A stretch of 64,000 bases of DNA, taken from Sipunculus nudus (taxonomy: Eukaryota > Annelida > Sipuncula > Golfingiida > Sipunculidae). Position 1 is the stretch's first letter; the number at the start of each line of letters is the position of its first letter. Below, piece by piece: positions 1 to 64,000 of this stretch. The stretch lies in assembly GCA_026874595.1 (NCBI GenBank), contig CM049320.1, forward strand, positions 31,962,214 through 32,026,213, in the 5' to 3' direction. Position numbers and translations under genes: made by a program. The notes beneath the pieces are model-generated. The model was given only the letters and a program-made list of their open reading frames with translations, was not told the DNA's origin and ran no database searches.

Positions 1-171
1 CAAAGAATTGTAATAAGACCAATGAGATGGTTGTATCGATTTTGCACCCAGCTGCAAAAAAGTCCAGAATCAAGCATAAAAACCGCAAAATTGTCCACAA
101 GCTCTATACAAGTATAATACATACACACGTGCACCCCGAAGAGGGGTGTATATAAGTTAACATAATTGTAG

Positions 172-305
172 GTACATACTGGATGAGAGCACTAATCAGA
201 TGACTGTCATGCGGAAATGTCTAACACTTCAAAGGCAAAACCGTTTTATCAAGCAATGTCCCCAACATGCAAGGCTTTTACGTGAAACTAGAAAAATTAA
301 CACAG
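172..305 (+). CDS. Exon-like segment of block A, unit 1 (unrecognised)
   Basis: A 134-nt segment open for 44 codons between an acceptor-like TTGTAG and a donor-like CACAG/GTAGTT. It starts with one base finishing a codon and ends with one base of the next. The product is basic and contains CLTLQRQNRFIKQC, that is, two cysteines spaced C-x12-C. Unit 3 keeps the same length and frame; unit 2 has lost one base. No family is recognised. The cysteine spacing and the following LL are faintly like the first segment of Wnt ligands, which is a guess. Partner exons are not identified. Confidence 0.35.
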
Positions 306-952
306 GTAGTTCTCAGTTTTATTATTCTTTGTGTATTTTGTGACAGATCTAATAGAGTCATTAAGAATAAACGGAGACACCAAACGACACCCACGTTGAG
401 TTTGCTAGATAAGAATGATCTCAGGGACATACAGGGCCCAAATACGAACCGTATATAAGGAAATAACTTGTAATGATTTGCATGTTTTATACCATTAGAT
501 ATGATTTAAAGTCAATAAGGGGAAACAAATAATAGTGAATACATAGTTTGTGATAAATGTAATTAAAGGAATGTTGTGAGAAATACTATGAAGAAATATA
601 GTGTTACAGCGTTATCAAAGGTATGCACGAAGAACATAAACATTTAAACTAACAATATCCTTTGAATGCCAGTATTATGATGTTATCCGCCGCAAAAGGC
701 ACATTAGGATAATATATACGTTATGCTTGTTTTATAATCACAAATATTCCTATCCAAACCATGGTGTAACTTTGATATCAGTTTGAAAATATAAAAACAC
801 CAGGCAGAAGTTATTGACTAACAACTTAAAACTAGTGTTGCTGTTCCTCTGGAGAGAAAAAAATATGCCACTGTTCAAAGAAAGTGTAAATATGTGACAT
901 GGACTTGACAAAATTGTTTCACTGACAGTTTATATTCACTCAGATACAGCAG
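306..952. other. Non-coding stretch of block A, unit 1
   Basis: AT-rich sequence conserved in all three units (compare 19,746-20,390 and 55,571-56,221). An ORF with a hydrophobic stretch (SFIILCVFC) overlaps its start in units 1 and 3 but is cut by a stop in unit 2. It reads through the donor-like site and is probably intronic. Nothing else is seen. Confidence 0.4.
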
Positions 953-1285
953 GGAATTGATGCAAAACAGGCAAGCCAATTGTCCCGGCAGAAATGGTTC
1001 AAAAAAGAAAAGTGCGTTAAAGAAAGGTTACCCCACAATCTGCTGAAGTGTTCGAACCTTATGGACCCAACCATGCACAAGTTCATTTATAAAGATATGT
1101 TCTACAAAAAGCAACGCAACAGCCAGAACTTATACCTCCGTTTATTTGCATCAAGGAAATTAGTCCCAACTACCAATCATAAGGCGTATATGATATCATG
1201 CATGTATTTATCATATTTGCTTTATGTTCCTGAAAGATATTCAACAAAACTTGAACGAGATGTCAGTAATAAATTTATTCCATAA
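953..1285 (+). pseudogene. Chimeric ORF across the unit-1 deletion junction
   Basis: The frame opens after an acceptor-like ATACAGCAG and encodes the basic segment seen intact in unit 3 (it contains SRQKWFKKEKC and KDMFYKKQRNSQN). After residues LYLRL, near position 1,146, it switches into block B sequence that lies about 5 kb further on in unit 3 and about 7 kb further on in unit 2. The C-terminal part (FASRKLVPTTNHK onward) is therefore a fusion product of the deletion, not an ancestral protein. Confidence 0.5.
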
Positions 1286-1289
1286 GCGA

Positions 1290-3095
1290 TTCTTTTAATA
1301 TAGCGGAAAGGGTGAGTAATTGAGAAATTTTACCTACCCAGTGCAGAAATGTATACGTCGAGACGAGAAAGTCCTGTCGATGTCAATCATGTTAGAATAT
1401 TATTTTCTCGATCGTAATGGCGATAATATTCCAGCTATATTAAAAGCCTCATTAAAAATAATAAAACACAACAACCGATAGCAATAAATGTTATTCCCAT
1501 GTTACATATATGTAAGATCAAATACAAAATGAAAAATGCCGGCTTTCATGGTTGATTAAGTCCAATACTTGGGTCTCCGACATTTGGCCTCAACCGGTTC
1601 TCCCGAAATCCCTCTTGGGCGGACACCCCGCTATAACGGACAAATCGTCCTGTCCCGTGACTTTTAACATGACAGGTATGTTAAAAAACAGGGAATGTAA
1701 TGTTCCTCCCTGAATAATACGGTATCTGCCAATATTTTATATGAAACCCCTTAAGTTTGTTTTCTCCTGCACACAAGTGGTAATAAACGCGCATTGGCGC
1801 GAAACATCAACATAGCACGCACGCCATCTGGTGGGCGTAATTACTAAACCCAAAATGTTATCTACTTTTCCAATCAGTCTTTCACCACCTTGTACCTAAA
1901 ACATCCAAGGTTCTTAACCTTGTGTAAGAGTTGTCGCATATGTGCAAGATCCGACCTCCAGTCTTTTCATGGTGAACAGACATATTTGGGCAAACAGAGT
2001 CACAGAACCCGTAAAGTGGTGTAATACAGGTGATGAGAGATGAACCAGAATCCGAATGAATTATTGTGATTTCTGGCTTACCCTATCATGATGTATACAT
2101 CATTAAACTGTCAATTAAAGTTCTTATCACGTTCCTGTGATTGGTGCAATAGCGGGTTAAACAATTAGACCAGGGTAGCTGTTGTGGTAAAGGCGTACGA
2201 GGCAACTGCATCTTCACCAAACTTTTGACCCGTCTGTTTGCCGCTAAATGTCCTTGTTGTTACGCACGGTTGCCACTGTCTTGCCTCCCACATGTTAAAA
2301 TGCGTGGATATAATGGAGAGGAACGCCCTGTACACTGTGGGATCGGCACATTTTGTCTTATTTTTAAAGATTTAAGAAGTTATCCTTTTAAAAGTAGCAG
2401 GAAACTCAGTTGATGTCAAACGTACATATAGAAAATGTCCTGAATCTTTGATACACAAAATAATTCATATATATATTAGTAATAATTCAGATTTCATCAC
2501 ACTTTAGGGAAATTATTTAGCCACGTTACGTTTATTGTAACTTAATGTAACTGACAAACTGAAAATTACTGTAATCAACGGTAATCTCAGGGGTCAAGAA
2601 TCCCAGCCCTGTTGTAATACATCAATGCGTGCCTCAACCCCGACAAATGCAACCCAGCCGGCTCACCTGTTTGTCATCATCGGTGTACCATGGTATTAAA
2701 GAAATATGGTATCTGTTTATTATAGTATCGGTGTATTATGGTATCGGTGTTTTATGGTTTCTTTATTGGATCCATGGGTATGGATATTTACTGGTATTGC
2801 TTTGGTTTCAGGAATGCCTCCTACAATTTAAAAAAACTGGATTATAGAGTCCTATAGGATTTATATCATGGTTCAGATTTCTTGAATCGTTTATATATGA
2901 CATAATTGTGTCTATGTTTTTTTTTCATTAAGGGTAATTGATCCGTGGACTTAGTTGTTGCGTGCATCATATTAAGAATCCCTTGCGTTCTAGAATTATC
3001 AATAATTATCATGAATATGCTAATCCTTCTCACGGTGCTACTTCTCATTGCATCTTCTCAATAAAAATGACTAAGATAGCCCTAAGTTAATACGA
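1290..3095. other. Block B, unit 1: mostly non-coding
   Basis: Colinear with 61,570-63,930 and, with a 1.1-kb gap, with 27,990-28,610. It contains a truncated pogo-like terminal repeat (1,604-1,668). ORFs here are not kept between copies. A short hydrophobic peptide frame at 3,011-3,061 (starts MNMLILL) resembles a signal peptide but stops at once. No gene is supported. Confidence 0.5.
1604..1668. mobile_element. Truncated pogo/Tigger-like MITE end
   Basis: Contains CCCTCTTGGGCGGACACC and CTATAACGGACA, wording typical of Tigger/pogo terminal repeats. Compared with the unit-3 copy (61,896-61,977), the right inverted repeat and the flank beyond it are missing, so this copy is a deletion derivative. 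Confidence 0.5.
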
Positions 3096-3392
3096 TTGGT
3101 ACAATTTACCCAATTGAAAATAACACAAAACCAATATCTTATCAATCGATATATATCTTTACTGAAAGTACGTTATAAGCATGTACAAACAAACATGGGG
3201 ATAGTTCTAAAGACATTATCTTCAGATAAAAAATGTGTTATAACTGTCCGTGGCACCTACTGCAGATGCGATCACAATAGTTCTTGTCCGCTATTACCTG
3301 AACCTGCAAGACTAAATGGGACACATTCTTTATTTACTTTCCGGAGGTCAGAAAACCATTATTTCTACTTTAGGCATGAATTTTTCGTATAA
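3096..3392 (+). other. Conserved ORF fragment with YCRC motif, unit 1
   Basis: Contains GTYCRCDHNSSCPLLPEPAR, which recurs twice in unit 2 (near 28,880 and 30,460). There the frame continues through LNGTHVVFDLLSELPFMHSD. Here a deletion after LNGTH switches to a different tail. Two NxS/T sites and three cysteines suggest an extracellular segment, but no exon borders or family can be assigned. Confidence 0.25.
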
Positions 3393-3499
3393 ATCCGAGG
3401 AATATGAAAAAAAGTAATTTTTTAAAGATCGTAATATACATTGAATATCATCGATAACTCACGATGTATAATTTGATCGTTAAGTTACTCAAATGTTTA

Positions 3500-4368
3500 T
3501 CATGCGTCTTTGTAGTCTTCTTTACGCAGCACAAGTAAAGCATGCATTCCTAAGTTTTCACGAAGCTCCAACACCTCCCGGTTTGCTGTCACGTGCTGTA
3601 GCCGAGGGAAACCATAGAGACGGTGAGCGTTCCATACAATAGAACAAGTGTTTCTTTGTTTGTTCATCGGAAGTCCAAGGAAAAATACTCCTCCTGGTTT
3701 AAGCATGCACCAAACCTGAGCCACCGCTTCCAGATCACCAAACGGATCCAGAGGGTCACCGTATCTGCCTAGCCCACTGTGTTCAATGGAAGAGTAGCTG
3801 GCAGCAAAGTCAAACGGCTCCAGTTGCCCTGACTTAAAGCGTTTGGCAACTTCCATTGGATGATACAAACGCAACTTCGGATGATCCAGATAAAGCGGAT
3901 AATATTCTGACGTAGTCACGTGACTCGCGTTTAGATTGAGCAGCATGCTCTCAAGCCAAGGTGACCTGGTTCCGATAACAAGGCCCCGCCTCTCGCTTAT
4001 ATATTTCTTATATAGATGCAGCGTATTTCGACATAGATGAGAATCAGAGTACGTGTTGATATTTTCTCCGTTTCTGTCTCTGTCCAGCAGGGTATTTATT
4101 TGTTTCCGAGATACAGTTTTCTCGATAGGTTTATAGTTCGGCTTAAAATGAATCCGATACCATGTTGTGTTGGGACATTCCCCATTTTGAGTGAACGCCT
4201 CGTACGTCGCACTCGGAATAAACCTTGGTGGTGGGTATACTACTAGTGACTGAGGGTTCGCCATCCGTGATAAGATATTTGGACAGTTCACCCGTTTTGT
4301 TAAGTACGGGTAATACTTCCCGGGTTTCGCTTTGCCGTCATAGCTGCATATCTCACCACAGGTGATTC
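3500..4368 (-). CDS. DUF268 methyltransferase-like protein, unit 1: last exon
   Basis: An 869-nt terminal exon encoding the catalytic-like part of a DUF268 protein, a family with a SAM-dependent methyltransferase fold and unknown substrate. It starts after acceptor TTCTGTTACAG (minus strand), upstream of the ATG-like positions inside, and runs to tandem stops TGA TAA. Family hallmarks are visible: a glycine-rich loop LVIGTRSPWLES (motif I), HVTTSEYYP with an acidic residue, SSIEHSGLGRYGDP, and MLKPGGVFFLGLP. Phase fits exon 1 (7,331-7,409) and microexon 5,509-5,556: 79+48+869 nt gives 331 residues. The N-terminal exon is a signal anchor, so a lumenal (Golgi or ER) domain is inferred. Motif I reads GTR where unit 2 has GTG. 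About 91% of the last 254 residues match unit 2, with a central stretch of some 70 residues identical. Confidence 0.85.
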
Positions 4369-4570
4369 CTGTAACAGAATTAAATGGACTATACAGATGA
4401 TATTATTGTGCCCTATGTAACGAAAGATGAAGGTGATTTTCTGATGTGTTATTAATAACCACTATATAAACCAGGAGTCAAATGCACCGGGCCAGTAATA
4501 ACCTGGAGGCCATTATTTAATTTATTTGCAGGCAGAGATCAACATAGGCGTAAGGATATTATTATCTTCA

Positions 4571-4571
4571 T

Positions 4572-4658
<87 letters not shown>

Positions 4659-4720
4659 ATATATATTTATGCGGAATAATGGTACGATGTATCAAATGTT
4701 TATATATATATATATATATA
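4571..4720. repeat. (TA)n microsatellite
   Basis: Almost pure TA repeats with a short interruption around 4,665-4,700, upstream of the DUF268 last exon (minus strand) and so inside its intron. The same site in unit 2 (32,368-32,515) is also a (TA)n tract with different length. ORFs of Tyr-Ile repeats here are artefacts. Confidence 0.9.
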
Positions 4721-4961
4721 TGCTGAATAATTGTTGTTCTTTTCTTAACTGTAACTATATGATCCTCCTAATTGACAATATTTGTTTATATTAGCGAGGA
4801 AAATATTTTTCCAAACTGTTTTGTTGACTTCATGTGAGTTTATTTGCTGAATTGGGCTTTAACTTGCACAATGTCCCCATATATTCTGACACAAAACATG
4901 ATATTAAATACCTAGGGAGCAACAATTCGAAGGACATATAATTATTGATAGAAAACCTAAC

Positions 4962-5009
4962 CTGGACTACCAGCTGAAATCCTCTTAAGTAACCCACCTT
5001 CCATCTAAG
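4962..5009 (-). pseudogene. DUF268 microexon cassette 1, unit 1 (stop codon)
   Basis: A 48-nt microexon homologue between TTATTTAG and CAG/GTTAGG on the minus strand, phase 1-1 like its siblings. The second codon is TAG, where unit 2 has AAG, so inclusion would end the protein. Skipping it keeps the frame. The acceptor could also shift by 5 nt (CTTAG), which would break the frame. Probably not used. Confidence 0.55.
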
Positions 5010-5508
5010 CTAAATAATAAAAAATGCTACATCAATTATACGCATCAAGTGTAATTACCGAATATGACGTAATTGATCACCTCCTCGTAAATTTGTGAGT
5101 GATCTCTTCGGGAAAACATAGGATTGAGCCATTCCAGCTTAGATCAAACCATAGCGGTTTTTTTATATTGAAAGTGAGTATATTTGTCATTTAAATACCC
5201 TGCTAATATACAATATGTTGGTTTAAGAAGCAAACCACATCGTTGGGTATAAGTTATAAATTATTTCATAACTTTGTACAATCATCATTCTGGCTCGTTG
5301 GCCTCACTTGATCATGCTGCGAAGTCAAACAAAATTATGAATACCAGAAGATCGTAAAACGTGACACAAGTGAAACTTAGTTACGGTGGATCTAGGGAAT
5401 GACGCTCATATTTTTTTTTGGTATTTACTTTAAAAAATTATATATATATTCTAAAGAAAATTCCGATATGTAGAAACCGACAGTTATAAACAATGGAGAA
5501 CAACTAAC

Positions 5509-5556
5509 CTGGACTGATAGCTGGAATCTGCACAGGCAGCTCACCTTTCTTCTTAT
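5509..5556 (-). CDS. DUF268 microexon cassette 2, unit 1 (intact)
   Basis: A 48-nt exon flanked by ATATTTTAG and CCAG/GTTAGTT on the minus strand. In phase 1 it reads DKKKGELPVQIPAISP with the next glycine shared with the last exon. It would form a short basic/proline stem between the membrane anchor and the catalytic part. An internal GTGAGC after 12 nt is a possible second donor that also preserves phase, giving a 12-nt exon. This is the only intact microexon of unit 1. Confidence 0.65.
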
Positions 5557-5852
5557 CTAAAATATATAAAGAATGCTACTGCAAAGTATAAGCATTACAT
5601 TATAATAAGATAGATTCCTTGACAAATATATACATTTGCACAATAACTATGCAAAAAATCTATTTTATTGGAATTTAATTGTTCATCATTTTATTAAACA
5701 TAAGTTAAGCCAGCTTTAATACTTTATTATAGGCATACTTAGGGGTAAATGCCTTTTGCTAATGCCCATATATATTCTGACACAGAAGACAACATTGTTA
5801 AACCACAGATGCGCAATTCAGTGGAAAAATTAGTTATTGAAGGAAATTTAAC

Positions 5853-5894
5853 CTAGAATAAGAACTGAACTCGTTTAAAGTAGATAATTTTCAT
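5853..5894 (-). pseudogene. DUF268 microexon cassette 3, unit 1 (decayed)
   Basis: A 42-nt homologue of the microexon between AATTTAG and CTAG/GTTAAA (minus strand). In phase 1 it hits TAA after DENYLL. Unit 2 has the same decay, so it was lost before the units separated. The donor remains GT. Confidence 0.5.
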
Positions 5895-6229
5895 CTAAAT
5901 TATTATAGATACTTCCTTAAATTATACGCAAAAGAATATAGTATTGTACAGATTTCTTGATAAATGAATATCCCCCGCGATTAATATACGAAAATAACAA
6001 ATAATTTTGTATTTGTGTTTAGTTGCTTCTACTTTCACTATAATTAAACAAGATTATATGTAGTAATTTCTAATGGATTTACAAAGATAGAAGGAAAGGA
6101 AATAGTATGCTTTATTTTCTATCGATTTTTGTACTATTTTTGTCAACATTTGAAGGCGTTTCAAAACACTACGTAGACTTGTTAGTTAATGTAGATTTAT
6201 GTGATGAATTAGCCATTTTATACCACAAT

Positions 6230-6960
6230 GCACACATATATTTCTAAGACGAAGACCGATACTGATAAGCCTACGAAGCACAAATCGGTGGAAAATTGTT
6301 TATTGAAGTAAAATAAAATCAAAATGCTACTTAAAACTGAGTGCATATTGTTATATTGAGATGTTTTATTAATGTTTATTAATAAAAATAAAAGAACTTT
6401 TTTCTGATTATGATACGAATTGTGAATTGTTTTCTTTGTTCATTAGTTTACCATACATAAATAAACATACAAACTTATAGGATAAGTTAAGAAGTTTGAG
6501 AAACATTATGATTATTTTTCTTTCGGTAGTAGTTATAATTTTCAATTTTTTCTAGCTGTTAATCATTTCACCATATATAATTAAGACCAAATGTAATAAC
6601 TTACAACCGCCTGACTGTATGTGGTTAGAATAGAAATTTGCTATTTTTTTCTATCGCTCTTTGTCCTATTTTGCAGTAGTAGCTATAGGTTACTCTGACA
6701 ATTACAATATTTTATGATTAATCTTTGCCTTAAAGAGAAATATGCTTCATATACTAAATTGCTGATATTGTTTAGGTGTTTCAACACGGTTTTTTTGTCT
6801 TGTAAGTGGTTTGTTATGACGAATTAGCCTTTTCCTAGCAAAATGCCCACAAATATTCCTACACAATCTAAAAGATGAACAAAATGACACTTCACATTAT
6901 ACGCATAATTATATACTTAGCAACAGCCTACAACTACAAAAGCTATAAATAGCATTATGC
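6230..6960 (-). pseudogene. DUF268 cassettes 4 and 5, unit 1: intron remnants without exons
   Basis: Flanking cassette sequence is recognisable (CACACATATATTTCTAAGACG at 6,233; AAATATTCCTACAC near 6,854). The microexons are deleted: near 6,320 the sequence runs from TTATTGAAG straight into TAAAATAAAATC, and near 6,866 from CCTACAC into AATCTAAAAGATG. Unit 2 keeps both segments (34,285-34,332 and 34,674-34,720). Exon loss here is lineage-specific. Confidence 0.6.
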
Positions 6961-7330
6961 TGACATTAGACTTTCAAAGTTTTGCATAAAGAGCATTTCT
7001 AAAAGTTTTAAAGTTAGCTTTTTACATGCACTAGAATTTTTGTAAATTTAAAGTTAATTTTATATATTAAGGGGCCGTTTGACGATGTTTATAATTTTCA
7101 ATCAGTATATGCAACTTGAACTGACTTCGTAACATATCTTTATATTTAGGACAGCTTCAAAGTCTCTTCCGTCATGTCTTAAGTCCTGGAAAAGGCGTTT
7201 ACATTAAACAAGAAAATTTTTGAAATATTTATTAAATTATCAAAATAGATTTAACAGTTATCTTCTTTGGTTTTTATTGGCCTAGATACTACATCCATTA
7301 TACTTATCCAGATACAAAGGTGTGCCCTAC

Positions 7331-7409
7331 CTGTTGTCCAGGTAGAAAACAACATCAAAGCAATCAGCAGGAGCGACATAGATAATGCCACGGCTGTGCG
7401 AAGCGCCAT
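7331..7409 (-). CDS. DUF268 protein, unit 1: exon 1 with signal anchor
   Basis: ATG at 7,409-7,407 opens 26 codons (MALRTAVALSMSLLLIALML then FSTWTT) and ends ACA-G before donor GTAGGG. The hydrophobic run with few flanking charges is a signal peptide or type II signal anchor. Phase 1 at the donor matches the microexons and the last exon. Unit 2 has the same exon at 35,188-35,266. Start choice: first ATG of the hydrophobic frame, conserved in both units. Confidence 0.7.
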
Positions 7410-7419
7410 TGTTTAGCTC

Positions 7420-8610
7420 TATGAACACAAAGACACCCAATGAATCTCAATAGAAAAATCTGTAAAGACACCATGCAGGTTATAATTCAAACCACGTATA
7501 ATAGGCACCCAGCATAGATGGTACTCGTATAACGTAATATAACGGATACTGGCAGCGACATGGAAGCATCATTTAAAGCACCAATGAGCGACCTGGTTAA
7601 ATGTTCGTAGTCCACGTTGGTTTAAATGTTGACAACAAACTGGTTTTTAAATGTATCATCAATCTGCACGAACATTGTCCGCTGTTCCTGTTACAGTGTA
7701 CGAAATGGTTAGGCATTGTGTTGGCCGCTTGCAAATGTTGAGGTACCCGGTCATGCCAGGTCACCCAAGAAGTGTATACACGGTAGTTTTTCTTCTTCAC
7801 ATTGAAATGCATAATAATAATTATATTAATGTTGTCAATAACCAAACAAGTGGACGTTTAATTGATAGGAGGAATGTTACTGTTTTGTTCCATATCAGCG
7901 GCTGACGTCAGTTGCTTAGTTAACAGTCCGTTTAAAGGTTTAAGTATACTTGCAGGGTAGAAATTATCATACTCAAGCAGCTCTAAACATGTAAGTTTGA
8001 AAAAAATTATACTGTACAGGTATTATGATTAAACAAAACGTAGTACTGTTCGTTTGAATTGATACGCCAGCCAAGTGCCTTTTCATCAGGGACAGATTTG
8101 GGTTGAGTCAATTAGTTTAATTTTCACCAAGCCATAACTCGCACTTTTGTGAAAAGTTTAACGCAACATACTGCAAGAGAAATCCTGTCTGGTAGTTTAT
8201 GAAATCAGCTGTTGTATATACCACGTGTATGTTTATATCTATGATACGTTTAAGAAAGATGACCGGGGTTTAAAACACCTCATTCTTTATGAGGACTGAA
8301 ACATAATTCACTAAGTGTAACATTATCATTTACACCCTATAGTAACATTCTGCAACAGTTAGAGATGTGAAGCTGAGCTGTGTATCATCCCATAAACACC
8401 TGCAATATATCACATTTTGTGTCTTGACCTGTGACGTTTCCATCTAAAATTAGTACATTAAGATAAAGAGCCCCTGGCGGGTACTTGTATCCAGATACCA
8501 AGTTCCAATTACATATACCTTTTTCTGTTTGAGAGTTGGAAGAATTGTCACGATTTCATGATGTTCATGAGAATTGAACCACTGAGAAACTGTATCTATC
8601 TATTCCCCGT
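7420..8610. other. Block D, unit 1: upstream region of the DUF268 gene
   Basis: Holds the probable promoter of the minus-strand DUF268 gene and further non-coding DNA colinear with 35,270-36,835. Short ORFs on both strands are not coherent between units (unit 2 has a 428-bp insertion in the middle). No other gene is seen. Confidence 0.5.
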
Positions 8611-8851
8611 TCGAATCAAACAAACTAACCACTCCCACTTGGACGAAACTGTAGTTGTTCTTGTAAATAGGCCCAGATGTCGTACACACCTGGTAGACTC
8701 ATTACTGTTTCACCATAATAAATAACACATATTAACAGACATATATTTACATATATATAATTATTTCTCAATACTCCTAACTATAATTTTAGGATTTGGG
8801 CGTGGTCAAAGGAAAGCGTTATTCCATGTTCAGCTTTGCCGACACACGTCC

Positions 8852-8997
8852 CCTTACCACAAATAGATAGATTCCTGCATGGATCCCATACTCGACATAT
8901 TTTTGCAACCTGACACGTTTCCCTGTTTCTCGAAAACGCCATTGGGGCTCCCATGAGGCGTACACGAAACCAGGATAGCACAGAACGTTTGTTCTAT
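8852..8997 (-). CDS. Possible cysteine-containing exon (weak)
   Basis: On the minus strand an open segment follows ATTAATAG and ends at a strong donor TTTGTG/GTAAGGGG. The frame ending in phase 1 contains ETCQVAKICRVWDPCRNLS with cysteines spaced as in small extracellular domains. A second frame is open as well, so the reading is uncertain. No paralogue in the window allows a conservation test. Confidence 0.2.
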
Positions 8998-9291
8998 TAA
9001 TGGACATACCAGCACTAACAATGATAATAAAAATAATAAAAACGGTAACAATACTTTTATATTTATTCTACAGTTATAATACATCGACTGATTGTCAATT
9101 TCGGGTTGAATATACCGTGGACACCATTTTCAATTCAGTGAGACCATAGGGCGTATCAGGTTTTTTGTTCCAGTGTCAAATAAATATGAGATGTCGCTCT
9201 GCAAGTTATCATGGAATATTTGCAAATTTAAAGCAAACCTTGAATTAGAGTTATTTCAATTATTTTTCAACGTATTTTTTTTAATATTCAA

Positions 9292-9431
9292 ACTTTTTCA
9301 GCATAAAAATCTTAAGAACACCACTGTACAGACTATTTTTGGTCAGGCCAGGTGCTATAAGGCTACAGGTGATCACCGGAACTGGTACCTTTGTATCATT
9401 TTTCCCTTCATTCCAACTGCAAATACGGAGA
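9292..9431 (-). CDS. Possible terminal exon (weak)
   Basis: After acceptor-like CCGTATTTGCAG (minus strand) a frame runs WNEGKNDTKVPVPVITCSLI and on to a TAA. The acceptor has a fair pyrimidine context. No partner exon, family or second copy is available. Confidence 0.2.
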
Positions 9432-10489
9432 TTGTTGGCCAAACAGAAGAAAAAAAACCGGAAATAATACTCTGATTTCTTTGAATATCTGATGTGATGT
9501 AGCCAATATCTATGGTATGTAAACATAAATTCTTTTTGTGTGGTCCAGTTTTCACTAGCAGAACAGCTCAGGCATGTGTCGATCAAACATCTGTGTCTGT
9601 CCCCTAATTTTCAGCGGGGACTAATTACAGCGCGCATGGAAATCCGGCCGATCTTTCGCCATTTGTCTTTTTGATATATCAAGCAGAAGAATATTTTTGC
9701 CTGTGTTATATCAACTGTCCTTTCATACACGTTAATCGTGCAAACATTAAAATATTTGTTTTACTACTCATTATCTATTCATTTTACAAATATGATATGA
9801 TGTGGGTCAGCCTAGGTTTTTTTTTCAAATTTAATTCCTTAAATTAATTCCATCATTAGCCTTTGAATGCGCAACTATAAACTTAGTCTTAATTTTTATA
9901 AAAGTTATGCATGAAATACAAATCATTGACACAGATATGGAATACAATTACCTTTGAAAAGATGTTTTCTCAGTTGTGCAGAATAGTGCCAAAGCTACCC
10001 GGCCGATGTAAGGTTAGTTTGGCACATGTATGTCTTCCGTGACACGTCACTGGTTTTGCTGCAGACTAAGTACTACGAACATGTTATCTGGATGAGGGTC
10101 ATAACATTGATATTATAGAATCACAGACAACATACCCAAACCGTTCACATTCTGCTCTCATGAATAGGGCTCTTTCTATTGAACAACACATCACAAGGCA
10201 GCGCTTTATACAGTAAACCGTTTGATGACTTTCTATACACATGAAATAATAGCTCACTTATCAACATATCTCGCTATCTATTCTGATTGAGCAATTTACG
10301 TTTGTGCTATGCACTGGTGTTATGGTAGGGCCTATACACGGATAGCAAGTGATCTGAACATTCAGTATATTCATTAATATACCATAGATAACGTCATATC
10401 ACACAGCGGATCATATACAGTTTTCAGATCGTGAAAAACCTCGTCCCGTCCAGAATATTTGCGCAATGAGACCATTACGTGCACTATAA

Positions 10490-11430
10490 ATGCTGTCCGT
10501 CCTTCCACAAGGCTTCACATCTGTGTGGGTTTCGAATAATATTAATGCAGAGGTCACTCAATGTAATATTGAGATGGCTGGAAAAAATTTAAGTATTTTG
10601 TCTATCAATCATTCACCTTATAATGTTATTAAAGTATATTGTCCAGTTAAAAAGGAGAAAGAGGCATATTTTTTAAACACATTTCTGATTACGTTTTATC
10701 CAATGATGCCACCAGGTGTCCTATAATTTTGCTAGGTGAATTTAGTTTAATTTAGTTACTAAAGATAAACAGGGGGGTAGTAGGACTATTTGATTTGGGA
10801 GAATGAAATTAACAGGTTAAAGAATATATATATATATTGTTCGGAATGTTTTATCTGGCCACGACTATGTTGTGATTTCTGTTAGCTTATATGTCACAAA
10901 GACAGTGCCAGACTTCTGGAACTTTAAATCAGATATTTTATCAGATTCAAAATTTACGAAAACAACGAATTTTGTAAATATTAGCTGACACAGTCCGATA
11001 ATTATATTGATATTTTAATAGGTTGGATATGGGGAAGGTAAAGATAAAAGATATTACTAGGGTATACTGTAAACAGAAGGCGAAGGTCGAAAGACCCACT
11101 CGACAATAATTAGAAACGAAATACAATGGAGAGTTAATTAAGCACGAACAGTTATAATGTTCTTTTCTTACATTATTCCTCTACTGGAATGGGTAACCGA
11201 TGTTTTGAGAAAATCAAATATCTATTGAATTTTCTGTGGATCCATAAAAGACATTTAGTGAAGATATTATCGTTTTACCAAGAAACAAAAGTGGTCAGAT
11301 CCTTGTAAATATTAAGAAAAAAAGGGATATACGGCGAGTAAATTGGTTATTCCAAGTGTTAAATATGAATCACAATTTCCGTGTTCTAGCAGATTATTTC
11401 ATTGGGTTATATAAAGATTCAAACTTAATT
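10490..11430 (+). mobile_element. Old Tx1/L1-type LINE relic, unit 1 copy
   Basis: 10,490-10,760 encodes the middle of an APE-type endonuclease (SILSINHSPYNVIKVYCP, then in another frame ILLGEFSL, a decayed GDFN region). 10,850-11,000 gives the end of the endonuclease (SGHDYVVISVSLYV). After 11,147 the sequence jumps past the reverse transcriptase that unit 2 keeps (42,890-43,830) to the C-terminal half (FSYIIPLLEWVTDV-like, 11,160-11,400). Many stops and frameshifts; dead element. Confidence 0.7.
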
Positions 11431-11599
11431 CAACCAATCGATTGTGGATGAATATGATAAACATATTATCATAAATGGTCGTACTCCGGTCAAGCATACG
11501 AAGTATATGAAACAGGGGACTTGTTTGGGAAAAAGTTTGGGATAACGATAATAGCAAGGTAAATACTCAATGATATTGGGATATTTTGCAAAGTAGATT

Positions 11600-12330
11600 G
11601 TGTGCACCAACATGGGAGTGAGCACAGACATTTGGCGGGCCCGAATTGGCTGTTTTGTGCAGCCAAAATGTAAAGTGAAGTTCGCCGTGAGAACCCTGAG
11701 TTTGACAATGGCGTCTTGACAATGCGCCTCACAACTTTGCTTGCGGTGTTGTTAACACAGGATGGGGACGTTGAGTTGAACTCAGGCCCAAAAGAACCCA
11801 CCACAGCTGCCAAGGATAATCAGGGTCCTATGCTCAGTTATGTGAGGGTCACAAGAAGCTCGAGTGCGGAGAGGGTAGAGAGAGGAGCCTCTAACACTGT
11901 CAACGCAAGGGTGAGTGATAATACAGAACCGAATCTGCATCCCAAGGCCAAGCCATTGGAGCAAAGGAAAGCCAGTGAACCAACTCATAGCTCCCCCGTT
12001 AAAGATACTACAGACTGTGGTGAGTCGTCATTACCTGATATAGTGAAAGAATCAGCTGACAAATAACTACTTTACAGGCAGAGATGAAAGAGATAAAAAG
12101 TGAAAACATATACGTATAAGAAGAAACTCTAAAGATGGTAAAATCAATAATTTTCTTTACAAAATGTGTGCTGCTCATTTAATGAACAAATACTGAACGG
12201 CAGAGTTGCCCCTGATTTAGTAGGGAAGTTTACTTGCATACCTCATACAAAGTGTAGTTGATTATATAAGAGTAAGTAAAGAACTTACTTGTGTTGTACA
12301 GTCATTTGCAGTCTCAACACTGGATATTTC
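11600..12330 (+). mobile_element. CR1-like LINE remnant with 2A-like leader, unit 1
   Basis: Starts with a frame MGVSTDIWRARIGCFVQPKC, shifts, then reads MRLTTLLAVLLTQDGDVELN followed by SGPK and a Ser/Thr-rich ORF1-like segment to 12,066. A jump of about 0.9 kb joins the endonuclease end (SRNSKDGKINNF-like, 12,125-12,290) and a second jump (about 3.2 kb relative to unit 2) joins block C near 12,330. The intact order is at 45,400-50,215. Confidence 0.7.
11761..11793 (+). other. Degenerate 2A-like (ribosome-skipping) motif
   Basis: Codons read DGDVELNSGPK directly after a hydrophobic leader. The 2A consensus is D-V/I-E-x-N-P-G-P; this copy differs only by serine for the first proline. Similar leaders are known at the N-terminus of some invertebrate CR1-type LINEs. 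Activity cannot be assumed with the proline missing. Confidence 0.6.
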
Positions 12331-13265
12331 TGATCGGTTATGCTCGGTAATTCAGGAAGTTTTTAAGCCAACATGAACAGGGGCACTTAGTCCTATGCTT
12401 ATGTTTATTCATTGAATGAATATGCGATTAAGGTCGCATAGAGTTCATGGATAGGTCAATTCCTTTATAATTCACTTAGGGACATGACATCTGGTGACCG
12501 GGTATAACATAAGGCCAAAACACACTGACGCGTTGTTAAAATATAATGTCTGTTGAAAATCTAGTAAAATGGATTTAATTGTCACATTATTTATTTGTAT
12601 ACTTCAATATATAGCCAAGTATATAAGTAAAAATAACATATATAACAACTATACATAGACATATGCATGTTTATATATAATTCTTTGATATGAAATGTAC
12701 AAGCATACTGTTTACATAGAATTATTTTGTTATATATATATATTAAATCATAATAATTGTTCACCGAGTGATATGATTACTATTTTATTGAGTTTACGCT
12801 ATAAAGTTGTATATTTCTTAGACAAAACATATAAAATACTTCGATGAAAAAATGTCAAGATATTCCACAGTTATTCCACAAAATTTGCCGCGTGCCATTC
12901 GCGCCAGTCTGTTTTGAAAATGCCGCGTACCTGCCACGTGAACGTATTCCCTTGATTTCAGTCCTGTGACTCGTACTAAACAACACAAGAGAGCCGAGTT
13001 TAAGGATAGTCTCAAATTTCTTTTGGGGTGTAATAGAGGCTCGTCCGATTTGATTTGTATTATACACATTTTTTTCATGTAATTCCTTTATATACATGAG
13101 AACAAAGGCTGGTCCAGAATAAAACGTCTGGAGCACAGTATAGAAAGTGGTATAATTTGTAACTTTAAGACATCCTGCTAACTTGGGAGATGGTTGCTGT
13201 GCAGTTAAACTTGTTAACGTGTCTCTTGACTACGTGTTCATGTCATATTTTTTAGCGAATAGGTG
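12330..13265. other. Block C start, unit 1: non-coding with one conserved ORF
   Basis: Colinear with 50,342-51,305. Contains a short (TA)n tract near 12,731. Apart from the minus-strand ORF at 12,818-13,136 nothing is recognised. Confidence 0.5.
12818..13136 (-). other. Conserved short ORF, block C unit 1 (unrecognised)
   Basis: The minus-strand frame contains GLKSREYVHVAGTRHFQNRL and stays open in both units (unit 2: 50,827-51,105), with a few residue changes. It could be an exon or a remnant of a repeat. No family, splice partner or start is supported. Confidence 0.25.
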
Positions 13266-14480
13266 AGCTTATGCGATGGCGCAGCGTCGTCCGTCAGCCG
13301 TCGTCCGTCCGTTAACCCATGCTATCTCAAAATTCGTTGGAGTTGGCAACATCAAATTTTATGCAAATAATCAGTCATCTAAACAGCTCTATCTGATTTT
13401 GTTTATTTATTTTTTTTGCTAAATGCATATACTTAGCTTTTATAATAAAAATGTCACAATCCTTTTAAAATATTCTTCTCTGAAATTGTCCAGCCAAATT
13501 ATTCAATATTTCAAAGAAATAATCTCTGAAACCATCTCTCTCAAGTTTGTGTGAATGTTTCCAGTTCGATGAATATTGGCCGAGTTACAGGAAGCAGAAC
13601 TTAGTCATTTGGCCAATTAAATGATACTAAAATTACAATATCAGAAACGGCTCGAGCTTTCATCATCAAATTAATAAAGATGTTGGTACGTCACATGATT
13701 CATTTATGAAATTGAGGTATTGGTGGTGCCACCTGCATCAACATTTTGGACGAGAGTCATCGGTCATCAGTACATTAACCCATAATTTCTCAGGAAAAGT
13801 AGGAACTAGCATTGCCAAATTTTATGCAAAACTCTGTCACATTTTAAATGTTTTGTGATTGAGCTTTTTGTGGCGTCACCTGCATTAACTTAAATTTTCA
13901 GGGTAAGGTTAAAAATCTTTGAAAATCTTCTTCTCTGAAATCATTCAGCCAAATGGTTTAATGTTTAACAGGACTGATTCCAGAAATGCGTTCCCTCAAG
14001 GTTGTTTAATTGGTTTGGTTTTGATGAATTTTGGCCACGTTTCAGGAATTTGAACTTAGTCATTTGGCCAAGTAAGCGTATTAACATAACAATATCAGAA
14101 ACTATAGGCGCTTGCATCACCAAGTTTGGTGTAAATATTGTTCACATGACTCATATGGGAAACTGCAGTTTTTGTGGCTTCACCTACATAGACCTTCATA
14201 AGTTTAGCCTCTGTCAACTTAAAATTGTTTTATGATGAAAGTGTCAAGCTGCGTCGTTTTTTTTTTCTCTAGAATTATCCTAGGGTAGGGTTCTTTCAAG
14301 TGTATAAGAATGGATTGTGTTCATTGATTTTTGGTAGAATCACAGATAGTTGAAGTATGGTATGCAGTGTGCTAGAGCTACCCCTAGGCTGCCCAGGATG
14401 TCATGCAATCGCTTCGTTGTGCATGGCCAGCTCCCTCTGTCTATTTGACCTGGGTCAGGCTGTCTGCAGTTACTACCACA
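13266..14480. repeat. Interspersed repeat with two internal ~460-bp subunits, unit 1
   Basis: Begins with a GTCGTCCGTCCG-type end near 13,290. It contains two related subunits, recognisable by TTAGTCATTTGGCCAA (13,603 and 14,056) and by the following ACAATATCAGAAAC. This style of repeat is frequent in bivalve genomes. The matching copy is 51,306-52,530. No coding capacity is seen; its class is unknown. Confidence 0.5.
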
Positions 14481-14680
14481 TAGAGCCTACCCCCCCCCCC
14501 CCCAACCCCACCTAATTTTTTCGACAGACCTATACAATAAACAAGATGAATCATATTTTTTACAGCATTTTTTTCAGATGAAAAATTATTGTTTATTATT
14601 ATACTTTGGATGATATCCATTATTCTATGATTTACAGGGTATCATGTTCGCAGCGCCTTTTCCTCTTAGCCCATCAAATG

Positions 14681-14735
<55 letters not shown>

Positions 14736-15330
14736 AACCAAAGGAAATATTTATTTTGCATTTGCTAACATTTTAAAAAAAAATCAGCTCAGTGATATGA
14801 CCCATGGGTCTCTTATTTTAGAAATGGCAAAATTAAAAAGTACTGAATTAAATACGATGATTGATAATCTTTATTTCCCCTAAAGTTTGAAGAGTACAAT
14901 AAAATACAATACATTTCTTGATATGACAAGGGACGTAATCAATAATAATTAAATCAGTGAAATTTTTTAAACGTGAAACATACAAGATTGCAAAAATAAT
15001 GTAATGAAATTCCGATAAATGTAATGTAAAAGCACATGGGAGGCGTAATTTTAAAATATACAGAATAGAAATGTCTAGTCTGGACAATCTGTAAAAGCTT
15101 AACCGAGAAAAGTAGCAACAATGTCAAAATCATCCAGAATACTAAGTGCAGCGCCAACTGTGAAGGGAAGTTTATCTACTATGAAGTTCCAGATGGAGGT
15201 TCTGCTTTCGCTAGTATTTGATCATGATAAAGATGCAAGGAATCCATGCAAATTTCAGCGACATTTTTAAAACTGGATTGAGAACCGTCAAGAAGTGATG
15301 GATAGTGGTAATGGGGTATATATAATTATA
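14480..15330. other. Non-coding part of block C, unit 1
   Basis: Holds a C14 homopolymer at about 14,490-14,503, a (TA)n tract at 14,683-14,731 and AT-rich sequence. Minus-strand ORFs at 14,848-15,157 are not kept in the same frame in unit 2. Confidence 0.5.
14683..14731. repeat. (TA)n microsatellite
   Basis: About 24 TA repeats. The same locus in unit 2 is 52,709-52,753. Confidence 0.9.
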
Positions 15331-15480
15331 AAATTATAAGCTCACTACAGGTTAACGTGTGATGTGGAAAGGTAACCCGGTGTTGGGACTTTGGTCCGTC
15401 CTTTACCTCTGGTGATATGAGGCCTATAACGTATTTAAATACTGAATACACACACGTTTCTGTGCTTTTACTTTTCATTT

Positions 15481-15516
15481 TATATATATACACACATCTG
15501 TATATATCTATATATT

Positions 15517-15566
<50 letters not shown>
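15481..15566. repeat. (TA)n/(CA)n-rich microsatellite
   Basis: TA repeats with ACACAC interruptions. Tyr-Ile ORFs on both strands here are artefacts. The unit-2 counterpart (53,526-53,585) is shorter. Confidence 0.85.
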
Positions 15567-15569
<3 letters not shown>

Positions 15570-15879
15570 GATTGTGAGCATGCTGGACATGTCACTCCTC
15601 TTAGAGATAAATAATGTAGATCGTACTTTTGCAAGATCCTAGATTTTTTTGCTTTTTGAAAATTAAGACATTTTTGCAATTTTAGGCTGCCTTTCAATAA
15701 ATGCGGGTATTTGTGCCCATTCCATATGCGGATGACCTCATGCGGATAACCCATTTATTTTGGTAAACATATGCACTAATAAACATAATTTCTAAAAATT
15801 TTAATCGAATATTCAGTTTAATCATTAATTCTAGCAAGTAAGGCTTAAGGCGGGTATCTCACCATGCAGCCAGGCTTAG

Positions 15880-16185
15880 ATGGAGCCTTCCACACGTTAC
15901 AATGAGTTGGCTACCTGGCAGTATCTCGGTGAAAACTTGTCGTTGAAACTTTTATTCAGCCTTAAAACACTGTCAGCTCTTTCATCTTTCCAAAGACAAG
16001 GTCAAATATCAGCAATCTATATACCGCAGGCTGCATCCGCATGCGGGCCCCAGCAAAATTTGAACACTTTCGGATCCGCATGCGGGACCCGTGTTGGCGC
16101 CCGCATATATGGAAAGGCGCCCTTGTTAATTCATTTCAGTCAAAAAGAACACATAAACCAAAAAAAAAAACAAACAAAAATTTAA
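15880..16185 (+). other. Conserved ORF of about 100 codons, block C unit 1
   Basis: Starts MEPSTRYNELATWQYLGENL and is open in both units; the unit-2 frame is 53,757-54,053 with about 98 codons. Lysine-rich tails differ because of poly-A indels. It contains two CCGCATGCGG palindromes. No domain is recognised; it may be part of an old repeat. Confidence 0.25.
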
Positions 16186-16189
16186 AGTT

Positions 16190-17980
16190 ACATAAGTTAA
16201 CCGTCTATTGCGAAGCAGATTATATGAAAGGATTGGCAGTCTGGTATATTATAAATAGGGAACAACCCTGAAGCACTCAGAAATCCAGATAAAAAAGTCA
16301 CGATAGAGGGAGGGATTATTCATGTTATTCTATTAATATCTGAGGTAACTTGGTTGTGATACTCTCAATTTTGCGTGTGTATTCTAGTTAATCCTCCAGT
16401 AATTTGTCAAATTCTGCTCAGCGTTCAATTAATGACAAATATTAAAACGATAAAATGTGTATAAGTATATTCCGTTGAAAGATATTTGTTCATTAGGGCA
16501 TTACTTAGTAAATTTTCTTATTTTGCTTGTGACAATACGTCACAGTTCCTTTAATGATATTTAAAATTTACCGCAATATATACATGTAATTAACATAATT
16601 CTAAATAGAGGAAAAAAAGGGACAACATGCAGGTTACACTTGAAAATGTGAGTAAATACAATTTCTGGTAATTCATATGTTATTTCATATCATATATTGA
16701 TTCATATGTTATCATACATTTTTATTGTTAATCTCAACTTTCCTTTGATAATAAGAATAATTACCGAAATGTTATAATAAACATTACATTCACAAAGCAA
16801 AAAAATACACAAATATGATACAATTCTTATACAAGAATGGGCGCATGAACTTCATTTTCTGGTGTTTCATATGTTAAGCATAAAGTACACAGGTTTTTCT
16901 TGTGATTGTTTAATCCTTGGTTTATCGTCGCTGAATCAATATGTCCTGAACCTTAGACATAATAGTAAATTAACTTTAAATGCATTGGCATGATACATAC
17001 CTTATGACTATAATGCTTGCCTGTGCCTAAGCAACTGTCGTTTTACAGAGATCCAACTATTTAAAAAACTGTGTGAAATTGATACTGAAAAAAGGATTTG
17101 TGGTCAAAGTCGGAGCGTGTTATGTACCATTACAGCGCAAATGAACATTGACAGCGAATCCCCATTAGGTTATCAAAATTTCACATGATACGTGGGGTAG
17201 AGGATAAGGTTTTGGATTTCGGAGCTGAATTTCAGGTTTTTCACTTTAGGTAAAATGATATAATCTTAACAGAAAGATTTTAGCTTATACGTTATGATGT
17301 AATTGCTATTTTAATCTGGTGCATAATCAATGTTATAACCTGAAAATGCATGGGATTTACAAACTGTATCCTGTTCTTATCTTGTGAGTAATTCTCAACA
17401 CAAATTGTCACCTTGAGTGCACGTTTTCAATCCTTAACATAATAGAAATAGGAAAATTATTAAAATTTACAATTTAACATTTATATTTTTTACTGACGTC
17501 TCCCTTACATTATCAGTATCATCATGCTCTGAAGTGTTAATATGCACTGATAGAAATTGGTTATATTTATACATCTTAGATCAAATCTTAGTTTGAATAC
17601 CAGGCACTATGACTTTTCATCACACACCTACATTAAATATTGCAGATGCTGAACCTTATGTACCTTTCGATAGCTGCCTCGCTGCCTGCACACAGGCAAG
17701 GTACCTTTCCAAAGTTTTATTTCTCAACAGATTAACATTCGGAACATGATCCGATAAAATTACATGAATGTAAGTATTTCTTTCCTGTAAGTTATGTAAA
17801 GATGCATTGCTCTTGATTATCGAGAAAATACATACCTTACGTTAAAGAGTGTATTCTTTTTTCAATTGGATATAGGAATTTATATTTCTTATATTTGTGT
17901 TTTATGACGTTCAAGGGTGCGTAACACAATTTAAAATAAAATGACCTCGGGTAAATTTAAATATATTTAGTAAATTGACA
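16190..17980. other. AT-rich DNA absent from unit 2
   Basis: Unit 2 replaces about 16,340-18,560 by a short stretch (54,165-54,350). Only the LINE tail at 18,000-18,420 is recognisable in it. Nothing gene-like is seen. Confidence 0.45.
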
Positions 17981-17999
17981 CCTATTACACAATATATAA

Positions 18000-18420
18000 A
18001 GAATTTACGCTCAAGATATATACAGAATCTTCAAAAGTTTTAGAAATATTGAAGAGAGATATGGAAGGATATTATCAAGAAAAGGTATGTTAAGTGTTTC
18101 AGAATATTGAAAAAAAAATAACCATATCAGTAGTGCTCCAGTTTAAATTACTTCATAGATGTATTGGTTTGAACACATTTTTTTTATCATTTGAGAAAAA
18201 AACAACACTTTGCTCCTTATGCAATTCTGAAAAAGAGACATTGTTACATCTTCTTCACCATTGTAGAGAAACTGAAACGATAATATATCAAGTTAAAAAA
18301 AAATGATTATCATCTGTACAAAATGGGATAAATGAAGAGATGTTTGATATAAAATCTGTTATATTCAATATAACAAAAAATAGCCTGATCGATATGTTAC
18401 TTCTGTAAAAAAAAATTATA
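18000..18420 (+). mobile_element. 3' end of a Tx1/L1-type LINE (5'-truncated)
   Basis: The frame at 18,094-18,306 reads VLQFKLLHRCIGLNTFFLSF then LCSLCNSEKETLLHLLHHC, the terminal zinc-binding segment of Tx1/L1-type ORF2 (compare LLHKMGIKDSIKCSFC of the full element at 41,800). The upstream part is missing, as in most LINE copies. Confidence 0.6.
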
Positions 18421-18639
18421 TACAATTGTAAATGCATCAATACAATGCCAACTATCAGTCATTTTAAAATATATTTAGAACAAGTTAATAACATAGGAAT
18501 ATTGCAAAGAAACGTGATAAAATCAAGAGCCATATGGCAAAACGGGATAATATTCATATTATCTTTCAAAAACAATAAGTAAAAATAAATATATTCTCTT
18601 TTCCTGTTTTTTTAGGACCCTTGTTAACACACACACACG

Positions 18640-18688
<49 letters not shown>

Positions 18689-19448
18689 CATTTTCAATTA
18701 AATACTGCAACTGACGTATGAATATAGATCTCTTAGTTAAACATCAAATATATGAAACAGAAACATACATGATTTTGCTATGTCCTTCCATGTGAATGAA
18801 TTTTTATCTTTCATATATCTATCTGTATGTTTTGTATTTGTATATAAATTGGTTAATTTACAGAAACAGTTGACACCTATTATGAAGTCATGACAGGAAA
18901 TAAAATTGAGTTTCTGTTTTTTTTTAGAATAAAATCTAGGATAACTTGACAGGCTTAAACAATTTTTGTATTTTAAGTTACTGTAACAGTAAAAATAGAA
19001 AAAAAAAAAATTTTTTTCTCAAAAAGTATATGAAAAATATCCTTAAAAATCATATCTAAATATTTTATAACATGAATATCCGTCCGGGGAAATATATCTG
19101 AACTTTAAAAAAATTAATTTACTAAGTTTTATCTAAGAATTTCATTTTTGAAAAAATATTTTATTCTTATGGTTAAGAAGAACACTAAATCGATTATTAC
19201 GGTAAACTATAACACAAAAAAGTCATGTTTTCCTAGTCAAAGAAGTCGCGCCATTTCTCTTTCTATTTGTCAGTTACTGGTTTATTTTTCTTTAGTGGAT
19301 AAATTTAACTAAATAAATATATCATAAAATGTGCATTTGATTATGCCAAGCTGGCACCTGTCCTGCACAATTTGAAATAGTGGAAAGATCATCTTCTTGC
19401 TTTTATATCTAAGGACTCGGGACACAGCTTTGCACTAGGGTTGGCAAA
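18420..19448. other. Non-coding end of block C, unit 1
   Basis: AT-rich, colinear with 54,350-55,262, with a (TA)n tract at 18,640-18,682. No gene seen. Confidence 0.5.
18640..18682. repeat. (TA)n microsatellite
   Basis: About 20 TA repeats preceded by ACACACAC. Counterpart in unit 2 at 54,410-54,481. Confidence 0.9.
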
Positions 19449-19612
19449 AAGCAAAGAATTGTAATAAGATGGGTGTATCGATTTTGCATCTAACTCCAAA
19501 AAATCTACAACCAAGCATAAGAACCGCACAATTGTCCACAAGCCCTATATAAGTTTAAAACATACACACATGCACCCCGAAGAGCGGTGTATGTAAGTTA
19601 ACATGATTGTAG

Positions 19613-19745
19613 GTACATACTGGATGAGAGCACCAATCGGATGACTGTCATGCGGAATTGTCAAACACTTCAAGGGCAAAACCGTTTTATCAAGCAATGT
19701 CCCAACATGCAAGGCTTTTACGTGAAACTGGAAAAATTAACACAG
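19613..19745 (+). pseudogene. Exon-like segment of block A, unit 2 (frameshifted)
   Basis: Counterpart of 172-305, but 133 nt long: one C is missing in the run after CAATGTCCC. The shift fuses the upstream frame (MTVMRNCQTLQGQNRFIKQC) to the second ORF, which soon ends at TAA. Splice-like borders are unchanged. Confidence 0.4.
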
Positions 19746-20390
19746 GTAGTTCTCTGTTTTATTATTCTTTGTGTATTTTGTGACAAATCTAGTATAGTCA
19801 TTAAGAATAAACGGAGACACTAAACGACACCCAGCTGGAGCTTGCTAGATAAGAACGATCTCGGGGACATACAGGGCCGAAATACGAACCGTATATAAAG
19901 AAATAACTTGTAATTATTTGCATGTTTTATACCATTAGATATGTTTTAAAGTAAAAGGGAAATTAAAATAAAAGTGAATACATAGTTTGTGATATATGTA
20001 TTTTAAGGAATGTTGTGAGAAGTACTATGAAGAAATTTAGTGTTACAGCGTTATCAAAGGTGTTCACGAAGCACATAAACATTTCAACTAACAATGTCCA
20101 TTAAATGCAAGTATTATGATGTTTCCGCCACAAAAGGCACATTAGGATTATATATTCGTTATGCTTGTTTTATAATCACAAATATTCCTATCCAAACCAT
20201 GGTGTAATTTTGATATCAGTTTGAAAATATAAAAACACCATGCAGTAGTTATTGACTAACAACTTAAAATTAGTGCTGCTGTTCCTCTGGAGAGAAAAAT
20301 TTTGCCACTGTTCAAGGAAAGTTTAAATATGTGACAGGAACTTGGCAAAAAATTTTTCACTGACAATTTATATCCACTCAGATTCAGCAG

Positions 20391-20597
20391 GGAATTAATG
20401 CAAACCAGGCAAGACAATTGTGCCGGCAGAAATGGTTCAAGAAAGAAAAGTGCGTTAAAGAAAGGTTACCCTACAATCTGCTGAAGTGTTCGAACCTTAT
20501 GGAACCAGCCATGCACAAGTTCATTTCACAAGATATGTTCTACAAAAAGCAACGCAACAGCCAGAACTTATACCTCCGTTTGCCCCTGAATATATAA
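20391..20597 (+). CDS. Basic ORF of block A, unit 2 (unrecognised exon)
   Basis: Opens after GATTCAGCAG in the same frame as 953 and 56,222, contains CRQKWFKKEKCVKERLPYNL, and stops at TAA after LYLRLPLNI. Unit 3 reads on for 29 more codons. Nine residue differences from unit 3 occur over about 65, all without stops before the end. Function unknown. Confidence 0.35.
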   Translation, partial: GINANQARQLCRQKWFKKEKCVKERLPYNLLKCSNLMEPAMHKFISQDMFYKKQRNSQNLYLRLPLNI

Positions 20598-20682
20598 GTT
20601 ATCAACCAGAACTTGCAGACAACAACACCAAATCAAGAAGGCCCTGCAAATGAAATAAAATTTTCCGCCATTTTTATCTCAG

Positions 20683-20860
20683 AAGAAATCGTGCAATAAC
20701 TAGAACCTGCCACCCCGTTTGGCCCAGAAGACATTTCGCATGAACCAGAACTAACCATGCATTACATCTGACCGAGAAGACTCTTTGCATGGACCAGGAC
20801 ATGCCACCTCATCAGACCCAGAAGACATTTCGTATTGACAAGAACTTACCAAAAAAGCCT
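20683..20860 (+). repeat. 45-bp minisatellite, decayed coding repeat
   Basis: Successive units share CAGACCCAGAAGACATTTCG-type wording and a spacing near 45 bp. In one frame they read GPEDISHEPELT and a weaker SDPEDISY, that is, 15-residue repeats now broken by stops. Unit 3 lacks the whole stretch, going from NQEDPANE to DPKGEY. Confidence 0.45.
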
Positions 20861-21266
20861 ATTTCCAATATCATCGCGCGGGAACCGGAAGTTACTGATC
20901 CGTCTGTCTCAGAAGACACAGAGCTTGGGTCAGTGCGTAGAACCACACTTGTACAAGTTGCCACGAATGAAAAAAGAGACCGAGCACGTGTTATTAAAGC
21001 AGGAAGTTGAAACCCCACCGAAGCCCAAACAAACAGTCTTGATAGCCTGTTCGGTGTCGAAAAGGAAACGGCCGAGGATGAGTAAATGGCGTGTCGTAAT
21101 CATATTTGGCGTTATTATGACCTTGATGGATGTGACGGGAATCAAGAAACAAATCAAGATTCTTAAAATAAACCTTGGTCTTGATAAGAAGAGAAAGAAT
21201 AAACGACCCAAAGTCAAGGAGCCCAGGGTAATTAAATTAAAATACACGATGTGTATCCTAAACTAA
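20835..21266 (+). other. ORF of 143 codons, unit 2 only
   Basis: Runs through the repeat into a basic region and a hydrophobic patch (WRVVIIFGVIMTLM). Its first part shares repeats that read in other frames, and unit 3 has no counterpart, so it is probably a chance or decayed frame. Confidence 0.2.
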
Positions 21267-21269
21267 AAC

Positions 21270-22213
21270 ACAGGAACCCTAGCACAGAGTTTGAGAGTTA
21301 GAAGTAGAAGCATCAAATAGTTCAAATAAAATTAAGCGCTGGACTGTTCATCTTCCTACCTACATGGTTGTTCCAAAAGGAGTATATTTTATATGAATGT
21401 AAAGCATGTGCAGCGTGCATTATGTGCATTATGAAATTTAAAGGTACGGTTTTCATAATATGATTCTGTACTCCGGTGACTTATACTTCTGTCTTGTAAT
21501 CTTGAAAGGCCAAGAAAAAGGTGTGGTTCTAAGGCACCGCCCACGTCAATTTTAACCCTTCCCCCCGGGCCAAAAATTTTGATTTTTGATTTTTATCTTT
21601 CAAGAAGATAAAATAATACAATTTTGTTAAGATTTTCTTTGTTATGTAGTGCTTTTTCTGTTTAGCAAAACAATTAAATTATGTCTATGCTTTTTCCCTG
21701 ATCATATGACATTTCTATCGAAACATACAAAAAAGGTAAAAAGAAAAAAAAATGGCCCGCCCACACTGATTTTTAAAAAAGAATAGTACATGAGAACCTT
21801 GCCTTTCCTTGGCCTAATGTTTAGAACAGTGTGTATCTTACTCAGCTTATGAGGTTTATGTGTAAAGTTTAACTAATTATAACCATCAGCCAAAATGGTA
21901 ATTTAAAGCAATGGCCATTAAAACCAATAGAGACCTCATTAAACCTATTGGTTATGGTTGGTATAATCCTTTATAAGCCAAGATTACGCTTGCGATCCAT
22001 ATATATTTAAATTTGGCATAAGATTTACTTCATAGATATGCCATATGTCATTTTTTATCATATATATTCTTTATCAGTGTAAACTGACTAGTTCTATTCA
22101 TGATTTATGCATATTTTGTATTGTAGCAGTTCTTCGATTCGTCTTGTTAATGCAAATTAAACAAAACAATTACTTATCATGTCGTATGGGTAGTATTGTT
22201 ATATTGTTAATGT
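21270..22213. other. Non-coding region, unit 2
   Basis: Colinear with 56,490-57,330. AT-rich; no feature seen. Confidence 0.5.
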
Positions 22214-22230
22214 CACAATGCAGTATCTGT

Positions 22231-22633
22231 CTTTATTTTTTTTTTGGTAGAGATAACCGCCCTCATTTTTTTAATGCTGTCTTATCTAATTCTTAAGTTT
22301 CCATTTCGGTTTGGGACTACTTGACAGGGCGGTAGCACTCGCTTCCTATCATTTTTATATCCTGGTCACACCCAGGCCTGGTATCTACCGCACCTGGGGG
22401 TCCTGGGTGTATAATCATCCCCATTGCTGGGTCATAACACCGAGGAACCCCCCCCCCAAAGACGCACTCGTATGTGAATGAAACACGGCTGATGGGGACA
22501 AACTCCCCATTAAGCCTGCAGAGCGCTCAACCTGGGTGGGGCCGACCGTGAAAAACCTCACCGCCTCGGCTGAGATTCGAACCCACGATCTCCCAGCTTT
22601 GAGTCCTGCACTCTACCCCTGAGCCACAGAAGC
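22231..22633 (-). mobile_element. tRNA-derived SINE with target-site duplication
   Basis: On the minus strand the element begins with a tRNA-like head carrying an A box (TGGCTCAGGGGTAGAG, 22,611-22,626) and a B box (GGTTCGAATCTC, within 22,572-22,584). It ends in an A-rich tail (T-run at 22,234-22,246 on plus). It is flanked by 17-bp direct repeats CACAATGCAGTATCTGT at 22,214-22,230 and 22,634-22,650. Unit 3 has the empty site near 57,330, so the insertion came after the units separated. The SINE family is not identified. Confidence 0.85.
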
Positions 22634-22650
22634 CACAATGCAGTATCTGT

Positions 22651-25222
22651 AATTCTTTTGTTATCATCATTAATAACTGCGTAACTTACATATACCATTC
22701 AACTTTCGTGTTTACATCACACATCACTTGTAGTTGTTACCGATAATGAAGGACACATATCAGGCCTTTTAGTCGATTCCACTTTTTCAGGCGCTCGGAC
22801 TGTGGGTTGTATTCAATAGTCATCAACCGGGCTCTCAGGAATTAAGAAATTAAGCCTACCCAACCTCGTAAAAGGAATCCTTTCGAGTCTCATATTAAAA
22901 CATTATGGTATAGTTATGTTCTAATATGAGACGTAGTAGCGTTCTTGCTTGCGACACAGTTTGATACTTATTTCTGTTGTATTTTTTGGATGAAAATATC
23001 GAAATGAATAATCTCATTTTTTTTCTTGCGAAGAAATCAGCAAACGAAGTAAATGTATTCTTTATTAAAGTTACAGTCCTGACATGAACCGGAGGGAGGC
23101 TTTTGTAAATGAATGTAAACATCTATTTTGAATTATAGTTGATTACACATTTACATAGCTCTATCTTTACTGCTTTCCCTCTTCCCACAATTAATCAACA
23201 AAAGAGTTTTTAATGGAAATGAACAATGAAGCACATTATACGATTCACCTCCAGTTTTCTTTTAAATAAAGATATTTTAAACTGGAGTATACTTGGAAAT
23301 GGAATTTGACTAAGTTTACAAATAATTTGGACTAAAAGACTGTTGGCTTTCACCCTAACCTAATGGACTTTGACTCGGAATAGATTGTCAAATATCGGCT
23401 CAAATAAGAACTGATTGCAGCCGATCATCGCTTTATTCAGTGGATATGATCATATAAAAGTCATTAGTGAATATGTATTTGATGCAACCTACTCTCATTG
23501 TTTCGTTATTTTAATCACTTTTTTAAATAGTGGGCTACGAAGAAACGAACGGGTTAAGCTACTATGCTGGAAAATATATGACACTAAGATTTGGTTTATT
23601 GGTCATATTCATTTTTTACTCTCTGTGGCCCTGTTTTCAAGAACCTGTTGTTTTCAGCTGGGCTTGAAAGCTGTATTTCTACCCCAACTGTATCACATAT
23701 TCCTGCAAATTTAAGTGCAAAATTCTTGCAGATGAGACATGACCATTCACGTAATTTATTAACAAAGTGACAGATTGCAAACTCTGCAGGGAATATGTAA
23801 ACCTTTAAGCTATTTTCTTCTATGGGTAATTTAGGGCATGATGCATGTCACTGTGTAAATGTGTATTAAAATGGGCTAACATTGAACCTGTGTTTACACA
23901 AAGATATGTAGTGTATTTGTATATCAGAACTGTTATACTATATAAGTATTACATATAAATTTGTTATATATAAATCATAAATTATAATCAGTGTGTAGAG
24001 GTTGTGTTGTTAGGGCCATTGAAGACGTTTTTTAGAAGCTTTTGTTTTCACCTTCAAGGTTAATTCATTTGAGCTGCTATTTTCATAATAACAGGGTTAT
24101 AAAACTTGAAATGAAAACGTATAGATAAATGAAAAAGTTTAGTTGACCTATATGTGATTTGTTTAAATGTAAAACCACTTTTAATTTTCTAATGCACTTA
24201 AAAGATGAGGTCTCCTCCGATGGGTCTCTCTTGCAGGCTGTAGAATACAATGTTAATGTTATTTACTCATCTGACAATCGTTTACCCAGAATGATGCAAC
24301 GCCTAAAAGATAATTTTCCTTAGAGCAAGGTCTCTGGGTCAGTTGAGCAGGGACCTTACTTCAGCAAACCCCGAGCATGTTATTTCATGAATTTTTAGCA
24401 ATTCATTTAAACGTGCGGTCGTCCACGCGGCTAGCAGCAGCCTGCCACCCAAACGTCTAACTTGAATTAACTGAAGATGTTGGGGTGGCAGTACAAGCTA
24501 TTTGGTTCGCATCAATTCTTATACATGCAGATGTGCACGCCATTTTTACCAGTAATTTTTCATTTTCATCTGCTTGTCGAACAGTCATTTTTTTCCGAAG
24601 TAAGACATAAAGTGGCGTTATTCTGTTGGGGAAAATAATAATAAAAATTCGTTTTTGACTTACTTATATTCATGCAGCACTTATCAATAACGTCGTTTGC
24701 TTTACTTGGAAAATATCAAATTAAATATTTCATATTTATTGGTATAAAATTAATAATCTAAAATCAAGTAGAAGGATATCAGGTCGGTTCAATTTTGACA
24801 TTTCTGTAGTTGTCACCAATGAGAGCCTTCACCACATCAGCCTCTCTTGTTTAAGGACAAAATTGTTTTACCAATAAAACGGGATATAAGAATGGGTACA
24901 GCGTAAAAATGTTAGCTTTAAACAATTGTCCATAAAATTATTTTTTCAATTCTATTTAAGAGGCATGCTCTTTTCCACAAATGAATTCGAGCATTTTTCT
25001 TAACAATCCTTTGTATACTTTTGTGATATTTTGCCTGTTCTTGCTGAAAAGCACCAATGTGATCCAATGAACCAATCTATTCTATTTATATACGCATATT
25101 GACAAAATGTACCAAGATAAGAACATTTTAATAATACCCGCTTGATAAAGGCTGGGTTTTTACAGACCTTTGAACAGTGATATGTGTGAATGGTTCAAGT
25201 GAAATATTGATTCACATAGAAC

Positions 25223-25227
<5 letters not shown>
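22651..25227. other. Non-coding region, unit 2
   Basis: Colinear with 57,350-58,720, except that unit 3 lacks about 23,655-24,910. A minus-strand frame at 24,910-25,090 (LVHWITLVLFSKNRQNITKV) recurs in unit 3. No gene is established. Confidence 0.45.

Positions 25228-25277
<50 letters not shown>
25228..25277. repeat. (TA)n microsatellite
   Basis: TA repeats with one interruption, upstream of the cysteine-rich gene. Confidence 0.9.
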
Positions 25278-25337
25278 ATAGGTTTAAATGTACGACAGTA
25301 CTGATTGTTTATTTTATTCAGAATCCTTTTGCTACAG

Positions 25338-25436
25338 GATCCAGGAGACGAGGCGGGTATTTTGCCAAGTCATTTTCATAGGAGGGACAAGGGTTCTCTA
25401 CAGAAATTAGTTGGCAAATCTTTTTAGTTTTTCATC
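25338..25436 (+). other. Exon-like segment upstream of the cysteine-rich gene, unit 2
   Basis: After acceptor-like TTTTGCTACAG the frame reads DPGDEAGILPSHFHRRDKGS and soon stops. Unit 3 (58,802-58,971) has 4 more bases and stays open longer. Conserved between units but unrecognised, and no donor is clear. Confidence 0.2.
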
Positions 25437-25980
25437 AATTATTACTCTTCTAACAGCACTGTTTCTCTACTTATATAAGATCACTGAGCAAGGTAATGCA
25501 CGTGATACGGTGTTCAAATCTACAATTCCAACCGAGCCTCATACACTACACAAACTATATTAATTAACATCACATCTAGTGAGCAACAAAGTGCCTACAA
25601 CATATGTATATATGCTGCACTCCATATAAAGCCATCAGTTCTCTCTGCCTCATGCAATCCCATGTTGCAGTTAATATCCTTACGTCACTACTCTGCATCA
25701 TGCCGCTGTTTCCTTTAAAACCGTGCGACTATGCAGATTCACATCGACTCACATCGATTCCAGGTACGCTGGACAGATCACGCTTGCCGCATGCCAGAAA
25801 CGATTTTGAAATAAGTTTCTTAAGGTGCCCTTTACATCGGTCCACTTTATATCTTATAATTAATTTTTATCAGTGAGTCTTTATGGGTAGTAGGTTGCTG
25901 TTAGCCCATCCCGATTAATAGGATATCTAAGTGGTCAAGGTAGCCGGAAATTATGGTGGGAAATATGTCTCATGTTTGAA

Positions 25981-25990
25981 TATATATAAT
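25981..25990 (+). promoter_or_regulatory. TATA-like box of the cysteine-rich gene, unit 2
   Basis: TATATATAAT lies 65-74 bases before the ATG, leaving room for a 5' UTR of about 40 bases. The unit-3 gene has the same element at 59,590-59,598 at the same distance, with a conserved intervening sequence. Confidence 0.5.
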
Positions 25991-26054
25991 ATCTGGCAAG
26001 GCAGGTGAGAATTTCAGTGTACCATCAATACTGGATTCCATTGGAACAATCAGT

Positions 26055-26091
26055 ATGAAATTATTCGTGTTGAGTGTGCTACTGTGTGCAG
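26055..26091 (+). CDS. Cysteine-rich secreted peptide, unit 2: exon 1 (signal peptide)
   Basis: ATG AAA TTA TTC... encodes MKLFVLSVLLCA and one base G, followed by donor GTAAGAG. This is the core of a signal peptide, completed in exon 2 (A-VYG, with likely cleavage before QQC). Conserved in unit 3 with one residue change (F4L). Start choice: only ATG of the frame, near the TATA-like box. Confidence 0.8.
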
Positions 26092-26721
26092 GTAAGAGTT
26101 TCTTTTATTTTATCACAATATACAATATACATTTCACCATATGCTTCCTAATTCAGATAAATCACAACAAAGTAGAAAGGTTAAGGTAATGTCTGCATAA
26201 TTACGCATGGCAAGATTGAAAAATACATTTTAAGTTCACATGGCTTTGTTGATGTTAGGGCAAAAAAGGGGAAATAAAAAAGAGGCCAAACAAATATATA
26301 ATAATCTTAAAAAATTACTCGTTTATCTTGGTTTGTTAAGGATAACCAGTTTTGTTATGGCATTATCTTCTGATGAATATTACTATTTGTGGATAAATCA
26401 AACGTGTAATGACCTAATGTTAAACCGTTTCTTTAACCTAAATTATCCATATATATATATATATATATATGCAATTTTGTACATTTTACTGATAAGAGTT
26501 TAATTTAGCCTTAAGCATATGGAATATTTTTGTAATACAGGCATTTGTTCGTACATTACCTTTTACCAAAATGTATATTTTATTTCCCAATATATGTTAA
26601 CATTAAAAAATCAATTACGTTGAACAGAATAATTGGTTAATATAATTGTGTCTGCTGGTGCTCACTCCATACATGGAATAAATATGAGTATATATGATCT
26701 TAAAAATCTCCTATACTGCAG
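26092..26721 (+). other. Intron of the cysteine-rich gene, unit 2
   Basis: 630 bp from GTAAGAG to CTATACTGCAG, phase 1. It contains a (TA)n tract near 26,450-26,470. An 87-codon ORF at 26,240-26,503 is not kept in unit 3. Confidence 0.75.
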
Positions 26722-26960
26722 CTGTATATGGGCAGCAGTGCGAGCCAGACAATAGGAATGGCCCTGAAGGCACATGTTACGTAGCTGATGAACTCCTGCA
26801 GCCCTGTCAAGACATTTTCGATGCCGCTGTTGCGGGGGATACATTTGATTGTGCGGGACCAAGCGCCGAATACGACCTCGTGTGCGCCAACTACTTCGGA
26901 GAGAATGCTACATGGGCCGCATGCTGCCAGTCAACACTGGGCTGTAGCCCTGTATTTTGA
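26722..26960 (+). CDS. Cysteine-rich secreted peptide, unit 2: exon 2 (mature peptide)
   Basis: With exon 1 it gives a 91-residue precursor. The mature part has eight cysteines in the pattern C-x11-C-x9-C-x14-C-x10-C-x12-CC-x5-C, which suggests four disulphides. It is acidic (DIFDAAVAGDTFD, PSAEYD) with one N-glycosylation site (NAT). No known defensin, WAP, Kazal or ShK pattern fits. The role is unknown; a secreted haemolymph, mucus or defence peptide is possible. Stop TGA is followed by AATAAA at 27,092-27,097. The unit-3 paralogue differs mostly in the last loop. Confidence 0.8.
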
Positions 26961-27091
26961 AAATAATAACACTTGGGAAAACCTCTCAAGTAATCCTTAC
27001 CTAATATTTTTTCTTGTTATATATTCATTTTAATTTTCAGTTTATGCCTTCATTACCGAGAGCGGCTTTGTCAAATCCGAATATATTACCT

Positions 27092-27097
27092 AATAAA
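27092..27097 (+). terminator. Polyadenylation signal, cysteine-rich gene unit 2
   Basis: AATAAA 132 bases after the stop codon, followed by an A-run. Conserved at 60,690-60,695 in unit 3. Confidence 0.6.
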
Positions 27098-27245
27098 TCC
27101 TGAAAAAAAAATCGTTACAGTATTTTTACCGATTCAAATGAACGATTAAGAAGCCGACATATGGCAGCATCAACAACTTTATTAGTATTCATGCTACGAA
27201 ATTATTCCTACAACATAATACTAGATTATAAATTAAAAGATAGTT

Positions 27246-27440
27246 ATACATTAAAACCCCGAGCTGCAGACACCCCGCTGGGGCGGACACACTGCCTAAT
27301 GGACACTTTTTGGGCCGACCCGAGCGTTTTTAATACTTTAAGAACCCCTCTTTGGCGGACACCCCACTAATCAGGACAACGGACACATTTAGTCCGCCCG
27401 CTGGCTAAAATCACCCCGGCTAACGGACATCCAAGCGGCC
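27246..27440. mobile_element. Pogo/Tigger-like non-autonomous terminal sequence, unit 2
   Basis: Repeated GCGGACACCCC, AACGGACA and GGACACTTTTTGGGCCGACC resemble the ends of Tigger-type pogo elements. No transposase is present. Colinear copy at 60,853-61,040. Confidence 0.45.
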
Positions 27441-27850
27441 GCCCGATCGAACTCGGCAGAAATTCTTTGAAATTGCAAATATGGTCTGCTTCCGATACGC
27501 CTTATATCACTTAAATGTTCTAATGATTTAGGCACATCGCCATGACTATAAGACCAGAGCTAGTTTTGTTCAATTTACCTTATTTTTCAGCTGCAATATT
27601 TATTTATGTATCCTTTAATCAGTAGCAGTGTCCACAAAATTACGGAATTCACAGAGTTTCTATTGCCAACGGTGCCGAACTTTCAGTGAAGCCACATATT
27701 CATTCTGAATTGGGAAACATTATTCTATCATTGGCCCAGGAGCGAGAAAATTGACATATCTGTTACACACCCGGACGATAACAGTCACGGGTCATGACCT
27801 CTCAACTGGTAAGGGGGCTCAGCGATATCAACCATTCCCGATCCTGTGAT

Positions 27851-28343
27851 ATTTGCATCACGGAAATTAGTCCCAACTACCAATCATAAGGCGTATATGA
27901 TATCATGCATGTATTTATCATATTTGCTTTACGCACCCGAAAGATATTCAACAAAAGTTGAACGAGATATCAGTAATGAATTTATTCCAAAAGTGATTCT
28001 TTTAATAGTAAATATAAAATATATAATATAAAAGTAATGACGATAATGTTCCAGCTATATTAAAAGCCTCATTAAAAATAATAAAACACAACAACCGATA
28101 GCAAAACATGTTATTCACATGTAACATACATGCAAGGTCACCCCTGTTGTAACACTTCTGCGTGCATCAACCCCTAAAAATGCAAACCAGCCGGCTCACC
28201 TGTTTGTCATCATCGGTGTACTATGGTATTAAAGAAATATGGTATCGGTGTATTATGGTATCGGTGTATTATGGTATCGGTGTATTATGGTATCTTTATT
28301 AGATTCATTAGTACTGATATTTACTTGTATTGCTTTGGTTTCA
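27851..28343. other. Block B start, unit 2
   Basis: Matches 1,147-1,500 and then, after a 1.1-kb deletion at about 28,139, 2,600-2,810. Short ORFs only. A short tandem repeat of GGTATCGGTGTATTAT is expanded here (28,240-28,290). Confidence 0.5.
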
Positions 28344-28726
28344 GGAATGCCTGGTACAATTTAAAAAAACTGGATTATGGAGTCCTATAGGATTTATATC
28401 ATGGTTCAGATTTCTTGAATCGTTTATATATGACACAATTGTGTCTATGCTTTTTTTAATTCCGGGTGATTTATCTGTGGATTTAGTTGTTGCGTGCATC
28501 ATATTAAGAATTCCTTGCGTTCTAGAATTATCAATAATTATCATGAATATGCTAATCCTTCTCGCAGTGTTACTTCTCATTGCATCTTCTCAATGAAAAT
28601 TACTTGGATAGACTTAAGTTAATACGATTTGTACAATTTACCTGATTGAAAATAACACAAAACCAATATTTTATCAATCGTAATATATCTTTACTGAAAG
28701 TACGTTAAAAGCATGTATAAGCATAC

Positions 28727-29133
28727 ATGGGGATAGTTCTAATGACATTAACTTCATATAAAAATGTGTATTATAACTGTCCCGTCCCGACAACTTTGCC
28801 CGAAGTACACTGTCTACAAACCATTGTGTACCTTTTTCTTTTTATCAAGTTAATGGATGTTTGCCTGGCACATACTGCAGATGCGATCACAATAGTTCTT
28901 GTCCACTATTACCTGAACCTGCAAGACTGAATGGGACACACGTGGTTTTTGATTTGTTATCAGAACTGCCTTTCATGCACAGTGATCATGAGATATTCAA
29001 AGGAAAAAAAAGAACCGATACCTGGGTCCGTTTTAGCGACAGGACCCTTGCTTTATTCTGGGCGCTTTTTCTTAGTTTGATCATGTTTACAAAATGTCAT
29101 CCTTTATTTAGAATCCAAGAGAATCCACTTTAA
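28727..29133 (+). other. Conserved YCRC-containing ORF, unit 2 first copy
   Basis: Two overlapping frames cover GTYCRCDHNSSCPLLPEPAR and LNGTHVVFDLLSELPFMHSD, then KGKK followed by a length change of an A-run. It is repeated at 30,312-30,668. A preceding signal-like peptide (MNMLILLAVLLLIASSQ, stop) sits about 150 bases upstream. Possible remnant of a secreted protein gene; not proven. Confidence 0.3.
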
Positions 29134-29414
29134 TTATCATTTTTTCCCACAAAATTAACCTTTTAATTATACAAGTATTATATATATATATTTAATACAT
29201 ACATATATATATATATAAACAATAACAGATTTCACATTTGTCATCACAAATTTATACATATGTCCGATCGAAGGGTTTATATATGCACATTACAATGAAG
29301 ACCTATCATTGCACATTAATATCTTCGTACTTTTGGGATCTAAAAAATCATTTTGGACGTGTAAGCTATGACTGGTGCCGAGTTGACGGATTGCCTCTAA
29401 CGGTACTTATTTTA

Positions 29415-29417
<3 letters not shown>

Positions 29418-29468
<51 letters not shown>
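29418..29468. repeat. (TA)n microsatellite
   Basis: TA repeats, duplicated at 31,004-31,058 by the local tandem duplication. Confidence 0.9.
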
Positions 29469-29474
<6 letters not shown>

Positions 29475-29708
29475 CCCTTATGCATGACACATAAGTATAA
29501 TGGGTAATTTACTTTCTGGACGTCAGGAAACCATAATTTATGCTTCAGGGGCAAATATTTTAAAGGAATGTCCGTAATAAATCCGAGGAATATGAAAATT
29601 AAGTAATTTTTAAAGATCGTAATATACATTGAATTTCATCGATTACTCATGATGAATAGTTTGATCATAAGGTCTACCCGAAAATGCTCTTAAAGTTTCC
29701 ATATTTTA

Positions 29709-29923
29709 TTATGCGTCTTTGTAGTCTTCTTTACGCAGCACAAGTAAAGCATGGATTCCTAAGTTTTGATGAAGCTCCCACACCTCCCAGTTTGCTGTCA
29801 CGTGCTGTAGCCGAGGGAAACCATAGAGACGGTTAGCGTTCCATACAATAGAACAAGTGTTGTTTTGTTTGCTCCTCGGAAGTCCAAGGAGAAATACTCC
29901 TCCTGGTTTAAGCATACACCAAA
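29709..29923 (-). pseudogene. Truncated DUF268 C-terminus
   Basis: Encodes only the last 60-70 residues (from MLKPGGVFLLGLP to EDYKDA, tandem stops). The 5' side is cut by the duplication junction, so motif I and the SSIEHSGLGRYGDP core are missing. Changes versus the full copy include PRSKQNN for PMSKQNN and EVWEL for EVLEL. Not functional as a methyltransferase. Confidence 0.85.
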
Positions 29924-29928
29924 TGTGT

Positions 29929-31001
29929 GGAATGCCTGGTACAATTTTAAAAAACTGGATTATGGAGTCCTATAGGATTTATATCATGGTTCAGATTTCT
30001 TGAATCGTTTATATATGACACAATTGTGTCTATGCATTTTTTAATTCCGGGTGATTTATCTGTGGATTTAGTTGTTGCGTGCATCATATTAAGAATTCCT
30101 TGCGTTCTAGAATTATCAATAATTATCATGAATATGCTAATCCTTCTCGCAGTGTTACTTCTCATTGCATCTTCTCAGTGAAAATTACTTGGATAGACTT
30201 AAGTTAATACGATTTGTACAATTTACCTGATTGAAAATAACACAAAACCAATATTTTATCAATCGTAATATATCTTTACTGAAAGTACGTTAAAAGCATG
30301 TACAAACATACATGGGGATAGTTCTAATGACATTAACTTCATATAAAAACGGTATTATAACTGTCCCGTCCCGACAACTTTGCCCGAAGTACACTATGTC
30401 TACAAACCATTGTGTACCTTTTTCTTTTTATCAAGTTAATGGATGTTTGCCTGGCACATACTGCAGATGCGATCACAATAGTTCTTGTCCACTATTACCT
30501 GAACCTGCAAGACTAAATGGGACACACGTGGTTTTTGATTTGTTATCAGAACTACCTTTCATGCACAGTGATCATGAGATATACAAAGGAAAAAAAAAAG
30601 AACCGATACCTGGGTCCGTTTTAGCGACAGGACCCTTGCTTTATTCTGGGCGCTTTTTCTTAGTTTGATCATGTTTACAAAATGTCATCCTTTATTTAGA
30701 ATCCAAGAGAATCCACTTTAATTATCATTTTTTTCCACAAAATTAACCTTTTAATTATACAAGTATTATATATATATTTTTACTACATATATATATATAT
30801 ATATAAACAATAACAGATTTAACATTTGTCATCACAAATTTATACATATGTCCGATCGAAGGGTTTATATATGCACATTACAATGAAGACCTATCATTGC
30901 ACATTAATATCTTCGTACTTTTGGGATCTAAAAATCATTTTGGACGTGTAAGCTATGACTGGTGCCGAGTTGACGGATTGCCTCTAACGGTACTTATTTT
31001 A

Positions 31002-31063
<62 letters not shown>

Positions 31064-31512
31064 CCCTTATGCATAACACATAAGTATAATGGGTAATTTA
31101 CTTTCTGGACGTCAGGAAACCATAATTTATACTTTAGGGGCAAATATTTTAAAGGAATGTCCGTAATAAATCCGAGGAATATGAAAAATAAGTAATTTTT
31201 AAAGATCGTAATATACATTGAATTTCATCGATTACTCATGATGAATAGTTTGATCATAAGGTCTACCCGAAAATGCCCTTAAAGTTTCCATATTTTATTA
31301 TGCGTCTTTGTAGTCTTCTTTACGCAGCACAAGTAAAGCATGGATTCCTAAGTTTTGATGAAGCTCCAACACCTCCCAGTTTGCTGTCACGTGCTGTAGC
31401 CGAGGGAAACCATAGAGACGGTAAGCGTTCCATACAATAGAACAAGTGTTGTTTTGTTTGCTCATCGGAAGTCCAAGGAAAAATACTCCTCCTGGTTTAA
31501 GCATACACCAAA
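29929..31512. repeat. Local 1.59-kb tandem duplication, second copy
   Basis: Second copy of the repeat, which continues into the complete DUF268 last exon. Confidence 0.85.
30312..30668 (+). other. Conserved YCRC-containing ORF, unit 2 second copy
   Basis: A single 118-codon frame joins the parts that lie in two frames in the first copy. It contains VNGCLPGTYCRCDHNSSC. Upstream, TCTTCTCAGTGAAAAT (30,172-30,187) creates a GT donor-like site after the signal-like peptide that the other copies lack. Confidence 0.3.
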
Positions 31513-32166
31513 CCTGTGCCACCGCTTCCAGATCACCAAACGGATCCAGAGGGTCACCGTATCTGCCTAGCCCACTGTGTTCAATGGAAGAGTAGCTGGC
31601 AGCAAAGTCAAACGGCTCCAGTTGCCCTGATTTAAAGCGTTTGGCAACTTCCATTGGATGATACAAACGCAACTTCGGATGATCTAGAAACAGTGGATAA
31701 TATTCTGACGTAGTCACGTGACTCGCGTTCAAGTTGAGCAGCATGGCCTCAAGCCAAGGTGACCCGGTTCCGATAACAAGTCCCCGCCCCTCGCTTATAT
31801 ATCTCTTATATAGATGCAGCGTATTTCGACATAGATGAGAATCAGTGTACGTGTTGATATTTTCCCCGTTTCTGTCTCTGTCCAGCAGGGTATATATTTG
31901 TTTCCGAGATACAGTTTTCTCAATAGGTTTATAGTTCGGCATAAAAAGAACCATATACCGTGTTGTGTTGGAACATTTCCCATTTTGAGTGAACTTCTCG
32001 TACGTCGCACTCGGAATAAATTTTGGTGGTGGGTATACTACTTGTGACTGAGGGTTCGCCATCCGTGATAAAATTTTTTGGCAGTTGACCCGTTTTGTTA
32101 AGTACGGGTAATACTTCCCGGGTCTCGCTTTGCCGTTATAGCTGCATATCTCACCACAGGTGATTC
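31298..32166 (-). CDS. DUF268 methyltransferase-like protein, unit 2: last exon
   Basis: An 869-nt exon after TTTTGTTACAG, ending in tandem stops TAA TAA. With exon 1 (35,188-35,266) and two intact microexons (34,285-34,332; 33,368-33,415) the phases agree and predict 347 residues. Motif I reads LVIGTGSPWLEA with the glycine that unit 1 has lost; HVTTSEYYP, SSIEHSGLGRYGDP and MLKPGGVFFLGLP follow. The start of the exon (ITCGEICSYNGKARPGKYYP) lies upstream of the first ATG seen in it, which shows that the ATG-to-stop ORF is not the whole protein. The substrate is unknown for this family. This is the better candidate for the working copy. Confidence 0.87.
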
Positions 32167-32365
32167 CTGTAACAAAATTAAATGGACGATACAGATGATA
32201 TTATTGTGCCCTATTAAAGAAAAATGGTGATTGTCTGATGTGTTATCAATAAACACTATATGAACCAAGAGTCAATTGCACCGGGCCAGTAATAAACTGG
32301 AGGCCATAATTAATTATGTTTGCAGGCAGAGATCAACATATGCGTAGGGATATTATTATCTTCAT

Positions 32366-32367
<2 letters not shown>

Positions 32368-32404
<37 letters not shown>

Positions 32405-32441
32405 TTATGCGGAATAATGCTACGATAAATCAAATGTTTTG

Positions 32442-32515
<74 letters not shown>
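32368..32515. repeat. (TA)n microsatellites in DUF268 intron, unit 2
   Basis: Two TA tracts separated by about 50 bases; homologous to 4,571-4,720. Confidence 0.9.
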
Positions 32516-32517
<2 letters not shown>

Positions 32518-32796
32518 TGAATAATTGTTGTTCTGTTTTCAACGCTAACTATATGATCCTCCTTATTAAAATATTTTAGAATTGTGTTTATATTAGTCAG
32601 AAACGTATTTATATGGGCAATTATCAACCTTTATATATATTTTTTCAAAACAGTTCCGTTGACTTTATGTGAGTTTATTTGCTGAATATGGGCTTTTCCT
32701 AGCACAGTGTTCCCATATATTCTTACACGAAACAAGATTTTAAAAAATCAGGGAAGCACAACTCAGTGGACATTAAGTTATTGAAGGAAACCTATC

Positions 32797-32844
32797 CTGG
32801 ACTACCAGCTGAAATCTTCTTAAGAAACACACCATCCATCTTAC
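32797..32844 (-). pseudogene. DUF268 microexon cassette 1, unit 2 (broken donor)
   Basis: 48 nt after TTATTTAG, open in phase 1 (GKMDGVFLKKISAGSP), but the donor is CCAG/GATAGG instead of GT. Unit 1 has a good donor but a stop codon, so each copy of this cassette was lost in its own way. Confidence 0.6.
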
Positions 32845-33367
32845 CTAAATAATAACAAAATGCTACTATAAATTATACGCATCAGAATGTAATTACCGAA
32901 TATGACGTAATGATCACCTCCCCGTGAATTCGTGGGTGATTCCTTGGGGAAACGTAAGGATTTAGCCTCCAGCTTAGATCAAACTATAGCGGGTTTTTTA
33001 TATTGAAAGTGGGTATACTTGCTATATAATTATATAATTATATAAGTTATAATTTTTTTCATAACTTTGTACAATCATCATGCTGGCTTGTTGGCCTCCT
33101 TTGATCATGTTGCGAAGTCAAACAAGATTGTGAATACAAGAAGATCGTAAAACAAGACACAAGTGAAACTTAGTTACGGTAGACCTAGGGAGGGACGCTC
33201 GTTTTTTGCATTTGTTTAAAAAAAACAATTTTTATTATGTAAGATACGGTATATAGATTTCTTTATATATATATATATATTTATATATATATTTATATAT
33301 ATGTATATTCTAAAACAAATCCCGATATTTAGAAATCGACAGTTATAAACAATGGAGAACAACTAAC

Positions 33368-33415
33368 CTGGACTGCCAGCTGCACTCTTCATAGGCAGCT
33401 CACCTTTCGTCTGAT
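33368..33415 (-). CDS. DUF268 microexon cassette 2, unit 2 (intact)
   Basis: 48 nt between ATATTTTAG and CCAG/GTTAGTT, phase 1-1, reading DQTKGELPMKSAAGSP. Orthologous to 5,509-5,556. The internal GTGAGC after 12 nt is conserved as a possible alternative donor. Confidence 0.65.
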
Positions 33416-33707
33416 CTAAAATATATACAGAATGCTACTTCAAATTATAAGCATTACATTTTAATAATAAAGATTCTTTGACAAATATATACATTTGCAC
33501 GATTACTTTACGAAAAAAAAATCTTTTATTGGAATGTATTTGTTCATCATTTTACTATACATAAATTAACTTTAATATTGTATTACAGGCATACTTATTG
33601 CTAAATGCCTTTTGCTAATGCCCATATACGTTCTGACACAGAAGACAACATTGATAAACCACAGAAGCGCAACCCAGTGGAAAATTAGTTATTGCAGGAA
33701 ACCTAAC

Positions 33708-33749
33708 CTAGACTAAGAACTGAAATCGTTTAAAGTGGTTGATTTTCAT
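33708..33749 (-). pseudogene. DUF268 microexon cassette 3, unit 2 (decayed)
   Basis: 42 nt with an in-frame TAA after DENQPL, as in unit 1. Splice borders AATTTAG and CTAG/GTTAGG remain. Confidence 0.5.
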
Positions 33750-34284
33750 CTAAATTATTATAGATACATCCTTAAATTATACGAATAATTATTAGAATTA
33801 TTATAAGAATATAGTATTGTACAGAATTCTTGATAAATGAATTTCCCCCGCGATAAATATACGAATATAACAAATATTCTTGTATTTCTGTTTAGTTGCT
33901 TTTCTAAACAATAACTAAACAAGATCATATGTAATAATTTCTAATGGACTTACAAGGATGGTTAGCTTAGAAGGAATAGAAATAGTACGATTTATTTTCT
34001 ATCAATTTTGTCCTATTTTTCAACAGTTACTATATGCCGCTTCCCTAAATTAAATTGAATCAAATAAGTGTTTTCATTCATGAGAAACGTACTTTATATT
34101 ATAATTTGTCAACATTTGAAGGCGGTTTAAAAACACTACGTTGACTTGTTAGTTAATGTAGATTTTTTTTATGAATTAGCCTTTTCATAGCACAATGCAC
34201 ACATATATTCCTGGACGAACACCTACACTCGTAAGCCAACGAAGCACAACTCAGTGGAAAATCAGTTATTGAAGGAAACCTAAC

Positions 34285-34332
34285 CTTGATTGTCAACTGA
34301 AATCTTCTTACGTAGCACACCTTTCTTCTCAT
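34285..34332 (-). CDS. DUF268 microexon cassette 4, unit 2 (intact)
   Basis: 48 nt between TTATTTTAG and CAAG/GTTAGG, phase 1-1, reading DEKKGVLRKKISVDNQ. Same pattern as cassette 2 (D-x-x-K-G-x-L). The exon is deleted in unit 1, so the unit-2 protein has a stem longer by 16 residues. Confidence 0.65.
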
Positions 34333-34673
34333 CTAAAATAAAATGTTAATCGTTTCACCATACATAAATAAGGCCAAATACAATTACTTACAACCGCCTG
34401 ACTGTATGTGGTTAGGTAGTAGGTATATGATACTTTGCCAATTACAATATTTTTAAGATTAATCTTTGCCTTTACTAGAAATATGCTTCATATAGTAAAT
34501 TGCTGATATTGTTTAGGTGTTTCAGCACAGTTTTGTTGTCTTGTAAGTGGTTTGATATAATGAATTTGCCTTTTCCAAGCAAAATGCCAACATATATTCC
34601 TACACGAGTGCCAACATTGATAAACCAGGAAATCCAACTCAATGGATATCAATTATTGTAGGAAGCCTATAAC

Positions 34674-34720
34674 CTGTATGACCAACTGAAATCTTCTAAG
34701 AAGCTTATAATTCATTGGAT
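34674..34720 (-). pseudogene. DUF268 microexon cassette 5, unit 2 (frameshifted)
   Basis: 47 nt between ATATTTTAG and ACAG/GTTATAGG. One base short of its siblings, so inclusion would shift the frame. It reads DPMNYKLLRRFQLVIQ if translated. Deleted in unit 1. Confidence 0.5.
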
Positions 34721-35187
34721 CTAAAATATAAACAAAATGACACTTCAAATTATACGCATAATTGTATATACTTACCAACAACTATACAACTACAAAAGTG
34801 ATAAATAGCCTGCTGGTATTAGAATTTCAAAGTTTTGCATAAAAAGCATTTCTAATTGGTATCAAGTTAGCTTTATACATGCACTAGAATTTTTGTAAAT
34901 ATAAATAAAATAACCATACAGAGGAAAAGATAATTTTATTTATTAAGGGGCCGTTTCACAATGTATATACAACTTTGACTGACTTCGTTACATATCTTTA
35001 TCTTTAGAACAGCTTCATAATCTCTTCTGTCTTGTCTTAAGCCAAGGAAAGGGGGTTTTCATTAAACACGAACATTCTTGAAAATTTGTCAAATTATCAA
35101 ATAAGATTTAACAGTTATCTTCTTTGGTTTGTATCGGCCTATATGCTTCATTCATAATACTAATCCATATTCAAAAATGTGTCCTAC

Positions 35188-35266
35188 CTGTTTTCAAGAT
35201 CGAATACAACATCCAATTAATCAGCAGGAACGACATAAATAATGCCAGGGCTGTGGGAAGCGCCAT
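35188..35266 (-). CDS. DUF268 protein, unit 2: exon 1 with signal anchor
   Basis: 79 nt from ATG (35,266-35,264) to ACA-G/GTAGGAC. It encodes 26 residues starting MALPTALALFMSFLLINWML, a hydrophobic signal anchor. Same length and phase as 7,331-7,409. Changes between copies keep the hydrophobicity, which supports real coding. Confidence 0.7.
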
Positions 35267-35520
35267 TGTTTAGCTCTATGCACACAAAGACACCCAATGA
35301 ATCTCAGTAGAAGAACCTGTAAAGACACCATGCAGGTATAATTCAACCCACGTATAATAGACAACCAGCATAGATGGTGCTCGTATAACGTAATATAACG
35401 GATACTGGCAGCGACATGGAAGCATTATTTTAAGCACCCATGAGAGACCTGGTTAAAATTCGAAGTTCACGTTGGTTTAAATTTTAAAACCAGAAGGGTT
35501 TTAAAATGTGTCATCATCTA

Positions 35521-35948
35521 GAGTGGTACCCCGCTCTATTTAGGCACCGCTGCTCTCGGCAAATCATAGAGACGGGCGTATTAAGCCATCTTAGGTACTC
35601 CCGGTAGACTGGTTCCAACTCCAACATGTATTGTATATGATAAAAATAAGCATTTCGTTTGCTTAGAGAAGTTGCCAAAAGTTGGCTGTACATTTCGTGT
35701 GACATTTATGATTAGATTAATAGATATTTGAAAACAAGAATAACCTGAAGAAAATAATTTTATCAGAAATCTTAAAGGAAAATCAGCCAGGATCGCGTGA
35801 ACTTTCATGACAATCGGTATAACCGTGCCAAGTAGAGTTGGAACCAGTCTACAGGTAAGTCAGGAGTTGCAACTGGGAGTACTTAAGATGGCGTTGTACG
35901 CCTGTCTCTATACTTGGCTGAGGGCCATAATAGAGCAGGGTACCAGTT
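35521..35948. mobile_element. MITE with long inverted repeats, unit 2
   Basis: A 428-bp insertion absent from unit 1 (site near 7,660). The left end GAGTGGTACCCCGCTCTATT and the right end (reverse complement AACTGGTACCCTGCTCTATT) start inverted repeats that extend inward over about 100 bases, including GCCATCTTAAGTACTCCC. Flanked by TA on both sides, which would fit Tc1/mariner-like insertion, but no clean empty site confirms it. Confidence 0.7.
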
Positions 35949-36835
35949 TAGTCATCGACCAGCACGAACACTGTCCGCTGCTCCGGTTACAGTGTACGAA
36001 ATGGTTAGGTATTGTGTTGGCCGCTTGTAACTCTTGAGGTACGCGGTCATGCCAGGTCACCCAAGAAGTGTATACACGGTAATTTTTCTTCATCACATTG
36101 CAATGCATAATAATAATTATATTAATATCAGCGGCTGACGTGAGTTGCTTATTTAACAGTCCGTTCAAAGGTTTAAGTATACTTGCATGGTAGAAATTAC
36201 CATACTCAAGCAGCTCTAAACATGTAAGTTTGAAAAAAATGATACTGTACAGGTATTATGATGAAAGAAAACGTAGTACTTTTCGTTTGTATTCATACGC
36301 CGGCCAAGTGCCTTTTTATCGGGACAGATTTGGGGTGAGTCAATTAGTTTAATTTTACCAAGCCATAACTCGCACTTTTGTGAAAAGTTTAATGCAACAT
36401 ACTGCCAGAGAAATCCTATCTGGTAATTTATGAAATCAGCTGTTGTATATACCACGTGAATGTTTTTATCTATGGTACGATTAAACAGATCACCTGGGTT
36501 AAAAACACCTCATTCTTTATGAAGACTGAAACATGATTCACCAAGGTTAACATTATCATTTACACACTATCGTAACATTTTGCAACAATTAGAGATGTGA
36601 AGCTCAGTTGTGTATCATTCCATAAAAATTTGCAATATGTCTCATTTTGTGTCTTGACCTGTGACGTTTCTATCCAAAATTAGTACATTAAGAAAAAGAG
36701 CCCCTAGCAGGTACTTGTATCCAGATACCAAGTTCCAATTACATATACCTTTTTCTGTTTGAGAGTTGGAAGAATTGTCACTATTTCATGATGTTCACGA
36801 AAATTGAACGACTGAGAAACTGTATCTACCTATTC
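35949..36835. other. Block D, unit 2: non-coding
   Basis: Colinear with 7,660-8,605. No gene seen; ORFs on the minus strand change frame between units. Confidence 0.5.
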
Positions 36836-36842
36836 CCTATTT

Positions 36843-37105
36843 TGTTAAAAATTGTTATAAATGTTTTATCTGGCCACGACTGTGTTATCATTTCTGTTAG
36901 CTTATATGTCGGAAACAATAAAATAATTTTGGAAATATCAGCTGACACAGTCCGATAATTATATTGATGTTTTAATAGGTTGGATATGGGGAAGCTAAAG
37001 ATAAAAGGTATTGCTAGGTCATACTGTAAATAGTACATGAAGATCGAAAGATCCATTTGACAATAATTAGAAACGAAATATAATGAAGAGTTAATTAAGC
37101 ACGAT
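36843..37105 (+). mobile_element. Old Tx1/L1-type LINE relic, 5' piece in unit 2
   Basis: Matches 10,833-11,147 of unit 1 (end of the endonuclease and linker). It is interrupted by the GTCC-rich repeat and LINE insertion and resumes near 42,720. Confidence 0.6.
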
Positions 37106-37165
37106 TAGGGTAAAAATAGTAACGTCTAGGCACTTTTAGCACTTAGAAATAACCTTAAAGAATTC
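37106..37165. repeat. GTCC-rich interspersed repeat, left piece
   Basis: Start of the repeat into which the full-length LINE jumped; it ends with the target-site copy CCTTAAAGAATTC (37,153-37,165). It continues at 42,231. Confidence 0.5.
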
Positions 37166-37332
37166 GAGACTTCCGGTTTTCCTCCGGTGTTGGTAGGCAA
37201 CACTCTTCACAGCTCTTAATGTTACATTGGATTATACAGCGAATAAGAACAAGTACAGATACCTAAAACACATTCGGATATTAATCGTGGTCCTGGATTT
37301 TATTATCTACTGCCCAATAGTGTATTATCGCA

Positions 37333-38387
37333 GTGCAAGACTATATACCTACAACGTTTAACTCCTCAAGACTGCAGCCCATGGTGGAGACTGCTAACAT
37401 GGCGTCTCAGGACCCCGCCTTGGAGCCAGTATCAGTCAGGCCGCTGTTCATACGTGGGACTCAGTTACCACAGACACCTGATAACTATATATCCACTTCT
37501 GAACTTTGCCAAGCAGCCGAAAATTCTGCCGGACATGGCAGCGTGGACGGGGCACAGAGAATACGGGGCCTGTGGAGGCTCTACCTTCTTGTCAATGGTT
37601 TGCAATGGTACGTGGCATTACTGTGTCAATACTTCCAGAGAACCCCTTTACTGCGAGGTATGAGGGCAAAGAACAAGTAAGTGTTACAAAACTTATTGTA
37701 AGTGACATTCCATTGTCATACAGTAATGCGGACATAATGAAAGCCCTTGAAAAACTAGGTTGTAAAGCCCGATCGGAGCTAATGTATGAACGCGATCGGG
37801 ACACCAACGGAAAGCTTACGCGCTGGAAAACAGGCCGACGTTTTGTGTATATTGAAACTACCTCCACGCCAATTGCCAAAACGGTGTCAATTGGTTTATT
37901 CAAAGTTAGTTTATACCATAAAGAACAAAAAGAGGCCGATAAAAGGAAGAATGCAGTCTGTGGAATCTGTTTTGAAAGCGGCCACTACAAAAGCGAATGC
38001 AAAAACAATATAAAATGCCGAGTTTGCCGTGAGGAGGGGCACCGAGTCGGTGACCCGGCCTGCACACTACAAGCACTTGATACAACGGAGCTGACCCAAA
38101 ACAGTACTGTTACGCCCGTGTCTGTACACGCAGAAATGACACAGGAGACAGGGCTGAACAGCCAACAGACGAGGAAACCTGAGCTGGCCGCCCCTCGCGG
38201 TAGGCCTAACAAAGCCCTAGGACGAAACGCAAGCGACTACTCGCGGAGATCGTCAAATGACAGAGTGAAATATGAGACCACCACAACTAACAACAAGCGG
38301 CGAGCATCACAATCTCCGCCCGCCGCCGCTCAAGAACAGAAAAGGTACAGTAATAACAGCGGCCAGAGCGACGATGGTGACACTTGA
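37333..38387 (+). pseudogene. LINE ORF1 (nucleic-acid-binding protein), frameshifted
   Basis: Begins in the frame of 37,333-37,680 (MASQDPALEP, SVDGAQRIRGLWRLY) and moves to the frame ending at 38,387 near 37,600. It contains an RRM-like region (VSDIPLSYSNADIMKALEKL, RWKTGRRFVYIE) and two CCHC knuckles: CGICFESGHYKSEC (CX2CX4HX4C) and CRVCREEGHRVGDPAC (CX2CX4HX6C). The tail is hydrophilic. It would coat LINE RNA. Confidence 0.75.
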
Positions 38388-38477
38388 CACAGTTTTACTG
38401 ACAGTTACCGCTGACTTCTTGGAATCAGATTAGGAACTGGACTTGAACTATGAATAATTAAACTATGATTTTATGAA

Positions 38478-39361
38478 ATGGCGATTCTGAAAGTTCTTAC
38501 GCTAAACTGCAACGGTTTGCGAAATAAAATGGAAAGACAAGGAATATTTAGAAAACTGAAAATGGATAATGTGCATGTCGCATGTTTACAGGAAACCTTC
38601 CTAAACAAGCATTTACTGAAATATGCTGAAAGAGAACTCAATGGTAAATTTTTGCATGTAGAAGGTACGAATAACAGCAAAGGAATTGCTATATATCTAC
38701 ACAAAGCAATCTTAGACGAAATTTTAGATATGGAAACGGTAACTTAACAGGAACGTTTACTAGGGATAAGTTTTACCTAAAAAAAAAATACTTATTGTCT
38801 TTTTAATATATATATGCCCCATGCAATGCCACAGCGAAAATTGAATTTTTAGACAGGGTTAAATCCGTTATCTACAATACAACCACAAAAGGGGAATATG
38901 ATCATGTGATTGTGGTAGGGAACTTCAACACTGTGTTAAGTAACGATCTAGATATTATTTCTGGTAATCCCCATGCTAAACGAGAGGTAGCTGCTTTCAA
39001 TGAATTCATAACTGATATTTCTTTAAAAGATACTTGGCGAAAAAAACATAAACACACTAAAGAATTTTCATGGTCTAGAAACAACCCTTTCGTAGCTTGC
39101 AGATTGGATTATGTTCTAATGGATGATGAGCTTACAAATTGTACTAAATCCGTGGAAATTATTAGATACCCCTTTTCGGATCATAAAGCAGTCCTTGCTG
39201 AAATAGACTTTGACGGGGCACCTCGAGGCCCGTCGTATTGGAAATTCAATAAGTCATTCCTATACGACAAAGAGTATGTCAAAATGATTAACAAATTATT
39301 AGATGAATTCCGGGATAATCCACAATTGTCATGGGATCTGTGTAAAACAGAAATTAAATAA
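38478..39361 (+). pseudogene. LINE ORF2 part 1: APE-type endonuclease, broken
   Basis: MAILKVLTLNCNGLRNKMER opens the endonuclease with LNCNGLR and LQETF motifs. A frameshift and stops at about 38,745-38,905 interrupt it. It resumes with VVGNFNTVLS, where the usual GDFN has Asn for the catalytic Asp, and keeps FSDHKAV. The linker PSYWKFNKSFLYDKEY is typical of Tx1/L1 elements. Confidence 0.75.
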
Positions 39362-39421
39362 ATATCGGTAAAACTTGGTACACATAAAGCCAAAGAAAAA
39401 TACAAAAGAAAATCAAACCTT

Positions 39422-40619
39422 GTGAATAAATTACACGATACTGAGTGTCTTTTGGCTAATAATCCAAGCGATCCTGACCTAATTCGACAGCAAACAAATT
39501 TTCGTAAAGAACTGGTTTTAATGGCTTACTATGAAGCCCGCAGTGCTCAAATCCGCTCCAAAGCTGCGTGGAGAGAGAAGGGTGAGAAAAATACTAAATA
39601 TTTTCTCAGATTAGAAAAATCTCGTGCCTCTAGAAAACTTATTCGAAGTCTTAAGACCACAGATGGCCGTATTATATCCGAGCAAAATGACTTAATAGAG
39701 GAACAGAGCAATTATTTTAGTACTATATATAAAAAAAGGGAGGCTAGCAATCTTACTGAAACATTTGAAAATTTTGTTAAGGATATAGATACGCCTAAAT
39801 TGGATATCACTGATCGTGAGCAATGTGAGGGCAAAATAACCACAGATGAACTAAGCAAAAGTCTTCTTAAAATGAAAAATAACAGTAGTCCGGGACTTGA
39901 CGGTCTCACTACAGAATTTTATAAATTCTTCTGGAGCAAAATAAAACACATTTTACAGAAGGTTTATGATCATGCATTTGTAAAAGGTGAACTATCAGCG
40001 ACTCAGAAACGCGGTATTATTACTCTAATACATAAAGATAAGGACCTTCCGGAGGATGAGCTTACTAACTGGCGCCCTATAACACTAACACATACCGATT
40101 GCAAAATATTAGCGAAATCACTTGCTCTCAGGCTTGAAAGCATTTTTCCAAAAATAATAAACTCAGACCAGGTGGGTTTTATGAAGGGCCGAAGTATTGC
40201 ATCAGCCATCAGAATGATTGACGATATTAACTTATACTTAAATGATGATGATAAACCCGGGGCTCTTGTTGCGGTAGATTTTAGAAAAGCATTTGATACT
40301 CTTTCCAAACAATTTATGATCAAGTCATTTCAACACTTTGGTTTCGGAACGGACTTGTATACAACATAATGGCTGGATCTCAAAAAGTTTAACATTAGAA
40401 AGAGGAGTAAGACAAGGATGTCCCCTCTCTCCACTAACTTTTATAGTTGCAGTGGAAATGTTAGCTAGTAAAATACCGCAAAAAAACCATAAAAGGAATC
40501 GACCTCCCACAAAGGCTATATGCGAGAAACAATATCATAATCCTACAATACGCCGACGACACCACCCTTTTCCTGCAAGACAAGAAGGACATCACAGAGT
40601 CCTTAACTGTACTCAATGA
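39422..40619 (+). pseudogene. LINE ORF2 part 2: reverse transcriptase, broken
   Basis: The frame 39,422-40,369 carries KNNSSPGLDGLTTEFYKFFW, NWRPITLTHTDCKILAK, DQVGFMKGRS and ALVAVDFRKAFDTL. A frameshift near 40,370 leads to GVRQGCPLSP, and another near 40,490 to LQYADDTTLFLQ (catalytic YADD codons at 40,549-40,560). The fingers-palm order is complete. Confidence 0.8.
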
Positions 40620-41925
40620 GTTTGAAAGAATTGCAGGATTACAAATAAATTTATCCAAAACTGAAGCTTTATGGCTGGGTAGAAACAAGAAATTTCAAGA
40701 CATTGTTGCCGGTCTGAAGTGGCTCAGTCACCCAGACAACGAAATAAATACTTGGAGTCAGATTTAGTAACTGCAAATCAGCGTCTAACATCCAATCAAA
40801 TTGGACAAGCAGAATGGAGAAAGCAATAACGGAGATTAAAAAATGGGAGAGACGCAATCTCTCTATCGTGGGCAAAATAGTCATCGTTTAAACATTTGTT
40901 AGGTCGCAGTTTAGATATTTAATGCAGTCATTATCAATGTCTGAAGACGTCGCCATTGAACTTAACCGCATTATTTTCCGGTTCATATGGAAAAAAGTTA
41001 CAAAAATAAAAGAGCTTTCGAAAAAGTGAAAATAAACACTATGACTCTTGATTATGATTATGGAGGTCTAAAAGTCATTGATGTGAAAGTTATGCAGAAA
41101 GCGCTATTAATTAAATGGGTCAAATTGTTTACTGATCAATCAGAGGAAATCTGGACAAATATACCGGAGTACTACTTCAATAAACTTGGTAGAAATAGAA
41201 GCGTTTTACAAGCAAACACCTTACCGAAAAATTTTAAAAATTTACATGTAATTAAAAACGAATTTTACCGTAACGTATTAAAAACGTGGCTTTTAACGCA
41301 AAAACGAGGGCCTGCAGACCCAGCTTTCACCGGTGCCAAGGAACAACACCGCCTTTACATATAGACAACATTCTTTTCTTTAACGACTGGGTACAGGGAG
41401 AGCTTATCTACTTTTCTGATATAGTACAAAATGGTCTTATCATGAGTTTTGAAGACGTGGTCAGAAAACTAGGCAACAGTCCAGCAAGAATGCTGGAGTA
41501 TAATGTAGTACATACGGCAATTAAAAATTGTATACGCAGGAATGGTTCCTCAGTTTTCGAGCCACAAGATATTCAGTTTCGAGGCGTGCCAGTTACAGCG
41601 CTTAATGTGAAATCTATTCGTAATTTAATTAAGCAGGATAAGATCGTGACTCCCTACTCTGAAAAGTTCTGGCTAAATAAATATCCAAGTAGACCCCTAA
41701 CATCAGCGGACTTGTATACAGCAAAAAAATATTGTAAAGAGGTCAGGTTACAACTATTCCACTGGAAAATACTTCATAATATATTTCCCACCAATGTGTT
41801 ACTACATAAAATGGGTATAAAGGACTCTATTAAATGTAGTTTTTGTGACGAAACAGACTACATTTAACACTTTTTCTATTCATGTGGAAAACTTAAACAT
41901 TTTTGGTTTGAAGTAGAAAGCAAAA
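40620..41925 (+). pseudogene. LINE ORF2 part 3: thumb and C-terminal zinc segment
   Basis: Continues with INLSKTEALWLG, stops in the next 300 bases, then YGGLKVIDVKVMQKALLIKW, NDWVQGELIYFSDI, FWLNKYP and LLHKMGIKDSIKCSFC followed by a stop before the last His/Cys residues (HFFYSCGK). Confidence 0.7.
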
Positions 41926-42230
41926 TTTCGGTAATAGCTGGCAAAAGTGTCAAATTATCGGAAGCTGACGTAATACTCGGATACAAATGTGAAGATAATA
42001 GTGAGTCAATCACATTATTCTCATAGCAAAAATGTGTATCAGTAAATTTAAATATGGCAATACTGGCAACCTGAAATTTGTCTTCGAAGTAGAAATGGAA
42101 AATAGAATTTAAACTGTTATTGTACATTGTACCATATGTAGTATCCTACGGTCCTAGGTTCTAGCTGTCGGAATTAGATCGGATCTAATTTGTAAAAGGC
42201 AGCTTTGAGCAATAAACTGTGAAAAAAAAA

Positions 42231-42720
42231 CCTTAAAGAATTCCATGAAAAATAATCAAGGGCAGCAGCCATTTGTTGTAACATCCAGCACCGAGAGCAT
42301 GGGTAACAAGCAAATTCGTGGAAAAATCTAGAGGGCACAACTTAAAAAAAAAACTTAAAACATATGCACTATGACATGTGGAGACATCTGCAGGGGAACA
42401 TGAATACTAAAATACGCTGAGAAATAGGACCAAAATCTACTATGACACGTGGAGACATCTACAGGCGAACATAAAAACTAAAACACACTAGAATTTTGTT
42501 TTTGAGCTTGAGGGAAATATTTATCAGATAGACGCTGCAAAACCAATCCCAACCGAGGTATGCATGAGAGCAATCAAAGATCTAAATTTGAATGAAATCG
42601 GATAAAATTTAGAAAAGTTATCGCACGGAAACGAAAAAACACTGACGGACGGACAGACAGACAGAGGGACAGACAGACAAACCAAATATACCCCGTATCC
42701 GCGGAGCGGAGGACAACACT
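42231..42720. repeat. GTCC-rich interspersed repeat, right piece
   Basis: Contains two copies of ACTATGACATGTGGAGACAT-like sequence 60 bases apart, a GACGGACGGACAGACAGACA tract and TATCCGCGGAGCGGAGGACA. Such GTCC-rich repeats are common in bivalves. Interrupted by the LINE. Confidence 0.6.
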
Positions 42721-45229
42721 TATCTAAATTATTTGTTGTTCTTGAAAGAAAAAGGGGGTCCAGCGAAGCGTGAACGCACTGAAAGACGATCAGGGACATG
42801 TGTACTTAGATCCAAAAGGCATTCTAAATACGCGGATCGGTTTTTATAAAAGGCTTAATACCGAAGAACTGATTGACTCGGAGTCGCAAACTTTCTTTTA
42901 AAACACCAATCTTTAAACTTGTCCGCACTCGATGACTATATTTGTGAAGGTGAACTTTCCTTTGATGAAGCAATCTAAGCGCTTAAAACTTTTAAACCCG
43001 CGGAAAAGTCCGGACATTGACGGCTTCACATGTGAATTCTATAAAAAAAATTTTTGGGGGGGTATTTTGGCCGGATCTAATGAATATTATTTAATATTGC
43101 TTTCCGCATGTAATTTATGTGTTTCACAGAAACAGGGTTATTACTAATATTTACAGAAAAGGTAATAGGCTTTTGTAAAAAAAAATGGAGATCGATTACA
43201 CTTCTTAATGTCGATTACAAGACACTAACCAAATGTTTATGTAACAGATTACGTTCAGATTTACCCCATTTCATTAATAACGATCAGACTTGTTCAATAA
43301 AAGGAAGGTCAATTATTCAGAGAGCTGCACTTGTGAGAGATTTTATCGACTACATAAAATTAAAAGTTACCTGCCGCTTTAGTTTGGATTGATCAGGAGA
43401 AAGCTTTCAACATATTTAATTGGGGTTCTATGTTTAAATATTTAAGATGATTTGGATTTGGGTCAGATTTTATTTAATGTAATAAGTTATGTTATAGTGA
43501 TGTGCAGAGTTGTGTGAAGATTAATTGTTTTATGTCATCGTTCTTTAATTTTCACTGAGGCACCAGACAATGATGTCCCCTGAACCCTTTGTTTTATGTT
43601 GTTGTGGCTAAACTTAAGGGTAACGCCATTAGAATTATATTGATGGATTCAAACTGTCTAATAATACTAAACTAAGGATCACAGTACGCATATGGTACTA
43701 CTTTTTTCTATATGATAACTCTTCCATAAACAGACGCTTTAACCTTTTACATATTTTCAGGTCGCCTGAGGGGCGAACATCAGCTGGACAAACTGAGGGG
43801 TTGTGGTTTGGAAATTGGGTGAGAAGGGAAACGGGACCGTGATTTTATTGGAAATGGGATTATGTTAAAGTTTTAGGTTTTAATTTTGGAAATGAGAATG
43901 CGTCACAAATAAATTGGGATTAAAAAATTAAGACATTTTAAAATATGAATTGCTTGTTGTCACTGAGGGATTTGACATATACTGGGAAAGTTGTCGTATC
44001 TAATTCTATTGTTTCTAGCATAATAAGGTTATTTTCTTACATTATTCCACTACTGGAATAGGTAACCGATGTTTTGAGAAATCAGGGGCGTAGCGTGGTC
44101 TTGGCACGGGGTGGTGCGTTCGATCACATTTCGGACCGTTAACCGTTTTCTTAACATTCACACAAATGAATACACACACATAAGCCTAAATATAATATAT
44201 TATATTATATGATATTATATATATTATATTGTATTATATTATATTATGTATACTCACGTATGCTCTATTGTGTTTATAAAGGGAACAGCTTTATTCTATC
44301 AGTTTCTTTCAAATAAATGTAAAGATGCAGTCGGAAAATTAACCTGCTTCACCTATATTAAAAGTAGCAACTTTTGGGCTATTTTCTTAATTTACTAGAC
44401 ATTATTAATTCCAGTCTGCCGAAGCTAATCAAACTATGATGAGACCAAGCCCACGCAATTGCGTCTCAATTTACCTAAAACACAACATGCCCTTGTTTGG
44501 ACTTCCCATGCATCTAACAACAATTTGGATCTTCCAATGATTTGATTTCATAAAGTGCTTTCACACTAATCAGAATACCTGATGAACTGGTCATTAAAAT
44601 AGCTAGAATAGCAATGATCAATAGCAAACTAAATTTCAAGATCCTCCGGTTTTATGTAAGGTATTTATAAAGATTTTAGATTTTTTTTGTCCTCAAGCAA
44701 GTGGTGCTTTCCTGCTCGATTATTCAACCCTGCCTTGAACGTTTTATATACCTGGACTTCTCCTGCCTGAAAAAGTGACACATCGATATTGGGGGGGGGG
44801 GGGGGGGCAAACACACCTACCGCACCCCCCCCCCCCTTACCCTACGCCCTTGGAAATCTCTATTGAATTTTCTGTGGATCCATAAAAGACATTTAGTGAA
44901 GGTATTATCGTTTTACAAAGAAACAAAGGTGGTCAGATCCTTGTAAATATAAAGAAAAAAAGGGAGGTACAGCGAGTAAATTGGTTAGTCCAAGTGTTAA
45001 ATTTGAATCACAAGTGCCGTGTTCTAGCAGATTATTTCATTGCGTTATATTAAGATTCAAACTTTGGTTCAGATATTTTCAAAGTATGTATAATGTTTCG
45101 CAGTATGATTGTAAAGGTAAGCCTATTATATATGGAGAGATATTAAAGGGTTGTACCGAATTTAATATTGTGGTTAAGTGTGAATCATATAATTAGAGTC
45201 CAGTCTTAGAGAAAAATTATATTTCTTAA
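42721..45229 (+). mobile_element. Old Tx1/L1-type LINE relic, unit 2: reverse transcriptase and C-terminus
   Basis: 42,890-43,390 reads SFDEAI, KSPDIDGFTCEFYKKNFW, WRSITLLNVDYKTLTKCLCN and HFINNDQTCSIKGRSIIQ in several frames. 43,390-43,830 keeps EKAFNIFNW-like, RQ-CPLNPLF, a decayed YADD (QYAYGTTFF, 43,689-43,716) and LRGLWFGNW. The C-terminal half continues to 45,229, split by the TIR element at 44,083. Far more decayed than the element at 37,166. Confidence 0.7.
44083..44852. mobile_element. Non-autonomous TIR element, 770 bp
   Basis: Absent from unit 1 (site near 11,215). The ends are CAGGGGCGTAG and (reverse complement) CAAGGGCGTAG, an 11-bp inverted repeat with one mismatch. It contains a TATATTATA-rich palindrome near 44,196-44,250, and G16 and C14 homopolymers near the right end. 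Ends of this wording are seen in hAT-like elements, but no clean 8-bp duplication is visible (flanks GAGAAAT and GAAATCTC). Confidence 0.55.
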
Positions 45230-45499
45230 TCATTCGATTGTGGATGAATATGATAAACATATAATCATAAATGGTTGTAAACAGGTCAAGCATACGAAGT
45301 ATATGAAACAGGTAAAAAGTTTGGGATAACGATAAGAGCAAGGTAAATACTTAATGATATTGTGATATTTTGCGAAGTAGATTGTGTGCACCAACATGGG
45401 AGTGAGCACAGACATTTGGCGGGCCCGAATTGACTGTTTTGTACAGCCAAAATGTAAAGTGAAGTTCGCTGTGAGAACCCTGAGTTTGTCAGTGGTGTC

Positions 45500-45847
45500 T
45501 TGACATTGCGCCTCACAACTTTGCTTGCGGTGTTGTTAACACAGGATGGGGGCGTTGAGCTGAACTCGGGCCCCAAGGAACCCACCACAGCTGCCAAGGA
45601 TAATCAGGGTCCTATGCTCACTTATGTGAGGGTCACAAGAAGCTCGAGTGCGGACAGGGTAGAGAGAGGAGACTTAAACACTGTCAACGCAAGGGTGAGC
45701 GAACATACCGGACCGAATCTGCATCCCAAGGCCAAGCCATTGGAGCAAAGGAAAGCCAGTGAACCAACTCATAGCTCCCCCGTTAAAGATACTACAGACT
45801 GTATCAAGAACAAGGATCATGGAGGGCAATGTTTATGTGTGGGATGA
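45500..45847 (+). pseudogene. CR1-like LINE ORF1-like leader
   Basis: 115 codons: hydrophobic leader, 2A-like motif, then a Ser/Thr/Arg-rich segment (YVRVTRSSSADRVERG; KASEPTHSSPVKDTTD). Almost identical to 11,716-12,000 in unit 1. No zinc finger or other ORF1 domain is visible. Confidence 0.6.
45545..45577 (+). other. Degenerate 2A-like motif, unit 2 LINE
   Basis: Reads DGGVELNSGPK: the same Pro-to-Ser change as the unit-1 copy and an additional Asp-to-Gly in the D-V-E core. It follows the hydrophobic LRLTTLLAVLLTQ. Confidence 0.55.
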
Positions 45848-46047
45848 AATAAGTAAATGTGTGAAATGTATAGGTAGAAGAAGAACACAAGAGTCAAATA
45901 GAATACATAGTGAGAAAGAATAATGGTCAGGCCAGGGCCATGAAAAACATTTCGTGAATTCATTGGTAGAAATTCATTGAATAAAGATGATATAAATACA
46001 TGTGTGAATAATAATAATGAAATTATGTATATACTAGTAATGGTAAT

Positions 46048-47150
46048 ATGTATGCAGGAAACATTTATGAAATCTGTATAATGGATTCAAACTGTCTAAA
46101 TTTTTCTTGTTCAAGGTCTGCACCTAAAGTACATGAAGCACCAACCCTTTGCACTGCACCCCAAACACATACTAACCATGATGCTGATGGCAGTGGCGAT
46201 GGCCACAAGTACAGTGCTATGGATGAACTAACTGCATATTGCTTTAACCCACCCCTTGCAGCAACTACCAGACAGGTAAGCACACCTTCACAAGTTAATC
46301 CTTTCAGAGATGTTTATAATGGAACCTCCACAATAGTGCATTATATAAATGACAATCTTTGCTTAATATCTTGGAATGCCAGAGGGTTAAAAACAAAACA
46401 GCATTTACCAGAATTTAAACATATGGTACATAAATGTGACATTCTTGGTATTGTAGAGTCCTGGGCTACTATGCCAGATGAATTTAAGATGTGTTTTAAA
46501 AATTTTCACCGTTTTTGTAATTCAAGAAGTAAAATATCAACAGGAAGAAGCCTTGTATGTATTAGGAAAGACTGTAATTTCGAAGTCCTAAAAGTACACG
46601 GATATTATTGCACTCACTATTGATGGAAATTCATTAAATTTAGATAAAGAAATATTGTTGGTGAGTGCATATATTGCCTAAGAAAGCTCTCTAATTTATA
46701 ATGAAATTGAAGAAAATGATGGTATTTTAAGATTAGAAAATATGAATCAACAGAATCATTTTCCATCATGGAGACTTAAGTATTATTATAATGGGTGATT
46801 TAAATGCCAGAAGTGACAATTTGCCAGATTTGATCAAAAATGATGAATTAGAGTATACTGCCATCAGGGATGACTATCCAACAGATAACTTGAGTATAAG
46901 CAGAAACTCTAAAGATGGTAAAATCAATAATTTTCTTTACAAATTGTGTGCTGCTCATTTAATGTACAAATACTCAACGGCAGAGTTGCCCCTGATTTAG
47001 TAGGGAAGTTTACTTGCATACCTCATACAAAGTCTAGTTGATTATATAAGAGTAAGTAAAGAACATAATTGTGTTGTACAGTCATTTGTAGTCTCAACAC
47101 TGGATATTTCTGATTATTTTGCAGTGATGTGTACCTTGAAATTAAAAACT
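46048..47150 (+). pseudogene. CR1-like LINE endonuclease, broken
   Basis: Contains LCLISWNARGLKTK and DILGIVESW (first catalytic motifs), a frameshift near 46,620, then IIIMGDLNARSDN and STLDISDYFAV, where the usual SDH has Tyr for His. Not active. Confidence 0.7.
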
Positions 47151-47579
47151 AATAATTATGTACAACATACACATAATGTAATGTTTACCAAACCATCGAT
47201 CAAGTACAAAATAAAACCTTGTGACACTAGAGAATTACTAGTCATGTTACATATTTCTGAGTTTGACAGGTATGAGCAATTATTTACCATTGCATTGAAT
47301 ATGATATAGATGCAGCTGTAACACAATTGACTAATATCACAGGATGTACCACAATAGTTAAAGGTCACAAGAATACTTTGGTAAACCTAAGTGGTGGCAT
47401 GAAACCTTGGCAATAGCAAACTATAACAAATTTAAAGTATTAAATACTTATAGAAAGTCAGGAAGCCTAGATGATTTGATGAAATACAAAATCATGTCAA
47501 AGACCAAGATAAATTTTTCAACAGAATTCCTTACTTTATGTTTTTAATAGTAAAAATACAAATGAAATATGGCGTCATT

Positions 47580-48574
47580 TAAAAAATTACAAAAGAGACA
47601 GAAAAACAACCTGTATAACACCTGAAAGGTGGTTTAACTATTTCAAAGAACTGTTAAATAGTAACCGACACATAATTCCAGAAGATGTTTTTGAAAAAGC
47701 AACTAGTTACATAGAAATCAAATATGGTGAAAATATTGAAATTGGGGATCTCAATAGTTACTTGACTTTAAAAGAAATCGAGAAAGCTGTAAATCAAATG
47801 CCATCAGGTGATTCACCAAGACAAGATGGTTTATCTATTAATGTAATCAAATCTACTCTTGTACGTTTACTTCCTTTGTTAGAAATATTATATAATGGTA
47901 TTATACATACTTGCTATCTCCCAGAACAATGGAGCAGAGCAATTATGTACCCTTTATATAAAAGTGGATAGTTGAATGACCCATGCAAATACAGAGGTAT
48001 ATCTTTATTGAATGTTTTGGGAAAAGTATTTTTAAGACTAAGACTCTAAACAACAGGCTATAAAGTTATGTGGACGATTTGGGTATACTTTCAGAAGCTC
48101 AAGCTGGTTATAAGAAAGGGTATTGTACTATTGATAAAGCTTTTGCTCGGTATGGATCAATTCAAAAATATCTGATTAAGAAAAGAGGTAGATTTTACTG
48201 TATTTATCTCGATTTTTCCAAGGCGTTTGACTGCATTCAACATGATGTTTTATTGAAACAGGGTATTAATGGGAGAATGTTAAAAGTAATTAGGTCTATG
48301 TATTCCAAAACGAAATCATCTATCCTTAGAGAGAATGGGACTACACAATATTTTAATTGTAATAAAGGAACAAGCCAAGGTAAGTCCATTATTATTTTTC
48401 ATTTTTATCAATGAATTTTATACACTTTTGCATGACACTGGATGCAAAGGGATTTATATAAATAAATATCTTCCTAATTTCTTTCCCCAAATGTTTGCAG
48501 ATGACATAGTAACTTTTTCAGATACACCTGCAGGACTCCAGAGACAAATTTCTCAAGAAAAAAAATTTTGTTAG
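47580..48574 (+). pseudogene. CR1-like LINE reverse transcriptase, broken
   Basis: Frames give QMPSGDSPRQDGLSINVIK, CYLPEQWSRAIMYPLYKSG, GISLLNVLGKVF, EAQAGYKKGY, CIYLDFSKAFDCI, NKGTSQG and QMFADDIVTFSD (catalytic FADD). Stops between 47,970 and 48,075 and near 48,390 separate the parts. Confidence 0.75.
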
Positions 48575-49277
48575 GAATATGGAATGAAAGTTTATTTAAA
48601 TAAGACTAAAGTTATGGTATTTAGACGTGGTGGTGACACCCTTCGAAAAACCGAAAAAATCGTATTTAGAAGGCAAAAGTATAGATGAGGTGCTCAACTA
48701 GTAGTACCTAGGTATTGCTTTTACTAATAGAGCTTCATGGACAAAAACAAAAAATGCAAGCAATCCAAACTAATAAAATCATATGTATTATCCAAAATTT
48801 AAACAAAAAATGTGAAGATATAAGTTATAAATAATTATTCTATCTTTTTGATGCCATTGTTGTGCCAATTCTTTTTGTATGGTAGTGAACTGTGGGGTTT
48901 TAACAGAGTAGATATAATTGAGAAAGTTCAATACAAATTTTGCAAGTATGTTGTTTAAGTTAATATTAATACACCAAATGCTGTAGCTTTAGGAGAATGT
49001 GGGCGTTTCCCTTTGCTTGTGAAGTATTCTGTTTGTTGTTCAACATATTGGATAAGATTACTCTCCATGAATGCAAATAGATAATCTACACAAATGTATA
49101 AAATGTTATCTCGGCTTGAATTTGAAGGAGAAACAACATGGGTATCCCACGTTAGATCCTTATGATTTCAAACCGGTTTTGGTTACATTTGGATGGTCCA
49201 ACCAGTTGGAGATCAGAATAAATTTCTTGACTGCATTAAACAACGATTGACCGATATGGCACTACAGGAATGGCACA

Positions 49278-49689
49278 GTGATGTATGCAAATGTAATAAA
49301 TTATATGCATACGGGATTTTTGTCAATGTTAACATTAGAAAGATATTTAATATGTGTTTTTAATATAGGCTTTAGACCTGCATTAGCCAAGGTTGGATGT
49401 TCAAATCACCAATTGGCCATTGAGGTTGGTCGCCAGAAAGGAATAGATAGAGAGGACAGGATTTGTAAACATTGTTTAAAATATGGATATGATATTATAA
49501 AGGATGAGTCACATTTTTTTGTTAGAATGCCATTTGCATGCTGATTTACGTAAACAATGTTTGCCAAAAGAATTGCATGAACCAAATGAACATAATTTCA
49601 TCAAGTTACTAAATATGGAAAACTGTTGTGTTTTTAATTGTTTCAAGAAGAGAACTATCTATACTATATACTTTAGGGTATATCTATAG
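49278..49689 (+). pseudogene. CR1-like LINE C-terminal segment
   Basis: Reads RPALAKVGCSNHQLAIEVGR and RICKHCLKYGYDIIKDESHF, the typical C-terminal Cys/His segment after the reverse transcriptase, in two frames. Confidence 0.6.
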
Positions 49690-50215
49690 ATATTTGATTT
49701 TCTAATTTTAGTAAGACTAATGTTTAAAGCATATTGGGTTATGATTGGATATTTTTCATTTTTAAAGTTAATTCTTTTTACTTATCTAATTATTTGTACA
49801 ATTCATTCTTTTTCCAGTATTTTCACTTAAGTTTGTTATGTACTGTCATAAATTCGACTCCTATTGAAAATGACATTAATGTTTCTTTTGTATTGTAGAT
49901 TTTTGCGGATGAAATCAACTTATACACATGAATGCGATTATATATAAATAGATCTTCATGATGTATTCAAACTAGTTGTAGGTGATCAGATCGGAAGTCA
50001 GTTCTATGTTTACATGAAGCATCGGTTTAAATTGTTTATTTATTCTATACAATCACTGTACTTTAAGACTTAATTTCTATTGATTTGTATTTAATTGACA
50101 TTGCTTACAGTTGATCTTTCCATTTTATTTATTATTAAAGACTTATGAATTGTAATGTATTGCAGGAACATTTGGCCTATGGCCTCTTTTCCAGAATAAA
50201 ACTTTATTTTTTTCT

Positions 50216-50739
50216 TTCTTTCCTCTTTTATAACCCATTAAGTAACCTTTAAACTTGTCATGAATGAAAGCAATTGGTTTCGCTTTTTGTTATGAGCCTG
50301 TTTATTCACTACCAGTTGAGTTTTATATTTGTTCGGGCTGAAACGGTTATGCTCAGTAATTCAGGATGTTTTTAAGCCAACATGAACAGGGGCACTTAGT
50401 CCTATGCTTATGTTTATTCATTGAATGAATATGCGATTAAGGTCGCATAGAGTTCATGGATAGGTCAATTCCTTTATAATTCACTAAGGGACATGACATC
50501 AGGTGAGCGGGTGTAACTTAAGGCCATAACACACTGACGAGTTGTTAAAATATAATGTCTGTTGAAAATCTAGTAAAATGGATTTAATTGTCACATTATT
50601 TATTTGTATACTTCAATATATAGTCAAGTATATAAGTAAAAATAACATATATAATAAACTATACATAGACATATGCATGTTTATATATAATTCTTTGATA
50701 TGAAATTTACAAGCATACTATTTACATAGAATTATTTTG

Positions 50740-50775
<36 letters not shown>

Positions 50776-51305
50776 TCATAATAATTGTTCACCGAGTGAT
50801 ATGATTACTATTTTATTGAGTTTACGCTATAAAGTTGTATATTTCTTAGACAAACATATAAAATACCTCGATGAAAAAAAGTCGAGATATTCCACAGTTA
50901 TTCCACAAAATTTGTCGCGTGCCATTCGCGCCAGTCTGTTTTGAAAATGCCGCGTACCTGCTACGTGAACGTATTCCCTTGATTTCAGTCCTGTGACTCG
51001 TTCCAAACAACACAAGAGAGCCGAGTTTAAGGATAGTCCCAAATTTCTTTTAGGGTGTAATAGAGGCTCGTCCGATTTGATTTGTATTATACACATTTTT
51101 TTCATGTAATTCCTTTATATACATGAGAACAAAGGCTGGTCCAGAATAAAACGTCTAGAGCACAGTATAGAAAGGGGTATAATTTGTAACTTTAAGACAT
51201 CCTGCTAACTTGGGAGATGGTTGCTGTGCAGTTAAACTTGTCTACGTGTATCTTGACTACGTGTTCACGTCATATTTTTTAGCGAATAGGTGAGCTTATG
51301 CGATG
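50216..51305. other. Block C start, unit 2
   Basis: 50,342 onward matches 12,330 onward. Includes a (TA)n tract at 50,744-50,770 and the conserved minus-strand ORF at 50,827-51,105 (GLKSREYVHVAGTRHFQNRL). Otherwise nothing recognised. Confidence 0.5.
50827..51105 (-). other. Conserved short ORF, block C unit 2 (unrecognised)
   Basis: Unit-2 version of 12,818-13,136; open over the same stretch with changes such as R/G and G/D, and a different C-terminus. No family recognised. Confidence 0.25.
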
Positions 51306-52530
51306 GCGCAGCGTCGTCCGTCAGTCGTCGTCCGTACGTTATCCATGCTATCTCAAAATTCGTTGGAGCTGGCAACATCAAATATTATGCAAAAAAATCA
51401 GTCATCTAAACAGCTCTATCGGATTTTGTTTATTTATTTATTTTTTTGCTATATGCATATACTTAGCTTTTATAATAAAAAAGTCACAATCCTTTAAAAA
51501 TATTCTTCTCTGCAATTGTCCAGCCAAATTGTTCATTTTTCAAAGAAATAATCTCTGAAACCATCTCTCTCAAGTTTGTGTGAATGTTTCAAGTTCGATG
51601 AATATTGGCGGAGTTACAGGAAGCAGAACTTAGTCATTTGGCCAAAAAAATTATACTAAAATTACAATATCAGAAACGGCTCGAGCTTTCATCATCAAAT
51701 TAATAAAGATGTTGGTACGTCACATGATTCATTTATGAAATTGAGGTATTGGTGGTGCCACCTGCATCAACATTTTTTGTACGAGAGTCCTCGGTCATCA
51801 GTACATTAACCCATAATTTCTCAGGAATAGTAGGAACTAGCATTCCCAAATTTTATGCAAAACTCTGTCACATATTAAATGTTTTGTGATTGAGCTTTTT
51901 GTGGCTCCACCTGCATTAACTTAAATTTTTCAGGGTAAGGTTAAAAAAACTATGAAAATCTTCTTCTCTGAAATCATTCAGCAAAATTGTTTAATGTTTA
52001 ACAGAACTGATTCCAGAAATGAGTTCCCTCAAGGTTATTTAATTGGTTTGGTTTTGATGAATTCTGGCCAAGTTTCAGGAATTTGAACTTAGTCATTTGG
52101 CCAAGTAAGCGTACTAACATAACAATATCAGAAACTATAGGCGCTAGCATCACCAGGTTTGGTGTAAATGTTGGTCACATGACTCATATGTGAAACTGCA
52201 GTTTTTTGTGGCTTCACCTACATAGACCCTCATGATTTTAGCCTGTTTCAACTTAAAATTGTTTAATGATGAAAGTGTCAAGCTGCGTCGTTTAATTTTT
52301 CACTAGAATTATCCTAGGGTAGGGTTCTTTCAAGTATATAAGAATGGATTGTGTTCATTGATTTTTGGTAGAGTCACAGATAGTTGAAGTATGGTATGCA
52401 GTGTGCTAGAGCTACCCCTAGGCTGCCCAGCGTGTCATGTAATCGCTTCGTTGTGCATGGCCAGCTCCCTCTGTCTATTTGATCTGGGTCAGGCTGTCTG
52501 CAGTTACTACCACATAGAGCCTTCCCTCCC
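51306..52530. repeat. Interspersed repeat with two internal subunits, unit 2
   Basis: Counterpart of 13,266-14,480, with TTAGTCATTTGGCCAA at 51,631 (ending AAAA) and 52,090. Similar length; no coding capacity. Confidence 0.5.
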
Positions 52531-52706
52531 CCCACCTAATTTTTTTTGACAGACCTGTACAATAAACAAGATGAATCATATTTTTTACAGCATTTTTTTT
52601 CAGATGAAAAATTATTCTTTATTATTATACTTTGAGTGATGTCCATTATTCTATGATTTACAGGGTATCATTTTCCCAGAGCCTTTTCCTCTTAGCCCAT
52701 CAAATG

Positions 52707-52708
<2 letters not shown>

Positions 52709-52753
<45 letters not shown>
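52709..52753. repeat. (TA)n microsatellite
   Basis: Unit-2 counterpart of 14,683-14,731. Confidence 0.9.
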
Positions 52754-52757
<4 letters not shown>

Positions 52758-53756
52758 ACCCAAAAGAAATGTTTATTTTGCATTTACTAGCATTTTTCAA
52801 AAATTCAGCTCAGTGATGTGACCCATGGGTCTCTTATTTTAGAAATGAGAAAACTAAAAAGTACTGAATTAACTACGATGATTGATAATCTTTATTTCCC
52901 CTAAAGTTTGAAGAGTACAATAAAATACAATACATTTCTTGATATGACAAGGGACGTGATCAATTATAATTAAATCAGTGAAATTTTTTTAACGTGAAAC
53001 ATACAAGATTGCAAAAATAATGTGATGAGATTCCGATAAATGTAATGTAATAGCACAAGAGAGGCGTAATGGTTAAATATACAGAATAGAAAGTTCGTAT
53101 GTCTAGTCTGGACAATCTGTAAAAGCTTTACCGAGAAAAGTAGCAACAATGTCGAAATCATCCAGAATACTAAGTGCAGCGCCAACTGTGAAGGGAAGTT
53201 TATCTACTATGAAGTTCCAGATGGAGGTTCTGCTTTCGCTAGTATTTGATCATGACAAAGATGCAAGGAATTAATGCAAATTTCAGCGACATTTTAAAAA
53301 CTGGATTGAGAATCGTCAAGAAGTGAAAGAAATTGTGATAATGAGGTATATATGATTATAAAATTATAAGCTCACAACATGTTAACGTGTGATGTTGATA
53401 GGTAACCCGGTGTTCGGACTTTGGTCCGTCCTTTACCTCTGGTGATACGAGGCCTATAAAGTATTTAAATACTGAATGCACACACCAAAACATGTTTCCA
53501 TGCTTTTTCTTTTACTTTTCATTTTATATATGTACACACATCTGTATATATATATATATATACATCTAAATATATACATATTCCATATGTACGGGTCCCC
53601 TCATGCGGATGACCAATTTATCTTGGTAAACATATGCACTAATAAACATAATTTCTAAAAGTTTTACTGTATTATTTTAATCCAATTTTCAGTTTAATCA
53701 TTTATTCAAGCAAGGCAAGGCGTAAGGCGGGTATCTCACCATGCAGCCAGGCTTGG

Positions 53757-54053
53757 ATGGAGCCTTCCACACGTTACAATGAGTTGGCTCCCTGGCCGTA
53801 TCTCGATGAAAACTTGTTGTTGAATCTTTTATTCAGCCTAAAAGCACTGTCAGCTCTTTCATCTATCCAAAGACAAGGTCAAATATCAGCAATCTACATA
53901 CCGCAGGCTGCATCCGCATGCGGGCCCAAGCAGAATTTGAACCCTGTTAGATCCGCATGCGGGACCCACGCGGGGGCCCCTATGAATGGAAAGGCGCCCT
54001 TATTATTTCATTTCAGTCAAAAAGATCACATAAACAAAAAAAAACTTATATGA
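53757..54053 (+). other. Conserved ORF of about 98 codons, block C unit 2
   Basis: Begins MEPSTRYNELAPWPYLDENL; colinear with 15,880-16,185. Several conservative changes and no stop. Unrecognised. Confidence 0.25.
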
Positions 54054-54059
54054 AAGGAT

Positions 54060-54424
54060 TGGCAGTCTGGTATATTGTAAATAGGGGACAGCCCTGAAGC
54101 ACTCTAAAAACCTGATAAAAAACGTCCGAAAATAGGTAGGGATTATTCATGTTATTCTATTAATATCCGAGATGACATCTAAGTAACCCCTATTTAATGA
54201 TATTATTTGGTCATTGGCTTATTGTTTCGGTGTCCGAAGGGAACCTTCGTTTCAACGATCTTTTTAAGAAACGGGGGGGGGGGGGGGAGAGAAGCAGTTA
54301 CTATTATTCACACACCTAAATAGCATACCCATGCTTTTAAGAATTATCTTTAAGAAACAATGAGTAAAAATAAATATATTCTCTTTTCCTGTTTTTTAGA
54401 ACCCTTGTTAACACACACACATAT

Positions 54425-54483
<59 letters not shown>

Positions 54484-55210
54484 TTTTCAATTAAATACTA
54501 CAACTGACATATGAATATAGATCTATGAGTTAAACATTAAATATATGATATAGAAACATACATGATTTTGCTATGTCCTTCTATGTGAATGTATTTTTAT
54601 CTTTAATATATGTCTATCTGTATGTTTTGTATTTGCATATAAATTGGTTAATTTACAGAAACAATTGACACCTATCATGAATTCGTTGCAGGAAATAAAA
54701 TTGAGTTTCTGTTTTGTTTTTTTTTAATATCTAGGATAACTTGACAGGCTTAAACAATTTTTGTATTGTAAATTACTGTAACAGTGAAAATAGAAAAAAA
54801 AATTAAATTATTTCTCAAAAAGTACATGACAAATATCCTTGAAAATTATATCTAAATATTTTATAACATGAATATCCGTCCGGGGAAATATATCTGAACT
54901 TTTTTTTATTTTAAAAAAATTAATTTACGAAGTTTTTATCTAAGAATTCCATTTTCGAAAAATATTTTTATTCTTATGGTTAAGAAGAACACTAAATCGA
55001 TTATTACGGTAATTTATAACACAAAAAAGTCATGTTTTCCTGGTCAAGTAAGTCGCGCCATTTCCCTTTCTATTTGTCAGTTCCTGGTTTATTTTTCTTT
55101 AGTGGATAAATTTAACTAAATAAATATGTCATAATTAAATAAATGTGCATTTGATTATGCCAAGCTGGCACCTGTCCTGCACAATTTGAAATAGTGGAAA
55201 TATCATCTTC
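54060..55210. other. Non-coding end of block C, unit 2
   Basis: Contains a short unique stretch (54,165-54,350) with a G15 run near 54,273-54,287, a (TA)n tract at 54,419-54,481 and AT-rich DNA matching 18,560-19,440. Confidence 0.5.
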
Positions 55211-55420
55211 TTGCTATTATATCTAACGACTCGGGACACAGCTTGGCCCCAGGGTTGGCGCAAAGCAAAGAATTGTAATAAGACCAATGAGATGGTTGTA
55301 TCGATTTTGCACCCAACTGCAAAAAAGTCCAGAATCAAGCATAAAAACCGCAAAATTGTCAACAAGCTCTATACAAGTATAATACATACACACCAGCACC
55401 CCGAAGAGGGGTGTATATAA
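55211..55420 (+). other. Basic ORF at the unit-3 start (unrecognised)
   Basis: Contains KKSRIKHKNRKIVNKLYTSI. Unit 1 keeps the frame at 1-155; unit 2 has an 8-base deletion that shifts it. Possibly an exon preceding 55,437; no proof. Confidence 0.2.
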
Positions 55421-55436
55421 GTTAACATAATTGTAG

Positions 55437-55570
55437 GTACATACTGGATGAGGGCACCAATCGGATGACTGTCATACGGAAATGTCTAACACTTCAAAGG
55501 CAAAACCGTTTTATCAAGCAATGTCCCCAACATGCAAGGCTTTTACGTGAAACTAGAAAAATTAACACAG
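55437..55570 (+). CDS. Exon-like segment of block A, unit 3 (unrecognised)
   Basis: 134 nt between TTGTAG and ACACAG/GTAGTT, frame intact, same as 172-305 with changes such as S/G and M/I. Reads on through CLTLQRQNRFIKQC. The agreement of units 1 and 3 in length and frame is the only support. Confidence 0.35.
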
Positions 55571-56221
55571 GTAGTTCTCAGTTTTATTATTCTTTATGTA
55601 TTTTGTGACAGATCTAATAGAGTCATTAAGAATAAACGGAGACACCAAACGACACCCACGTTGAGTTTGCTAGATAAGAACGATCTCAGGGACATACAGG
55701 GCCCAAATACGAACCGTATATAAGGAAATAACTTGTAATGATTTGCATGTTTTATAAAATTAGATATGATTTAAAGTCAATAAGGGGAAACAAATAATAG
55801 TGAATACATAGTTTGTGATAAATGTATTTAAAGGAATGTTGTGAGAAATACTATGAAGAAATATAGTGCTACAGCGTTATCAAAGGTATGCACGAAGCAC
55901 ATAAACATTTAACTAACAATATCCTTTGAATGCCAGTATTATGATGTTATCCGCCGCAAAAGGCACATTAGGATAATAAATACGTTATGCTTGTTTTATA
56001 ATCACAAATATTCCTATCCAAACCATGGTGTAACTTTGATATCAGTTTGAAAATATATAAAAAAAACATCATGCAGTAGTGATTGACTAACAACTTAAAA
56101 CTAGTGTTGCTGTTCCTCTGGAGAGAAAAAAATATGCCCCTGTTCAAAGAAAGTGTAAATATGTGACAGGGACTTGACAAAAATGTCTCACTGACAGTTT
56201 ATATCCACTCAGATACAGCAG

Positions 56222-56518
56222 GGAATTGATGCAAAACAGGCAAGCCAATTGTCCCGGCAGAAATGGTTCAAGAAAGAAAAGTGCGTTAAAGAAAGGTTAC
56301 CCCACAATCTGCTGAAGTGTTCGAACCTTATGGACCCAACCATGCACAAGTTCATTTATAAAGATATGTTCTACAAAAAGCAACGCAACAGCCAGAACTT
56401 ATACCTCCGTTTGCCCCTGGTCATCAACCAGAACATGCAGACAACAACAACAAATCAAGAAGACCCTGCAAATGAAATAGAATTTACCGCTGATCCAAAA
56501 GGAGAATATTTTATATGA
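56222..56518 (+). CDS. Basic ORF of block A, unit 3 (fullest copy)
   Basis: 98 codons from an acceptor-like ATACAGCAG to TGA, with SRQKWFKKEKC, KERLPHNLLKCSNL, KKQRNSQNLYLRLPLV and a Thr/Glu-rich end (QTTTTNQEDPANEIEF). Units 1 and 2 are cut at or just after LYLRLP. No signal peptide or domain is seen. It may be the last exon of an unidentified gene. Confidence 0.35.
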   Translation, partial: GIDAKQASQLSRQKWFKKEKCVKERLPHNLLKCSNLMDPTMHKFIYKDMFYKKQRNSQNLYLRLPLVINQNMQTTTTNQEDPANEIEFTADPKGEYFI

Positions 56519-56519
56519 A

Positions 56520-58720
56520 TGTGAAGCATGTGCAGGGTGTATTATGTGCATTATGAAATTTAAAGGTACGGTTTTCATAAAATATGATTCTGTTCTTCGG
56601 TGTATTATACTTCTATCTTGTAATCTTGTAAGGCCAAGAAAAAGGTGTGGTTCTCAGCCACCGCCGACGTCAATTTTAACCCCCACCCATGCATAAAAAT
56701 TTGATTTTAATTTTCTTCTTTCAAGAAGATAATCAAAACAATTTTCATAACATTTCCTATGTTATGTAGTGCTTTTACCTACTTAGCAAAACAACTATGT
56801 TATGTTCATGCTTTTTTGCCTGATCATATGACATTTCTATCGAAACATACAAAAAAGGTAATAAAAAAATCGCCCGCCCACACTGGTTTTTGAAAAAAAA
56901 TAGTGCATGAGAATCTTGTCTTTTTTGGCCTAATGTTAAAAACAGTGTGTATCTTACTCAGCTTATGAGGTTTATGTGTAAAGTTTAGCTAATTATAACC
57001 AGCAAACAAAATGGTAATTTAAAGCAATGGCCATCAAAACCAATAGAGACCTCATTAAAGCTATTGTTTATAGGAGGTATAATCCTTTATAACCCAAGAT
57101 TACGCTTGCCATCCATATATATTTAAATTTGGCAACTGATTTACTTCATAGATATGCCATATGTTATTTTGTATCATATATATTCTTTATCAATGTAAAC
57201 TGACCAGTTCTATTCATGAATTATGCAAATTTTGTATTGTAGCAGTTTTTCGATTCGCCTTGTTAATGCATATTAAACAAAACTATTACTTATCATGTCG
57301 TATGGGTAGTATTGTTATATTGTTACTATCACAATGCAGTATCTGTAATTCTTTTGTTATCATTATTAATAACTGCATAACCTACAAATACCATTCAACT
57401 TTCGTGTTCACATCACAATTCACTTGTAGTTGTTACCGATGATGAAGGACACATATCAGGCCTTTTGATCGATTCCACTTTTTCAGGTGCTCGGACTGTG
57501 GCTTGTATTCAATAGTCATCAACCGGCCTCTCAGGACTGGAGAAATTAAGCCTACCCAACCTCTAAAAGGAATCCTTTCGAGTCTCATATTAAAATATAA
57601 TAGAAAAATTATGTTCTAATATGAGACGGTAGGTAGTGTTTATGCTTGCGACAAAGTTTTATACTTATTTCTCTTGTATTTTTGGGATGAAAATATCGAA
57701 ACGAAACATCTCATTTTTTTCGTGCTACGAGGAAATCAGCAGACGCAGAAAATGTATTCTTTATTAAAGTTATATTCCTGAATTGAACCGGAGGGAGGCT
57801 TTTGAAAATGAATGTAAACATCTATTTTGAATTAAAATTGATTTCACATTTACCTAGCTCTATCTTTACTGCTTTCCCTCTTCCGACAATTAGTTCAAAT
57901 GAGCTGTTTGAGTTTTAAATTATGGAAATGAACAATGAAGTAAATTATACGATACACATCTCCAGTTTTTTTTAACTGGAGAATACTTGGAAATGGAATT
58001 TGACTCAGTTTACAAATAACTTGGACTAAAAGACTGTGGGATTTAACCCAAACCTTTGATTAATGGACTTTGACTCGGAATAGATTCTCAAATATCAACT
58101 CAAATAAGAACTGATTGCAGCCGATCATCGCTTTATTCAGTGGATATGATCATATGAATTGTCATAAGTGAATATGTATTTGATGCAACCTACTCTCTTT
58201 GTTTCGATATTTTAATCACTTTTTAAGTAGGGGGCAACGAAGAAACGAACGGTTAAAGCTACTATGCTGGAAAATATATGACGCTAAGATTAGGTTTATT
58301 TTGGTCATTTTCATTCAGGACTCTCTGTGGCCCTGTTTTCAAAAACCTGAGGTTTTCAGCTTGGCTTAAAAGCTTTAAACAATTGTTCATAAAGCTTCTT
58401 TTTCAATTCTATTGAAGAGGCATGTTCTTTTCCACAAATGAAACGGAGCATTTTTCTTAACAATCCTTTGTATACTTTCGTGATATTATGTCTGTTCTTG
58501 CTCAAAAGCACCAATGTGATCCAATGAACTAATCTATTCTTTTTTATATACAAATATTGACAAAAGTATACCAAGATAAGAACATTTTAATAATACCCTA
58601 TTGATAATTGAAAATCCCAAACATTATTTTGAGTGTAAAAAGGCTGTGTTTTTTACAAACCTTTCAACAGTGATATGTGTGAATGGTTCAAGTAAAATAT
58701 TGATTCACATAGAACAATTC
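56520..58720. other. Non-coding region, unit 3
   Basis: Colinear with 21,360-25,200 of unit 2 minus the SINE and minus about 1.25 kb (23,655-24,910). The empty SINE site is near 57,330-57,350. Only the minus-strand fragment at 58,356-58,574 is open. Confidence 0.5.
58356..58574 (-). other. Conserved minus-strand ORF fragment
   Basis: Contains LVHWITLVLLSKNRHNITKV and LLRKMLRFICGKEHASS. Unit 2 has the same segment at 24,910-25,090, ending in a stop after KEHAS. An AATAG acceptor-like site precedes it in both. Unrecognised. Confidence 0.25.
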
Positions 58721-58801
58721 TAATATATATGGATATATATAATCGGTTTAATTGTACAACAGTACGGATTGTTTATTTTATTCATATTTTATTGCTACAG
58801 G

Positions 58802-58971
58802 ATCCAGGAGACGAGGCGGGAATTTTGCCAAGTCATTTTCATAGGAGGGACAAGCTATGGTTCTCTACAGAAATTAGATGGCAAAAACTTTTTAGTTTTT
58901 CGTCAATTATTACTCTTTATTACAGCACTGTTTCTCTACTTGTTTATACTTATATAAGATCAACTTTATAA
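58802..58971 (+). other. Exon-like segment upstream of the cysteine-rich gene, unit 3
   Basis: After TTATTGCTACAG the frame reads DPGDEAGILPSHFHRRDKLW and stays open to 58,971. A second frame is open too, so the reading is uncertain. Confidence 0.2.

Positions 58972-58974
<3 letters not shown>

Positions 58975-59009
<35 letters not shown>
58975..59009. repeat. (TA)n microsatellite
   Basis: About 16 TA repeats; followed by sequence absent from unit 2. Confidence 0.85.
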
Positions 59010-59011
<2 letters not shown>

Positions 59012-59589
59012 GTATCGATTACAGAATACAATCAAGAACTACAAGCGTTTCTATTCAAACAAAAGGATCAATGCAACCACTGAGCAAGGTAATGCACGTG
59101 ATACTGTGTTCAAATTTACAATTCCAACCGAGCCTTTTACACTACACAAACTATATTAATTAAATAATTATTTATTAAGTGCCTACAACATATGTATATA
59201 TGCTGCACTCCATATAAGACTATTAGTTCTCTCTGTCTCATGCAATCCCATGTTGCAGTTAATATCCTGACGTCCATGCTCTGACGTCATGCCGCTGTTT
59301 CCGATAAAACCGTGTGAATACGCACGGTGTTAACCTCCCATCAATCTACACCATCCTGCACCGATTCAAGGTATGCTGGACAGATCACGCTTGCCGCATG
59401 CCAGAAACGAGTGTGAGAAAAGTTTCTCAAGGTGCCCTTTTCATCGGTCCACTTTATATCTTATCATTAATTTTTATCAGTGAGTCTATATGGGAAGTAG
59501 GTTGCTGTAAGCCCATCCCGATTAATAGGATATCTAAGTGGTCAAGGTAGCCGGAACTCATGGTGGGAAATATGTCACATGCTTGAATG

Positions 59590-59598
59590 TATATAATA
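59590..59598 (+). promoter_or_regulatory. TATA-like box of the cysteine-rich gene, unit 3
   Basis: TATATAATA at the same distance from the ATG as in unit 2. The 5' UTR between box and ATG is conserved with few changes. Confidence 0.5.
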
Positions 59599-59661
59599 TC
59601 TGGCAAGGCAGGTGAGAACGTGAGTGTTCCGTCAACACTGGATTCCGTTGGACCAATCAGT

Positions 59662-59698
59662 ATGAAATTATTAGTGTTGAGTGTGCTACTGTGTGCAG
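59662..59698 (+). CDS. Cysteine-rich secreted peptide, unit 3: exon 1
   Basis: Encodes MKLLVLSVLLCA plus G before donor GTAAGAG. Signal peptide, same phase and length as 26,055-26,091. Confidence 0.8.
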
Positions 59699-60021
59699 GT
59701 AAGAGTGTCTTTAATTTCATCACAATATACAAGGTAACAGTTTTACCATTGATATATGTTTCTTTATTAAGACAAGTGACTAGCCCATATTACATTTCAC
59801 CATAAGCTTCCTAATTCACTTAAATTACAACAAAGGAATAAAGATTACGCATCGCAAGATTAAAACATTCATTTTACGTTCACATGGCTTTGTTGATGTT
59901 AGGGCAAAAATAGGCAAATAAAAATTAAGCAAAAAAATATATATATAATAATCATCAATATTTATTCGTTTATCATGGTTTGTTAAGGATAACCAGTTTT
60001 GTTTACGGAATTAACCTAATT

Positions 60022-60085
<64 letters not shown>

Positions 60086-60315
60086 ATTTTGTACATTTTA
60101 TTGATAAGAGTTAAATATAGTCTTAAGTATATACAGGCATTTGCTCGTACATTACCTTTAATCAAAATGTATATTTTATTTTCCAATATATGTTAACATT
60201 AAAATATCAATTACGTTGAACATAATAATTGGTTAATATAATTGTGTCTGCAGGTGCTCAGTCCATACATGGAATGAATATGAGTATATGATCTTAAAAA
60301 TCTCCTATATTGCAG
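59699..60315 (+). other. Intron of the cysteine-rich gene, unit 3
   Basis: 617 bp, GTAAGAG to CTATATTGCAG, containing a (TA)n tract at 60,022-60,082. Confidence 0.75.
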
Positions 60316-60560
60316 CTGTATATGGGCAGCAGTGCGGGCCAGACAATGGGAATGGCCCTGAAGGCACATGTTACGTAGCTGATGAACTCCTGCAGCCCTG
60401 CCAAGACATTTTTGATGCCGATGTTGCCGGAGATACATTTGATTGTGCGGGACCAAGCGCCGAATACGACCTCGTGTGCGCCAACTACTTCGGAGAGAAT
60501 GCTACGTGGGCCGCATGCTGTGTGTCGGAGGAAACTGAGGGCTGTAGCCCTCAATTTTGA
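60316..60560 (+). CDS. Cysteine-rich secreted peptide, unit 3: exon 2
   Basis: Precursor of 93 residues with exon 1. Eight cysteines in the same order as unit 2, but the last loop is x7 (VSEETEG) instead of x5 (QSTLG). Other changes are few: E/G and R/G near the start, A/D in the middle, V/Q next to the end. The NAT glycosylation site is kept. Polyadenylation signal at 60,690-60,695. Secreted; function unknown. Confidence 0.8.
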
Positions 60561-60689
60561 AAATAAAAACACTTGGGAAAACCTCTCGAGTAATCCTTAC
60601 TAAATATTTTCTTCTTGTATATTCATTTTAATTTTCAGTTTATGTTTTCATAACCGAGAGCGGCTTTGTCAAATCCGATAATATTACCT

Positions 60690-60695
60690 AATAAA
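60690..60695 (+). terminator. Polyadenylation signal, cysteine-rich gene unit 3
   Basis: AATAAA 130 bases after the stop, conserved with unit 2. Confidence 0.6.
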
Positions 60696-60852
60696 TCCTG
60701 AAAATATATCGTTACAGTACTTTTAACGATTCAAATGTACGATGAAGAAGCCGACATATGGCAGCATCAGCAACTTTATTGGTATTCATGCTCTGAAATT
60801 ATTCCTACAACATAATACTAGATTATAAATTAAAAGATAGTTATACATTAAA

Positions 60853-61040
60853 ACTTCGAGCTGCAGACACCCCTCTTGGGCGGACACCCTGCCTAACGGA
60901 CACTTTTTGGGCCGACCCGAGCGTTTTTACTACTTTAAGAACCCCTCTTTGGCGGACACCCCACTAATCAGGACACTTTTTGTCCACCAGCTGGCTAAAA
61001 TCCCCCCGGCTAATGGACACCCAAGCGGCCGCCCGATCGA
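60853..61040. mobile_element. Pogo/Tigger-like terminal sequence, unit 3
   Basis: Colinear with 27,246-27,440, with GGGCGGACACCC and GGACACTTTTTGGGCCGACC. No transposase. Confidence 0.45.
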
Positions 61041-61895
61041 ACTCGGCAGAATTACTTTGAAATTGCAAATATGGTCTGCTTCCGGTACGCCTTATATCAT
61101 TTAAATGTTTTTATGATTTAGGCACATTGCCTGGATTAAAAGACCGGAGCTAGTTTTGTTCAATTTACCTTTTTTCAGCTGGAATATTTATTTATGTATC
61201 CTTTAATCAAGACCAGTATCCACAAAATTACGGAATTCACAGAGTTTCTATTGCCTACGGTGCCGAACTTTCAGTGAAGCCACATATTCATTCTGAATTC
61301 GGGCAACATTATTCTATCATTGGCCCAGGAGCGAGAAAATTGACATATCTGTTACACACCCGGACGATAACAGTCACGGGTCATGACCTCTCGACTGGTC
61401 AGGGGGCTCAGCGATATCAACCATTCCCGATCCTGTGATATTTGCATCAAGGAAATTAGTCCCAACTACCAATCATAAGGCGTATATGATATCATGCATG
61501 TATTTATCATATTTGCTTTACGCACCCGAAAGATATTCAACAAAAAGAGATATCAGTAATGAATTTATTCCATAAGCGATTCTTTTAATATCACGGAAAG
61601 GGTGAGTAAATGAGAAATTTTACCTACCCAGTGCAGAAATGTATACGTCGAGACGAGAAAGTCCTGTCGATGTCAATCAATGTTAGAATATTATTTTCTC
61701 GATCGTAACGACGATAATATTCCAGCTATATTAAAAGCCTCATTAAAAATAATAAAACACAACAACCGATAGCAATAAATGTTATTCACCTGTTACATAT
61801 ATGTAAGGTCAAATACAAAATGAAAAATGCCGGCTTTCATGGTTGATTAAGTCCAATACTAGGGTCTCCGACATGTGGCCTCAACCGGTTCTCCC

Positions 61896-61977
61896 GAAAT
61901 CCCTCTTGGGCGGACACCCCGCTATAACGGACAGATCGTCCTGTCCCGTGACTTTCCGCCCAAGAGGGGTTTCACTG
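61896..61977. mobile_element. Short pogo/Tigger-like MITE with inverted ends
   Basis: Left GAAATCCCTCTTGGGCGGA (61,896-61,914) and right TCCGCCCAAGAGGGGTTTCA (61,955-61,974) are inverted repeats enclosing CTATAACGGACA. CAGTGAAACCCCTCT is the classical Tigger-type end. An 82-bp derivative; unit 1 has lost the right half. Confidence 0.6.
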
Positions 61978-64000
61978 TTGTTACCTTACACTTAACGCAT
62001 GTTATATACAGTAATTATAAGACCTTTTTACATGACAGGTATGTTAAAAAAACAGGGAATTTAATGTTCCTCCCTGAATAATACGGTATCTGCCAATATT
62101 TTATATGAAACCCCTTAAGTTTGTTTTCTCCTGCACACAAGTGGTAATAAACGCGCACTGGCGCGAAACATCAACGTAGCACGCTCGCCGTCTGGTGGGC
62201 GTAATTACTAAATCCAAAATGTTATCTACTTTTCCAATCAGTCTTTCACCACCTTGTACCTAAAACATCCAAGGTTCTTAACCTTGTGTAGGAGTTGTCG
62301 CATATGTGCAAGATCCGACCTCCAGTCTTTTCATGGTGAACAGACATTTTTGGGCAAACAGAGTAAAGTGGTGTAATACAGGTGATGAGAGATGAACCTG
62401 AATCCGAATGAATTATTTTGATTTCTGGCTTACCCTATCATGACGTATACATCAATAAACTGTCAATTAAAGTTCTTATAACGTTCCTGTGATTGGTGCA
62501 TTAGCGGGTTAAACAAATAGACCAGGGTAGCTGTGGGGGTAAAGGCGTACGAGGGGCAACTGCATCTTCACCAAACTTTTGACACGTCTGTTTGCCGCTA
62601 AATGTCCTTGTTGTTACGCACGATTGCCACTGTCTTGCCTCACACATGTTAAAATGCGTGGATATAAAGGAGAGGAACGCCCCGTACACTGTGGGATCGG
62701 AACATTTTGTCTTATTTTTAAAGATTTCAGAACTTATCTTTACTAAATACAGACTCCTTGTTCTCCATAAGGTAAATGTGTTCTTAGTTACATCAAACCG
62801 GGATCTTAAGTTTTGTCTTGCCATTTTGTTTGTTATTATTATTAATAAGTGTTGTCAGACAGTAAAATTCAATTTCCTGTACTGTCCTTGCTTGAGGACA
62901 TAAGAACACCTCGATAGGCATCCGAAATTACAGGCCGGTGTAACAATAGGGTAAATAAATTCTGTAGCAGGGCAGGATAACAACACGGAAAATGTAAGAC
63001 ATTAAAGCCATTTCTTTATATACTAACAGTGTCTTATATTTTGTATACAAGAAGAGGGTAGGAGGTATCATGATAATATGTATGGTTTGATAACTGTCAT
63101 GTACTTATGCTCGTGAAATAATCACACAATGTTTATGGTATATCGGGGTAGCAGCAGCTGTTAAAACACACTACATAATAAAAAAATCCGGTGTTATGGC
63201 TAAGTGAACATTCATTTTTATAATAGCAGGAAACTCGGCTGATGTCAAACGTACATATAGAAAATGTCCTTAACCTTAGATACAGAAAATAATTCATATT
63301 TATATTAGTAATAATTCAGATTTCATTACACCTTAGGGAAATTATTTAGCCACGTTACGTTCATTGTCACTTAATGTAACTGACAAGCTGAAAATTACTG
63401 TAATCAACGGTAATCTCAGGGGTCAAGAATCCCAACCCCGTTGTAATACATCAAAGAGTGCATCAACCCCGAGAAATGCAAACCAGCCGGCTCAACTGTT
63501 TGTCATCATTGGTGTTCCATGGTATTAAAGAAATATGGCATCTGTTTATTATAGTATCGGTGTATTATGGTATCGGTGTTTTATGGTATCTTTATTGGAT
63601 CCATGGGTATTGATAATTACTTGTATTACTTTGGTATCAGGAATGCCTCCTACAGTTTACAAAAACTGGATTATAGTGTCCTATAGGATTTATATCATGG
63701 TTCATATTTCTTGAATCGTTTATATATGACCTAATTGTGTCTATGTTTTTTTTTTTATTCCGGGTAATTTATCTGTGGATTTAGTTGTTGCGTGCATCAT
63801 ATTAAGAATCCCTTGCGTTCTAGAATGATCAATAATTATCATGAATAGCTAATCCTTCTCTCGGTGCAACTTGTCATTGCATCTTCTCAATGAAAATAAC
63901 TTGGATAGGCCTAAGTTAATACGATTGGTACAATTTACCTAATTGAAAATAACACAAAACCAATATCTTATCAATCGTAATATATCTTTACTGAAAGTAG
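61978..64000. other. Block B, unit 3: mostly non-coding
   Basis: Colinear with 1,660-3,170. A 570-bp segment (62,690-63,230) is longer than in unit 1. No gene is supported; the signal-like peptide of the other copies is broken here by a base loss (ATGAATAGC). Confidence 0.5.

Follow-up and report, generated by a model that had tools for sequence, protein, structure and literature searches.

The intron in front of the enzyme exon of a DUF268 gene in Sipunculus nudus is occupied by a row of short homologous cassettes. We consider it just about probable that these form a birth-and-death array of symmetric exons, whose intact members are spliced in additively, and partly optionally, as spacer units. 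The gene lies on the minus strand at 31,298-35,266 of the window—the 64,000-nucleotide stretch analyzed here (C15:31,962,214-32,026,213 of the 1.43-Gb genome)—and bears exon 1, five homologous segments (cassettes A to E), and a last exon encoding the DUF268 domain. In the proposed mechanism, the intron that separates a signal-anchor-like exon from the DUF268 exon houses phase 1-1 cassette exons. Each intact cassette would add a spacer unit of ~16 residues, and together these units would make up the stem of a Golgi-type enzyme, a basic and flexible lumenal segment; the substrate of this enzyme may be of glycan type.

Architecture of the window gene

A first-pass annotation had placed five homologous cassettes, starting at 32,797, 33,368, 33,708, 34,285, and 34,674, between the signal-anchor-like exon and the enzyme exon. 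All five are present in this arrangement on the minus strand (Table 1): local self-alignment pairs cassettes A to E with each other over 71-349 columns at 67-77% identity (E down to 8e-38), so that homology between cassettes reaching ~350 nt is visible inside the window gene alone. The suggested origin by duplication stands as well, the exon having been copied together with its splice flanks. A cassette profile assigns A to E E-values of 2e-21 to 3e-11, a support that is partly circular since the profile was trained on these and related cassettes; the self-alignment is the independent evidence. Across both strands of the window there are eight profile matches at E up to 0.001, all of them inside two DUF268 genes.

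The annotation of the individual exons is confirmed in part. The lengths do fall within the 42-48 nt that it gave for phase 1-1 exons, but only B and D are intact—two usable cassettes of five, an intact cassette being one with AG and GT in place, a length of 3n, and no stop. Likewise, the TTTAG acceptor precedes all five exons, but GTTAG follows only three, the others being followed by GTTAT and GATAG, and the D-x-x-K-G-x-L pattern described as common to the cassettes occurs in two of the five. The internal donor 12 nt into the exon is a real GTGAGC in cassette D; of 61 cassettes, 27 have AG|GT at this position, whereas GTGAG or GTAAG is limited to three. Confirmed is that an intact cassette adds 16 residues with the frame kept. 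The frame is in fact kept when exon 1 joins the DUF268 exon via any number of exons of length 3n, including none.

Table 1. Exons and cassettes of the two DUF268 genes in the window (window positions) and cassette counts of the cassette-bearing loci. Intact: AG, GT, length divisible by three, no stop.
Feature	Position	Strand	Remarks
Window gene, exon 1	35188..35266	-	79 nt; contains the start codon and a signal-anchor-like stretch, MALPTALALFMSFLLINWMLYSILKT; phase 1 at its end, donor GTAGGA
Window gene, cassette A	34674..34720	-	47 nt, frame lost
Window gene, cassette B	34285..34332	-	intact, 48 nt, phase 1-1, DEKKGVLRKKISVDNQ
Window gene, cassette C	33708..33749	-	42 nt, in-frame TAA; pseudo-exon
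Window gene, cassette D	33368..33415	-	intact, 48 nt, phase 1-1, DQTKGELPMKSAAGSP; GTGAGC as internal donor after 12 nt
Window gene, cassette E	32797..32844	-	48 nt, open frame; donor GA in place of GT
Window gene, last exon	31298..32166	-	codes for the DUF268 domain with a predicted class I SAM methyltransferase fold; TTACAG at the acceptor; starts in phase matching exon 1
Sister gene (unit 1), exon 1	7331..7409	-	
Sister gene, cassette C	5853..5894	-	in-frame stop; L013 7194-7235
Sister gene, cassette D	5509..5556	-	intact, DKKKGELPVQIPAISP; L013 7532-7579
Sister gene, cassette E	4962..5009	-	in-frame TAG; L013 8079-8126
Sister gene, DUF268 exon	3500..4368	-	
L009 (window gene)			5 cassettes, 2 intact
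L010			5 cassettes, 2 intact; near-identical to L009
L011			3 cassettes, 2 intact
L012			2 cassettes, 1 intact
L013 (sister gene)			3 cassettes, 1 intact
L014			23 cassettes, 15 intact; same chromosome as window, at C15:31514600-31532200
L015			15 cassettes, 11 intact; same chromosome as window, at C15:31490200-31504800
L016			8 cassettes, 4 intact
L017			3 cassettes, 2 intact; repeats end of L016
L018			1 cassette, 1 intact
L021			1 cassette, 1 intact
L022			1 cassette, 1 intact
L023			7 cassettes, 3 intact

The predicted enzyme and its proposed stem

The last exon encodes a DUF268 domain (PF03269): with a threshold of E 10, this Pfam family is matched by all 15 aligned paralogs, the best of them at 6.1e-37, and the window gene scores 116.7 bits against a curated cut-off of 25. 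For the encoded domain, the Rossmann-like fold of class I SAM methyltransferases is predicted; a phmmer search of PDB sequences returned one chance match only (E 0.72). Exon 1, of the MAFRFRIAVALFVTLLLISLMLFS type, appears signal-anchor-like when read by eye from the alignment and probably encodes an N-terminal membrane anchor, a cleaved signal peptide being possible instead.

If every intact cassette is used, the predicted proteins measure 331 (sister gene), 347 (window gene), 486 (L015), and 567 residues (L014), with stems of 16, 32, 176, and 240 residues, respectively, and pI values of 8.5-10.3. Hereby, the stem accounts for at most 240 of 567 predicted residues, and most of the coding length lies in the enzyme exon.

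The sister gene and the surrounding window

The sister gene, at 3.5-7.4 kb, is without A and B, and C and E carry stops, which leaves D as its sole intact cassette. The in-frame TAA of cassette C is common to both window genes. Cassette D differs between them at eight of 48 bases, all eight changes being nonsynonymous.

The window itself is a tandem series of three long segments that have diverged, at 1-28 kb, 28-55 kb, and 55-64 kb; the blocks that they have in common are mostly ~81-97% identical, and a 16-bp minisatellite (TATGGTATCGGTGTAT) recurs at 2705, 28212, and 63534, in corresponding parts of the three. A LINE-containing insertion lies near 37-45 kb. The LINE-like element, on the plus strand at 37506-41867, has one ORF with a reverse transcriptase (RVT_1, E 1.2e-14) and another whose zinc knuckle match stays under the Pfam cut-off. 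A 1.6-kb direct duplication (97.9%) spans 28344-31518; its first copy carries a fragment of a DUF268 C-terminus at ~29.7-29.9 kb, just 3' of the window gene. Two related ORFs, at 11716-12066 (no Pfam match) and 45500-45847, begin with a 2A-type-like stretch, DGDVELNSGP and DGGVELNSGP, respectively, in which S stands where the 2A-type motif has P.

Cassettes across the genome

The last-exon protein has 39 matches in the genome, some of them pieces of one copy, and 21 lie at C15 31.3-32.03 Mb. Twenty match loci were read, 4.4-9.9 kb each, with extra upstream DNA for three. An iterated cassette profile, trained on the same 20 loci that it scanned, finds cassettes in 13 of them, 77 in total, including seven fragments under 42 nt. 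Intact are 46 of the 77, broken the other 31, and a cassette-bearing copy holds between one and 15 intact cassettes (Table 1). Judged by sequence, the window array is a shrunken, decaying version of larger ones elsewhere in the genome. The general idea of the annotation, duplicated exons that lie between the anchor and enzyme exons and add residues in frame, is strengthened by the paralogs with 15 and 23 cassettes. In the window gene, however, the array is decaying, and a tunable use of it is conjectural, since mutually exclusive or mostly skipped cassettes would agree with the DNA as well.

Exon 1 was detected in ten of the 13 cassette loci, and in all ten every cassette sits between exon 1 and the DUF268 exon; across the 20 loci, the profile detects exon 1 in 12, the one of L020 having one extra base near its end. 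The DUF268 exon is damaged in three of the 13 cassette-bearing loci (L018, L022, and L023) and divergent at the C-terminus in L015. Near-duplicate loci are found twice, L009/L010 and L016/L017. In the latter pair, the gene ends are 4,364 bp apart and the last three cassette peptides and the enzyme score are the same, so either a recent tandem copy or an assembly duplication may be at hand. L019, L020, and L024-L028 show no cassette by profile at E up to 0.01 and no convincing one in a scan requiring a cassette-like motif. As L019 and L020 retain a partial exon-1 match, the cassettes look dispensable.

The many similar intronic copies and the repeat-rich region could also point to a dispersed repeat or transposon with a chance likeness to an exon, of which the cassettes would be copies. 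This is highly improbable, and we rejected it for the confinement of the matches: a 341-base cassette-unit query has at least 45 matches in the genome—a lower bound from one cassette type, with 40 of 48 candidates scored and very common words skipped—and all 45 are on C15, either inside DUF268 copies or at most a few kb away from one. Forty-four belong to the DUF268 cluster, and the one outside it adjoins an outlying DUF268 copy at 19.47 Mb. The strand of each match is that of the neighboring DUF268 gene, except for two beside the rearranged copy L022. Around this copy (C15:31862409-31866656), cassette matches occur on both strands, as if an inversion had split the gene.

A query of four cassette peptides and the start of the DUF268 exon yielded 38 rows at E up to 10, and no spliced (processed) genomic copy is among them. 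Twenty-eight rows cover the DUF268 part and start at query residue 62-70, none continuing through the cassettes; the other ten comprise pieces of cassettes and weak, stop-containing rows, two of the ten lying on C1 at 26-28% identity.

Constraint on the cassette sequence

The cassette consensus DQMKGVLPKKISVGSP is symmetric, in phase 1-1. Of the 69 cassettes that reach 42 nt, 12 have a stop in the phase-1 frame, as compared with 36 and 59 in the other two frames. For splice sites, 60 cassettes no shorter than 42 nt were assessed, L010, L017, and L021 being excluded, and for exon sites the 44 of these that are exactly 48 nt long: AG deviates in 4.2% and GT in 3.3% of cases, as opposed to 18.8% per exon site. 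In simulations with a single consensus and a simple mutation model, in which substitutions are placed at random—profile detection itself favoring intact cassettes, a bias that these values still contain—31.7 (sd 2.9) of the 44 are expected to be stop-free and 19.6 to have both splice dinucleotides intact, versus 41 and 37 observed. Drawing one random member from each of 25 groups, which limits the influence of shared ancestry, leaves 20.5 with intact dinucleotides versus 10.9 expected (sd 2.4; none of 1000 simulations reaches 20.5) and 22.5 stop-free versus 17.8 (P 0.036). Hence, the splice dinucleotides are preserved, and the open frame is so more weakly: the splice signals look maintained, and maintenance of the open frame is moderately indicated.

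These values bear on the idea of a relic array, in which former exons are now mostly skipped, exon 1 is joined to the DUF268 exon, and the intact cassettes are those not yet broken. The broken cassettes across the genome, the in-frame junction of exon 1 and last exon, and the undetected amino acid constraint all agree with it. However, compared with the neutral simulations, the splice dinucleotides are kept far more often and the open frame moderately more often, which also holds when each group contributes a single cassette. The largest arrays are still mostly intact, 15 of 23 in L014 and 11 of 15 in L015. We regard a relic as unlikely.

Purifying selection on amino acids was undetected among 35 intact 48-nt cassettes (L010 and L017 excluded), with a pN/pS of 0.79 and column permutations as low in a fraction of 0.395; the most variable codon position is the second. 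In 17 hand-chosen, overlapping cassette pairs, pS is 0.122 and pN 0.115, with a flanking intron difference of 0.184. For L014 versus L015, whose introns are 3.6% diverged, there are too few changes for a dN/dS (3.5 synonymous and 9.5 nonsynonymous in nine intact pairs). Across the cassettes as a set, in-frame and frameshifting indels, ~4 versus 5 events by eye, are uninformative. Of 15 aligned cassette pairs of L014 and L015, nine are intact in both, three in one, and three in neither; hence, cassette decay appears to be continuing. The last exons of the two, at a pS of 0.128, have diverged further than the introns (0.036), which suggests conversion of a DUF268 exon from another copy.

Among 18 hand-picked types, flank identity is 0.76-0.78 in the first 20 nt from the exon; farther out than ~60 nt on the upstream and 40 nt on the downstream side, it is down to 0.62-0.69, about what shuffling gives (0.644). 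Donors often read GTTAGG, not GTAAGT. An intronic stretch like ATGCGTATAATTTAAAGTAGCATTTT is conserved ~15-45 nt upstream of many cassettes, is absent before one DKV-type cassette (L014 6503), and may hold the branch point. Within the exon, a lysine-rich core is apparent, with GAAGA in 37 of 61 cassettes, which may double as a splicing enhancer. Taken as a whole, the cassette sequence behaves like a spacer: splice sites are kept, and residues seem largely free save for the lysine-rich core.

Cassette history

In a tree of 61 cassettes, the cassettes cluster by type across genes; good support is found for 35 of its 58 inner branches. Type A, next to exon 1, is common to L009, L012, L015, L016, L018, and L023, and intact in all of these save L009; type E, next to the last exon, is common to L009, L011, L013, L014, L015, and L022, with intact members in L011, L014, L015, and L022; the type C group has stops in L009, L011, L012, L013, and L016. 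In L016, L023, and L012, other types precede the last exon. Four types are common to L014/L015 and L016/L023, and three (A, B, and E) to the window gene and L014 or L015. Several cassettes thus predate the separation of the genes, unless conversion spread them, and the window genes look like shrunken descendants.

An approximation of the starting point may be offered by L021, a paralog on C11 with an enzyme 70% identical. Its single candidate exon (54 nt, phase 1-1, GHGFIIDILPKKISTTPS) has canonical splice sites ~400 nt before the DUF268 exon and a weak profile score (E 0.002), exon 1 was not found at the locus, and it may picture a single ancestral cassette. By the preferred reading, cassettes would have multiplied in an ancestor of the C15 gene cluster, at least partly ahead of gene duplication, and different sets would have been lost from each copy, giving the present range of intact cassettes in the 13 cassette-bearing copies.

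In a bolder version, a gene would encode its stem in as many as 15 usable, homologous microexons of phase 1-1, so that cells choose stem length and charge combinatorially, while the birth and death of exons lets the tandem gene copies try out different array sizes. We find this version possible but doubtful.

Comparison with known systems

The exons for the PEVK region of titin keep the reading frame and undergo alternative splicing, which tunes length. They are many and short, arose by duplication, encode a low-complexity Pro-Glu-Val-Lys-rich spacer, and went through exon duplication and loss in evolution (PMC6469411). The cassettes resemble them as duplicated short exons coding for a spacer, proposed by analogy to work alike. 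They differ in that gene and motif are unrelated, the cassettes would form a spacer linking an enzyme domain with an anchor-like exon, the array varies between tandem gene copies, and cassette splicing is putative.

Schistosome micro-exon genes (MEGs) are described as multi-copy genes, apparently restricted to platyhelminths, with very small symmetric exons that make up most of the coding region and an N-terminal secretory-pathway segment, their products bearing a signal peptide; VAL-6 is a composite gene with a MEG-like part within a gene of another family (PMC4350168). The DUF268 genes share small symmetric exons (48-nt and phase 1-1 by sequence), multiple copies, and a putative N-terminal secretory-type segment, but repeat one exon type, and a large enzyme exon dominates the coding length. 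Because of this dominance, they are classed neither as titin PEVK type nor as MEG/VAL-6.

The third parallel leads to another reading of the array, in which one cassette is used per transcript and stem sequence rather than length is varied, as in Dscam. Dscam exons are far longer than 48-nt cassettes. Dscam-type arrays consist of homologous, mostly same-length, mutually exclusive exons (PMC6071210), and the cassettes, too, are homologous and mostly of one length. Amino acid changes often separate related cassettes, and under mutual exclusion the genes with one intact cassette (L012, L013, L018, L021, and L022) would roughly match the gene with 15 intact ones in stem length. Unlike in Dscam-type arrays, docking/selector pairing was not found in a limited scan of L015 (11 intact cassettes, ungapped, 10 shuffles each): in the 400 nt following exon 1 or preceding the last exon, no docking site common to the cassette flanks was detected, the one isolated match having a z of 3.6. 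Also against mutual exclusion, L019 and L020 are without a detected cassette, and neither length nor frame forces it. We deem it distinctly unlikely and retain additive, partly optional inclusion as the preferred reading.

The DUF268 literature is sparse, and the open-licence papers examined, as far as their excerpts reach, do not mention a cassette array. For C. elegans, 11 members of the PF03269 family are listed, nine with a signal peptide, at 310-380 aa (PMC7614267, PMC3534327). The two window genes share the domain and come near that size with their predicted 331 and 347 aa, whereas use of every intact cassette would make the products of L014 and L015 longer.

Outlook

For annotation, these genes carry a warning, as a large part of such a gene may reside in 48-nt exons that ORF-based prediction misses. 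If the cassettes are spliced as proposed, S. nudus would provide a natural series of genes with one to 15 intact spacer exons—plus two relatives with none found—ahead of the same enzyme. With such a series, the influence of stem length and charge on an enzyme of the secretory pathway could be studied, as could the growth and decay of exon arrays.
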